From: a virus
Strand: one strand, 5' to 3'
Length of the DNA stretch: 37,695 bases
IMG/VR virus record: IMGVR_UViG_3300035224_000252
Span: 1-37,695 of that record
Both the position numbers and the translations under genes were made by a program. Under the pieces are notes generated by a model. The model was not told where the DNA came from and did not search any database. It worked only from the letters and a program-made list of their open reading frames with translations. Each line of letters opens with the position of its first letter. The first letter of the stretch is position 1. This document shows positions 1 through 37,695 of this stretch, piece after piece.

Positions 1-1
1 T

Positions 2-1486
2 GTTTATTCAGTAGGTGATGGTGGTCTTACACAAAATAACTTTACCAATGATGACCATACAAAGTTAAATGCTATAGAACCCCTTGCAGATGTTACCGAC
101 ACTGTTAATGTTGTAGCGGCACTTAAAGGCGCGGGACTTGACTCTGTAAGACTCGGCACTGACGCTGGGTCGGCAAGTCAGGAGCAGAATGCAGTAGCAG
201 TTGGAAAAGACGCTGGAAAAACTAGCCAAGGCGCCTCATCAGTAGCAGTGGGAGTACAGGCTGGAAAAACTAACCAAGACGAAAAAGCAGTAGCAGTAGG
301 AGTACAGGCTGGAAAAGCGAACCAAGGTGAGCACTCGGTTGCTGTAGGAAACAGCGCTGGAAAATCAAACCAAGGCGATAATGGAATTATAATATCTACG
401 ACAGGGGCTGAGTTAAATGACACTACAGAAGGTCACATCCATGTTAGTAGTAATAAAGCCTCTTTAGATTATACGCAAGCAGCAGGCTGGTCTATGAGTA
501 CTGCCATAGGTGGAGCGGTAATCAGTACTACGGAGGATACTGCAGGAGTTTCTGTAAAACTAGGAGGTTATGATACTCTTAATAATGCAGTGAGATATCC
601 TATACGTGTTGTATCAGGAGGCCACGCAACCTCTAACGACCAAAATACAGGAGCTGTTGCTCAGTTATGGGCAGGGCAAGGGAATACAGAAATTAAAAGA
701 CTAGAAACCAGTTATTATGGTATTAATCTTTTAGGAAAAATAGCAATCTCACCTTCCACTGGAAACAGCGGCGCATTTCCTGCGTTTGGCGCCACCACCT
801 CCCTTAATCAACAAATAGACGCACAAGCTTTACAATTTTCAGCTACCGCACTTACAATTGGAGCCACTGCTAGTGGCGTTGTACAGGCCGAAGAAGGTTC
901 TCTTTATAAAATCTCTGTAGTTGGTGATACTAACTGGACAGATATTGGAGCATCTGCCGGGACTGTAGGTGTTACATTTACTGCAAATAGTACCACTGCT
1001 ACGGGTACAACTGGTAAAGCTTTTAAAGAAGCCTCAATGCTAAAAATCCAATCATATACAGATAGCGGGGGCGCAGATTGTGGAAGTATTACAATAAGAC
1101 AAGCCACAATGCCCGCGTTTGCTATCCCTTCTGATGCACGCCTAAAAGAAAATGTAGTAACTGTAGACCCTGCGGCTTCTATGGCACTAATAGAAGCTGT
1201 ACGAGTTGTTGATTTTGATAAATATCCCCATATTTGGAATCGTGAATCTACTAATCCTGTTGCTATAGGAGTTCGAGGAGTTATAGCCCAAGAGCTAAAG
1301 GTGCCTTTTCCTACTTCTGTAGTAGAAATGGCTCCTGAAGAACCTAATGGTTTGTTATCTGTGACAGAAAGTGGACATCAATGGGACTTATTAAACGCTG
1401 TAAAATTTTTAAAAACGGAAGTAGATGCACTAAAAGCAGAAACAGCTTTATTAAGGGCCGAAATACTGGCCTTATCTGGTGATTAA
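2..1486 (+). CDS. Tail fibre / tailspike protein with C-terminal S74 chaperone (5' partial)
   Basis: The reading frame is open from base 2, so the N-terminus lies outside the window; 494 residues are visible. Near the start is a phage-fibre motif (NNFTNDDHTKLNAIEPLADV), then four 16-residue repeats of type AVAVGxxAGKxNQGxx resembling the SVAIG beta-roll units of YadA-type trimeric heads. A later segment (NWTDIGASAGTVGVTFTA) is common in phage fibres. From about residue 377 comes SDARLKENV, the start of a peptidase S74 intramolecular chaperone. In that family it trimerises the fibre and is then cleaved off at this serine. The last 40 residues are a predicted coiled coil (VKFLKTEVDALKAETALL). 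The protein probably binds the host surface at the tail tip. The stop overlaps the next gene by 8 nt. Confidence 0.85.
   Translation, partial: VYSVGDGGLTQNNFTNDDHTKLNAIEPLADVTDTVNVVAALKGAGLDSVRLGTDAGSASQEQNAVAVGKDAGKTSQGASSVAVGVQAGKTNQDEKAVAVGVQAGKANQGEHSVAVGNSAGKSNQGDNGIIISTTGAELNDTTEGHIHVSSNKASLDYTQAAGWSMSTAIGGAVISTTEDTAGVSVKLGGYDTLNNAVRYPIRVVSGGHATSNDQNTGAVAQLWAGQGNTEIKRLETSYYGINLLGKIAISPSTGNSGAFPAFGATTSLNQQIDAQALQFSATALTIGATASGVVQAEEGSLYKISVVGDTNWTDIGASAGTVGVTFTANSTTATGTTGKAFKEASMLKIQSYTDSGGADCGSITIRQATMPAFAIPSDARLKENVVTVDPAASMALIEAVRVVDFDKYPHIWNRESTNPVAIGVRGVIAQELKVPFPTSVVEMAPEEPNGLLSVTESGHQWDLLNAVKFLKTEVDALKAETALLRAEILALSGD
191..382 (+). repeat. Four tandem 48-nt coding repeats (YadA-like head units)
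   Basis: Four in-frame units start at 191, 239, 287 and 335. Each encodes a 16-residue motif with the core VAVGxxAGK. Units 2 and 3 are the most alike, which points to recent duplication. Changes in copy number would lengthen or shorten the fibre in steps. Confidence 0.8.
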
Positions 1487-1871
1487 AAAATCAACTCAAG
1501 ATCTTCTGCAAAAGCATGGAGCTAAAGTTAAAACATGGATTGAAGATATTGTATCTAGAGACTCCACTGCGACTTTAAACCAATTAATTACATCCATAGA
1601 TAAGGGGCAGCACGAACTCTATTTTTGCTATACAGAGCAAGAACGCCTGATAGGAGTAGTTACTATAGTTCAAATTGGTGACGTAATGCACTTAGATGGT
1701 GCGGCTGGAGATGTTCTAGGAGAGTGGGATATACTAGATAAATCTTTTGTAGAGTTGTGTAAGCAAAAAAATTGTACCAGTTATGAGTTTCGAGGTAGAA
1801 AAGGTTTTTTAAAAACTTTTAAAAAGTTTGGTATGAAAGAAAAATACACTGTTATGTCCAGAGCCGTATAA
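1479..1871 (+). CDS. Small GNAT-like protein downstream of the tail fibre
   Basis: 130 residues, starting with GTG at 1479 inside the end of the fibre gene (8-nt overlap, translational coupling likely). The middle reads like a degenerate N-acetyltransferase fold: beta strands ELYFCYTEQERLIGVVTIV, then the C-terminal SYEFRGRKGFLKTFKKFGM. Similar short proteins follow fibre genes in other tailed phages. They are usually annotated as hypothetical or GNAT-like, and the acetyl-CoA loop is not clearly visible here. It could be a fibre assembly factor or a modifying enzyme. Transcription ends at the hairpin immediately downstream. Confidence 0.6.
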   Translation: MIKKSTQDLLQKHGAKVKTWIEDIVSRDSTATLNQLITSIDKGQHELYFCYTEQERLIGVVTIVQIGDVMHLDGAAGDVLGEWDILDKSFVELCKQKNCTSYEFRGRKGFLKTFKKFGMKEKYTVMSRAV

Positions 1872-1872
1872 A

Positions 1873-1896
1873 AAAAGAGCCCGCAAAGGCTCTTTT
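1873..1896. terminator. Bidirectional intrinsic terminator
   Basis: AAAAGAGCC, loop CGCAAA, GGCTCTTTT: a 9-bp stem with an A-run on one side and a T-run on the other. It sits between convergent genes (stops at 1871 and 1914), so it can end both the rightward tail operon and the leftward replication operon. Confidence 0.9.
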
Positions 1897-1913
1897 AACA
1901 CTTCAAAATACTA

Positions 1914-2132
1914 CTATTCACTAGTATCTGTAACTTTCTCCATTTCGTCAGCAAGAGTAGAAGTATACCCTCTACCCATCATTGTGTACCTTTGGGTTTC
2001 TAAAGCCGATTTGTCTGTTAAAACTCTAATTTCCTCAATTTGCCTTATACAATGCTGTGCAATTTCAGATAGCTCATCAAAAACGTACTCTTTGTCGTCA
2101 ATAGTTACTGTATTTTTTTCTTTTTGTTCCAT
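1914..2132 (-). CDS. Small conserved phage protein (DUF6447-like)
   Basis: 72 residues, starting MEQKEKNTVTIDDKEYVFDELSE. This 'xIxIDDKEYxFDDLSExA' opening followed by a helical region is a pattern shared by small proteins of marine phages (DUF6447-like, by memory). The function is unknown. It is the last gene of the leftward operon, 9 nt after the ribonucleotide reductase stop. It is acidic and helical, with no membrane segment or metal-binding cysteines. Confidence 0.65.
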   Translation of the reverse strand: MEQKEKNTVTIDDKEYVFDELSEIAQHCIRQIEEIRVLTDKSALETQRYTMMGRGYTSTLADEMEKVTDTSE

Positions 2133-2141
2133 TATCTTTCC

Positions 2142-4019
2142 TTATAGTATCTCGCAAGCGCCACCCGTACAGGCAAGCTCTTGTGAGCCAGTTGTATTAT
2201 CCTCTTTCTCAAATTGAGCGAGGTCTTCCCAATTAACGTTAGAAGGCATAGCAGCTTTTAGTTCTTCATACTTTTCTTCGGAAATATCTTCATAAGGGGC
2301 TTGCTGATATACATGGTCGCTCCTAGGCAATAGGCTGATGCCACTACATATATCAAAATTGTCCCAAATCCACTGACATACTTGTAAATACTCACTATCT
2401 GTATAGTATACAGTTATACTAGGCTTATGCTCGCACCAGTTATTTTGATATGTCTTCCACAATGCCAGTTGCTCCATAGCTCCCACTTCGCTTACCGTTA
2501 TACTATCTTCAGGAGCTTTTACAGGAAAACTAAATACTACAGTACTATCGTTCATTACGTCTTTTTCTACAGGGAATCCTGCTTGTTCCATATAGATTGC
2601 CAGCGGGTCTTTTCTATCCGAGCGCACTCTTCTAACATAATGCTTAGAAAAACGAGGATGGATACCGGAAGCACTATCAACAAGCTGACTAACAGTACCG
2701 CTTGGCTTAACGCATGTAATAGCCACAGACTGATGAACCCCAAGTTTCTCAGCCCACTCTTTATTTGTTGCAATTGAAACATCTCTCATCTCCTGTAACC
2801 ATGAGGGTAACTCAGCAGAGTCTGTTCCTAACACAGCGTGGTCCATTATACCTGTTAAACTTACACCTAGCAAAGCCTCTTCTTCCGTATTACGTTTCCA
2901 ACGTACTCGTAAATATCTAAAATCAGTAAGACTAGACTGAAGTGTTCCAATAATTGTTGCAAGTCTCACTTTACGCTTTAGCGTGTCTAGTGTATCACCT
3001 GCTCGTACTACTACTTCTGATAGGTTACAAAACTCATTACTTCTAAGAATAATCTCTGAACATGGGTTTGTACCGAAGTCTTGTACTGGGTCTCTACGAC
3101 CATTTCTAGCTGCAATTTTCTGTGCTGCTACTCGACTAAAGACACCACGTTCACCTGCTTTGGACTCATAAAGGTTTTTCATTTCAGTTAAAAACGCTTC
3201 AAAATCGGGTTTCTCAGTATAAGCTACTGAGTTATTAGCTAAACGACGTTGTCCTTCATTTCTCCACCAGTCTCCAGACTTAGCTTTTGACATACGTTGA
3301 TCTGATAAGTTGGATAGACTAATAAGAGCAGAACGGCGTACACCGCCTACTACTACAATATCTGCAATCTTGCAACATACATCATGACACTCAATACTGG
3401 TCAGCTTTCGGCCTCCTGCTTTAGTAAAAATTCCTACACAGAAGTTAAACAAGTCTATCAAAGGCTCTGGTCCGCTTGCTCGACCACCGAATGTTTTAAG
3501 TCTAGCACCTGCAGGACGTACTCTGCCCATATCCCATTCAGGTATTTTTCCTGCATAAAGCATAGCAATCAGCTCACGAAAGGCACTAGCCCATCCTAGC
3601 TTACTATCACTTACTACAATAGTAGAGCTTGTTTTATGAAAAGTCTCTGCTACTTCAGGTAGTTTAGCAATAAAATTACGTTCAACACTAAACCCTACGC
3701 CTGTACCACACATAAGAACATACATTAGCTCATCAAAAGCTCTAGGATGGTCAATGTGCAGATAGCTGCAGTTAAAGCCTGCTACGTTATCTCTTTTGAG
3801 TGCTTCGCCCGCTGTCATCATACAACGCATAGAAGGCATTACATCCATACTATGAATAGCTTCGTATAGCTCTGAGGCTTCTTCCTCGTTTAATTGTTCT
3901 CTGTCTTTCCAAAAATCTATATATCTTTGAATAGTCTCTTCCCATGTTTCTCTTCGATTTTCTGCCTCGAGCCAGCGCGCGTAGCGACTTTTATGAATAA
4001 AACCTTGGTACTGATCCAT
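2142..4019 (-). CDS. nrdJ: Adenosylcobalamin-dependent (class II) ribonucleotide reductase
   Basis: 625 residues. Reduces ribonucleotides to deoxyribonucleotides for phage DNA synthesis, using a B12-generated thiyl radical, so it is oxygen-independent. The layout matches the monomeric RTPR type of Lactobacillus leichmannii: first redox cysteine C84 (GFNCSY), catalytic NPCSEI at 318-323 with radical cysteine C320 and E322, second redox cysteine C331 (EFCNLSE, the same 11-residue spacing as RTPR C408/C419), and a C-terminal CX4C pair (C617, C622) for re-reduction by thioredoxin or glutaredoxin. It is shorter than RTPR, as in other phage versions. There is no NrdB-type subunit nearby, as expected for class II. 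Its ATG overlaps the stop of the flap-nuclease gene (TAATG). It works with ThyX at 22766-23413. Confidence 0.95.
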   Translation of the reverse strand: MDQYQGFIHKSRYARWLEAENRRETWEETIQRYIDFWKDREQLNEEEASELYEAIHSMDVMPSMRCMMTAGEALKRDNVAGFNCSYLHIDHPRAFDELMYVLMCGTGVGFSVERNFIAKLPEVAETFHKTSSTIVVSDSKLGWASAFRELIAMLYAGKIPEWDMGRVRPAGARLKTFGGRASGPEPLIDLFNFCVGIFTKAGGRKLTSIECHDVCCKIADIVVVGGVRRSALISLSNLSDQRMSKAKSGDWWRNEGQRRLANNSVAYTEKPDFEAFLTEMKNLYESKAGERGVFSRVAAQKIAARNGRRDPVQDFGTNPCSEIILRSNEFCNLSEVVVRAGDTLDTLKRKVRLATIIGTLQSSLTDFRYLRVRWKRNTEEEALLGVSLTGIMDHAVLGTDSAELPSWLQEMRDVSIATNKEWAEKLGVHQSVAITCVKPSGTVSQLVDSASGIHPRFSKHYVRRVRSDRKDPLAIYMEQAGFPVEKDVMNDSTVVFSFPVKAPEDSITVSEVGAMEQLALWKTYQNNWCEHKPSITVYYTDSEYLQVCQWIWDNFDICSGISLLPRSDHVYQQAPYEDISEEKYEELKAAMPSNVNWEDLAQFEKEDNTTGSQELACTGGACEIL

Positions 4020-4843
4020 TATATCATTCTCCTTTTTATTTCGGATATATTGTCCTTTCCTATTGCATCATCGCAATATGTTACTAAATCCATCAACTCG
4101 TAATTTTTTAATAATACTTCTGCATTTAGATTCAACTCTTGTATATACTTATAATGTCCGTCAATAGGAATATTATCATATATATTCATAGCATTCCCAT
4201 ACTGACCGATAAGCTGCTCGGCTCGTTTTGGGCCTATACCTGCTATCCCTGGGACGTTATCCCCTTTATCACCAGTTAAGCACTTAAAAGAGATATACTC
4301 TTCTGGAGTTACATTGTAATGTTCATTCCAATTATCTATTGTTACTTCTTTACGAGTAACGTATGAGAAACGGCTTACGCCTTCTTGTATTAGCAAGTCC
4401 CAGTCTCTATCACTAGAAACTAGCCAAATCTCATCTAATCCATACTTGTCTTTTTCTTTAACAAGGTGGGCAGCAAGATCATCCGCCTCTACACCTTCAT
4501 ATCTTAGCAGCAGCCACGGTAGTGCTTTGATCGTTTCCTCGTACTCGTAGAAGAATTCTGCAAAGGCTTTCTTTTCTTCCTCTGTTTGAGTAGCATACTT
4601 ATCTTTTCGGTTCTGTTTGTACTCTGGTAATATCTCTTTCCTGTAGGAAGAGGAGCCCCAATCTGCTGTAATAATAATATTACCGCAGTTATAAGACTGT
4701 GCTAGAGACTTTACTGTTTGTATATACTCGTCTGTAAAATCTGTTCTGTTTTGGTGTTTCCACCGAAAGGCTAAGTTCAAAGCATCAACTACTAGTGTTT
4801 TATCCTTGGAACCTTCTGTTTTTTCTTTAAAATTAAAAGCCAC
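4019..4843 (-). CDS. 5'-3' exonuclease / flap endonuclease (T5 D15-like)
   Basis: 274 residues. Removes RNA primers and 5' flaps from lagging-strand intermediates. Visible landmarks: N-terminal metal-binding aspartate in VVDALN (D20), the arch-region tyrosine/lysine stretch SSYRKEILPEYKQNRK (66-80), acidic cluster GVEADD (117-122), second cluster SSDRDWD (143-149), and the helix-3-turn-helix DNA-binding segment GDKGDNVPGIAGIGPKRA (191-208). All carboxylates expected for the FEN family are present. Length and position next to the SbcCD-type genes match T5 D15. It overlaps the upstream nuclease gene by 11 nt. Confidence 0.95.
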   Translation of the reverse strand: MAFNFKEKTEGSKDKTLVVDALNLAFRWKHQNRTDFTDEYIQTVKSLAQSYNCGNIIITADWGSSSYRKEILPEYKQNRKDKYATQTEEEKKAFAEFFYEYEETIKALPWLLLRYEGVEADDLAAHLVKEKDKYGLDEIWLVSSDRDWDLLIQEGVSRFSYVTRKEVTIDNWNEHYNVTPEEYISFKCLTGDKGDNVPGIAGIGPKRAEQLIGQYGNAMNIYDNIPIDGHYKYIQELNLNAEVLLKNYELMDLVTYCDDAIGKDNISEIKRRMI

Positions 4844-5279
4844 TTATAAACTCCACTTCTTCTAGTTCCAACCAAACCTCGGCTAGTAATATATAACAAT
4901 TTAAAAATGCTATCTGTAAGTACTGAGTGGTATTAATAGGTTTAATTTCTGTCACTACAAATACCTTTGATCGGTCATATTTAAAAAATAATAAAGGTTT
5001 TTGATCACCTCCTGCTGCTTGAATTACTACTTTTCGCCACCACCTTATTAAATTATTTGTTTTTTGAGCTGTAAATACTTTATCTGTTAGTGGTGAATCT
5101 TTATAGTTTTTTACTTCTATACAATAAAAGTTTTTATTGTTGGGAACATATAAGTCCCCTTTTAAATATTCAAGAGCGCCAGACGCGGGAACTCTTTCAA
5201 ACTTCAATCCCGTCGCTTCTCTTAGCATATCCCTCACTAAGTATTCGCCCCTCGCTCCCTTCGCTCTCGAGTCTACCAT
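4833..5279 (-). CDS. PD-(D/E)XK nuclease, Holliday-junction-resolvase-like
   Basis: 148 residues. The N-terminal part SRAKGARGEYLVRDMLREATG with a conserved glutamate, followed by GDLYVPNNKNFYCIEVKNYK, is the E...GD...ExK pattern of PD-(D/E)XK nucleases (archaeal Hjc or VRR-type resolvases). Expected role: cleaving branched recombination or replication intermediates alongside the SbcC/SbcD and flap nucleases that flank it. The start at 5279 follows a good ribosome site (GAGGAAG). The preceding in-frame stretch is open but has no start codon and encodes only Lys/Arg-rich sequence. A second small ORF overlaps this start in another frame. Confidence 0.8.
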   Translation of the reverse strand: MVDSRAKGARGEYLVRDMLREATGLKFERVPASGALEYLKGDLYVPNNKNFYCIEVKNYKDSPLTDKVFTAQKTNNLIRWWRKVVIQAAGGDQKPLLFFKYDRSKVFVVTEIKPINTTQYLQIAFLNCYILLAEVWLELEEVEFISGF

Positions 5280-5370
5280 CTTCTTCCTCTTCTTCCCTTT
5301 TCTTGGCCTCCGCTTCCGCTTCCGCTTCTTGTACTTGACTCCACCATATTCTTCGTCTACTTGCTAACAT
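5197..5370 (-). CDS. Small charged ORF overlapping the nuclease start (57 aa, tentative)
   Basis: The ATG at 5370 lies 2 nt after the SbcC-like stop and has GGAG at a normal distance. It encodes 57 residues: MLASRRRIWWSQV, then alternating Glu-Ala, then a Glu run, ending inside the nuclease gene in another frame. The alternating tract comes from repeated GCGGAA hexamers. Tight spacing and a good ribosome site argue for translation. Low complexity and the 83-nt overlap with the nuclease argue for caution. It may only couple translation of the nuclease. Confidence 0.4.
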   Translation of the reverse strand: MLASRRRIWWSQVQEAEAEAEAKKREEEEEDGRLESEGSEGRILSEGYAKRSDGIEV

Positions 5371-5372
5371 TT

Positions 5373-7166
5373 TTACTCCAGTATGCTAATGTTTCCATTC
5401 TTAACGACCTCTATTTTCTCAAGAAGCGGATGAGACCAGCCATGTGATACTATATAAGTATTCAAATCTTCCTTCAATAGAACCTCTACTAGTTTCTCTC
5501 TTCCTTGATCGTCGAGGACGTTGGTTACTTCATCTAAAAATAATATATTGATTTTGGACTTTGAAATACTACTCATTAGCTTGCGAATAGCTATAAGAGT
5601 AGCTGTGTTAACACGGGCTAATTCACCCGACGATAAAGCTAAAATGTCTACAATATTACCATTATCAGTAATTTCGACATTTAACTTATCATTAGATACA
5701 ACAAATTCAAGAGTAAAACGACCATCTGAAAGCTCTGCCAAATATTCATTTGCCATTTCTTCTAAATCACCTACAAGATTTTCTATCTTATAAGCCAACA
5801 ACCCGTTAGTGCTAAACGATTTTTTTAATACTTCAAGACTTGACTCTAAACATTGATTTTCTACTAGTTTAGTATTGTAGGATTTTTGTTGCTCTACAAA
5901 TTCGCCAGTTTGCTCCTGTATTACTTGTATTCGTGTATTTCTACGGGTTCTTTCTTGGTTTTCATTAGAGATTTCCGTTATTTTTTTCTTTGCTGTACTA
6001 ATATTCTTTTGAATATCTGTAATTTTATTATCAAGAGCCTCGCGATCAACTTGCTCGACTTGCAAATTATTATCTATTGACCGATATAAGCCCTCCCAGT
6101 CTTGTTTTATCTTTTCGTTTTTAGAAAATTCTGTATTATTTTCCTTAACTGCTTTTATTAAAGGTTTTAGTCTGTCGATATTTTCCAGAGCTTCGAGGTG
6201 CTCTGCGGTGGAATCTGCCACCATCTTTAACTCTGCCGAAATATCGATAGATTGCTTGCATGCAGGGCACTCGTCTTTAATTGACTCTAATTGTTTTAAG
6301 GTTCGCATTGCACCCGTAGCTACTGCTTGCCAAGAGCCTAACTCTTCTTGTATAGTATCATACGACTGAATGTTGGTAACAGAAGATCCTTGCACCTCTG
6401 CAATATCTATACCTTTTAGCATTAATTTATATTGGTTATTCGTTGAAATTTTCTTATTTATTTCCGAAATATTCTCAAGTTCTATCATTAGAGAACGCAA
6501 TGCTTTCTCATCTTCAGATGTATTAATATCCAAATCCAATAGGGGTAGTATATTGGCGTCAGTCAATATATTTGTTTCTAACCATTTTTCTACTGTTTCG
6601 AGTTTCCCTGCTACTGTGGAAGATACCAAAGCTACTTCTTTTGAAGCGTTTTTAAATACTTCAAATAGTTCAACGTACTTCTCCAAGTGCAAAAGATCTA
6701 TTAAAAACTTCTTTCTATTAGCGTCGGTGGCTGTAAGAAATTGTAGACTTGCGTTAGTATTTTGATAAACTAACTGAGAAAACGTTTTAAAGTCTACTCC
6801 AAGAACTTCTTGCAATGTTTTATATGTATTTGTAGCTGTATGGCTAGAAATATCAACATTATTTTTTTCAAGCTTAACTTTAATACTTGTTTTACGGTTT
6901 ACTGTAATCTCATACAAATCATCATCTTTTACAAACGATAAATAAATGTTATAACCTTCTTGTATGTAACGATTTGGAATATCCGATTTTTTTATTCCTT
7001 TAGAGTTTTTGTTGTACAATGCTTCTTCTATGATTAAGGGAATAGAAGACTTTCCCATACCATTGGTACCAAGTATTTGTGTGACAATATTATTATTTAA
7101 TTGTAACTCATTACCAGAACCATAGCTAAAACAATTATCCCATTTCAACGTTTGTAATGTAATCAT
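5373..7166 (-). CDS. SbcC / Rad50 / T4 gp46-like recombination ATPase
   Basis: 597 residues. ABC-type ATPase subunit of the SbcCD (Rad50-Mre11) nuclease, which processes DNA ends and makes 3' tails for recombination-dependent replication. Walker A GTNGMGKS at 33-40. Long coiled-coil arms surround a zinc hook CPAC at 300-303. ABC signature LSSGE at 511-515, Walker B with D-loop ILFLDEVTNVLDD at 541-553, and an H-loop VSHGW near 573-577. Each arm is shorter than in bacterial SbcC, as in T4 gp46 and the T5 homologue. The start overlaps the end of the SbcD-like gene by 32 nt; AGGA precedes the ATG at 7166. Confidence 0.95.
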   Translation of the reverse strand: MITLQTLKWDNCFSYGSGNELQLNNNIVTQILGTNGMGKSSIPLIIEEALYNKNSKGIKKSDIPNRYIQEGYNIYLSFVKDDDLYEITVNRKTSIKVKLEKNNVDISSHTATNTYKTLQEVLGVDFKTFSQLVYQNTNASLQFLTATDANRKKFLIDLLHLEKYVELFEVFKNASKEVALVSSTVAGKLETVEKWLETNILTDANILPLLDLDINTSEDEKALRSLMIELENISEINKKISTNNQYKLMLKGIDIAEVQGSSVTNIQSYDTIQEELGSWQAVATGAMRTLKQLESIKDECPACKQSIDISAELKMVADSTAEHLEALENIDRLKPLIKAVKENNTEFSKNEKIKQDWEGLYRSIDNNLQVEQVDREALDNKITDIQKNISTAKKKITEISNENQERTRRNTRIQVIQEQTGEFVEQQKSYNTKLVENQCLESSLEVLKKSFSTNGLLAYKIENLVGDLEEMANEYLAELSDGRFTLEFVVSNDKLNVEITDNGNIVDILALSSGELARVNTATLIAIRKLMSSISKSKINILFLDEVTNVLDDQGREKLVEVLLKEDLNTYIVSHGWSHPLLEKIEVVKNGNISILE

Positions 7167-8094
7167 TAAAAATTCCTAGTATGTCTGGTATTTTATCGGT
7201 GTCTATTTCTAAAATATAAGTTAGGTACTCTACTAACTCTTCCTGTATACTCATTTCTTTATCTATAATTAAAGATGCTTCTGATTTTCGTTTCACTACT
7301 TTTTTATCTAGTAGTTCTGAGTTTTTAACAGAGGCAAGATCTTGTATATTACCCTCTACTTCATAGATAGTATGATCAAAAGTAGTAGGTATCATACTAC
7401 TTTCGCTGTCAACAGTTCTGCGAATAAGTTGAGGCAAGTGAAATTCTTCCCACATCCAAGTCCAGTTTAACTCATTTATAAATAAATATCCTGTTTTTAC
7501 TTTGTTTCTATGAAAGGAAGTAGTCATAGGACTACCGGGGTATACAATGTTACGTTGAGTATTGCTATGTGCATGAAGGTCTCCCGCAAAGACTACAGGG
7601 AAGTCATCAAACATAGATAAATTTACTTCTGGTTTAACGTGTGGAGGAATCTCCCCTCGAACGTGAGTGAATAGGGGCATACTGCTATCAAAATGTTCTA
7701 TTGCACCTTTTTTATGTAGATCTGCATAAGGCAAAATACCAAACCCAAAGTCTTGATCTATATAAGATATATCTACTATGTGTATAAAAGGGTTTATGTC
7801 TCTAGAAACTTGTTTTAACTGAGAAAAGAATGTCTTATTCTTTTTAGTTGCTTCATGGTTGCCATCGTAAATAATAGTTGGAATCCCTACCTTCCTAATA
7901 AAGGAGAAGTAGAGTTCCAACTCTTCCATGTTAGGCAGACGATCAAATAGATCGCCTCCTATTATGTGCATATTACATTGCTTTTCTAACTCATAGATTT
8001 GATCAAAAAACATTTGATAACGGTTCATAGCCCACTTTATTGGGACATTCTTCTGCCCTAGCTTTATGTGCCAGTCTGCCGTATATAAGATCAC
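7135..8094 (-). CDS. SbcD / Mre11 / T4 gp47-like nuclease
   Basis: 319 residues. Metallophosphoesterase nuclease subunit partnering the SbcC-like ATPase encoded next. The five metal motifs are visible: ADWHIK (6-11), GGDLFD (46-51), GNHE (78-81), LFTHVRG (141-147) and GDLHAHS (171-177), with YPGSP (185-189) after them. The C-terminal 130 residues would form the capping and ATPase-binding region. It overlaps the upstream gene by 4 nt (ATGA) and the downstream one by 32 nt, so stoichiometric coupled translation is likely. Confidence 0.95.
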   Translation of the reverse strand: MILYTADWHIKLGQKNVPIKWAMNRYQMFFDQIYELEKQCNMHIIGGDLFDRLPNMEELELYFSFIRKVGIPTIIYDGNHEATKKNKTFFSQLKQVSRDINPFIHIVDISYIDQDFGFGILPYADLHKKGAIEHFDSSMPLFTHVRGEIPPHVKPEVNLSMFDDFPVVFAGDLHAHSNTQRNIVYPGSPMTTSFHRNKVKTGYLFINELNWTWMWEEFHLPQLIRRTVDSESSMIPTTFDHTIYEVEGNIQDLASVKNSELLDKKVVKRKSEASLIIDKEMSIQEELVEYLTYILEIDTDKIPDILGIFNDYITNVEMG

Positions 8095-8717
8095 CCTACT
8101 GCGAACTCGTCTTCTAGAGCTTCGTCATCTGTTTCTGCACCGTGATTACGGGTGCGATCAAGCAACTCTTTCTGTGCGTCAGGAGTTGGTCGAGTCATAA
8201 CGTCGTCCATAGACTTCAGTTCACTAATACAAGCAAGCTCATCTTCAGTCAGTGCACGAGGCTTGCACTTAAGTGCTTGTAGTTGGTATTCTACATTGTA
8301 AGGAAGTGGGCCTGTCTTTACTCGCTTGAAGCAAATGTCCCAGCCAGTTACAGTGTCCGTTGGGTCGCCTAAATCTTCGGCAGCAGTTATAATTTGCTCC
8401 CATAATTTTTTCTTTAGGTTTACTACTTTTACTTCCCCGTTATCAATACATTGTGTAGCGTAGCTCCAGCCACACTTAAGATCGGGGTAATATTCACGAA
8501 CCCAGTCTTTCTCAAGGTTATTAAAGCGTTCTGCATCTCGGTCAAAAGATAAGCACTCCATAGGAATGTTTTTGTCGTTTTCACCTTTTATCCAGTAAAC
8601 ATAGCGAGCGAGAATATCGCCTACAATACGCATTTTGTTATCTCCATCAGTGTACTGATAAGCTGATAGTGATGATTTTTGGGCAGAACCCTTTTGTTTG
8701 TTAAATGAAATAGCCAT
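8091..8717 (-). CDS. Probable single-stranded DNA-binding protein
   Basis: 208 residues. No clear enzyme motif. The features fit a gp32-like or OB-fold ssDNA-binding protein: a basic N-terminus (MAISFNKQKGSAQKSS), a central region rich in aromatic and basic residues (YVYWIKGE, WVREYYPDLKCGWSY, WDICFKRVKTG), and a strongly acidic C-terminal tail (ETDDEALEDEF) typical of SSBs that recruit replication partners. It lies between the SbcCD and helicase/polymerase genes, where an SSB is expected. The exact family is not recognised from sequence alone, so the call leans on tail and context. Confidence 0.6.
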   Translation of the reverse strand: MAISFNKQKGSAQKSSLSAYQYTDGDNKMRIVGDILARYVYWIKGENDKNIPMECLSFDRDAERFNNLEKDWVREYYPDLKCGWSYATQCIDNGEVKVVNLKKKLWEQIITAAEDLGDPTDTVTGWDICFKRVKTGPLPYNVEYQLQALKCKPRALTEDELACISELKSMDDVMTRPTPDAQKELLDRTRNHGAETDDEALEDEFAVG

Positions 8718-9118
8718 TAGTGTATAGTCTCCAGTGTAACTTCTTCGTATATTAAAGTAATTTCGTCCTCTAATACAATCAGTAGTCTGTTATTTTTTAT
8801 AGATTCTAAATCCACAGGACAGTGCAAGGGATCTAGCGTGGTTTTACCGCTAACTAGGTAATCACTATAGTTTCTGAGCGATGCCAGAGCATAGTAAACA
8901 CAGAGTTCTCGGGGTGTGTACTTATAAGAATTGTAAAGAACAAACTCAGGATGAAGCAAAAAGCTAGTCCCCGAGAAGTTGAGCTTAGAGTATTTATATA
9001 TGTAATCGTATTTATTTCGTGGTATCTGCTTTTTTATAAGCATTTCCATTATTAAATTACACAGGGAAACATTTCCACCCGCTTCGTTAAAAACCTTTTT
9101 CCAATCAAATAAGAGCAT
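8717..9118 (-). CDS. Conserved hypothetical protein in the replication operon
   Basis: 133 residues, not recognised. Rich in Tyr and Leu (NKYDYIYKYSKLNFSGTSFLL, YNSYKYTPRELCVYYALASL). The TPRELCVYYALASL segment looks like an amphipathic helix, and no catalytic motif or membrane segment is evident. The first ATG (9118) lies only one base downstream of a perfect TATAAT (see promoter 9120-9148), and no Shine-Dalgarno precedes it. If that promoter is used, transcription starts inside this ORF. Translation would then begin near Met24 or Met26 (about 9049 or 9043), or the full-length product comes only from read-through mRNA. Confidence 0.6.
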   Translation of the reverse strand: MLLFDWKKVFNEAGGNVSLCNLIMEMLIKKQIPRNKYDYIYKYSKLNFSGTSFLLHPEFVLYNSYKYTPRELCVYYALASLRNYSDYLVSGKTTLDPLHCPVDLESIKNNRLLIVLEDEITLIYEEVTLETIH

Positions 9119-9119
9119 T

Positions 9120-9148
9120 ATTATACTTTAAATTTACCATATTGTCAA
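9120..9148 (-). promoter_or_regulatory. Sigma70 promoter P1
   Basis: TTGACA (9143-9148), 17-nt spacer, TATAAT (9120-9125), preceded by AATAATTC. Fills the 41-nt gap between the helicase stop and the next gene, whose ATG abuts the -10. Likely gives internal initiation for the SSB and SbcCD genes. Confidence 0.85.
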
Positions 9149-9159
9149 GAATTATTTTT

Positions 9160-10443
9160 CTAAAGGTACTTCATTTCCCAGCCCTGCTTCATATAGAACC
9201 CGACACGATTTGTAGCTTGTTTTCGAGCTGTATTTCCTTTCAGGTGTATATCAACTATAACTGGGTTTATCTTACCTTCTTTTTTGCGAATCACTCGACC
9301 TATTAACTGTGTCAGTAGTGGTTCATTGTTTACAGGTGTTGCAAGTATCAAACAACTTAGTGTATCTACTGAGATACCTTCTGAGAAAATTGCTTGGGTT
9401 CCATACAATACATTCTTGTCTCCTGTAAGTATTTCTTCTACTAGTGTTTCTCTATCTTCGTGCATCACGTCACCTGTGACACATATTGCTTTGTCTCCGG
9501 TTAGCTCCGCACAGGCTTTAAGAAAACTAACTCTATCACTTACTACTAAAACCTTATGCCCTTTTGCAGCGTAGGCTGCAGCAAGCATAGATATAGTATG
9601 TCTGTACTCTTCGTTATTAGCTAACTTTGTTACTCTATTTGCCCAAGGTGTTTTGTTACCATCCATAAATCTAATTTCAGATTTCACTAAATGTACAGAA
9701 GGAGTCATATAGTTTTCCTTCGGGGGCTTGAATAGTTTATTTCCAAAGTAATCTCTAAACACAACGTGCTTGCCGTCTTTTCTTTCTATCGTTCCTGATA
9801 AGCCTATCTTATATCTACAGTAATTCGTATCTAATATCTTAGAAAATGTCGGACTGCTAACATGATGCATCTCATCTAGTATTACAGTGCCGAACTCTTT
9901 ACGAATTTTAGAGACATTTCGGTATAAAGTCTGAGTATTCCCTATCACGATAGGAGCATCAAGTTCAAATCTTCCACTGCCTATGATACCTGCGTCAATC
10001 CCAAATACTTTCTTTACTTCTTTTGCCCACTGATTACGCAGAGGGACAGTGTGAGTAACCACAAGTGTTTTTTGACCTAATTTGCCTGCTATTGCGAGAC
10101 CTGTAAAAGTCTTTCCCCAACTGACCCAAGCGTTAATTATGGAGTTATCTTCGAGTTCATCATAAACCTTCTGTTGGCTTTCTCGTAACTCAAACTTGAA
10201 GTCTGGAAAGGTGATAGGCTTTACAACACGCTTATCGACTATTTCATAATGCTCTGGTATCAAATCCATTCTTCCAATAGGTAATGTAACCAAGCCGTTA
10301 CGAATAATTCCCATATTCTTAATTACTTGAGGTGGATCAAGAGGATTGTACGAAGGTATTGTATAAGTAAGCTCTCTGTCAATACTCTCCTGTAATTCAG
10401 GAGTGCAATCCATGTAAATCCTATGACTTATAACCGCCTTCAC
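9160..10443 (-). CDS. SF2 DNA helicase (T5 D10 / UvsW-like)
   Basis: 427 residues. Helicase for branch migration or replication-fork restart. An N-terminal accessory domain (about 1-80) precedes the two RecA-like domains. Motif I is VSWGKT (107-112), motif II DEMH (190-193), motif III SGT (216-218) followed by IERKDG, and motif VI QLIGRVIRK (379-387). The order fits the UvsW/RadD-type SF2 helicases and T5 D10. Motif I is unusual: Trp replaces the usual small residue of GxGKT, while the catalytic GKT is kept. It overlaps the PhoH-like gene by 4 nt. Confidence 0.92.
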   Translation of the reverse strand: MKAVISHRIYMDCTPELQESIDRELTYTIPSYNPLDPPQVIKNMGIIRNGLVTLPIGRMDLIPEHYEIVDKRVVKPITFPDFKFELRESQQKVYDELEDNSIINAWVSWGKTFTGLAIAGKLGQKTLVVTHTVPLRNQWAKEVKKVFGIDAGIIGSGRFELDAPIVIGNTQTLYRNVSKIRKEFGTVILDEMHHVSSPTFSKILDTNYCRYKIGLSGTIERKDGKHVVFRDYFGNKLFKPPKENYMTPSVHLVKSEIRFMDGNKTPWANRVTKLANNEEYRHTISMLAAAYAAKGHKVLVVSDRVSFLKACAELTGDKAICVTGDVMHEDRETLVEEILTGDKNVLYGTQAIFSEGISVDTLSCLILATPVNNEPLLTQLIGRVIRKKEGKINPVIVDIHLKGNTARKQATNRVGFYMKQGWEMKYL

Positions 10444-11099
10444 AGATCAAGTTCATTTTTTGCAATAATGTAAGATTTAACAAACTCAGAGCGTACAATA
10501 TCCTCAACCTGAAACTCTATAAGATCAAACAATCCCATACGCTCCAATACTTGTATAAAATTTTGCAGCCCATTATCCTTTAAATCTGCTTGTCGAAAGT
10601 CTCCGCAGAATATAACTCTACAGTTCTCACCCATTCGGGTAATAATAGAATCTAATTCATGAAAAGACATATTTTGACATTCATCAATGAGGATAATAGC
10701 ATCACGAAGTGTAATACCTCTAATAAAAGAGGTTGTCATAAAATGAACTAAGCCTTTTTGCTTCAGTATATCATAGGCATCCCCTCTACTAAAAAGGTCT
10801 ATAGCAATATCTTTATAAGGCTCTTCGTATACTGCGGCTTTTTCTTTTTCAGTACCTGGTAAAAATCCCATATCACGAGTAGGAACAGCACTGCGGATAA
10901 TAACAAACTGACTCGCTAATTGCTTTATCATATCATCATACGCTAGATATGATGATATAAATGTTTTTCCTGTGCCCGCCAACCCATGCAACACTAAATG
11001 TTGTGAAGATTCAAAGGCTTTTAGTTGGTTTCGTGTCAAAGGTTCTATCTCTCGTAGTTCTAAACTAGCACCTGCTAAGGTTTTCTTTCTTTTAGCCAT
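10440..11099 (-). CDS. phoH: PhoH-like ATPase
   Basis: 219 residues. P-loop ATPase of the PhoH family, common in marine phages; the biochemical role is unsettled (RNA helicase or nuclease-associated ATPase suggested for relatives). Walker A GLAGTGKT (39-46), a conserved RxxVPTRDMGFLPG block (69-82), Walker B ILIDECQN (136-143) and sensor FCGDFRQAD (164-172). Complete and of normal length for the short phage form. Placed between the polymerase and helicase genes, it probably acts in replication or RNA processing. Confidence 0.93.
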   Translation of the reverse strand: MAKRKKTLAGASLELREIEPLTRNQLKAFESSQHLVLHGLAGTGKTFISSYLAYDDMIKQLASQFVIIRSAVPTRDMGFLPGTEKEKAAVYEEPYKDIAIDLFSRGDAYDILKQKGLVHFMTTSFIRGITLRDAIILIDECQNMSFHELDSIITRMGENCRVIFCGDFRQADLKDNGLQNFIQVLERMGLFDLIEFQVEDIVRSEFVKSYIIAKNELDL

Positions 11100-11101
11100 A
11101 A

Positions 11102-11596
11102 TTATACTTTTTTTCTCGTATCCTTGAGTTTCGTCTCTGAGAACTCATATAACATCCACGGAAGTCCGTTTAGATGTAAAATCCCTGCCCAGTCATATCC
11201 GACTGTCGGAGGGCGTGGAGCAGTAAAAGAAGCATTATACCCTTTTACGCATATAAGTACAGCAGTTTCTTTTAGCTGTACTTTTTTAATTTTTAGATAG
11301 TGTAACTTTGCAAACTTAGTTTTTTCGTAGATAAAAGGCATACCTTTATTATCTATAAAATACCTTGTGCTTTGCTTCAATAGCCCGTTATGCGATACAA
11401 CCATGTACTTTAATAAAAAAAGATTTTTATATGCTGTTTGTACTCGACGAGCACCTAACGTATTGCCAGATTGATTTTTATCATCCAAAATCTTATCATC
11501 TAAAAATAATATACCATCTATAGCTGACCAATTACTTGAGTTTAATAAAAAAACTGGAAATTGAACTTTATTTACAGTTTTGTAGGTTATAATCAT
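11102..11596 (-). CDS. Hypothetical protein between polymerase and PhoH genes
   Basis: 164 residues, not recognised. Mostly beta-rich and basic (KLHYLKIKKVQLKETAVLICVKGYNASF), with a C-terminal GYDWAGILHLNGLPWMLYEF segment. No metal-binding cluster, P-loop, signal peptide or membrane helix. Its ATG overlaps the polymerase stop by one base (TAATG) and its stop lies 2 nt before the PhoH ATG, so it is translated as part of the replication operon. Function unknown; a polymerase accessory factor is only a contextual guess. Confidence 0.65.
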   Translation of the reverse strand: MIITYKTVNKVQFPVFLLNSSNWSAIDGILFLDDKILDDKNQSGNTLGARRVQTAYKNLFLLKYMVVSHNGLLKQSTRYFIDNKGMPFIYEKTKFAKLHYLKIKKVQLKETAVLICVKGYNASFTAPRPPTVGYDWAGILHLNGLPWMLYEFSETKLKDTRKKV

Positions 11597-13866
11597 TATT
11601 CTCCGTAAATTTTTTCAAACTTACCTCCTGAATAATCCTCATGAATAATCTCAAAGTCACACCCTACAGGAACCCCCGGAATTGAAAGACCTCTGTCTAA
11701 CTGTACAAATTTTGTTAATTGATTCATATATTCATCAATTTCATCATCTGGAACTTCTGCTAAAATTGAGTCATGTACAAGAGCAAAGATTCTTGCTTTT
11801 TTACTGTTAGCCTTTATCCAACTGCCCATATCTATTGCGCCTAATAGGTTAATATCAGAAGCAGCAGACTGCACCAAAAAATTAAGACCAGACCTAATGC
11901 TATGGCTCTGGATGCCTTTGTCTGTCGATGCGACATTTGGTAATCTCCTTTTTCTACCGAAGTAGCTATAAATAAATCCATTTTGTTGGATAAATTTCTG
12001 ATTGTTTTCAATCCAGTGCTTCAGCATAAAAAACTCTTCAAAGTAGTCATTAATAACTTCTTGAGCTTCATTCCTACTAAAAGGTTTGCCGCTGTCTTTT
12101 GTAACCTGCTCACTAATTTTGTTAGCACCCGCACCATACATGATGCCAAAAGTTACCGCTTTAGCGGCTTGTCTTTGCATTTTATATAAGTCTGCTACTT
12201 CATCCGCTTCACAAGGCAGTTTAAATACTTTCTTAGCGATCTGTGAATGAAAATTACCTCCTGCTCGGAATACCTCAATCAATGCTTTATCCTTGGCCAA
12301 AATTGCTGCAACATATACTTCTGCTGTTGTTAAATCCATTGCAACTATTTTATGTCCCGGGGCAGCTTTGATGCAACCTTTTACAATAGGGTTATCCCTA
12401 GGAAGTTGCTGCATATTAAGTTTACCGCTAGAACTAAGCCTGCCACTAGTAGTACTATGGAGGTTGAAACCTGTACGTAGTCTACTATCTCTATCCAACT
12501 GCGGCAGGATTTTGTCCAAATAAGTATTTTTAATTTTAGATTTTTGTCTAATTGCAAGGATGAGACCGGGTACTTCAGACTGTGCGGAAAGTTCTTGAAG
12601 GACTTCTGCATCTGTTGAATTCGCTCCCGTACCAGTCTTTTTTCCAGTAGGATTGAGACCCAAGAAGTCGAAAAGTAAAGAGCGCAACTGCACAGTACTA
12701 TTAGGATTAAAATCTTTTCCATTCTTTTTCTCGAACTTACTAATTGCAGAGTTTTTGTTAAGCTCTGTGATCGCTTCGTCAATCTCATTCTGCATCAATG
12801 CTTGGGATTTTACTAGCCTATCTACGTCGAAAGGAACCCCGTTATCTTGAATATCTGTTAAAAATCGACACCCAGGAATAAGAATATTATCATATACCTT
12901 GGCAAGTCGTTTATTTTGTTTAATCTTTACAAACTTTTCGTAAAGTAAAAAAGTCACTACGGCATCTAGCGAAGCGTAGTCTTTCATTAGTGCAAAAGGT
13001 ATTGCATCCCAGCTAAACTCATTTTTAAGGATTCTATGTTCTTTTCTGTACTGGTCGATCCAATCATACATACCTTTTTCATAATCACCATAGCTTGTAT
13101 ACTTCATAGCTAACTGTTTGAGTCCGTGAGTGCCGGGGTTCTCATCAATTAAGTAATGTAGAAGCATTGTATCCTCAAACCGAGGAAACTTAAAGTTAAA
13201 ATGATACTCAAAGAAGGCTAAGTCGAATTTTGCATTGTGAAAAATAACTACTTTTTCGTTAAATAGCTGCTGCAATAACTGTTCTGTTATTTCGTCAAAG
13301 CACTCTGTGTCAATATATACACCATAATCTCGTTCATAGCTAATAGAGCATCCCAGCATGTGCCCATCTCGGGGCCACAGTGCTGTAGTTTCTGAGTCAA
13401 GAGCGATATATGGGGTATCGGATGCAAGAGCTCCTCTAAGCCAGCTATTCGCAGTTTCTGTGTCTTGTATGCCAATAGCCTGCTCTGGGCGTATTATTAC
13501 ATCTTCTTTATTATCGGTAATATACTCAACAATAGATTTCATACTAGCGTCCCAGGTGCTCTGTGCCTCTGGCTTAAAAGCTAGCATAGCTGGATTAATA
13601 ATAGGAAGAAACTTCTTCTCTACTAATTTTCCAGAATATTCTGTAATAGAGTTGATAGGAGTAAAATATTTCAATGCATCACTACCTACTAGAATAACCC
13701 AGTCGTAGTTATCCGTATTAATTTCTATATCTACATCTCGTTTTAATACTTTTTTTAGATGAGGGTCTGAACATAATTGATACTGGTCAAACTCAAACAT
13801 ATCGTCAAAAGCATTTTTAAAATTGGTTTTACTTGGTTTAGTTTCTACTAATGCAACTTTAGGCAT
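11596..13866 (-). CDS. Family A DNA polymerase with 3'-5' exonuclease
   Basis: 756 residues; the replicative polymerase, T5 D9-like. Residues 1-120 look like a degenerate uracil-DNA-glycosylase-type fold (WVILVGSDALKYF ... PIINPAMLAFKP); this is inference. Proofreading domain: Exo I DSET (157-160), Exo II FHNAKFD (209-215), Exo III YASLD (297-301). Polymerase domain: motif A with D511 and E516 but reading MDLTTAEVY instead of DYSQIELR, motif B RQAAKAVTFGIMYG (565-578), motif C HDS (698-700). F573 corresponds to E. coli Pol I Phe762, the position whose identity varies between phage groups. All catalytic residues are present. It overlaps the primase gene by 8 nt. Confidence 0.96.
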   Translation of the reverse strand: MPKVALVETKPSKTNFKNAFDDMFEFDQYQLCSDPHLKKVLKRDVDIEINTDNYDWVILVGSDALKYFTPINSITEYSGKLVEKKFLPIINPAMLAFKPEAQSTWDASMKSIVEYITDNKEDVIIRPEQAIGIQDTETANSWLRGALASDTPYIALDSETTALWPRDGHMLGCSISYERDYGVYIDTECFDEITEQLLQQLFNEKVVIFHNAKFDLAFFEYHFNFKFPRFEDTMLLHYLIDENPGTHGLKQLAMKYTSYGDYEKGMYDWIDQYRKEHRILKNEFSWDAIPFALMKDYASLDAVVTFLLYEKFVKIKQNKRLAKVYDNILIPGCRFLTDIQDNGVPFDVDRLVKSQALMQNEIDEAITELNKNSAISKFEKKNGKDFNPNSTVQLRSLLFDFLGLNPTGKKTGTGANSTDAEVLQELSAQSEVPGLILAIRQKSKIKNTYLDKILPQLDRDSRLRTGFNLHSTTSGRLSSSGKLNMQQLPRDNPIVKGCIKAAPGHKIVAMDLTTAEVYVAAILAKDKALIEVFRAGGNFHSQIAKKVFKLPCEADEVADLYKMQRQAAKAVTFGIMYGAGANKISEQVTKDSGKPFSRNEAQEVINDYFEEFFMLKHWIENNQKFIQQNGFIYSYFGRKRRLPNVASTDKGIQSHSIRSGLNFLVQSAASDINLLGAIDMGSWIKANSKKARIFALVHDSILAEVPDDEIDEYMNQLTKFVQLDRGLSIPGVPVGCDFEIIHEDYSGGKFEKIYGE

Positions 13867-14686
13867 ATAATTTTCTCTTTAGTTTTAGTACTGTTGGCTC
13901 GGTTAAACCCCCTGGGTCACCGCTTTTGAGACATATGTTTCTGGCAATTATTCCTACTCTTTCACACATATCTTTTACAACTACAGCGGCATCTTGCCCT
14001 GCTGTATCTCCATCAAAAAATATGTCTACACATTGAATACCTTGAATAGACAACATCTTTAATTTATCTTCATTTATATTCTTTGTTCCAAAACAACAAA
14101 CTGCATTATCCAGCCCTTTATCATGCAGGTTTACCATATCAAATATGCCTTCTACTAATATTATAGAACTCTGTATAGGAGTTACTACAGGATATAAAGG
14201 CATCCTTGCACCCGCAGGCGAGATCATATATTTAGGCGTACCTCCTGTAGTATGGCGACCATTAAATGCCGCTATCTTACCTGAGATATTTCGTACAGGA
14301 AAAACAATTCTTCCAATATAATCTGAATCATGGTGTTGAAACGCTTCAAATTTTTTGTAGGTCTCTGGTTTAATACCTCGCCAGTCCCCTGTGTAAGGCA
14401 CACTACCTTGGGGAAACACCAAACCTATACTTTCCGAACGCTTCTCGTTAATTATTTTTTTAAGAAGCTCTCTTCGTACTTGTAGATGGTTTGGCGTTTC
14501 CCCAAAGTGGGTGAATACACTCCCTTTAAAGCCGCAAGAAAAACATTGAAAAATACCTGTAATGCGATCTATACGCATACTCGGATTACGATCTTCGTGC
14601 TCAGGACTTAAACATCTTACAAGACAGTCTCCGCCCTTCGGTATATAGTATATATCCCTAGAATTTAATAATTCTTCTACTGTCAC
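13859..14686 (-). CDS. DNA primase (T5 D7-like), zinc and Toprim domains
   Basis: 275 residues. Makes RNA primers for lagging-strand synthesis. N-terminal zinc-binding module with C25, H30, C48 and C51 (CHC2-type), a middle RNA-polymerase-like segment (GRIVFPVRNISGKIAAFNGRH), then a Toprim fold with the acidic motif VEG (177-179) and DGDTAG (224-229). It lacks the C-terminal helicase-binding extension of bacterial DnaG; the helicase is encoded separately at 14754-16094. The start at 14686 lies about 24 nt after the predicted start of promoter P2. Confidence 0.93.
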   Translation of the reverse strand: MTVEELLNSRDIYYIPKGGDCLVRCLSPEHEDRNPSMRIDRITGIFQCFSCGFKGSVFTHFGETPNHLQVRRELLKKIINEKRSESIGLVFPQGSVPYTGDWRGIKPETYKKFEAFQHHDSDYIGRIVFPVRNISGKIAAFNGRHTTGGTPKYMISPAGARMPLYPVVTPIQSSIILVEGIFDMVNLHDKGLDNAVCCFGTKNINEDKLKMLSIQGIQCVDIFFDGDTAGQDAAVVVKDMCERVGIIARNICLKSGDPGGLTEPTVLKLKRKLYA

Positions 14687-14716
14687 ACGCTTATTCCTTA
14701 TCGTAATTAATGTAAT

Positions 14717-14745
14717 ATTATACGGGATTTAACCTAAGAAAGCAA
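14717..14745 (-). promoter_or_regulatory. Sigma70 promoter P2 (weak -35)
   Basis: AATAGTTC then TTGCTT (14740-14745), 17-nt spacer, TATAAT (14717-14722). The upstream element matches the phage family exactly but the -35 departs from TTGACA. Drives primase and polymerase; leader about 24 nt. Confidence 0.75.
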
Positions 14746-14753
14746 GAACTATT

Positions 14754-16094
14754 TTAAAGATCGTTTATATCTTCGCCCGTTTTATGTGAGGCTTCTTCTT
14801 TCTCTTTCGGAGTTAATGCTGTGTCAGGGCCAATCTTTAAACTATCCCAGTCTACTACTGAGCTGAAAGATTTCATAGAAGCTGAACGCATTTTAACGCA
14901 AGTAAACGTCATGCAAGCATCTTCGTGGCTCCAAGTTTCCAAAGTATATGCCGCATCTGCCGCATCGAGAATACCTTTAGCAAACCTTGCCTCGCCTGTA
15001 GCATCTGTTTGATAGGGAGAAATAACGGTACAATCATATTCTTGTGCCATTGATTTCAAAGCTTTACTTACTTCAATTTGTTCTGTCCAGTCATATTGCT
15101 TGCCTGGAACAGAGGATCGTTTAACTTGATTGATATAATCTACTATGATAACTCCAATATTCAAAGGCTTGACTTTTTTATCAAGCTCGGCTCGAATTTT
15201 AGAGAGGCTAAGAGAAGGGTCATACACAACATCCAACTGATTAGTCGGGAGGAGCTCTCCAGTTCTTAGTTTAGCATGAAACTTATCAAAATCACGGTGG
15301 TTTTTATATTCAGTTAAACGATCTTGTCCAAAAACAAAACGATTTGCCCACCACGTAGCAACACTTTCCCACTCAGTTACACTAAGATTCTTAGTACGCA
15401 AGCGTGAAAAAGGAATTTCTGTGGCAATAGAACAACATCGCTGAAGTATAGAGCGGCTATCCATCTCAATAGTGAAATAGATAGCCGACTTACCTAAAGC
15501 GTGTACGTTATTTGCGATATTAGCACATATAACAGACTTACCTGAACCTCTTTTACCGCCAATCATTACTAAGTCTCTAGGAGAGAATTGTATTTCTTGA
15601 TCGTACTCATCATTGAGTCCAAGAGGCACATATTTTGCTAAATCTTCTTCTGGCTCAAACAGGTCTATACGTTGCATACTTTCCTGTGGATCTTCGAGAT
15701 CAACCTTATCTTCAATGTCCATGACAATTTGATGTAAGTGTTGTACTGACTCTTGTGCATCCTCAAATGCTACAGAGTTTTCTACATAGTCCTCTAGCGA
15801 GTCCAGAATTTCTTTTTGAGTATATTCGTTTTTAAGGTACTGTAAAAGCATATCGGGGTCAGCATCGACCTCAACAGCTTCAATCGCGAAAAGCTTTTCA
15901 CGAGTAGCTGAATCACGAATTTCATACTGTAAATCTTCTATAGAGGGCATCGTATGAAATGTTTCGCAATGTTTATCAATAATCTTATGTAGACTATGAT
16001 ACTCTGCTGGCAAATAATGCTTGTGCGTAATACTCCAGGTCTGAAAGTCCTGCAATGTTAGCACTTGCTTTATTAGCGCACTAGCGATATTCAA
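14754..16094 (-). CDS. Replicative DnaB-family helicase (T5 D6-like)
   Basis: 446 residues. Hexameric 5'-3' helicase. The N-terminal 150 residues are helical with a long acidic linker (QYLKNEYTQKEILDSLEDY ... DIEDKVDLED). The RecA-like domain has Walker A GGKRGSGKS (179-187), Walker B VIIVDYINQV (315-324) and the H4-like ISPYQTDATGEAR (358-370) that contacts DNA. The acidic C-terminal tail (KEKEEASHKTGEDIN) may bind partners. It lies just upstream of the primase in transcription order. No promoter is visible at its start, so it depends on read-through past the hairpins at 16124-16174. Confidence 0.93.
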   Translation of the reverse strand: MNIASALIKQVLTLQDFQTWSITHKHYLPAEYHSLHKIIDKHCETFHTMPSIEDLQYEIRDSATREKLFAIEAVEVDADPDMLLQYLKNEYTQKEILDSLEDYVENSVAFEDAQESVQHLHQIVMDIEDKVDLEDPQESMQRIDLFEPEEDLAKYVPLGLNDEYDQEIQFSPRDLVMIGGKRGSGKSVICANIANNVHALGKSAIYFTIEMDSRSILQRCCSIATEIPFSRLRTKNLSVTEWESVATWWANRFVFGQDRLTEYKNHRDFDKFHAKLRTGELLPTNQLDVVYDPSLSLSKIRAELDKKVKPLNIGVIIVDYINQVKRSSVPGKQYDWTEQIEVSKALKSMAQEYDCTVISPYQTDATGEARFAKGILDAADAAYTLETWSHEDACMTFTCVKMRSASMKSFSSVVDWDSLKIGPDTALTPKEKEEASHKTGEDINDL

Positions 16095-16123
16095 TGAGAT
16101 TCTCCCGAAATCATATAAAAGAC

Positions 16124-16153
16124 GAGCAGACTCCGAAGAGTCTGCTCTTTTTT
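16124..16153. terminator. Strong hairpin, UUCG loop on the leftward strand
   Basis: GAGCAGACTC, loop CGAA, GAGTCTGCTC, then TTTTTT: a perfect 10-bp stem. Read leftward the loop is TTCG and only a poor T-tract (GTCTTTTAT) follows, so it is a partial terminator or mRNA stabiliser between the D5-like and helicase genes. Read rightward it is a canonical terminator that would block antisense transcription. Confidence 0.75.
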
Positions 16154-16155
16154 GA

Positions 16156-16174
16156 GACTAAGTTAAACTTAGTC
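16156..16174. promoter_or_regulatory. 19-nt perfect palindrome, possible operator
   Basis: GACTAAGTT-A-AACTTAGTC, two 9-nt arms around one base, 8 nt beyond the D5-like stop. It could form a second hairpin before the UUCG one, or be a dimeric protein-binding site. The adjacent gene encodes a multi-HTH DNA-binding protein, so autoregulation is possible but unproven. Confidence 0.5.
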
Positions 16175-16182
16175 GAGAAAGA

Positions 16183-16908
16183 TTAAGCGGATGCTTTTTC
16201 TTTCTTAGACGCTCCGTCATAGTCTGCGGCTGAAATGCCACGACGAGTCAGCATAGTCTTGACACCGCGAGCAGTTTTACCGATTGCCTCAGCAATCGCT
16301 TCTACTGTCAAACTACCAATGTCAGAGATTGAAGCCAAAGGGTCTACCTTAGAAGAACCTTTAGTAGTCTCTTGACGAGGGATAGCATCAATGTCCCCTG
16401 AACGAAGAAGGCTAAGAGCCTTGCCACGAATAGAGTTTACAGAACGATCTAGTGAAGCTGCGATAGCCTCAACGAAAGCACCTTCTTGTACCATAGATAC
16501 AAAGACCTCTTCTTCAGCAGGGGTGTACGTGCGTACAGCTTCTACTTTAGGAGCAGGTTTAACGTGGCTAGTAAGTTCCATAGAGAGGATTTTGCCCTGA
16601 ATTGACTTAGGAGAGAAAACACCATCTTCGAAAAGACCTGCAATTTCAGCATAAGTGTATTCACCACTGTTGTCTTGGACAAAAGCTTCAAGGGTGGCTT
16701 CTTGTGCGTCAGAGAAAGCTCGGACAGCATTTGCAGAGGCCAGTTCAACATCGTGGCCCATCTTTCGCAGCTTGCTAGAGATAGAACGAGTTGAGGTTTC
16801 AAGCACATCAGCAGCTTCTGCTACAGTTGCTTGAGATACGGGGCTTTCGCCACCGACAAATTCGGTTAACTGAGCAGTACGCTCGTCAGTCCATTTTGGT
16901 AAAGCCAT
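16183..16908 (-). CDS. Multi-HTH DNA-binding protein (T5 D5-like)
   Basis: 241 residues. Four repeated helix-turn-helix/Myb-like units: about 5-52 (ending RSISSKLRKMG), 66-112 (KSIQGKILSM), 128-170 (NSIRGKALSLL) and 199-224 (RGVKTMLTRRG). Lysine-rich C-terminus. Size, repeat character and position between the DnaB-type helicase and ligase genes match T5 D5, an abundant double-stranded-DNA-binding protein needed for late transcription and replication. The ATG at 16908 is chosen because GGAG lies 9 nt upstream; the longer frame would need a TTG overlapping that site. Paralogues lie at 19425, 35096 and 36891, and a relative at 26233. Confidence 0.8.
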   Translation of the reverse strand: MALPKWTDERTAQLTEFVGGESPVSQATVAEAADVLETSTRSISSKLRKMGHDVELASANAVRAFSDAQEATLEAFVQDNSGEYTYAEIAGLFEDGVFSPKSIQGKILSMELTSHVKPAPKVEAVRTYTPAEEEVFVSMVQEGAFVEAIAASLDRSVNSIRGKALSLLRSGDIDAIPRQETTKGSSKVDPLASISDIGSLTVEAIAEAIGKTARGVKTMLTRRGISAADYDGASKKEKASA

Positions 16909-16912
16909 TTTA

Positions 16913-17662
16913 TTATTCTCCAATAAAATTATAAAGATTAGTTATGATTAGAATGCCAGAAGCTCTGGCTTTTTTAGTTTTAGCAGAGTCTACTCCACTT
17001 TCATTTACTAAGATTGTTACATCTTTTGTGAGGTTACTTTTAACAACATAACCAAGCTCTTCTAATATTTTTTTAGCCTCAGCTTTGGTTGAGTAAGAGG
17101 CAAGTTTGCCACTAATGCAAACAGTACCCTGAGATACTCTTGGAGCTGTAGGCTGTACAAATTTAAAGCTAAAAGGAAGTTGACTTACTTCATAAAAGTC
17201 ATTCTCAAGCCAGTCACAAAGACTTTTAGCAGACTTCTCACCTAAACCTGCTGTGCGGCATAATTCGTAGTCTATTTCTTCTATATCAATGCAGACTTTG
17301 GAAAGTTTTTCCGAAGCAGTCTTGCCGATAAGATGTATACTAAAAGCTGGTAACAGCACGTTTAGCGGAGCTTTCTTTGATCTTTGTATTTCATCTACTA
17401 ACTTCGCAGCAAGACGCGAAGAGCCAAGAGCATCTTCTACTTCCTGTAAAGACAAAGAGTAAAGTTCCTCTAAGGAGACAATACCTAGTTTTACAAGCGT
17501 AGCAGGGCCCAGGCCTTTAATCTTCAAAGTCTTGGCGAAGTGTTCGATAAGTTTTAAAAGTTTAGAACCACAATCTTGATTCCTACAAAACAAAAGATAG
17601 TTGACTTCCTCTAACACCGAACTACACGAAGGGCAGTTTGTTGGAGCTTCGATTATTGTCAT
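16913..17662 (-). CDS. ligB: NAD+-dependent DNA ligase, C-terminal subunit (LigB, T5-like)
   Basis: 249 residues. Encodes only the C-terminal half of a bacterial LigA: zinc finger with C10, C13, C26 and C31, helix-hairpin-helix region (KIKGLGPATLVKLG, SIHLIGKTASEKL, TAGLGEKSAKSL), and a BRCT domain (about 175-249, GTVCISGKLASYSTKAEAKKIL). These bind nicked DNA and position it for the adenylation half at 17742-18674. T5 splits its ligase in the same way. It has its own promoter P3 in the 79-nt gap, so the two halves can be expressed independently. Confidence 0.92.
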   Translation of the reverse strand: MTIIEAPTNCPSCSSVLEEVNYLLFCRNQDCGSKLLKLIEHFAKTLKIKGLGPATLVKLGIVSLEELYSLSLQEVEDALGSSRLAAKLVDEIQRSKKAPLNVLLPAFSIHLIGKTASEKLSKVCIDIEEIDYELCRTAGLGEKSAKSLCDWLENDFYEVSQLPFSFKFVQPTAPRVSQGTVCISGKLASYSTKAEAKKILEELGYVVKSNLTKDVTILVNESGVDSAKTKKARASGILIITNLYNFIGE

Positions 17663-17688
17663 TGCTATTCCTCTGAATTTGAATAAGT

Positions 17689-17717
17689 ATTATACGTCGT
17701 TTTAAGGTTTTTGTCAA
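17689..17717 (-). promoter_or_regulatory. Sigma70 promoter P3
   Basis: TTGACA (17712-17717), 17-nt spacer containing CCTTAAAA, TATAAT (17689-17694). Upstream element AATACTTC. Leader about 20 nt to the LigB ATG. Confidence 0.88.
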
Positions 17718-17741
17718 GAAGTATTTTTGAAAAGGTACTAA

Positions 17742-18674
17742 TCAATCTAAACGTCTTACAACGCGAGGTATAATTTCCCCTGAGCGTATAATTTCTACTT
17801 GACAACCTATCTCAAGATTAAGGTCGCGTATATACTGAATATTGTGCAGCGTAGCTCTAGAAATTGTGGCATCTCCTATAAGGATGGGGTCTAGTATTGC
17901 TACTGGACTTACCACCCCACTCTTTCCTAGCTGCCACACTACATCAGCAAGCGTTGTTGCAACACCCTGTGCCTGGCTCTTGAGAGCGAAAGCACCTCTT
18001 GGGTGTTTGCTAGTGTGACCTAATGCATCGTGAGTTTCATTATTATCCAGACGGTAAACAGTGCCGTCTGTAGGATACTTACTACAATCAAACTTAGTAA
18101 CTACATTCAGACCTTCTTCGCTGAGACTTTCCAGTGTTTGCTGATAAGTCTCATGACTCGTAGGAACTTGATCGTATGCTACAAATACAAGTGAACGAGT
18201 CTTAAACTCGGTTAAACCTTCTAAGCTATTCTTCAAGCCAAGAGAACCCGAAGCATAATTGCGCGAGTTAGGGATACTGCTAGGGGCTACAACTTCTCCA
18301 GTAATTTGAACAAGACCAATAGTTTTAATACTATTAGGTACTAGTTCTTTCATCTTGGAAGTAATATCTCTACCTTGTATACCGTCTCCACGAGTTAAAG
18401 CTAACTCAAGGTTTCCGTCTATATACAAAACAGACACAGCAGCCCCGTCTAGCTTAGGAGAAACCACACAATTATTTATATCAATAGGAGCCTTAGCTAT
18501 ATCAAAACACTTTTGCAGTGAATACATTTGATACGCGTGGGTTACTGCATCAGTAACCGCGTACCCAATAGTATTATAGTTGTGTTTGTGTGCTAAAAGA
18601 TCGAACTCCTCATCCGAAAGGAGAGGAGTACCTTCGTAGTATAATTTACTCGCTCTGTCTAAAAAATCGTGCAT
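17742..18674 (-). CDS. ligA: NAD+-dependent DNA ligase, adenylation subunit (LigA, T5-like)
   Basis: 310 residues. N-terminal Ia-type NMN-binding segment (YYEGTPLLSDEEFD, 12-25), nucleotidyltransferase domain with catalytic lysine K74 in the motif KLDG (74-77), ITGEVV and later motifs, ending in the OB-fold (SGVVSPVAILDPILIGDATI, followed by RATLHN). It stops where bacterial LigA continues into the zinc finger, and the missing part is the separate gene at 16913-17662. Not a frameshift: the second gene has its own promoter, leader and ATG. Seals nicks during replication and repair. Confidence 0.93.
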   Translation of the reverse strand: MHDFLDRASKLYYEGTPLLSDEEFDLLAHKHNYNTIGYAVTDAVTHAYQMYSLQKCFDIAKAPIDINNCVVSPKLDGAAVSVLYIDGNLELALTRGDGIQGRDITSKMKELVPNSIKTIGLVQITGEVVAPSSIPNSRNYASGSLGLKNSLEGLTEFKTRSLVFVAYDQVPTSHETYQQTLESLSEEGLNVVTKFDCSKYPTDGTVYRLDNNETHDALGHTSKHPRGAFALKSQAQGVATTLADVVWQLGKSGVVSPVAILDPILIGDATISRATLHNIQYIRDLNLEIGCQVEIIRSGEIIPRVVRRLD

Positions 18675-18700
18675 AATAGTTTCTCTAAGTTAGAAAGGAT

Positions 18701-18729
18701 ATTATACGGCATTTTAAGGATTCTGTCAA
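18701..18729 (-). promoter_or_regulatory. Sigma70 promoter P4
   Basis: AATAGTTC then TTGACA (18724-18729), 17-nt spacer with CCTTAAAA, TATAAT (18701-18706). Leader about 20 nt to the ligase adenylation subunit ATG. Confidence 0.9.
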
Positions 18730-18732
18730 GAA

Positions 18733-19032
18733 CTATTTATACAAATCTTTAATTAAATCTAAAAAATGTTCTTCTATGATTTCTTTAGATTCTGCTAAAG
18801 AGAGTATCTCTATTAAGCCAGAAAAAAGCTCTCTAGAGTTGCTAAAATCTAATGGCATAGCTATGCCCTCAGGAGTAGGTTTCCACTCTTCATCGAAGTC
18901 CATATAATATTTTCGTAGGTGTAAGTACTCGATGTCTCTAAAGGTATTGATAGTAAGTCTTACTTGTACTTGTTTTATCTCGTCATAATGAATAACTCTA
19001 GAGTAAGCTTCAGGCGCTTGATGTAAGTCCAT
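18733..19032 (-). CDS. PC4/p15-like transcriptional coactivator (ssDNA-binding)
   Basis: 99 residues. The core RLTINTFRDIEYLHLRKYYMDFDEEWKPTPEGIAMPL matches the PC4/p15 fold signature (VxxNxFxGxxYVDIRxYYxxDGEWxPxxKGIxL): antiparallel sheet plus a helix that binds single-stranded or melted DNA. In eukaryotes this family assists transcription; bacterial and phage members (YdbC-type) bind ssDNA. It overlaps the upstream gene (stop/ATG at 19032). Possible roles are promoter opening or replication, next to ligase and D5-like genes. Fold call is good; function is inferred. Confidence 0.75.
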   Translation of the reverse strand: MDLHQAPEAYSRVIHYDEIKQVQVRLTINTFRDIEYLHLRKYYMDFDEEWKPTPEGIAMPLDFSNSRELFSGLIEILSLAESKEIIEEHFLDLIKDLYK

Positions 19033-19304
19033 TATCTTATACCTTTATTTTTAAGGAGGGAAGATAGAGGAACTACACTAGAGATACTATCAGGCCGTAA
19101 TAAACGATAGGAGTCAGTATCCCAACAAAAGAAAAGAAGTGTGTTTTCTGTCTCTTTAGCACGATTCTTTTTCTTTTGTATGTAAGGGGTTGTGAAGTCT
19201 AAAGTACATACATTATACTTTAATTTTTTAGAGTGCTCACTACGATAAGTGATAATTGCATCTCCGTACTCGTGCACTAATCGTGCAAGTTCTTGCTTTT
19301 TCAC
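19032..19304 (-). CDS. Small basic hypothetical protein
   Basis: 90 residues, not recognised: MKKQELARLVHEYGDAI, then a basic stretch (YIQKKKNRAKETENTLLFF) and WDTDSYRLLRPDSIS. The pattern of a helix followed by beta strands resembles small single-domain phage regulators, without a known motif. It is translated just before the PC4-like gene in a TAATG-type junction, so the two may work together. No clear promoter precedes it. A TAGCAAT inverted repeat and the terminator of the upstream gene lie in the 120-nt leader. Confidence 0.55.
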   Translation of the reverse strand: MKKQELARLVHEYGDAIITYRSEHSKKLKYNVCTLDFTTPYIQKKKNRAKETENTLLFFCWDTDSYRLLRPDSISSVVPLSSLLKNKGIR

Positions 19305-19326
19305 TATTATTTCCTTTTGTAGTAGT

Positions 19327-19344
19327 TAGCAATTTTTATTGCTA
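19327..19344. repeat. Inverted repeat TAGCAAT-TTTT-ATTGCTA
   Basis: 7-bp arms around a 4-nt loop, 23 nt upstream of the gene starting at 19304. Not followed by a T-tract leftward. Could be an operator or leader hairpin. Confidence 0.4.
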
Positions 19345-19376
19345 GGTCACATACTTGAAGGTGGTTACAGTGGATG

Positions 19377-19409
19377 CAAAAAAACCTCTCTAGGAAACCC
19401 AAGAGAGGT
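19377..19409 (-). terminator. Intrinsic terminator after the HTH gene at 19425
   Basis: Leftward strand: ACCTCTC, 12-nt loop, GAGAGGT followed by a run of seven T. Ends the single-gene transcript from promoter P5. Confidence 0.88.
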
Positions 19410-19424
19410 AATAGTTAGGTATTA

Positions 19425-19778
19425 CTAACCTTCGTCAGATAGAAGAGTAGTAAAGTACTGTGCGGCTTTTCCAGTCAACTTAGAGATAATCTCTTCATCG
19501 GCTTCTTTACCTGCATCAGCTATGACTGCTGTCAGCGCTTCTTGTGCAGCAGCTTTGGATACACGAGTGGTTCCTGTGGTTGTGCTAGTTGAGGCTTTTG
19601 CAGCAGGGGTTTTCTTAACATAAACATCTGCTTTTGTTAAGATCATACGAACACCGTTAGGAGATTCGTTAAGTTCTTCAGCTATGCTTTTAACAATCTC
19701 CATGCTAGTTTCTGGAGTAGGTTCCATTTCTTCATACATTGATACTGCTTGTGCTTTTTTCTCATCATCCCATGGCAT
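19425..19778 (-). CDS. Small HTH DNA-binding protein, paralogue of the D5-like family
   Basis: 117 residues. The N-terminal unit (WDDEKKAQAVSMYEEMEPTP ... SIAEELNESPNGVRMILTKADVY) aligns by eye with the first domains of the proteins at 35096 and 36891 and with units of the D5-like protein. A Thr/Ala-rich linker (about 57-73) leads to a second helical domain. It forms a monocistronic unit with its own promoter P5, a leader of about 106 nt carrying a hairpin, and a terminator, suggesting strong separate expression. Probably a small chromatin-like or regulatory protein. Confidence 0.7.
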   Translation of the reverse strand: MPWDDEKKAQAVSMYEEMEPTPETSMEIVKSIAEELNESPNGVRMILTKADVYVKKTPAAKASTSTTTGTTRVSKAAAQEALTAVIADAGKEADEEIISKLTGKAAQYFTTLLSDEG

Positions 19779-19812
19779 GAGGCGTTTCCTTTTGTTGTTG
19801 GGTTTAGGTCTA

Positions 19813-19828
19813 CCTGGGCACTCGCCCA
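19813..19828 (-). promoter_or_regulatory. Leader hairpin of the HTH gene
   Basis: CTGGGC-GAGT-GCCCAG on the leftward strand, a 6-bp GC-rich stem within the roughly 106-nt leader, ending 34 nt before the ATG at 19778. The longest leader among the promoters here. May stabilise the mRNA or regulate translation. Confidence 0.5.
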
Positions 19829-19890
19829 GTACTTGTAATTGTTGGGTGTAAAATCTATCGGAAATGGTGTTCTCCTTGATTTGAAATGAT

Positions 19891-19920
19891 ATTATACGGC
19901 AGAAATTACCATGTTGTCAA
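19891..19920 (-). promoter_or_regulatory. Sigma70 promoter P5
   Basis: AATAGTTC then TTGACA (19915-19920), 18-nt spacer, TATAAT (19891-19896). Leader about 106 nt to the ATG at 19778. Confidence 0.88.
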
Positions 19921-19940
19921 GAACTATTTTTGTAATGCTA

Positions 19941-20156
19941 CTATTGCAGAGCTTTTTTTAATTGGTAAATAGCCTTTGCAATACCCTGTGCACTATACTT
20001 AGTTACTACATTATAAGCTGCAGCCCGTAGATTTTCAATCTCTGCTTCATTAAAATTACCCCTAGAGTACTCGCAATTAACACACCGAGATCTTGGAGAC
20101 AGCTCATACACATGAGTTCCACACTGGTAACACTCTAATTTTTTCCATTCATCCAT
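19941..20156 (-). CDS. Small zinc-ribbon protein
   Basis: 71 residues. Four cysteines as two CXXC pairs (C9/C12, C25/C28) make an N-terminal zinc ribbon. The rest is helical and ends with a basic stretch. Such small proteins bind nucleic acid or act as adaptors; the target is unknown. The ATG at 20156 lies one base after the stop of the membrane protein gene before it. Last gene of the short operon from promoter P6. Confidence 0.65.
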   Translation of the reverse strand: MDEWKKLECYQCGTHVYELSPRSRCVNCEYSRGNFNEAEIENLRAAAYNVVTKYSAQGIAKAIYQLKKALQ

Positions 20157-20157
20157 G

Positions 20158-20304
20158 CTATTTACTCACTGATAGGTATAAGCCTATATTAGCAAAAGCG
20201 TACCCTGCATAGCATAAAGCCATTGGTATATTGTCTTTATATGCCTGTTCAGCACATATGTAAAAATAAATCAATCCTGTAACTGCCACAAGCCAACCGC
20301 TCAT
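20158..20304 (-). CDS. 48-aa two-helix membrane protein
   Basis: Encodes MSGWLVAVTGLIYFYICAEQ, then a polar turn AYKDN, then a second hydrophobic segment MALCYAGYAFANIGLYLSV. Two short transmembrane helices form a hairpin with the turn in between. The ATG overlaps the upstream stop (ATGA at 20301-20304), and the next gene starts one base after its stop. Similar tiny proteins are widespread in tailed phages of Vibrio-type and marine bacteria. Role unknown; a membrane modulator or holin-like function cannot be excluded. Confidence 0.7.
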   Translation of the reverse strand: MSGWLVAVTGLIYFYICAEQAYKDNIPMALCYAGYAFANIGLYLSVSK

Positions 20305-20522
20305 AGTTCTCCCTCCACTAATTCAATAAGTCCATCTTTCATAGTAATTCTAACAAAAAAATCTTCTCCCTCCCCTTGTATAAGCGAGGGTCTGTGTGAG
20401 GCAACAAAACTACCTGTATGCTTATAGTTACTTGTATAAAATCCCACCTCTTTATAGGAAAGAGGTTCTCCGATACACATCTTTAGCTCCGCTACTGTTT
20501 TATATCCTAGTAATAATATCAT
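20301..20522 (-). CDS. Small hypothetical protein
   Basis: 73 residues, not recognised. Begins with a short hydrophobic stretch (MILLLGYKTVAELKM) and continues as beta-rich sequence (EDFFVRITMKDGLIELVEGEL). Overlaps its neighbours by 4 nt on each side (ATGA), so it is co-translated with the coiled-coil gene before it and the membrane protein after it. Confidence 0.55.
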   Translation of the reverse strand: MILLLGYKTVAELKMCIGEPLSYKEVGFYTSNYKHTGSFVASHRPSLIQGEGEDFFVRITMKDGLIELVEGEL

Positions 20523-20737
20523 TTTGTATTATACATTTTCCTATACTGTATCACTTCTCTATGAAGATTTACAATATCTTCTGATTGTTTACGCAGCATA
20601 GTAGTCTGTAGGTTTGCATGGGCAATATAATCCTCAATACACGCAGATTGGCTACTAAGTTCTGCTTTCAAGCGTTCGTTCTCTTCTTTCAAGTCTATAA
20701 TCTCAACTTGTGGGCACTTACGGTTTTTAACAATCAT
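20519..20737 (-). CDS. Small coiled-coil protein
   Basis: 72 residues from the ATG at 20737, which follows GAGGA and lies about 37 nt after the start of promoter P6. The frame stays open upstream to 20899, but that extension crosses P6, so it is not used here. IDLKEENERLKAELSSQSA is a leucine-heptad coiled coil, continuing into HREVIQYRKMYNTK. Function unknown. Confidence 0.6.
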   Translation of the reverse strand: MIVKNRKCPQVEIIDLKEENERLKAELSSQSACIEDYIAHANLQTTMLRKQSEDIVNLHREVIQYRKMYNTK

Positions 20738-20780
20738 ATATTCCTCAACAAAGTTTGGTTCTTCTCGATTTTGAAATAAT

Positions 20781-20809
20781 ATTATACGCTTTTTTTCTTT
20801 ACTTGTCAA
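20781..20809 (-). promoter_or_regulatory. Sigma70 promoter P6
   Basis: TTGACA (20804-20809), 17-nt A-rich spacer, TATAAT (20781-20786). Sets the start of the gene at 20737. Confidence 0.85.
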
Positions 20810-20917
20810 GATTTTTTTCGGCTTTTCCGAAATATATTGCCACTCATATCGAATAGCCTGTATAGAAGGTACTCTAACCCTTGCCCATTTCATCCCCAAT
20901 TACATACTCCTATAATG

Positions 20918-20943
20918 CCTTATCCCACCTGAGTAGGATAAGG
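20918..20943. terminator. Hairpin after the porin gene, possible weak terminator
   Basis: CCTTATCC, 10-nt loop, GGATAAGG (8-bp stem), 14 nt beyond the porin stop. Leftward no T-tract follows; rightward TTTTACT does. More likely a 3' stabilising hairpin than a strong terminator for the porin mRNA. Confidence 0.4.
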
Positions 20944-20956
20944 TTTTACTATTATA

Positions 20957-21676
20957 CTAAAGACCGAGAGTAGCCGTTGCGACTACAGCATTTTCTGCCC
21001 AATCAAGACCACCAATATCATTTTTGCTCAAGTCAGTGCCTACATAAGCAACTTGTACATCTAATTTTTCTAGTACAGTTATTGTAGCAGATACTTCGAA
21101 GTTAAAGTACTTGTCGTCACCGTTAGCAAAAGTAGCTTTATCTAAAAAAGTTTCGCCAACTTCAGCGCCTAGAGTTACAATACCGAATTCGTGGCTGTAT
21201 CCGCCAAATACATAGGTAGCTGACCCACTTTTACCATACCCATCATCTGTCCAGTTAACACCTGCTTCAAGGCCTTTCCAGCCCGCAGCAGCGTAGACTT
21301 CACCATAGTCGTTATTGTCATTACTACCATCATTAGGGTATGTATAGTAAATGTAACCTACATCAACGGCAACATCAGATACTGCAAAACGATACCCAGC
21401 AGTGTAATCGAGCTCAAGAGTGGCATCGTCATTGCCAACAGAGTTGAAGTCGATAGAAGAACCCCAAACACCTACATGGAATCCTGATACATGGTTAAGA
21501 TTGATAGAGCCTTGCATTGCAACGTCATCGTTAGACTGACTTATGCCACGGAAGCGGTAGTCCGAGGTTACAGCAAGAGAGCCGTCCAGTGATAGATCAT
21601 CGACAAAGTCTCCTGCTACAGCAGTGCCTGCGGATAGTGCGGCAGCGACGGCCGTACAGATTAAAGTTTTTTTCAT
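20957..21676 (-). CDS. TorF-family outer-membrane porin-like protein
   Basis: 239 residues with a clear Sec signal peptide: MKKTLICTAVAAALSAGTAVA, cleavage probably after AVA. The mature start DLSLDGSLAVTSDYRFRGISQS is the hallmark of the TorF putative porin family (TIGR02001, Gcw_chp). The rest is alternating amphipathic strands ending in a terminal strand AVVATATLGL suited to BAM insertion. Full length for the family. Such genes are normally bacterial; here it sits between phage genes with an AAGGAG ribosome site. It may replace a host porin, change permeability, or block adsorption of competing phages. There is precedent in lambdoid phage PA-2, which carries the Lc porin. Transcription probably comes from P7 read-through. 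Confidence 0.9.
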   Translation of the reverse strand: MKKTLICTAVAAALSAGTAVAGDFVDDLSLDGSLAVTSDYRFRGISQSNDDVAMQGSINLNHVSGFHVGVWGSSIDFNSVGNDDATLELDYTAGYRFAVSDVAVDVGYIYYTYPNDGSNDNNDYGEVYAAAGWKGLEAGVNWTDDGYGKSGSATYVFGGYSHEFGIVTLGAEVGETFLDKATFANGDDKYFNFEVSATITVLEKLDVQVAYVGTDLSKNDIGGLDWAENAVVATATLGL

Positions 21677-21743
21677 TATAACTCCTTATAGTAATTCTTT
21701 GGAGGTACGCAATTGCAGCCCCTTTAAGTTTTGTTATGCTTTA

Positions 21744-22487
21744 TTATAGTTTTTCTAAGTTTACCCCGTACTGTGTCAAGTGTTGAAGTTTACCTAGATG
21801 ATATGCAGGAGCGTAAGCATTAAACCCTCCTAGCTGTGCATCAGTGAAGAAATCCCCACTATCTCTTTTTTGTATTACATAGATAGCATAGCAGGGGCAT
21901 CCATATTTTTCTTCGTAGTCTGTGTTTCCCATACCCTTTTTAGTAGCGAGCCATTCTAGAGTGAGTTTCTCTTGAACTATTACTGTACTATGGTAGGTAG
22001 CTGACCACGCTATCTCCCCGTAGGCAAAGTCTTCGGATACGCACTCATCTGGAAAATAGTGAGGCGTTAGTCTATCTTCTTTGTTACTTGGTCTCTCAGG
22101 TACTCCAACTTTTTCGAGAATCGCTCGCACAAATCCAGCTGAGCGAAATAAACGTCTAGAGATATCTGTAATAGTGTCTCCTTCGAGAAAGCTTGTACAC
22201 GCGTCAGCGATTTCTGAATTTGTGGCAGGTACGCCTCGTAAAGATGCTTTGCGTTTTTTTGTATATGCTTTTTGTCTATCATATTCTTCTATAATCTTAG
22301 TAAGCCTGGAAGTATTGTAAGATATGTTTAATATTTCACAAGCCTCTTTTTTAGTTATCGGTTTCTCTTGTAGGCCAAGGTGCGACTTTTCTTCTGCCAA
22401 AGTATTTGGGTAGAGCAACCCTTTCACTTTCTCTATATTCTGGGGCGTCAAGTTCTCCCCCTCTTTCTTCTTTACTGTTCTTACCAT
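21744..22487 (-). CDS. Putative HTH DNA-binding protein
   Basis: 247 residues. Residues about 44-70 (ITKKEACEILNISYNTSRLTKIIEEY) look like an HTH unit, and about 87-125 (ATNSEIADACTSFLEGDTITDISRRLFRSAGFVRAILEKVG) like a second one of the resolvase/transposase type. The C-terminal half (HYFPDECVSEDFAYGEIAWS ... GCPCYAIYVIQ) is a separate beta-rich domain found in hypothetical proteins of large phages. The first 137 nt overlap the 3' end of the DUF5664 gene in another frame. GGAG lies about 8 nt upstream of the ATG. Probably a regulator; target unknown. Confidence 0.65.
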   Translation of the reverse strand: MVRTVKKKEGENLTPQNIEKVKGLLYPNTLAEEKSHLGLQEKPITKKEACEILNISYNTSRLTKIIEEYDRQKAYTKKRKASLRGVPATNSEIADACTSFLEGDTITDISRRLFRSAGFVRAILEKVGVPERPSNKEDRLTPHYFPDECVSEDFAYGEIAWSATYHSTVIVQEKLTLEWLATKKGMGNTDYEEKYGCPCYAIYVIQKRDSGDFFTDAQLGGFNAYAPAYHLGKLQHLTQYGVNLEKL

Positions 22488-22773
22488 TCTCCAGCTCCAA
22501 TTCTAATTCTAATTTAAACATTAAACAACAAATAGCGTGTGCTAGATGAGAATAATTAGTTTCTTCGTCCTTTGACTCTCCATCAATGTGAGCAAAGATG
22601 TGCCGAAGTGCACCACCTGTGTACCTATTTTGAGCATTCTCTAAGTATCGCCAGTTTTCTTCATCATATTTTTCTGCTCCAAAAGTCAATACCTTACTAA
22701 CCTCTACTGTAGCTTTGGGAGGTAGTAAGTACATTTTTGGTTTGCTACTGTCAAATTTTCTACCATTACTCAT
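22351..22773 (-). CDS. DUF5664 protein (dATP/dGTP diphosphohydrolase N-terminal-like)
   Basis: 140 residues. GRKFDSSKPKMYLLPPKATVEVSKVLTFGAEKYDEENWR, then YTGGALRHIFAHIDGESKDEETNYSHLAHAICCLMF, is the DUF5664 signature, an all-alpha fold related to MazG-type nucleotide pyrophosphatases. Probably hydrolyses or binds a (d)NTP, in line with the adjacent ThyX. The ATG at 22773 is chosen because AAGGAG lies 7 nt upstream. It overlaps the ThyX stop by 8 nt. About 45 C-terminal residues extend beyond the domain and overlap the next gene in another frame. Confidence 0.75.
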   Translation of the reverse strand: MSNGRKFDSSKPKMYLLPPKATVEVSKVLTFGAEKYDEENWRYLENAQNRYTGGALRHIFAHIDGESKDEETNYSHLAHAICCLMFKLELELELENGKNSKEERGGELDAPEYRESERVALPKYFGRRKVAPWPTRETDN

Positions 22774-23413
22774 GTACAAACTCCTTAATCATAGGAAAGA
22801 TAGGGTTAATCGCATCAGCACATTGTTTAGCAATTTCCATGTGCTCTTTCTGGGTTCCTTCTGTGGTACGAACGTCAATATAATGCATCCATGAACGCAA
22901 CGTGCCGTTCATGTACAGCCTAGTCTTTGTTAGACCTTCTGGCAGTAGTGCTCTTGCTTGTTCTTTTGCTATACCTAATTTTAATGCTTCTTTGTAAGAT
23001 TTAGCTGTCATCCATTCTACACGACTTTGAATTCTAAACCACTCATGTTCAATAGCCTCATCCTCGGTTGTGACAGAATTTTGTCTGTTCTTTTCATCTT
23101 GCAATCTTGCTTCACGTTTCTGAAACATACTACCAAACCCTTCATCAGGATTAGCATACCTTTGTGAAAATTCTTGAAAAGAGAACGAGCGATGCCTTAA
23201 TATTTGCTTTGCAATGTCTCTAGTTGTATTGATCTCCACACATATACTTACCATCTCGAAAGGAGACCAATGCTTGTGCTTCATTAGATACCTTACTAAT
23301 TTTTCTGAAGTTTTCGTATTATTCTGGTTGCTAGGATTAGAAACTCTTGCCATCATTGCAATATCCTCAAGCAAATTATCTCCTGAGTTATTTATTAATT
23401 TTACTGCACTCAT
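22766..23413 (-). CDS. thyX: Flavin-dependent thymidylate synthase
   Basis: 215 residues. Converts dUMP to dTMP with FAD, NADPH and methylenetetrahydrofolate. The family signature RHRxxSxxxxSxRY is present as RHRSFSFQEFSQRY (73-86). Further landmarks: MARVSNPS near the start, the WSPFEM substrate-loop region (49-54), and the conserved C-terminal RSWMHYIDVRTTEGTQKEHMEIA. Complete and of normal length. With NrdJ and DUF5664 it supplies deoxynucleotides. It overlaps both neighbours, so it is co-translated in the operon from P7. Confidence 0.96.
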   Translation of the reverse strand: MSAVKLINNSGDNLLEDIAMMARVSNPSNQNNTKTSEKLVRYLMKHKHWSPFEMVSICVEINTTRDIAKQILRHRSFSFQEFSQRYANPDEGFGSMFQKREARLQDEKNRQNSVTTEDEAIEHEWFRIQSRVEWMTAKSYKEALKLGIAKEQARALLPEGLTKTRLYMNGTLRSWMHYIDVRTTEGTQKEHMEIAKQCADAINPIFPMIKEFVHE

Positions 23414-24009
23414 TTTGCGGTTATCCTTTTATCGTAGTCTGCATAATCTTCATTCCACCAAGAAGGTTTTTTTCGAAATTTCCAAGTAGCAAAAGTAGCT
23501 TTATCTAAATGGTAATAATCCCTGTATGACTGTATAGGGTTATCATAGTCTTTTAGCTCCTCCGGCATTGCTAGCCCGAATGTAGTAAAGCCCAATCTCT
23601 TACAGCTAGTAAGCTCGGGCAATTTATTAACTACTTCTACAATGGACTTATGTTGCTTAGCATAGCGATAGTTATACTCGTCATTGAGAGCATTACCATA
23701 ACAGTGCGTCCACTCATAGTTATCCAACGATGATCTAACCCATATAGTGCAAGGGTGGTTGTACATCATTGGTAGGTAAGGGGTGAGAGGTCTTTCTTCC
23801 ATAGGAAGATGTTTAATTTCTTTTTTAAGGGCATTAAGGTGGTCTCGTTCTTCTTTATTAAGAGCGCGAGGTATAAAACCTAAGTGTTTGTCTACCCAGA
23901 CTGTGGTACACATAAGCTGTGCTACTTCTAAAGGCATTTTTACAATGTGCTTATCTACATGATATTCTGCACATTTATCTAAGTCTTTGTCTAAATAAAA
24001 TAAATTCAT
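23410..24009 (-). CDS. Conserved phage protein, 'FYLDxDxxKCAxxHxDKHxVKM' family
   Basis: 199 residues. MNLFYLDKDLDKCAEYHVDKHIVKMPLEVAQLM is the opening of a family widespread in tailed and giant phages. The middle has HPCTIWVRSSLDNYEWTHCYGNALNDEYNYRYAKQHKS, and it ends with the YRDYYHLDK and W..KPSWWNEDY blocks. Conserved His, Asp and Lys suggest an enzyme, possibly acting on DNA or nucleotides, but I know of no established function. First gene of the ThyX operon; leader about 20 nt from promoter P7. Confidence 0.75.
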   Translation of the reverse strand: MNLFYLDKDLDKCAEYHVDKHIVKMPLEVAQLMCTTVWVDKHLGFIPRALNKEERDHLNALKKEIKHLPMEERPLTPYLPMMYNHPCTIWVRSSLDNYEWTHCYGNALNDEYNYRYAKQHKSIVEVVNKLPELTSCKRLGFTTFGLAMPEELKDYDNPIQSYRDYYHLDKATFATWKFRKKPSWWNEDYADYDKRITAK

Positions 24010-24035
24010 ATATAATATCCCTAATATCGAAGAGT

Positions 24036-24064
24036 ATTATACTAAAGTTTAAGGTATTTGTCAA
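24036..24064 (-). promoter_or_regulatory. Sigma70 promoter P7
   Basis: AATAGTTC then TTGACA (24059-24064), 17-nt spacer with CCTTAAAC, TATAAT (24036-24041). Leader about 20 nt to the ATG at 24009; drives the ThyX-porin operon. Confidence 0.9.
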
Positions 24065-24082
24065 GAACTATTTTTAGTCGTA

Positions 24083-24541
24083 CTAATTACTATCTTCTGT
24101 TAGTTCTGCCTCTGTCAATATATTTCTATAATATATTATAGTTTCCCCGAGTTGTTTAATATATCTTTTTAATTCTTGTACATTATACGACATTAGTTGG
24201 TAATCCTCTATACTCATTGCTACAAAGACAACATCACCCCCATTTTTCTTTTTTATATCATTTACGAACTTATCAAAATAGGTATAGCCTGCCGGATACA
24301 AATTTTCTCTTCCTAGCTTGCAATCAGGTTTTTTGGTTTCAGTATTTTTCAGACACGCTTCTATTATTTTTGAGTCCGATACTACATACCACTTAGGTTC
24401 TTTCAAACTTATAGGTCGTGGCATTATAGGTTGTGTGATTTTTAGCTCTACAGGACGGGTTACTACTTGAATTTCGGGTGTTGAGGTACAACTACTAATC
24501 GTTAAAAGAACTAATGTGCTTGCTAATATCTTCAATTTCAT
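24083..24541 (-). CDS. Outer-membrane spanin lipoprotein (o-spanin, Rz1-like)
   Basis: 152 residues. Signal peptide with lipobox ISSC, lipidated at C18 (KILASTLVLLTISSCTST). A proline-containing linker (ITQPIMPRPISLKEPKW) follows, then a helical region (ELKRYIKQLGETIIYYRNIL). It begins inside the i-spanin gene in another frame (47-nt overlap), a typical spanin arrangement. Should join the i-spanin across the periplasm and fuse the membranes at lysis. Longer than lambda Rz1, so the match rests on topology and context. Confidence 0.75.
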   Translation of the reverse strand: MKLKILASTLVLLTISSCTSTPEIQVVTRPVELKITQPIMPRPISLKEPKWYVVSDSKIIEACLKNTETKKPDCKLGRENLYPAGYTYFDKFVNDIKKKNGGDVVFVAMSIEDYQLMSYNVQELKRYIKQLGETIIYYRNILTEAELTEDSN

Positions 24542-24899
24542 TAAACACTTCCTCCGTACTTTTATTTACACGCTTTTCTACTAAACCGGGCTTGGCACTA
24601 GCAAGTTTGGATATATTATGCCTACGAAAAATGTCTAAGTAGTCTGCTAGTTCAGTTTCGTACTGTTGATTATTAAGTTGTAGCACAGTATTAGCTTTCG
24701 TAATTGTTTCCATACTATCTTGGATTGCAGCTATGGCTGCCAACTGCTCTTGGTCACGAATTTGTTGAGCTACTATTACTTGCATTTGTTGCTCTATTTC
24801 ATTTTTCATAGGCACGACATTATACTGGTAATACACATAACCAGTAACCCCCATAGCAATGATAATAGAAATAAGTATTATTAATATTTTACTATACAT
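24495..24899 (-). CDS. Inner-membrane spanin (i-spanin, Rz-like)
   Basis: 134 residues. One N-terminal transmembrane helix (about 4-26, ILIILISIIIAMGVTGYVYY) and a long periplasmic coiled coil (NEIEQQMQVIVAQQIRDQEQ ... ITKANTVLQLNNQQYETELA). This is the N-in/C-out layout of Rz. It overlaps the endolysin gene by 8 nt and the o-spanin gene by 47 nt. It acts after the lysozyme has cut the wall. Confidence 0.8.
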   Translation of the reverse strand: MYSKILIILISIIIAMGVTGYVYYQYNVVPMKNEIEQQMQVIVAQQIRDQEQLAAIAAIQDSMETITKANTVLQLNNQQYETELADYLDIFRRHNISKLASAKPGLVEKRVNKSTEEVFNEIEDISKHISSFND

Positions 24900-25332
24900 A
24901 TTTTAGTCTTGTCATTAAACGCTCGGCTCGATTCCCTACTTGATTATACCATTTGGAATCTTTACCATCTATAGCCGCTTGTTTCCAGTCGTGCGCGTCT
25001 AAAGCTTTTTTAAAGTTTTTAAACTTACTGAGTCTTGTGCGACCCAAATTAAACATCATATTTACTAGTACTTCTTGGACTTCACTGGGAAAAGTCTCCC
25101 ACATAGAATATAAAATCCTACAGTCACTAATTGCATTGTCTAAATCTAGCTGGAATACTTCTGTAACTCTATCTTGAGATACAGAAGTACCCACAGCTAA
25201 ACCATACTCTTTATCCTTTTTTAAAATAAGATGACCTATTCCAAAAGTAGGATGGCTCAAATGATCTAAATAAATTGCATAAACTACACCTTCGTCTATT
25301 GCTAGTTGTTCTTGCACTCTACTTCTATTCAT
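24892..25332 (-). CDS. Endolysin, T4-type lysozyme (GH24)
   Basis: 146 residues. Cleaves peptidoglycan between MurNAc and GlcNAc. The catalytic triad has exact T4 spacing: E14, eight residues, D23, five residues, T29 (DEGVVYAIYLDHLSHPTFGIGH). Later GH24 blocks are present (MMFNLGRTRLSKFKNFKKAL, SKWYNQVGNRAERLM). No signal peptide or SAR helix, so release should need a holin, possibly one of the short membrane proteins encoded just upstream. It is followed by the two spanin genes. Confidence 0.94.
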   Translation of the reverse strand: MNRSRVQEQLAIDEGVVYAIYLDHLSHPTFGIGHLILKKDKEYGLAVGTSVSQDRVTEVFQLDLDNAISDCRILYSMWETFPSEVQEVLVNMMFNLGRTRLSKFKNFKKALDAHDWKQAAIDGKDSKWYNQVGNRAERLMTRLKYV

Positions 25333-25465
25333 AACTAGAGTTTCTATGTTTGATATAGCCTGACTTCTTTGCTTTTTTACGATCCGCCATAACTACTGCT
25401 TTGTTATACTTTTTTAAGTATCTAGCTACAGGATTTCTAGTTTTATTTTTTGCTGCTTTTTTCAT
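25325..25465 (-). CDS. 46-aa basic protein (DUF7230-like)
   Basis: Encodes MKKAAKNKTRNPVARYLKKY ... VVMADRKKAKKSGYIKHR, a short Lys/Arg-rich protein. The NPVAxxLxKxN ... DRKK pattern is shared by many small marine-phage proteins (DUF7230-like, by memory). GGAG lies 8 nt before the ATG, and the stop overlaps the endolysin start by 8 nt. Probably binds nucleic acid; function unknown. Confidence 0.65.
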   Translation of the reverse strand: MKKAAKNKTRNPVARYLKKYNKAVVMADRKKAKKSGYIKHRNSSYE

Positions 25466-25468
25466 TGT

Positions 25469-25594
25469 CTAAGCTCCTAATACTCGCGCATATATAATAA
25501 CATACGGTAAGGCTAGGCAGCTTAAAACTGTAATTGCATTGCATATAACACAGGCAGCTCTATCTCTTTTTCTGACTCTCACTTTTGTCTCCAT
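25469..25594 (-). CDS. 41-aa single-pass membrane protein in the lysis operon
   Basis: A basic N-terminus (METKVRVRKRDRAA) is followed by one hydrophobic helix (CVICNAITVLSCLALPYVII). Ends just before the basic 46-aa gene and two genes before the endolysin. Topology and position make it a holin/pinholin candidate, but there is no family match. The ribosome site (TAGGAAG) abuts a hairpin in the leader. Confidence 0.5.
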   Translation of the reverse strand: METKVRVRKRDRAACVICNAITVLSCLALPYVIIYARVLGA

Positions 25595-25601
25595 ACTTCC
25601 T

Positions 25602-25643
25602 AGGTCTAAAGACCTCTGTACAGACTACTTTAAGGTGAGTCTG
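25602..25643 (-). promoter_or_regulatory. Two adjacent leader hairpins before the lysis genes
   Basis: Leftward strand: CAGACT, 11-nt loop, AGTCTG (25621-25643), then AGGTC-TTTA-GACCT (25602-25615), ending 7 nt before the ATG at 25594 and bordering its ribosome site. No T-tract, so more likely translational control or RNA processing than termination. Confidence 0.45.
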
Positions 25644-25660
25644 TATTACCTTAGCATCGA

Positions 25661-25849
25661 CTAAATTACTCCTCGTGCTACCAATTCGTTCCTGCACTTC
25701 TGCTTCTGCTTTGGTTTTGCATTAGTACTCTCTACTACCTCTTGTAGCTCTTTAGTGGAGGTATTTTTAATATAATAATGGGCAGTACGAAATCTTCGAG
25801 TTGCACGATCTACTACTACTGTTGCTGATGGCTTAAATTTAACTGGCAT
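25661..25849 (-). CDS. Conserved small phage protein
   Basis: 62 residues: MPVKFKPSATVVVDRATRR, HYYIKNTSTKELQEVVE, then KPKQKQKCRNELVARG. The 'KFKxSxxxxDR...HYxxKNTSTxEL...KxxxKxxNELxRR' layout recurs in many tailed phages. Function unknown; basic, probably nucleic-acid-associated. AGGAG precedes the ATG and also overlaps the stop of the upstream gene. Confidence 0.7.
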   Translation of the reverse strand: MPVKFKPSATVVVDRATRRFRTAHYYIKNTSTKELQEVVESTNAKPKQKQKCRNELVARGVI

Positions 25850-25858
25850 TTATTTCTC

Positions 25859-25996
25859 CTATTCTTCTTCAAGTTCTAATAAACCTGCGTCTATTAGATG
25901 TTCTATTGTAGTTTCTATACCTTCTTGTCTACCTAGTGCGTGTGCGTGTAGACCACACCCTACTAGGCAAAATATAAATATAGCTAATTCTATCAT
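25859..25996 (-). CDS. 45-aa membrane-anchored protein
   Basis: MIELAIFIFCLVGCGLHAHA is an N-terminal transmembrane helix, followed by LGRQEGIETTIEHLIDAGLL and an acidic end. Small proteins of this layout (TM helix plus a 'GxxxGIxxTIEHLIDxGLL' tail) are common in marine phages. AGGAGAGG precedes the ATG. First gene after promoters P8 and P9. Function unknown. Confidence 0.7.
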   Translation of the reverse strand: MIELAIFIFCLVGCGLHAHALGRQEGIETTIEHLIDAGLLELEEE

Positions 25997-26061
25997 ACAA
26001 CCTCTCCTTTGTTTGGAAGTTATCCCTAATAAAATTGGTTATCTTTAACTTTTGAAAATAC

Positions 26062-26090
26062 ATTATACGGGAGAATAAGCAACGAGTCAA
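26062..26090 (-). promoter_or_regulatory. Sigma70 promoter P8
   Basis: AATTC then TTGACT (26085-26090), 17-nt spacer, TATAAT (26062-26067). Leader about 59 nt to the ATG at 25996; drives the lysis operon. Confidence 0.8.
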
Positions 26091-26137
26091 GAATTATCTT
26101 AGTGTCGCTTTGTCTTTTTACTTCCTTTCTAGGAGCA

Positions 26138-26166
26138 ATTATACTAAAAAAGACCTACGTTGTCAA
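26138..26166 (-). promoter_or_regulatory. Sigma70 promoter P9
   Basis: TTGACA (26161-26166), 17-nt spacer, TATAAT (26138-26143). In tandem with P8 toward the lysis genes and back-to-back with P10, the -35 boxes being 31 nt apart. Marks the divergence point of two transcription domains. Confidence 0.85.
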
Positions 26167-26197
26167 GATGTATTTTTAGACGAAGTGAATTTAAACC

Positions 26198-26226
26198 TTG
26201 ACAAAGTAACCCGTTTATTCTATAAT
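26198..26226 (+). promoter_or_regulatory. Sigma70 promoter P10 (leaderless start)
   Basis: TTGACA (26198-26203), 17-nt spacer, TATAAT (26221-26226). The expected transcription start (about 26233) coincides with the ATG of the next gene. Confidence 0.88.
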
Positions 26227-26232
26227 ACTGTT

Positions 26233-26409
26233 ATGAAAATATATAAAAAGAAACCGTGGACAGTAAGAGAGCGTCAGCTCCTAGCCGATAATTATTTTAA
26301 TACTAATATTAAAGAAATAAGCGCCATGCTTCCAGAAAGGTCTGAACAATCTATTCGCAATCAAGTTTCCTACTTGCGTAAGAGAGGGTATAGGTTTACT
26401 GTACTATGA
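26233..26409 (+). CDS. Myb/SANT-like DNA-binding protein, 58 aa
   Basis: KKPWTVRERQLLADNYFNTNIKEISAMLPERSEQSIRNQV, then YLRKRGYRF: three helices with the 'W(T/S)xxE...L...L.xRSxxxIRxxxxxL' pattern of Myb/SANT-like phage regulators, also like single units of the D5-like protein. The ATG at 26233 lies 6 nt after the -10 of P10 with no Shine-Dalgarno, so the mRNA is probably leaderless. The frame is open further upstream but crosses two promoters. Likely a DNA-binding regulator; heads an operon with bS21. Confidence 0.75.
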   Translation: MKIYKKKPWTVRERQLLADNYFNTNIKEISAMLPERSEQSIRNQVSYLRKRGYRFTVL

Positions 26410-26489
26410 TAGTATCACCAGAAACAGTAGCTTTAATCTTTGGTCTACTATATATGTGGATTCTGTACAATAATATGGATGATCGATGA
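26406..26489 (+). CDS. 27-aa membrane micropeptide
   Basis: MIVSPETVALIFGLLYMWIL and a short polar tail: one transmembrane helix. ATGA overlaps at both ends (26406-26409 and 26486-26489) place it in a coupled chain between the Myb-like gene and bS21. No family recognised. Confidence 0.5.
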   Translation: MIVSPETVALIFGLLYMWILYNNMDDR

Positions 26490-26689
26490 AAATTACAGTT
26501 CGTAAGGGTAACGTAGAAAACGCTTTAAAGTTATTTCGTAGAAAAATAGTAGAAAATAATGTTCTTTTTGATTATAAAGAAAAACAATACTACGAAAAGA
26601 AAACTACTAAAAGACAGCGTAAGCTAGCTTCCGCGAAAGCAAGAGAACGTAAACGTCAAGGGGAAACGTCTCCTAAAAGATTGTTTTAG
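26486..26689 (+). CDS. rpsU: Ribosomal protein bS21 homologue (phage-encoded)
   Basis: 67 residues: MKITVRKGNVENALKLFRRK, then IVENNVLFDYKEKQYYEKKTTKRQRK. The bS21 pattern is complete: N-terminal strand, 'ALxxFxRxxxxxxVLxxxxxxxxYEKxTxxRxRKxxxAxxR' helices and a very basic tail. bS21 is a small-subunit protein on the 30S platform beside the anti-Shine-Dalgarno end of 16S rRNA and helps translation initiation. Phage bS21 genes are known from metagenomic studies and are thought to swap into host ribosomes. Length is close to bacterial bS21 (about 70). Start by ATGA coupling to the micropeptide; no strong ribosome site of its own. Confidence 0.9.
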   Translation: MKITVRKGNVENALKLFRRKIVENNVLFDYKEKQYYEKKTTKRQRKLASAKARERKRQGETSPKRLF

Positions 26690-26692
26690 TTC

Positions 26693-26721
26693 TTGACAAC
26701 TTGCTAAATACAGCGTATAAT
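26693..26721 (+). promoter_or_regulatory. Sigma70 promoter P11
   Basis: TTTTAGTTC then TTGACA (26693-26698), 17-nt spacer, TATAAT (26716-26721). The bS21 stop lies in its upstream element. Leader about 21 nt with AGGAG. Confidence 0.9.
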
Positions 26722-26748
26722 AGTTTTTATAAATTAGGAGAAGCTATT

Positions 26749-27210
26749 ATGATGAGAATTTGGACTACAGGTGATAACGATAAGCAGTACCGAGTATTTA
26801 TTGATGAGTGTGTAAAAGCTCTTTTTGGTAACGATGCTACTTATGATATCGAAATCAACCTTTCTAAATTTGTAACCAACGAAGAAGTTGAAAAAGGTAC
26901 TCAAGGAATATGCACAGGAGATAAAACTATGTCTACTATAGAAATAGCTACTCATTCTCTATACTCGTGCGGAGAAGAGTATCGTTTTCAAGACTTTGAA
27001 ATAGCAAGCACCATAGCTCACGAGCTAACCCATGCTAGACAATTCCATAAAGGACAAATCAATATGATGAATATGGTTTGGGACGATGGTAAGAATTCTT
27101 TTGTAAACTGCACAAAGTTAAACTATGCAGACCAACCTTGGGAAGTCGAGGCTTACGCATACGAAGCTATATTGTCAGATATATTTTGGGAGAATGGCGA
27201 AGATGTTTAA
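26749..27210 (+). CDS. Zinc metallopeptidase-like protein (HExxH)
   Basis: 153 residues. IASTIAHELTHARQFHKGQ carries the HExxH zinc motif (HELTH), and PWEVEAYAYE downstream supplies the likely third ligand (gluzincin-like EVEAYA). No signal peptide, so cytoplasmic. The ATG at 26749 is chosen for the AGGAG 8 nt upstream; the longer frame would begin inside promoter P11. It may cleave a host or phage protein, or be a catalytically quiet relative. Family not named with certainty. Confidence 0.7.
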   Translation: MMRIWTTGDNDKQYRVFIDECVKALFGNDATYDIEINLSKFVTNEEVEKGTQGICTGDKTMSTIEIATHSLYSCGEEYRFQDFEIASTIAHELTHARQFHKGQINMMNMVWDDGKNSFVNCTKLNYADQPWEVEAYAYEAILSDIFWENGEDV

Positions 27211-27343
27211 TATAATAGGAATGATTTTTATGCTGGCAATAGTAAGTATGTTGCTAGTCGGGACTTGTCTATCCATTCAAGATAGGCAAGCAACGTGGCA
27301 AAGACGTAAAGAGTTTAAAAACAACTCTTCAAGAGATGCGTGA
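27203..27343 (+). CDS. 46-aa membrane protein
   Basis: MFNIIGMIFMLAIVSMLLVG is a transmembrane helix, followed by a charged tail (SIQDRQATWQRRKEFKNN). The ATG at 27203 fits a GGGAG site 10 nt upstream better than the ATG at 27194. Starts inside the peptidase gene (8-nt overlap). Function unknown. Confidence 0.5.
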   Translation: MFNIIGMIFMLAIVSMLLVGTCLSIQDRQATWQRRKEFKNNSSRDA

Positions 27344-27350
27344 GGTCATT

Positions 27351-27512
27351 ATGAAATTTAAAACATATTGTAGATTAAGAAGAGTTTGTAAAATTATAGA
27401 AAAAACCGCAGAACGAGTACAAAAATCCGAAGTTGTTAGAGCTGCTATAGTTAGTATTTTAACAGCTTTTTTGTGTTTAGTTCTTATGTCAAAAATATTA
27501 GCAGGGGTCTGA
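27351..27512 (+). CDS. 53-aa membrane protein
   Basis: A basic N-terminal half (KFKTYCRLRRVCKIIEKTAE) and a C-terminal helix (AAIVSILTAFLCLVLMSKIL), i.e. a tail-anchored layout. GAGGT lies just before the ATG, and it starts 7 nt after the preceding stop. Not recognised. Confidence 0.5.
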   Translation: MKFKTYCRLRRVCKIIEKTAERVQKSEVVRAAIVSILTAFLCLVLMSKILAGV

Positions 27513-27513
27513 G

Positions 27514-27816
27514 TTGAAGCCAAGAAACTTTGTAGAAGAAGAAAGAATACGTCAAAAACAAAAGCCTTTATTCCTATACCTTATCTCTCAGCGTGAAAAT
27601 TGTGGGTGGGATACCTACGACTCCGCTGTTGTTGTAGCTAAGAGTGCGGAAGATGCTGTACTTATTAACCCCGGTACAGAAACCTTTTCAGACGAAGATT
27701 TAGGTTATCATACATGGGCATCAACCCCAGACAATGTAACAGCTACTAAAATAGGCCAAGCTTATGAGCCTATGGTAGAAGGAACAATTATTATATCATC
27801 ATTTAATGCAGGATAG
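27514..27816 (+). CDS. Conserved phage hypothetical protein
   Basis: 100 residues starting with TTG at 27514, one base after the previous stop. LFLYLISQRENCGWDTYDSA followed by VVVAKSAEDAVLINPG is a pattern shared by small phage proteins ('...NxGYDTYDSAVVxAxxxxxA...P'). Beta-alpha fold likely; function unknown. Confidence 0.6.
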   Translation: MKPRNFVEEERIRQKQKPLFLYLISQRENCGWDTYDSAVVVAKSAEDAVLINPGTETFSDEDLGYHTWASTPDNVTATKIGQAYEPMVEGTIIISSFNAG

Positions 27817-27819
27817 AAT

Positions 27820-28140
27820 ATGAAAGAAGAAAGAAGGGAATTTGAAGGAATACTTGGGGCCGAGACAACAGAAGTAGTTGCTTGGATACTCAGCGAGTTC
27901 ACAGGCAAGTGGGTACATAGTGATATACGGTACGGCCATGGACGGGGTGGTGCTAAATATTGGGAGGATGCTTTAGCGAAAGAATGTAAGAATGTTCGAG
28001 CTGTTTATAAAGCGTCAGTACAGAAAAGTAAAGAGGTAATTCGTCTCAAGAAAGAACTAGAGCTTTGCAACCATAGAGAAGCGATTTGGAAGCATAAAGA
28101 AGAGATTGCTCGACTAACCGAGGAATTGGGTAATGACTAA
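27820..28140 (+). CDS. Hypothetical coiled-coil protein
   Basis: 106 residues, not recognised. An N-terminal globular part (EVVAWILSEFTGKWVHSDIR) then a coiled coil (EVIRLKKELELCNHREAIWK). Overlaps the MazG-like gene by 8 nt. Confidence 0.5.
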   Translation: MKEERREFEGILGAETTEVVAWILSEFTGKWVHSDIRYGHGRGGAKYWEDALAKECKNVRAVYKASVQKSKEVIRLKKELELCNHREAIWKHKEEIARLTEELGND

Positions 28141-28384
28141 GCAAGAACAGTTGTTAACGATAACTATGGAAGAATGTGGCGAGCTTATTCAGGCTTGCTC
28201 CAAAGTTATGAGAACTGAAGGAAAGGATTTATACTACTGGAACTTGCTGGCAGAAGAAGTAGGTGACGTTATGACAATGGTAGATTTACTTATACAGCAC
28301 GGATATGTTACACCTAGAGAGATAGAAGCTAGAAAGTTAGTAAAAAAGTCAAAGCTAAAAAGATGGAGTAATTTGTATGAATAA
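28133..28384 (+). CDS. MazG-like nucleotide pyrophosphohydrolase
   Basis: 83 residues. EECGELIQACSKV, then LLAEEVGDVMTMVDLL, gives the EExxE ... EExxD magnesium-binding pattern of the all-alpha NTP pyrophosphatase (MazG-like) superfamily. Short, single-domain form common in phages. It may clean up non-canonical (d)NTPs or lower (p)ppGpp signalling, as suggested for some phage MazG proteins. One of two MazG-like genes in this cluster, besides DUF5664. Confidence 0.8.
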   Translation: MTKQEQLLTITMEECGELIQACSKVMRTEGKDLYYWNLLAEEVGDVMTMVDLLIQHGYVTPREIEARKLVKKSKLKRWSNLYE

Positions 28385-28463
28385 ATACTCAAAATATCTT
28401 ATAATAGCAATGGCTTTTATGGTAGTTGTATTAAGCCTTACTATTGCGGTGTCAGTCTCATAA
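28377..28463 (+). CDS. 28-aa membrane micropeptide
   Basis: MNKYSKYLIIAMAFMVVVLS and a hydrophobic remainder: one transmembrane helix. Overlaps the MazG-like stop by 8 nt, and its stop lies 8 nt before promoter P12. No family recognised. Confidence 0.45.
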   Translation: MNKYSKYLIIAMAFMVVVLSLTIAVSVS

Positions 28464-28471
28464 AATAAGGC

Positions 28472-28500
28472 TTGACAATATATTAATTTTTTAGTATAAT
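28472..28500 (+). promoter_or_regulatory. Sigma70 promoter P12
   Basis: TTGACA (28472-28477), 17-nt spacer, TATAAT (28495-28500). Leader of only about 12 nt, containing GGAG. Confidence 0.87.
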
Positions 28501-28518
28501 ACATCATGGAGAAATTAT

Positions 28519-28674
28519 ATGATATGGAAAATGTGGGCAAAAGCACTAGGTGAGAAGGTTGGAGGTTCAGATCATGAAGCAGATAAAATAGCTTGGATTA
28601 GAACTTTCTTAATTATTCAAGCTATGATTACGAATGGATTTATTATTGCCAATGCAGTAAGACACTGGGGGTAG
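28519..28674 (+). CDS. 51-aa protein with a hydrophobic helix
   Basis: MIWKMWAKALGEKVGGSDHE, then IAWIRTFLIIQAMITNGFIIANAV, a probable membrane helix. GGAG lies 7 nt before the ATG. First gene after promoter P12 and the next gene follows at once, so it should be well expressed. Function unknown. Confidence 0.55.
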   Translation: MIWKMWAKALGEKVGGSDHEADKIAWIRTFLIIQAMITNGFIIANAVRHWG

Positions 28675-28676
28675 AA

Positions 28677-28895
28677 ATGAGCTTAGTAGAGAGTGTAATA
28701 GACAAAATAGAAGCAAAAATTCTTGAGTCTGTCCAATATAAACTAGAGATACTTACTGAACTTAATAAAGAAACATTAATATTAACAATTAAGTCTCTGT
28801 GGGAAAATAATCTTATCAGTGTAAATACTATTGATATGTCCCCCCTTGCGGAAGAAATAATGAAACGAATTAACGAGGATACCGATAATGTATAA
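28677..28895 (+). CDS. Small acidic helical protein
   Basis: 72 residues: SLVESVIDKIEAKILESVQY, mostly amphipathic helix, acidic end. Two nt after the preceding stop with a GGGGG ribosome site. Not recognised. Confidence 0.5.
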   Translation: MSLVESVIDKIEAKILESVQYKLEILTELNKETLILTIKSLWENNLISVNTIDMSPLAEEIMKRINEDTDNV

Positions 28896-29208
28896 AGGTT
28901 CTATGGGATACTCTACCTGTGGGCGTAAACTTAAGAAAAGTAAAGTAAAGGGCAAGACTTACCCTAAATTTAAACCAAAAGCTTTTGTCGCTATGGATAC
29001 AAATGAATCTGTGTATCCTAGAGATACAAGTAAGCAGTATAAGTCTATTCTACCAGCACTTTCTAAGGATCCTACTGTAAATGCTGCTCCAGAGAAAAAA
29101 GTATATACAGGAACATTGGTAGTAGGTGTAAGTTGTCTACATAAGTCTAATGCAGTTCCTGTAATAAATCAGCAAGAAATTTTAGATATAGCAAGAATGA
29201 GGCGATAA
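28888..29208 (+). CDS. Conserved phage hypothetical protein
   Basis: 106 residues. A basic start (MYKGSMGYSTCGRKLKKSKV) is followed by YPKFKPKAFVAMDTNE and a C-terminal QEILDIARMRR. Resembles basic proteins in other marine phages with a 'KxxxxFxPxxxY' core. 8-nt overlap with the gene before and one-base overlap with the gene after. Function unknown. Confidence 0.55.
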   Translation: MYKGSMGYSTCGRKLKKSKVKGKTYPKFKPKAFVAMDTNESVYPRDTSKQYKSILPALSKDPTVNAAPEKKVYTGTLVVGVSCLHKSNAVPVINQQEILDIARMRR

Positions 29209-29393
29209 TGATTAAAGAACATAGACTTATTAGACTGAAGGCTGAATTACTTTTTATAGAGCAATCTATTGCTACGGAATATAATCAAGGACGTAGTACG
29301 GATCATACTATTAATTGGCTGCTGAGCTGTCAGTCCAGATACTTAAAATTAATAAAAGAGGTAGAAGATGAAGAAACCAAAAGGGATGCGTAA
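29208..29393 (+). CDS. Small helical protein
   Basis: 61 residues, helical throughout (IRLKAELLFIEQSIATEYNQ). No motif recognised. One-base overlap with the preceding gene (TAATG); the next micropeptide starts inside it. Confidence 0.45.
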   Translation: MIKEHRLIRLKAELLFIEQSIATEYNQGRSTDHTINWLLSCQSRYLKLIKEVEDEETKRDA

Positions 29394-29475
29394 ATGGCAG
29401 TCTGAATTATTTTTAGCAGTAGTTCTAATATTTATAGTATTTGCTATTGGGATAGTGTCAGGTTTATTAATATAA
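29368..29475 (+). CDS. 35-aa membrane micropeptide
   Basis: A basic start (MKKPKGMRKWQS) then one transmembrane helix (LFLAVVLIFIVFAIGIVSGL). GAGG lies 8 nt before the ATG; overlaps the previous gene by 26 nt. Not recognised. Confidence 0.45.
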   Translation: MKKPKGMRKWQSELFLAVVLIFIVFAIGIVSGLLI

Positions 29476-29491
29476 TTTAAGAGGGTTCACG

Positions 29492-29932
29492 ATGAAAGTT
29501 AAAATAGGCAAATATCCTAAGCATAGATTTTACCATAATTGGTTGTATGCGTTAGGTTGGACTAATCAGGAAAAAGTTAGTGTTCGTATTGACCCATGGG
29601 ATACATGGTCTATGGACTCTACACTTGCACATATAATTATGCCGATGTTGGAACAGCTTCGTGCTACTGCTCATGGTTCCCCTCGCGTTGAGGACATAGA
29701 TCGTCCAGATCATTTAATTGGTACAATTCCTAATGCTCACGAAGTTGATGAATTTCACCATGAAGCATGGCAGTGGGTTTTAACAGAAATGATATTCTCT
29801 TTCAGAAGTGCTAAGCATGACTACGATGATTTTATAGTAGATCAAGAAATAGCTGCTCATATAGAATACGAAGAAAGAGTAAGCAACGGTTTTCGATTAT
29901 TCGGAAAATATTACCAAAATTTATGGGATTAA
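29492..29932 (+). CDS. Conserved phage protein, 'KVKIGKYPKHRxYHNxLY' family
   Basis: 146 residues. KVKIGKYPKHRFYHNWLY, KVSVRIDPWDTWSMDSTLAH, a middle with LEQLRATAHGSP, and WVLTEMIFSF are blocks of a protein found in very many marine phages, including cyanophages. The strongly conserved WDTWSMD and the His/Asp content suggest an enzyme or capsid-related role, but none is established to my knowledge. GAGGG precedes the ATG. Confidence 0.7.
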   Translation: MKVKIGKYPKHRFYHNWLYALGWTNQEKVSVRIDPWDTWSMDSTLAHIIMPMLEQLRATAHGSPRVEDIDRPDHLIGTIPNAHEVDEFHHEAWQWVLTEMIFSFRSAKHDYDDFIVDQEIAAHIEYEERVSNGFRLFGKYYQNLWD

Positions 29933-29937
29933 AGAGT

Positions 29938-31563
29938 ATGAAAGTTAAACGTACAGTGCAATACAGCAGTATAGCTCTACTAGGTTTAACAGGTTGTGGC
30001 GGAGGAGGTAGTTCTGAATCACCCACATTAGAGGTAATACAACCCACATTAGAGGTAGTAGAACCTCCTGTAATTGTAGAACCTCCTGTAATTGTAGAAC
30101 CTCCTGTAATTGTAGAACCTCCTGTACTTGTTCAAATGAGTAGACCTACCGACTGTCTAACAGAGTTTAGCGGTACTGGTGGTGCATTTGAGTATCTTAC
30201 CTGTGATGGTGTAAAGCAATCAGCAGATATAGATTATCCTTACGATGAGTTTAATACTGACATTGCTATAGTAGACCTACTTGCGGTTGTAGATATAAAA
30301 CTGGATTTAGAAGGTCTATCCTATGAAGAGTTTGTACAAAGGGAACTAGACTTTGCCAACCAAACATTTGAAGACTCAGGTGTTTATGTCATGCTACGCC
30401 TAGCAGGAGTAAAAACTGTTGACGTTAGTAAGGGCGACTTGTATAGGCAAATAGATGCTTTCACCGAAAGTAAGTCTGAGTTTACTGACTTAGATGAGTG
30501 GCAAAAAGAGTCCCGTGCTGACTACGCATTTTTATTTAAAAAGATTGAAGACGATGCATTTGCTTGTGGCGTAGCCTTGCTTAAATACTCTCGCGAAGAT
30601 TATAAGTATCGAAGGGGTGTTACACAATGCTTCCAGAACACAGTTTTTCAAAGTACCTCAACCACTCGTTACTACGAAAGAGCACATGAAACATTTACTC
30701 ATGAGATGGGACACTTGTTTGGTCTTGAGCACGATGTTGATTCAGCTACTACGCAACCTATGTTTGAATATTCGTACGGATACTTACTCCCAGGCTATGA
30801 AACTAAAAATGGTAGTGGGTATGGTACAGTTATGAGTTACTCTGATTTAGGTACTGGTAGATTTTCAGACAGAAGTGAGCGATTCGAAGTTCCAGAAACA
30901 GGCTTATCTCAGCCTCTAGGACAAGAAAGCACTGATGCTGTAGAACATATCAACCGTGTACGATACTACATGAGTCAGTTGCATGAGATGTTTGATTCGG
31001 GAGATTATCCGACTGCACCCCCAGTCGCGCCCACACCAGAACCACGACCCCCACGAACACCTGTAGAGACTGATACTTGTGGCGACACACCTGAGAATGT
31101 TTTTTGTGGTGTTCCCTTTTCGGCTAACGCACTCAATACCTATGTAGACGAAGAATTCCCGATAACGATTCCAGCAGGTAAGATACATGCGTCACGTTTT
31201 ACTACTGCTGGGTCAATAGACACTTCTGGTGCTATGCGATGGCACTCTCCATCATGGGCAAATCAATCTCAGGCAAATGTATGGATATCCAAAGTTGCTG
31301 GTGGAGACCCAGTAGGTGAACATTGCACTGATTCTGGTAGCAGCATCATTGATGTGGTTTACGGGTATGAGGAAACGCAGTACGACCGTTGCGTATTAGA
31401 GCAAGGGCAAGAATACTATGCTAACTTTCGGTACACTTCCTCAGACTACAGCAGCAGCATGATTCAAACAGTTAATACAAGACCTGGAGAAGAAGTGACC
31501 CCAGAATTTAACGACACTTCCTTAGTGTTTAGCATGAATGAATCTAATATTTGCTTGTTTTAA
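29938..31563 (+). CDS. Secreted lipoprotein zinc metalloprotease (metzincin)
   Basis: 541 residues. Signal peptide with lipobox LTGC, lipidated Cys20 followed by GGGGSS, which suggests outer-membrane anchoring. A linker holds four PPVIVE-type repeats (about 43-63). The catalytic domain has the metzincin motif HEMGHLFGLEH (255-265) with the Met-turn VMSYSD (298-303), as in reprolysin/astacin-like proteases. A Pro-rich linker (about 359-376) leads to a C-terminal beta-rich domain with several cysteines. This looks like a bacterial exported protease carried as cargo. The ATG at 29938 gives the best signal peptide; an ATG at 29923 overlaps the previous gene. No dedicated promoter seen. Confidence 0.85.
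   Translation: MKVKRTVQYSSIALLGLTGCGGGGSSESPTLEVIQPTLEVVEPPVIVEPPVIVEPPVIVEPPVLVQMSRPTDCLTEFSGTGGAFEYLTCDGVKQSADIDYPYDEFNTDIAIVDLLAVVDIKLDLEGLSYEEFVQRELDFANQTFEDSGVYVMLRLAGVKTVDVSKGDLYRQIDAFTESKSEFTDLDEWQKESRADYAFLFKKIEDDAFACGVALLKYSREDYKYRRGVTQCFQNTVFQSTSTTRYYERAHETFTHEMGHLFGLEHDVDSATTQPMFEYSYGYLLPGYETKNGSGYGTVMSYSDLGTGRFSDRSERFEVPETGLSQPLGQESTDAVEHINRVRYYMSQLHEMFDSGDYPTAPPVAPTPEPRPPRTPVETDTCGDTPENVFCGVPFSANALNTYVDEEFPITIPAGKIHASRFTTAGSIDTSGAMRWHSPSWANQSQANVWISKVAGGDPVGEHCTDSGSSIIDVVYGYEETQYDRCVLEQGQEYYANFRYTSSDYSSSMIQTVNTRPGEEVTPEFNDTSLVFSMNESNICLF
30061..30132 (+). repeat. Four tandem 18-nt coding repeats (PPVIVE linker)
   Basis: The unit GAACCTCCTGTAATTGTA repeats from 30061; the fourth copy is altered. 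Encodes a Pro-Val-rich spacer between the lipid anchor and protease domain. Near-perfect copies suggest slippage-prone length variation. Confidence 0.85.
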
Positions 31564-31596
31564 AACCCTCCTTGATACCCTACCTTTAAAAAGTTC

Positions 31597-31625
31597 TTGA
31601 CAATATACTCATACTCTAGTATAAT
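31597..31625 (+). promoter_or_regulatory. Sigma70 promoter P13
   Basis: AAAGTTC then TTGACA (31597-31602), 17-nt spacer, TATAAT (31620-31625). Leader about 22 nt with GGGAG, to the ATG at 31654. Confidence 0.9.
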
Positions 31626-31653
31626 AGCTTCATATAAATGGGAGAAATAAAAA

Positions 31654-32148
31654 ATGAAGCAATTATGTTTAGCAGAGATAGAGAGAGCTTTCCTAGCTGC
31701 AGAAGCCCACTACGGGCGTTCTATTGACAGAGTTCCTGTCACTTTTTCTAATCGTCTTACTCACACCGCAGGAAAAGCTTTTACTAAAAAAGGTAAAGGT
31801 TTGGAAATTCGACTATCTGCAAAATTACTTGCCTCTGAAGGAGATGCCTTTGTTAAAAGAACCCCAGGTCATGAAGCAGCACATATTATCTCTATAGAAT
31901 TATTTGGTACAGAAGGTAGAGGACATGGCGCTCGCTGGAAAGAAGTTATGAAGGTTATTGGTATTGAGGCTAAGAGATGTCACTCGTACACTGTGCCTAA
32001 ACGTAAAACCTTTACATATTGTCCTGTACGTGGTGTAGTAAAAGAATTAACTCTTGTCCGACACAATAAGCTACAGAGAGGTGTTGTTCGTAGCTATACA
32101 TGGAAAGACGGTTACGAAGTATTTAAAGAAGATTGGATACAGAAGTAA
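31654..32148 (+). CDS. SprT-like zinc metalloprotease-like protein
   Basis: 164 residues. HEAAH (73-77) within PGHEAAHIISIELFG and a further histidine in GRGHGARWKEVM (H91) match the SprT/Spartan family, whose eukaryotic members cut DNA-protein crosslinks. The C-terminal region (FTYCPVRGVVKEL ... RHNKLQRG) looks like the family's zinc-ribbon end but keeps only one visible Cys, so that part may be degenerate. Cytoplasmic. Single-gene unit between promoters P13 and P14. Confidence 0.8.
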   Translation: MKQLCLAEIERAFLAAEAHYGRSIDRVPVTFSNRLTHTAGKAFTKKGKGLEIRLSAKLLASEGDAFVKRTPGHEAAHIISIELFGTEGRGHGARWKEVMKVIGIEAKRCHSYTVPKRKTFTYCPVRGVVKELTLVRHNKLQRGVVRSYTWKDGYEVFKEDWIQK

Positions 32149-32153
32149 AGTTC

Positions 32154-32182
32154 TTGACATTGTACTTGTATTTTAGTATAAT
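32154..32182 (+). promoter_or_regulatory. Sigma70 promoter P14
   Basis: AAAGTTC then TTGACA (32154-32159), 17-nt spacer, TATAAT (32177-32182), 5 nt after the SprT-like stop. Leader about 30 nt to the ATG at 32219. Confidence 0.9.
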
Positions 32183-32218
32183 ATCTTTTCAGAAATTGTG
32201 AAAAAGGAAAATAATAAA

Positions 32219-32512
32219 ATGAGCTTAAACACATACAAAGTTACTTTTAAGTTTGATTGGAAGACTGCGACATTTGGTAACGTCCGGTCGACGCGCACCG
32301 AAACATACATTGAAACATCCGTATCGAATGTTATGAATAGACTATATAGTGAGCATGGTGCATTAGAAGAAGATCTCTGTGACATATCTTTAGTACGACA
32401 AAACTTTACTCCTAGACAGGAATTAACACGGCAAAAGAAAATTATTGCCATAATGAGTAAACGTATCTATGAGCTAGAGGAGAGAGTCAATGAAGATACT
32501 AACATGGTTTAA
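32219..32512 (+). CDS. Hypothetical protein
   Basis: 97 residues, not recognised. N-terminal beta strands (TYKVTFKFDWKTATFGNVRS) and a C-terminal coiled coil (KKIIAIMSKRIYELEERV). The ATG at 32219 follows AAGGA; a longer frame from GTG 32198 lacks a ribosome site. First gene after promoter P14. Confidence 0.55.
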   Translation: MSLNTYKVTFKFDWKTATFGNVRSTRTETYIETSVSNVMNRLYSEHGALEEDLCDISLVRQNFTPRQELTRQKKIIAIMSKRIYELEERVNEDTNMV

Positions 32513-32621
32513 AAAGATACGCTGTGAGATGTTTCATCGCAGTGATTGGGAAATGGTTAATAAAAGTTTTAATAATTGGCAATGTGCCAAGTGTGGGCGT
32601 AAGTGGAGTCCATATGAGTAG
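32490..32621 (+). CDS. 43-aa zinc-knuckle protein
   Basis: Encodes KSFNNWQCAKCGRKWSPYE at the end: a single CXXC zinc knuckle as in DUF1660-type phage proteins, with Cys and His earlier (RCEMFHR) as possible further ligands. GAGGAG precedes the ATG; overlaps the previous gene by 23 nt. Function unknown. Confidence 0.55.
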   Translation: MKILTWFKKIRCEMFHRSDWEMVNKSFNNWQCAKCGRKWSPYE

Positions 32622-32630
32622 GAGAACATT

Positions 32631-32849
32631 ATGTACTACATAGTAAGAGACGTTACAGGGGCTGCTATTACTTACGAGCGTGTTGGTAAGGCGTTCTTTG
32701 AGGAAGGCGCAGCTAACTGCAGGGCTAACGAAATCAGCAAAAAAGGTGGTCAGCCATTACGAGTGGTCAACACTACTGAATACCGCGAGATAGTAGCTCG
32801 CCAGTCCTATTTATTTCACCCCGACTCAATAATAAGGAGGTGTAATTAA
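32631..32849 (+). CDS. Small hypothetical protein
   Basis: 72 residues: MYYIVRDVTGAAITYERVGK, then a basic end. AGGAG precedes the ATG; the stop overlaps the next ATG (TAATG). Compact alpha/beta fold likely; not recognised. Confidence 0.5.
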   Translation: MYYIVRDVTGAAITYERVGKAFFEEGAANCRANEISKKGGQPLRVVNTTEYREIVARQSYLFHPDSIIRRCN

Positions 32850-33136
32850 TGAATGATTATAAAGAAAGGCTATCAGTGGCAAAAAAATCTTATATTGCTA
32901 CTGATGGGCCAGGTGAGGCAGGTACAAGATTGTTGTGGACACTAGAGCAAGTGGGACATTCTTATACAAATATGGATGTTGAGAATTTAAGAGTATTATT
33001 TCCAGAGTATATGACTCAAGTAACCTTTTTAGGAAAGGATCGAGCCTATATTATTGGACATATAACACAGCTCTTCATTGTACCTACTATTATATTAGAA
33101 CTAGCCGTTAGATGGCGTATAAAGAAAGGAGAGTGA
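32849..33136 (+). CDS. Hypothetical protein
   Basis: 95 residues, not recognised. ERLSVAKKSYIATDGPGEAG near the start; a hydrophobic C-terminal segment (QLFIVPTIILELAVRW) may be membrane-associated or a buried helix. AGGAGG lies upstream. Coupled to the preceding gene. Confidence 0.5.
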   Translation: MNDYKERLSVAKKSYIATDGPGEAGTRLLWTLEQVGHSYTNMDVENLRVLFPEYMTQVTFLGKDRAYIIGHITQLFIVPTIILELAVRWRIKKGE

Positions 33137-33137
33137 A

Positions 33138-33464
33138 ATGGCAGGTAAAGGAGATAAAACCCGCAAGGTAGATCAAGAGAAGTATGATAATAACTGGGAT
33201 AAAATATTCCGAGGACATATGACTATATCTGAGCCGAATGCTAGTCGTATTCGAGATTTTTTTGAGGATGAAGATAAGTATCTTACTCTGCAAGCACAAG
33301 TTGCTCAGGCTAGATGGTATGCAGTGAGTGAAGAAGAGTACTTAGCATTACTTGCTGGTATAGAAAGGTACAGTGCTGAACAAGTACAGTTTGAGGTTGA
33401 TCGTCAAGACAAAGTTTTGTCTGATCAAATAAAGCAAATGAATCGTAACTTTTACGAGGCGTAG
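33138..33464 (+). CDS. Conserved phage protein, 'GKGDKxRxVxxxKYxxNW' family
   Basis: 108 residues. The start MAGKGDKTRKVDQEKYDNNW is shared by many phage proteins of unknown function ('GKGDKxRPVxxxxYxxNYDxIFG'). The rest is helical and acidic. One nt after the preceding stop, with a GGAG site. Confidence 0.6.
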   Translation: MAGKGDKTRKVDQEKYDNNWDKIFRGHMTISEPNASRIRDFFEDEDKYLTLQAQVAQARWYAVSEEEYLALLAGIERYSAEQVQFEVDRQDKVLSDQIKQMNRNFYEA

Positions 33465-33465
33465 A

Positions 33466-33702
33466 ATGAGAAATAATGAACTGATCGAGAAGATCCTCCG
33501 CAATACTATTGATGCTCAGGAAGCTCGCCTTAAGCTCAAAGACAAAGAGATAGAAAGGCTTGCAAAGCTAGTTGAGTTCTGGATGTGTGTGGATGAGGAT
33601 AAAAAAGAACAAAAGGATACAGATGTTGAGCGATTAACCTCTCATGTACAAAATATGTATGAAAAGGTAGAAGTCCTGTGGCTAGAAAGGTACGACTCGT
33701 GA
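33466..33702 (+). CDS. Small coiled-coil protein
   Basis: 78 residues, charged coiled coil throughout (ARLKLKDKEIERLAKLVEFW). One nt after the previous stop; its stop overlaps the GTG of the next gene. Function unknown. Confidence 0.5.
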   Translation: MRNNELIEKILRNTIDAQEARLKLKDKEIERLAKLVEFWMCVDEDKKEQKDTDVERLTSHVQNMYEKVEVLWLERYDS

Positions 33703-33836
33703 AAGAGATTTTACTAACTGTAGCCTTTTGGTTTATTTTAATAGGAGTAACATCAAAGTTGTGGGATTATGGATACGAAAGTTATATTGTTCCACACCCA
33801 GAGCTAGTCGAGAAGTATAAAGAAGAGGCTAATTAA
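33699..33836 (+). CDS. 45-aa membrane-anchored protein (GTG start)
   Basis: MKEILLTVAFWFILIGVTSK is an N-terminal transmembrane helix, followed by a soluble tail (DYGYESYIVPHPELVEKYKE). The GTGA overlap with the preceding stop sets the start. Function unknown. Confidence 0.5.
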   Translation: MKEILLTVAFWFILIGVTSKLWDYGYESYIVPHPELVEKYKEEAN

Positions 33837-33838
33837 AG

Positions 33839-33985
33839 ATGAAGGATGTTACAAGAGTGGAAGTTATCGACTCTACAGGACGGGCATATGTAGCAACCAA
33901 TGTAACCGTAGAGTTATCTGTGCAGGATGAAGGACGCACCCTCAAGGTGTTTGTCAAAGGAGAAAAGAAAGATGTATGTAAGTAA
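33839..33985 (+). CDS. 48-aa hypothetical protein
   Basis: DVTRVEVIDSTGRAYVATNV, then TVELSVQDEGRTLKVFVKG: a small all-beta protein. Two nt after the preceding stop; overlaps the MazG-like gene by 14 nt. Similar short beta proteins occur in other phages. Function unknown. Confidence 0.55.
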   Translation: MKDVTRVEVIDSTGRAYVATNVTVELSVQDEGRTLKVFVKGEKKDVCK

Positions 33986-34346
33986 TTTTGAAAGGGTGGG
34001 TGATTTTATGGAGGCTTTCGGTCAGGAAGTTCTAGAGATTCCTACTTTACCTGATGCCGACCTAGCAGAGCTAAGGTTGGAGTTAATTAACGAAGAAGTA
34101 CAGGAGTTAAAGGATGGTATCGCTAAAGGAAGTATGCTGGAGATTGCAGATGCACTCACGGATATTTTATATGTGGTCTATGGGGCAGGTCACGCCTTTG
34201 GTATTGATCTCGATGAGTGCTTCTTCGAAGTTCATCGAAGTAATATGACCAAGCTAGGCCCAGACGGTCGTCCCGTCTACCGCGACGACGGTAAGGTTCT
34301 GAAAGGAGAGAACTACTTACAACCCGATCTAACGCCCTATGTATAG
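33972..34346 (+). CDS. MazG/PRA-PH-like nucleotide pyrophosphohydrolase
   Basis: 124 residues. LELINEEVQELKDGIAKGS, then MLEIADALTDILYVVYGAGH, gives the EExxE ... ExxD magnesium sites of the MazG / phosphoribosyl-ATP-pyrophosphohydrolase fold. The C-terminal part (FFEVHRSNMTKLGPDGRPVY, then RDDGKVLKG) is typical of phage versions. The ATG at 33972 is chosen for GGAG about 9 nt upstream; the longer frame runs through the previous gene. Likely hydrolyses unwanted NTPs. Confidence 0.82.
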   Translation: MYVSNFERVGDFMEAFGQEVLEIPTLPDADLAELRLELINEEVQELKDGIAKGSMLEIADALTDILYVVYGAGHAFGIDLDECFFEVHRSNMTKLGPDGRPVYRDDGKVLKGENYLQPDLTPYV

Positions 34347-34569
34347 AAGTAAAGATCTAGACCTCACTGTTTTTCAAGGAGGTACGAGAGGAGTATGTAT
34401 TCAGGTTGCACAACAAGCAAATGTATGTGGTCAAGCTCGTCAGATAGATAATCGTTGGGTTGATGAGGGACGAGCGTTTAATTTCGTTGAACTATCGAAG
34501 AAGCAAGCATGGTTACTCGCAATTGATCTGATGAAGTTCTCGAATGGGGCTGAGAAAAATAAATTATGA
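34339..34569 (+). CDS. Small conserved hypothetical protein
   Basis: 76 residues. LTVFQGGTRGVCIQVAQQAN followed by FVELSKKQAWLLAIDLMKF resembles small phage proteins with a 'F.GG.RG.C.Q.' beta hairpin and C-terminal helix. 8-nt overlap with the MazG-like gene. Function unknown. Confidence 0.55.
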   Translation: MYRSKDLDLTVFQGGTRGVCIQVAQQANVCGQARQIDNRWVDEGRAFNFVELSKKQAWLLAIDLMKFSNGAEKNKL

Positions 34570-34658
34570 AAGTCAGCTCCATTCTCTACACTGAAGAACC
34601 AATTATAATCCATCCACTTGGGCAAAAAAGAGACCTTTACAAATTTGAAAAAGTGTGA
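34566..34658 (+). CDS. 30-aa ORF at the end of the rightward operon (tentative)
   Basis: MKVSSILYTEEPIIIHPLGQ and ten more residues; the ATGA overlap with the preceding stop suggests coupling. It ends at the spacer of the promoter-like site P15. Very short, no family. Confidence 0.35.
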   Translation: MKVSSILYTEEPIIIHPLGQKRDLYKFEKV

Positions 34659-34664
34659 TAAAAT
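34636..34664 (+). promoter_or_regulatory. Promoter-like site P15 (weaker)
   Basis: TTTACA (34636-34641), 17-nt spacer, TAAAAT (34659-34664). Lacks the AATAGTTC upstream element of the other sites. Would start RNA at about 34671, in a region with no convincing gene. Confidence 0.5.
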
Positions 34665-34670
34665 ATAACT

Positions 34671-35032
34671 CAAATTGATGAGAACTAAGATCAATTACAA
34701 TTCTTCAAAACTTACTGCTAGTGAGGGACATAGTGATATTTATGCTATTGAGTTGCTCTCGGAATTAAGGGAGAGAGCATATCTCAACACCATAATATTA
34801 TTACGTTGTTGTCTCAAACTAGCATAAACCCCACAATGATTCCACATTAAATATCAAAGTCTCTGATCTATTATCAAGGACTTCGATAATTTACTACAAA
34901 GCAATAAGGTCGCAATGACCTTTAAATATTCTTGCTGAAACTTCCTTCTTCTTTTACCAATTGCGTCCGATTTAAAATTTTTTTGACGTTCCACAATTAT
35001 GTGTACTTTAATGCATTGGGGTTGTGGTTTTT
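34671..35032 (+). ncRNA. Possible 360-nt noncoding transcript
   Basis: This 437-nt gap between convergent operons has no ORF of 60 codons. Reading right from P15 it holds several hairpins: TTGAG-TT-GCTCTC pairing with GAGAGC-ATAT-CTCAA (34750-34785 region), ATTATC/GATAAT around AAGGACTTC (near 34869), and AAGGTC-GCAAT-GACCTT (near 34905). It ends in CCACAA/TTGTGG plus TTTTT. A 49-codon ORF from 34678 lacks a ribosome site. Could be an RNA gene, or decayed coding sequence. Confidence 0.4.
34991..35032 (+). terminator. Possible rightward terminator
   Basis: CCACAA, a 25-nt loop with an inner ATG/CAT pairing, TTGTGG, then TTTTT. Moderately stable. Converges with the leftward terminator at 35066-35090. 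Confidence 0.45.
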
Positions 35033-35065
35033 CTGTTTTCTAGATATTGTGCGTTCACTAGATAT

Positions 35066-35090
35066 AAAAAAGCCCCTTGAGTAAGAGGCT
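35066..35090 (-). terminator. Intrinsic terminator of the leftward small-gene operon
   Basis: Leftward strand: AGCCTCTT-ACTC-AAGGGGCT (8 bp, one G-U) followed by TTTTT, 5 nt after the stop at 35096. Confidence 0.88.
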
Positions 35091-35095
35091 GTGGT

Positions 35096-35413
35096 TTAGG
35101 TTCGTGTTACACCCGTAGCTATTTCGAGGTTTTTGAGAGCTTCCTTTGGACTTTTCTCAAGTCCCACCAAATTTTCAACCTCAATTCCAAGATTGTCAGC
35201 GATAGTACTAACGATCTCCACTTTGGTGAGAGGTAGTTCTCCAACTTTGTTTTTATAGACTGCACGTTGATATACTCCTTCTCTGCTTAGTTTTCCAATT
35301 ATTGACTTCGTACTCTTACTTAGCTTTTCGGCTAGCATTTCTACTGTTTCTATAGTAGGATTGTCTTTATACTGCTCGCACATGAAAGCTGTCTGTTTAT
35401 CTGTATAATTCAT
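35096..35413 (-). CDS. Small HTH DNA-binding protein, paralogue of 36891-37247
   Basis: 105 residues. YTDKQTAFMCEQYKDNPTIE, TVEMLAEKLSKSTKSIIGKL and SREGVY align by eye along their length with the protein at 36891 (YTDEMVVAMVADYEANPTPE, TVAKLASEFSKTTRSIVAKL, VREGVY) and with units of the D5-like protein. The second half (TKVEIVSTIADNLGIEVENL) is also shared with 36891. Probably binds DNA. The gene is flanked by 19-nt imperfect direct repeats. Last gene before a terminator. Confidence 0.75.
   Translation of the reverse strand: MNYTDKQTAFMCEQYKDNPTIETVEMLAEKLSKSTKSIIGKLSREGVYQRAVYKNKVGELPLTKVEIVSTIADNLGIEVENLVGLEKSPKEALKNLEIATGVTRT
35106..35124. repeat. 19-nt direct repeat, left copy
   Basis: GTTACACCCGTAGCTATTT, lying in the last codons of the HTH gene. 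Matches 35432-35450 at 18 of 19 positions, same orientation. Confidence 0.85.
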
Positions 35414-35431
35414 TTTACTTGCCCTGTTTGC

Positions 35432-35450
35432 GTTGCACCCGTAGCTATTT
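35432..35450. repeat. 19-nt direct repeat, right copy
   Basis: GTTGCACCCGTAGCTATTT, just upstream of the HTH gene and touching the stop of the next gene at 35450. With the left copy it brackets the HTH gene, suggesting duplication or insertion by short-homology recombination. Confidence 0.85.
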
Positions 35451-35752
35451 TAATCGTCATCGCTGTCTTTCCACTCTAGATGCCATGTCATGTCCTCGTT
35501 ATATACTGCTACGGCATTTTGACTGTATTGTAGCATATGTACTTCTAAGTTTTCCGCGCCTACTATCTTTGCATAGGCACTTAGACACTTATCGAAGTTT
35601 TTCTCGGTTTCTAAAGCCACTGCTTCAAGAGAGTTTACCAAAGCATGAGCTATCTCTACCTTATCATAAATTGATTCCAATTCTTCCATTCTGCCTTCAA
35701 GCTGCTTCTCTAGTGCTTTAGTATTGCTTTTCGTGGGAAACTCAAGTATCAT
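35450..35752 (-). CDS. Hypothetical coiled-coil protein
   Basis: 100 residues. Coiled coil in the N-terminal half (ALEKQLEGRMEELESIYDKV), acidic end (WKDSDDD). Overlaps the upstream gene by 11 nt. Not recognised. Confidence 0.55.
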   Translation of the reverse strand: MILEFPTKSNTKALEKQLEGRMEELESIYDKVEIAHALVNSLEAVALETEKNFDKCLSAYAKIVGAENLEVHMLQYSQNAVAVYNEDMTWHLEWKDSDDD

Positions 35753-35918
35753 CGTTTTTCTCCTGTTGAAAATCTACCAATAAGTCGAAACATTCTTTAG
35801 CTTCCTCATAGCTTAGTGTATGTGACAAAGTGTGCATAAGTTGTCGAAACCCTTCAGCATCTTGTTTAATTACCCACCAGTTACCTGTACAGGCATCCTC
35901 TTGTAAATCATAGTGCAT
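35742..35918 (-). CDS. Small acidic hypothetical protein
   Basis: 58 residues from the ATG at 35918, which overlaps the preceding stop (TAATG) and follows GGGGAG; an upstream in-frame start at 35951 would lie inside the previous gene. DACTGNWWVIKQDAEGFRQL then helices. Function unknown. Confidence 0.55.
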   Translation of the reverse strand: MHYDLQEDACTGNWWVIKQDAEGFRQLMHTLSHTLSYEEAKECFDLLVDFQQEKNDDT

Positions 35919-36112
35919 TATATTTCTCCCCAACCTGCAGACCTCAACCATGCATTGTCTGCCTCGCTATTAGCTTCCCTAGTTTCTCTTTGCTTCTCAC
36001 AAGCGTCACACAACAGTAGCTGCCCTCTAGAGCCTGTAGAGCTACAGTTGGAAATGTACTCTTTGTAATCGTAACCTTTTGGAACCCACTCACTTACTTT
36101 GTTATTGCACAT
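35918..36112 (-). CDS. Small conserved phage protein with CXXC
   Basis: 64 residues. MCNNKVSEWVPKGYDYKEYI, NCSSTGSRGQLLLCDACEK and DNAWLRSAGWGEI are blocks recognised from small proteins of other marine phages. The Cys residues (C2, C23, and the CDAC pair) could hold one zinc ion. First gene after promoter P16, leader about 24 nt. Function unknown. Confidence 0.65.
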   Translation of the reverse strand: MCNNKVSEWVPKGYDYKEYISNCSSTGSRGQLLLCDACEKQRETREANSEADNAWLRSAGWGEI

Positions 36113-36142
36113 AATGTCCTCCTTATTAGATTTTATACCACA

Positions 36143-36171
36143 ATTATACTGGACTTAAGGAATTTTGTCAA
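36143..36171 (-). promoter_or_regulatory. Sigma70 promoter P16
   Basis: TTTC then TTGACA (36166-36171), 17-nt spacer with CCTTAAG, TATAAT (36143-36148). Leader about 24 nt to the ATG at 36112. Confidence 0.88.
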
Positions 36172-36192
36172 GAAATATTTTATGATAGGCAT

Positions 36193-36221
36193 AAAAAAAC
36201 CCTCACTATTTCTAGTAAAGG
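36193..36221 (-). terminator. Intrinsic terminator of the 655-nt RNA
   Basis: Leftward strand: CCTTTACTA-GAAA-TAGTGAGGG, 9 bp with a GNRA tetraloop, then seven T. A textbook terminator placed just before promoter P16. Confidence 0.92.
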
Positions 36222-36846
36222 CTTCGTTACATTCTGAGTTGACAGACTCATAGAATAGTTGTTGTACTGCCACCTCCTCGGACTTTGTACAACGATTTAC
36301 CTCGACTTAGCGTTTTTTATGGGAAGGGTGTAACCTAGTCTACGACCAGAAACCTACCTTGTTTAGTACAAGGATGCAAAACTCCCTCTTACCATACGCT
36401 TTATACAGCCCTAAGAAAGGGTGAGCTGTCTCATGTCTCTAGTCTCAAGAAAGTGTAAATTCAGTCTCTGACCTACATGAAATTTAGTTTTTACTGTTTT
36501 GTTTTATATAGCGAATACCACGCGAGAACTACCCCTTAAATCCGCTGTTAGACAACTTTCACTTGGCATCTTTTATAAAGCGATTGCCGCGAGTCGTATC
36601 TAGGACTTCTACCGCCCAGTCAGTATATCGTTTTTATATAGCGGGTTCGTTGATTGACTAATTCTTTCCGCTTGTCGGACTCTGGCTGTCGCCTAAAAGG
36701 TACACCTGCCATTCGTCTAACACAGTTTGAGGTACTGTGAGACCTCAGAAGGGAAGCGAGGTGGTGGAGAAGAACTCATTGTTTACCACGCCTTAGGAAT
36801 TTATCTGCCGAATACAGTCTCTATTTGCCTTCTTCCCAATTTCTGA
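36193..36846 (-). ncRNA. Candidate large structured noncoding RNA (about 655 nt)
   Basis: A complete transcription unit without a protein: consensus promoter P17, about 655 nt, then an intrinsic terminator. No ORF of 60 codons exists on either strand across 36113-36890. The leftward RNA has many local pairings: GTTGTAC/GTACAAC (36261-36293, 7 bp); ATTC-TGAGT with ACTCA-GAAT (36231-36256); CCTTGT/ACAAGG (near 36357-36373); GGGAAG/CTTCCC enclosing GTGGT/ACCAC (36753-36837); and a possible H-type pseudoknot, GAGGT/ACCTC interleaved with CACAGT/ACTGTG (36721-36746). CGCTATATAAAA recurs (36502-36513, 36632-36643; variant 36571-36582). Size and phage setting recall the giant phage RNAs GOLLD and ROOL, but I cannot confirm homology and see no tRNA nearby. 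Confidence 0.7.
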
Positions 36847-36852
36847 ATGACT

Positions 36853-36881
36853 ATTATACTTAGTTTTAAGCATTCTGTCAA
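36853..36881 (-). promoter_or_regulatory. Sigma70 promoter P17 (noncoding RNA)
   Basis: AATAGTTC then TTGACA (36876-36881), 17-nt spacer with GCTTAAAA, TATAAT (36853-36858). One of the best matches to the phage promoter family; expected start about 36846. Confidence 0.92.
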
Positions 36882-36890
36882 GAACTATTT

Positions 36891-37247
36891 TTAGTTTACT
36901 TCGTCGAATACTTCGGCAACGTCTGTTACGATGCTACCAACCAGTACTTCCAAGTCAGCTTTAGATGCTTTTTCAAGAGTAGGCATTTCTACACCCAGCT
37001 TCTCCTGAATCATAGCTACCAATTCTGCCTTACGGACAACTGGAGCACCTGTCTTAGTGACACGCTGCTGTGCTTTGTATACGCCTTCACGCACCAACTT
37101 AGCAACGATTGAACGAGTGGTTTTGCTGAACTCAGAAGCCAGTTTAGCAACTGTCTCTGGAGTAGGGTTAGCTTCATAGTCTGCTACCATAGCTACAACC
37201 ATTTCGTCTGTGTAGTTTGGAACTTTTACTGCTGTTGCTTCTGCCAT
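36891..37247 (-). CDS. Small HTH DNA-binding protein (D5-family paralogue)
   Basis: 118 residues. YTDEMVVAMVADYEANPTPE, TVAKLASEFSKTTRSIVAKL, VREGVY, then a linker and AELVAMIQEKLGVEMPTLEK. Parallels the protein at 35096 across both domains, and the first unit of the D5-like protein. Has its own promoter P18, and the noncoding RNA promoter follows directly. AAGGA precedes the ATG. Likely an abundant DNA-binding protein or regulator. Confidence 0.75.
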   Translation of the reverse strand: MAEATAVKVPNYTDEMVVAMVADYEANPTPETVAKLASEFSKTTRSIVAKLVREGVYKAQQRVTKTGAPVVRKAELVAMIQEKLGVEMPTLEKASKADLEVLVGSIVTDVAEVFDEVN

Positions 37248-37294
37248 AATATTTTTTCCTTAAAAGTTAAGTTGTTTGTTAATTTAATAAAGTA

Positions 37295-37323
37295 ATTATA
37301 CGCTCTGTTGAGCAATTTGTCAA
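37295..37323 (-). promoter_or_regulatory. Sigma70 promoter P18
   Basis: TAGTAC then TTGACA (37318-37323), 17-nt spacer, TATAAT (37295-37300). Leader about 41 nt to the ATG at 37247. Confidence 0.88.
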
Positions 37324-37326
37324 GTA

Positions 37327-37539
37327 CTAAATATGCGATGCTAGTTTTGTAAAGTAGTGAGAAGTGCCGAAAGTTTGTGCAAACACTTCTTCCTCGCTGA
37401 ATGTTTCAACTACGTCTTCAAAGTCAAGACCGCATAGTAATTCCTTACGCCAGTCTGATATTGCTTCAGCCCAGTCATCTTCACTGTAGCAGCGAAAGTT
37501 CCCATTACTTTTATTGAAAACTATTACATTGTAGCTCAT
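37327..37539 (-). CDS. Small hypothetical protein
   Basis: 70 residues: MSYNVIVFNKSNGNFRCYSE, DDWAEAISDWRKELLCGLDF, then an acidic helix. Beta strands then helices; no motif recognised. Sits alone between promoters P19 and P18. Confidence 0.55.
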   Translation of the reverse strand: MSYNVIVFNKSNGNFRCYSEDDWAEAISDWRKELLCGLDFEDVVETFSEEEVFAQTFGTSHYFTKLASHI

Positions 37540-37580
37540 TCATTTTCCTTTATTTAGTGCTTTCTTTAATTTATGAAACT

Positions 37581-37609
37581 ATTATACGTGTGTTTAAGCA
37601 GGTTGTCAA
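37581..37609 (-). promoter_or_regulatory. Sigma70 promoter P19
   Basis: AAAATCA then TTGACA (37604-37609), 17-nt spacer with GCTTAAAC, TATAAT (37581-37586). The stop codon of the upstream gene (TGA) lies inside the -35 box. Leader about 35 nt to the ATG at 37539. Confidence 0.85.
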
Positions 37610-37695
37610 TGATTTTCGGAAAAAGAAGGTAACGGAACGCCAATGAGTTCCGGGGAGCCCTGCACGACCTCAATGTCAAGTTTAATTTGCTCGAA
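37606..37695 (-). CDS. C-terminal end of a leftward gene (partial)
   Basis: The frame is open from the window edge: 29 residues, reading FEQIKLDIEVVQGSPELIGV, then PLPSFSENH and a stop at 37606-37608. Too short to identify. Its stop overlaps the -35 of P19, the same tight packing seen elsewhere. Confidence 0.5.
   Translation of the reverse strand, partial: FEQIKLDIEVVQGSPELIGVPLPSFSENH

Follow-up and report, generated by a model that had tools for sequence, protein, structure and literature searches.

The window, a linear virus record of 37.7 kb, carries a predicted independent RNA gene which appears to represent a new, apparently uncatalogued family of phage RNAs with a core of its own. Comparison of sequences showed that this gene is bounded by a promoter and a terminator of its own, that the next genes are served by a second promoter, and that it combines a conserved pseudoknot core with modular ends and optional tRNA partners; expression was not shown. 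We are close to certain that the product is a structured noncoding RNA and consider it likely, in the absence of transcript data, that this RNA functions in trans as an independent transcript. The whole reading, namely, that T5-like phages carry a stand-alone gene for a structured RNA acting in trans, with the inferred steps included, was given a probability of about 0.5. This kind of RNA is known from GOLLD, ROOL and T5 RNAX, and an earlier description of the family was not excluded, as only open-licence literature was covered.

The gene content of the window was similar to that of T5, with a DNA polymerase, an SbcC-like protein, a 5'-3' exonuclease, helicases and an NAD-dependent ligase. As the best identity of the polymerase (∼44%) was to Demerecviridae, this replication gene set and the polymerase together led us to classify the phage as T5-like. 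No DNA-level match of the window was detected among cultured phages, and a marine origin was inferred, not shown, from the company of IMG/VR contigs. Unusually for this region in a T5-like phage, the plus strand at 29923-31563 encodes a 546-amino-acid protein in which Pfam identified a reprolysin-like metallopeptidase domain (E 4.6e-12).

An earlier note on this DNA had described a consensus promoter, about 655 nt free of 60-codon ORFs and a 9-bp terminator with seven T's, and all three were confirmed by reading of the sequence and by promoter statistics (Table 1). The window contained 15 exact TTGACA-N17-TATAAT sites, and the promoter of the RNA was among them. Sites with two or fewer mismatches numbered 25 versus 8.0 expected, or approximately 3-fold more than chance, and a count of 25 was reached in 0 of 100 shuffles. 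Between the flanking genes, no ORF on either strand reached 60 codons; the longest ORF in the RNA region (39 codons) was antisense, and the longest sense ORF had 30 codons. A repeated element had also been reported and was found as three copies of CGCTWTATAAAA in the 37.7 kb, all located within the RNA (0.02 expected; 0/100 shuffles). The first copy fitted a pseudoknot of the core design better than shuffled sequences did (2/400). The possibility that all three copies were pseudoknot modules was rejected, as the other two did not beat shuffled sequences (64/400 and 42/400). The global folding energy of the RNA was ordinary (z = -0.65), and hence the evidence for structure is comparative and not thermodynamic.

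Table 1. Features of the RNA unit and its surroundings in the window
Feature	Position	Strand	Remarks
Upstream gene, 118 aa	36891..37247	minus	Weak similarity to a family of DNA-binding phage proteins (phrog_1725, E 3.2e-4); synteny anchor
Promoter of the RNA, TTGACA-N17-TATAAT	36853..36881	minus	Exact consensus; TTGACA 36881-36876, TATAAT 36858-36853, spacer 17 nt; present before the RNA in relatives too
Inferred transcript, ~654 nt	36193..36846	minus	Start placed 7 nt past the -10 box (inferred); no 60-codon ORF; same layout in homologues
5' module A	36751..36837	minus	Closing stem GGGAAG/CUUCCC round two hairpins and the strand AUAAAUUCCUAAG
Candidate pseudoknot, GAGGU/ACCUC and CACAG/CUGUG	36721..36746	minus	Drawable only; variable part without homologue, no comparative data
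Three CGCTWTATAAAA repeats	36632-36643, 36571-36582, 36502-36513 (span 36502..36643)	minus	Middle part of the RNA
Conserved core, model R1, ~130 nt	36298..36430	minus	119.8 bits in the window; common to all members
H-type pseudoknot	36384..36429	minus	S1, 36423-36429 with 36405-36411; linker, 36392-36404; S2, 36412-36419 with 36384-36391
Hairpin P3, CCUUGU/ACAAGG	36357..36373	minus	Compensatory changes
Hairpin P4, GACU/AGUC, then conserved GAGG	36304..36340	minus	Compensatory changes
Hairpin P5, GUUGUAC/GUACAAC, G-rich inner loop	36261..36293	minus	Own versus swapped arms, 0/50,000; arms chosen by eye
Intrinsic terminator	36193..36221	minus	9-bp stem CCUUUACUA-GAAA-UAGUGAGGG, then seven T's; read directly
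Promoter for the next genes	36143..36171	minus	Exact consensus, directly past the terminator; kept in relatives
Downstream flanking gene	35918-36112		Borders the ORF-less stretch

Relatives were sought via the 118-amino-acid upstream gene, and 80 virus contigs or loci were obtained. The closest of these repeated the same layout, with the gene followed by a sigma70-type promoter, 280 to 700 nt of noncoding sequence, a terminator and a further promoter. Analyses with blastn and nhmmer indicated that relatives were recognizable over the initial ∼100 nt and over the 3' half of the RNA, while the middle differed in length and content. When all of IMG/VR was searched with the core DNA pattern GTMTAAAGYGTATGGYRNNNNGG, only 14 stretches were detected, comprising 11 contigs that were already known plus L087, L093 and L098, which were new, and a core profile search added one more distant member, L355 (65 bits; E 1.5e-11). 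The core was present in the window and 17 other virus contigs (18 carriers), mostly in the same setting of gene, promoter and terminator, and the scores of these 17 contigs with model R1 ranged from 43 to 126 bits. The term giant, as applied earlier to this RNA, suited the largest members of the family but not the relatives as a whole, which extend from ∼280 to 700 nt around a core of ∼130 nt.

Searches beyond these contigs were negative. The core pattern was matched 11 times in 84,980 genomes of bacteria and archaea, always without an S1 arm at the expected position, and blast searches of cultured phages with the RNA and two homologues produced nothing beyond chance, such that neither cultured phages nor bacterial genomes yielded a homologue. 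None of the 56 relatives of the downstream gene carried a core. In contig L019, positions 5503-5950 contained a promoter, ∼440 nt and a strong terminator with no match to R1, which is possibly another noncoding RNA near the same upstream gene.

The core consisted, in order, of the 7-nt arm of S1, a loop, the complementary S1 arm, a linker, an S2 arm complementary to the loop, the hairpins P3 and P4, the GAGG motif and P5, the last of which was usual but not universal among core carriers. The linker was nearly invariant (UMUAAAGYGUAUGG). For S1, P3 and P4 combined (17 pairs in 16 sequences), 93% of cells were able to pair, and compensatory change was detected in 11 of the pairs; the covariation score was 0.378 compared to 0.135 for shuffled sequences and no more than 0.092 when the partners were slid. 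The arms of S2 were left unaligned column by column by MAFFT, and support for this helix therefore rests on an alignment-free permutation test, in which each loop was paired with either its own downstream arm or the arm of another phage. Own arms had a mean of -9.95 kcal/mol and swapped arms -5.72 kcal/mol, and 0 of 50,000 permutations were as good. Kinship among the sequences inflates covariation counts; given the variety of the S2 helices, common ancestry alone would be an unlikely cause. The distant member L355, which was found after the pseudoknot had been defined, had a new S1 (ACACCAG/CUGGUGU), a perfect new S2 (CCCCAAG/CUUGGGG) and an altered linker, and both helices paired. Some members were imperfect, with a weak S2 in L008 (-4.0 kcal/mol) and one broken S1 pair in L010 and L013. 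G-U pairs were retained in S1, which argues for a function as RNA rather than as DNA. The earlier note had placed its emphasis on a pseudoknot at 36721-36746, and this emphasis was not borne out; the well-supported conserved pseudoknot sits elsewhere in the RNA. The idea that the GGG following S2 pairs with the loop of P4 was rejected in the absence of covariation. In the P5 region, a G-rich inner loop was kept in L007, L009, L015, L093, L355, L008 and L018 (GAGGAGGUGG, GUGGAUGGG, GAAGGAAGGG and GAGGCGGU). The full Shine-Dalgarno-like motif AGGAGGUG of the window P5 loop was not maintained as such in relatives.

Pseudoknots were also sought in syntenic contigs that lack the core. A perfect 7+7-bp H-type pseudoknot was detected in L027 (∼2816-2848; 0/200 shuffles) and a 7+7-bp pseudoknot in L016 (∼4450-4489; 5/200), with weak candidates in L023, L024 and L026. 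The results for L027 and L016 suggested that a pseudoknotted RNA is maintained at this locus even where the model does not detect it.

The regions on either side of the core were modular. Module A was common to the window, L006, L009, L011, L012 and L014, and its hairpins exhibited compensatory change in 7 of 10 pairs (score of 0.827 versus 0.322). A different module, with strands AUGCUUGAGUGAU and UUGAUCUCGCGGA, was located 5' of the core in ∼10 relatives and was not evident in the window; a search pattern made from this second module returned 111 stretches, mostly by chance. Overall, the earlier proposal of a phage noncoding RNA was supported by these analyses. The collection of homologues and the test for covariation that had been suggested as a check revealed covarying S1, S2, P3, P4 and module A helices, no conserved short ORF was seen in the region, and core indels between the window and homologues were mostly not multiples of three.

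Several members were associated with tRNA genes. A tRNA-Met (CAU) was present between the core and the terminator in L006 and L009, while in L355 a tRNA-Gly (UCC) began ∼20 nt past the promoter and was directly followed by the core. In L087, the RNA is closely preceded by a tRNA-Trp as well as by a permuted tmRNA; the latter (1846-2164, minus strand; Rfam tmRNA_permuted, 93 bits versus a cut-off of 47; tag ANDDVYSLAA) was a gene separate from the RNA. Most members, including the window, lacked a tRNA in the unit. No tRNA was detected anywhere in the window, nor did ARAGORN and Rfam find a tmRNA there, with its tRNA-like domain and tag reading frame.

The nearest architectural analogue of the window RNA is RNAX of phage T5 (AY543070, 40848-41566, minus strand), a 719-nt RNA annotated as a 'stable RNA with unknown functions' which has its own promoter and a tRNA-Arg at the 3' end; kinship was not shown. 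Similarity to RNAX was detected by blastn in 521 phage records and extended over most of its length in 216, and in those relatives that were inspected a tRNA-like domain was retained at the 5' end, as was the tRNA-Arg in most cases. This 5' domain is often annotated as an odd tRNA (tRNA-OTHER or tRNA-Sec). T5 RNAX contains two copies of GUCACCUUGACWUAAACUGGAA and is without an Rfam family. The two RNAs share a T5-like phage, a similar length, a promoter of their own, the lack of a protein, variable modules and an unknown function; a tRNA in the unit, as in RNAX, was present in L006, L009 and L355 but not in the window. Such likenesses could reflect descent of the window RNA from the RNAX lineage with a high level of divergence, a possibility that would be compatible with the main reading and that we consider unlikely but the strongest of the alternatives. 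Against it, the neighbor genes are not the same and no homology in sequence or to the core model was detectable. The window RNA also lacks the tRNA-like 5' domain. A blastn search of phages that included T5 and hundreds of RNAX records produced no match to the window RNA, and model R1 had no significant match in RNAX, with 9 bits for T5 and nothing for ten relatives. The 9-bit match resembled a pseudoknot and was rejected, as this part was not conserved among RNAX relatives.

An alternative explanation is that the unit is a long 5' leader which acts in cis as an attenuator or riboswitch, its pseudoknot resembling an aptamer and its terminator being regulated so as to control the small genes downstream. 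Many regulatory leaders are indeed laid out in this way, with a compact, conserved pseudoknot, a linker that hardly varies and an intrinsic terminator downstream. In both the window and relatives, however, a perfect promoter was present right past the terminator, and because of this adjoining promoter the next genes need no read-through. The wide variation in length and modules and the presence of tRNAs within the unit also count against a leader, and we regard this explanation as improbable, without having searched for a mutually exclusive antiterminator helix.

The earlier note had left open whether the RNA was a divergent member of GOLLD or ROOL or a new class. GOLLD is a phage RNA with a conserved 3' part and a variable 5' part and is found near, or contains, tRNAs; ROOL is of similar size, is phage borne, has pseudoknots and often lies by tRNA islands (PMC12286853). 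Scans of the window RNA and its relatives with Rfam, at gathering and relaxed thresholds, detected chance matches only. The GOLLD model (RF02032; gathering score of 150 bits) had no match to the RNA at E values up to 10 in the window and 16 relatives, and its sole match (22 bits) was elsewhere in the L012 contig, with similar matches occurring in control genomes. The ROOL model (RF03087) had no match in 17 records, but the control genomes were also silent in that search; cmscan was negative at the gathering score, and the ROOL negative rests mostly on gathering-score scans. The lack of matches to either model in the window or its relatives favored the new family over a divergent GOLLD or ROOL. 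The RNA could still form cages or oligomers and work like GOLLD or ROOL while belonging to neither. A phage-borne RNA with a conserved 3' half, a variable 5' half and middle and tRNA company is what has been described for GOLLD (PMC12286853), and the new family resembles ROOL in size, phage carriage, pseudoknots and tRNA vicinity. The likeness to GOLLD is general and not diagnostic. Unlike GOLLD, the new family has a compact ∼130-nt core and natural members down to ∼280 nt, which would leave little room for a cage, and the Rfam models of both RNAs were unmatched. In the absence of data on intermolecular contacts, the cage proposal was judged to be as improbable as the leader, and self-assembly in the manner of GOLLD or ROOL was considered to have no more than a slim chance.

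Long ORF-less RNAs have been found in other phages by RNA-seq: the most abundant transcript of phage ICP1 is an ORF-less RNA of ∼800 nt, and phage K has two long noncoding RNAs (PMC7567579, PMC9241854). These transcripts are of unknown role, as is the window RNA. Nothing significant for kinship was found in searches of phage collections, in which no one-by-one comparison was made. Finally, a DNA element (a replication origin or packaging site) whose repeats act as DNA would fit a noncoding, structured stretch in the replication-gene half of the genome but is very improbable given the orientation of the promoter and terminator, the G-U pairs kept in S1, the tRNAs in the unit and the pseudoknot topology.

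For a stand-alone RNA gene acting in trans, the following series of steps may be envisaged, each of which is inferred. The RNA would be transcribed by the host RNA polymerase from its host-type promoter. Where a tRNA is present, it would be freed by RNase P and other tRNA-processing nucleases. The remaining body would persist as a stable species, in line with the annotation of T5 RNAX, and act in trans. This stable RNA may then act around the takeover of translation, possibly as a scaffold binding ribosomes or tRNA-related factors. A role related to translation is tentative and stands at somewhat less than an even chance; it is favored only because of the recurring company of tRNA and tmRNA genes and the analogy with RNAX and GOLLD. 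Furthermore, most members have no tRNA in the unit, and the connection to translation may thus be incidental.

Few large structured RNAs are known from phages, and what they do is an open question; the new family adds one with a compact core. At ∼130 nt, this core would be a more tractable target than GOLLD or ROOL for probing and structure determination, and natural versions of ∼280 nt as well as versions containing tRNAs exist. The comparison also brings T5 RNAX to attention, as this RNA belongs to a standard laboratory phage, has hundreds of related records and lacks an Rfam family, and the role of a tRNA-linked phage RNA could be tested with it in E. coli. A broader proposal, which we put forward as speculation and consider doubtful, is that the new RNA class has a pseudoknot core set in a string of interchangeable modules, to which tRNAs can be added at either of the two ends. 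If this were true, RNAX and the window RNA would be two outcomes of one strategy, in which tRNA-linked scaffold RNAs reshape host translation.
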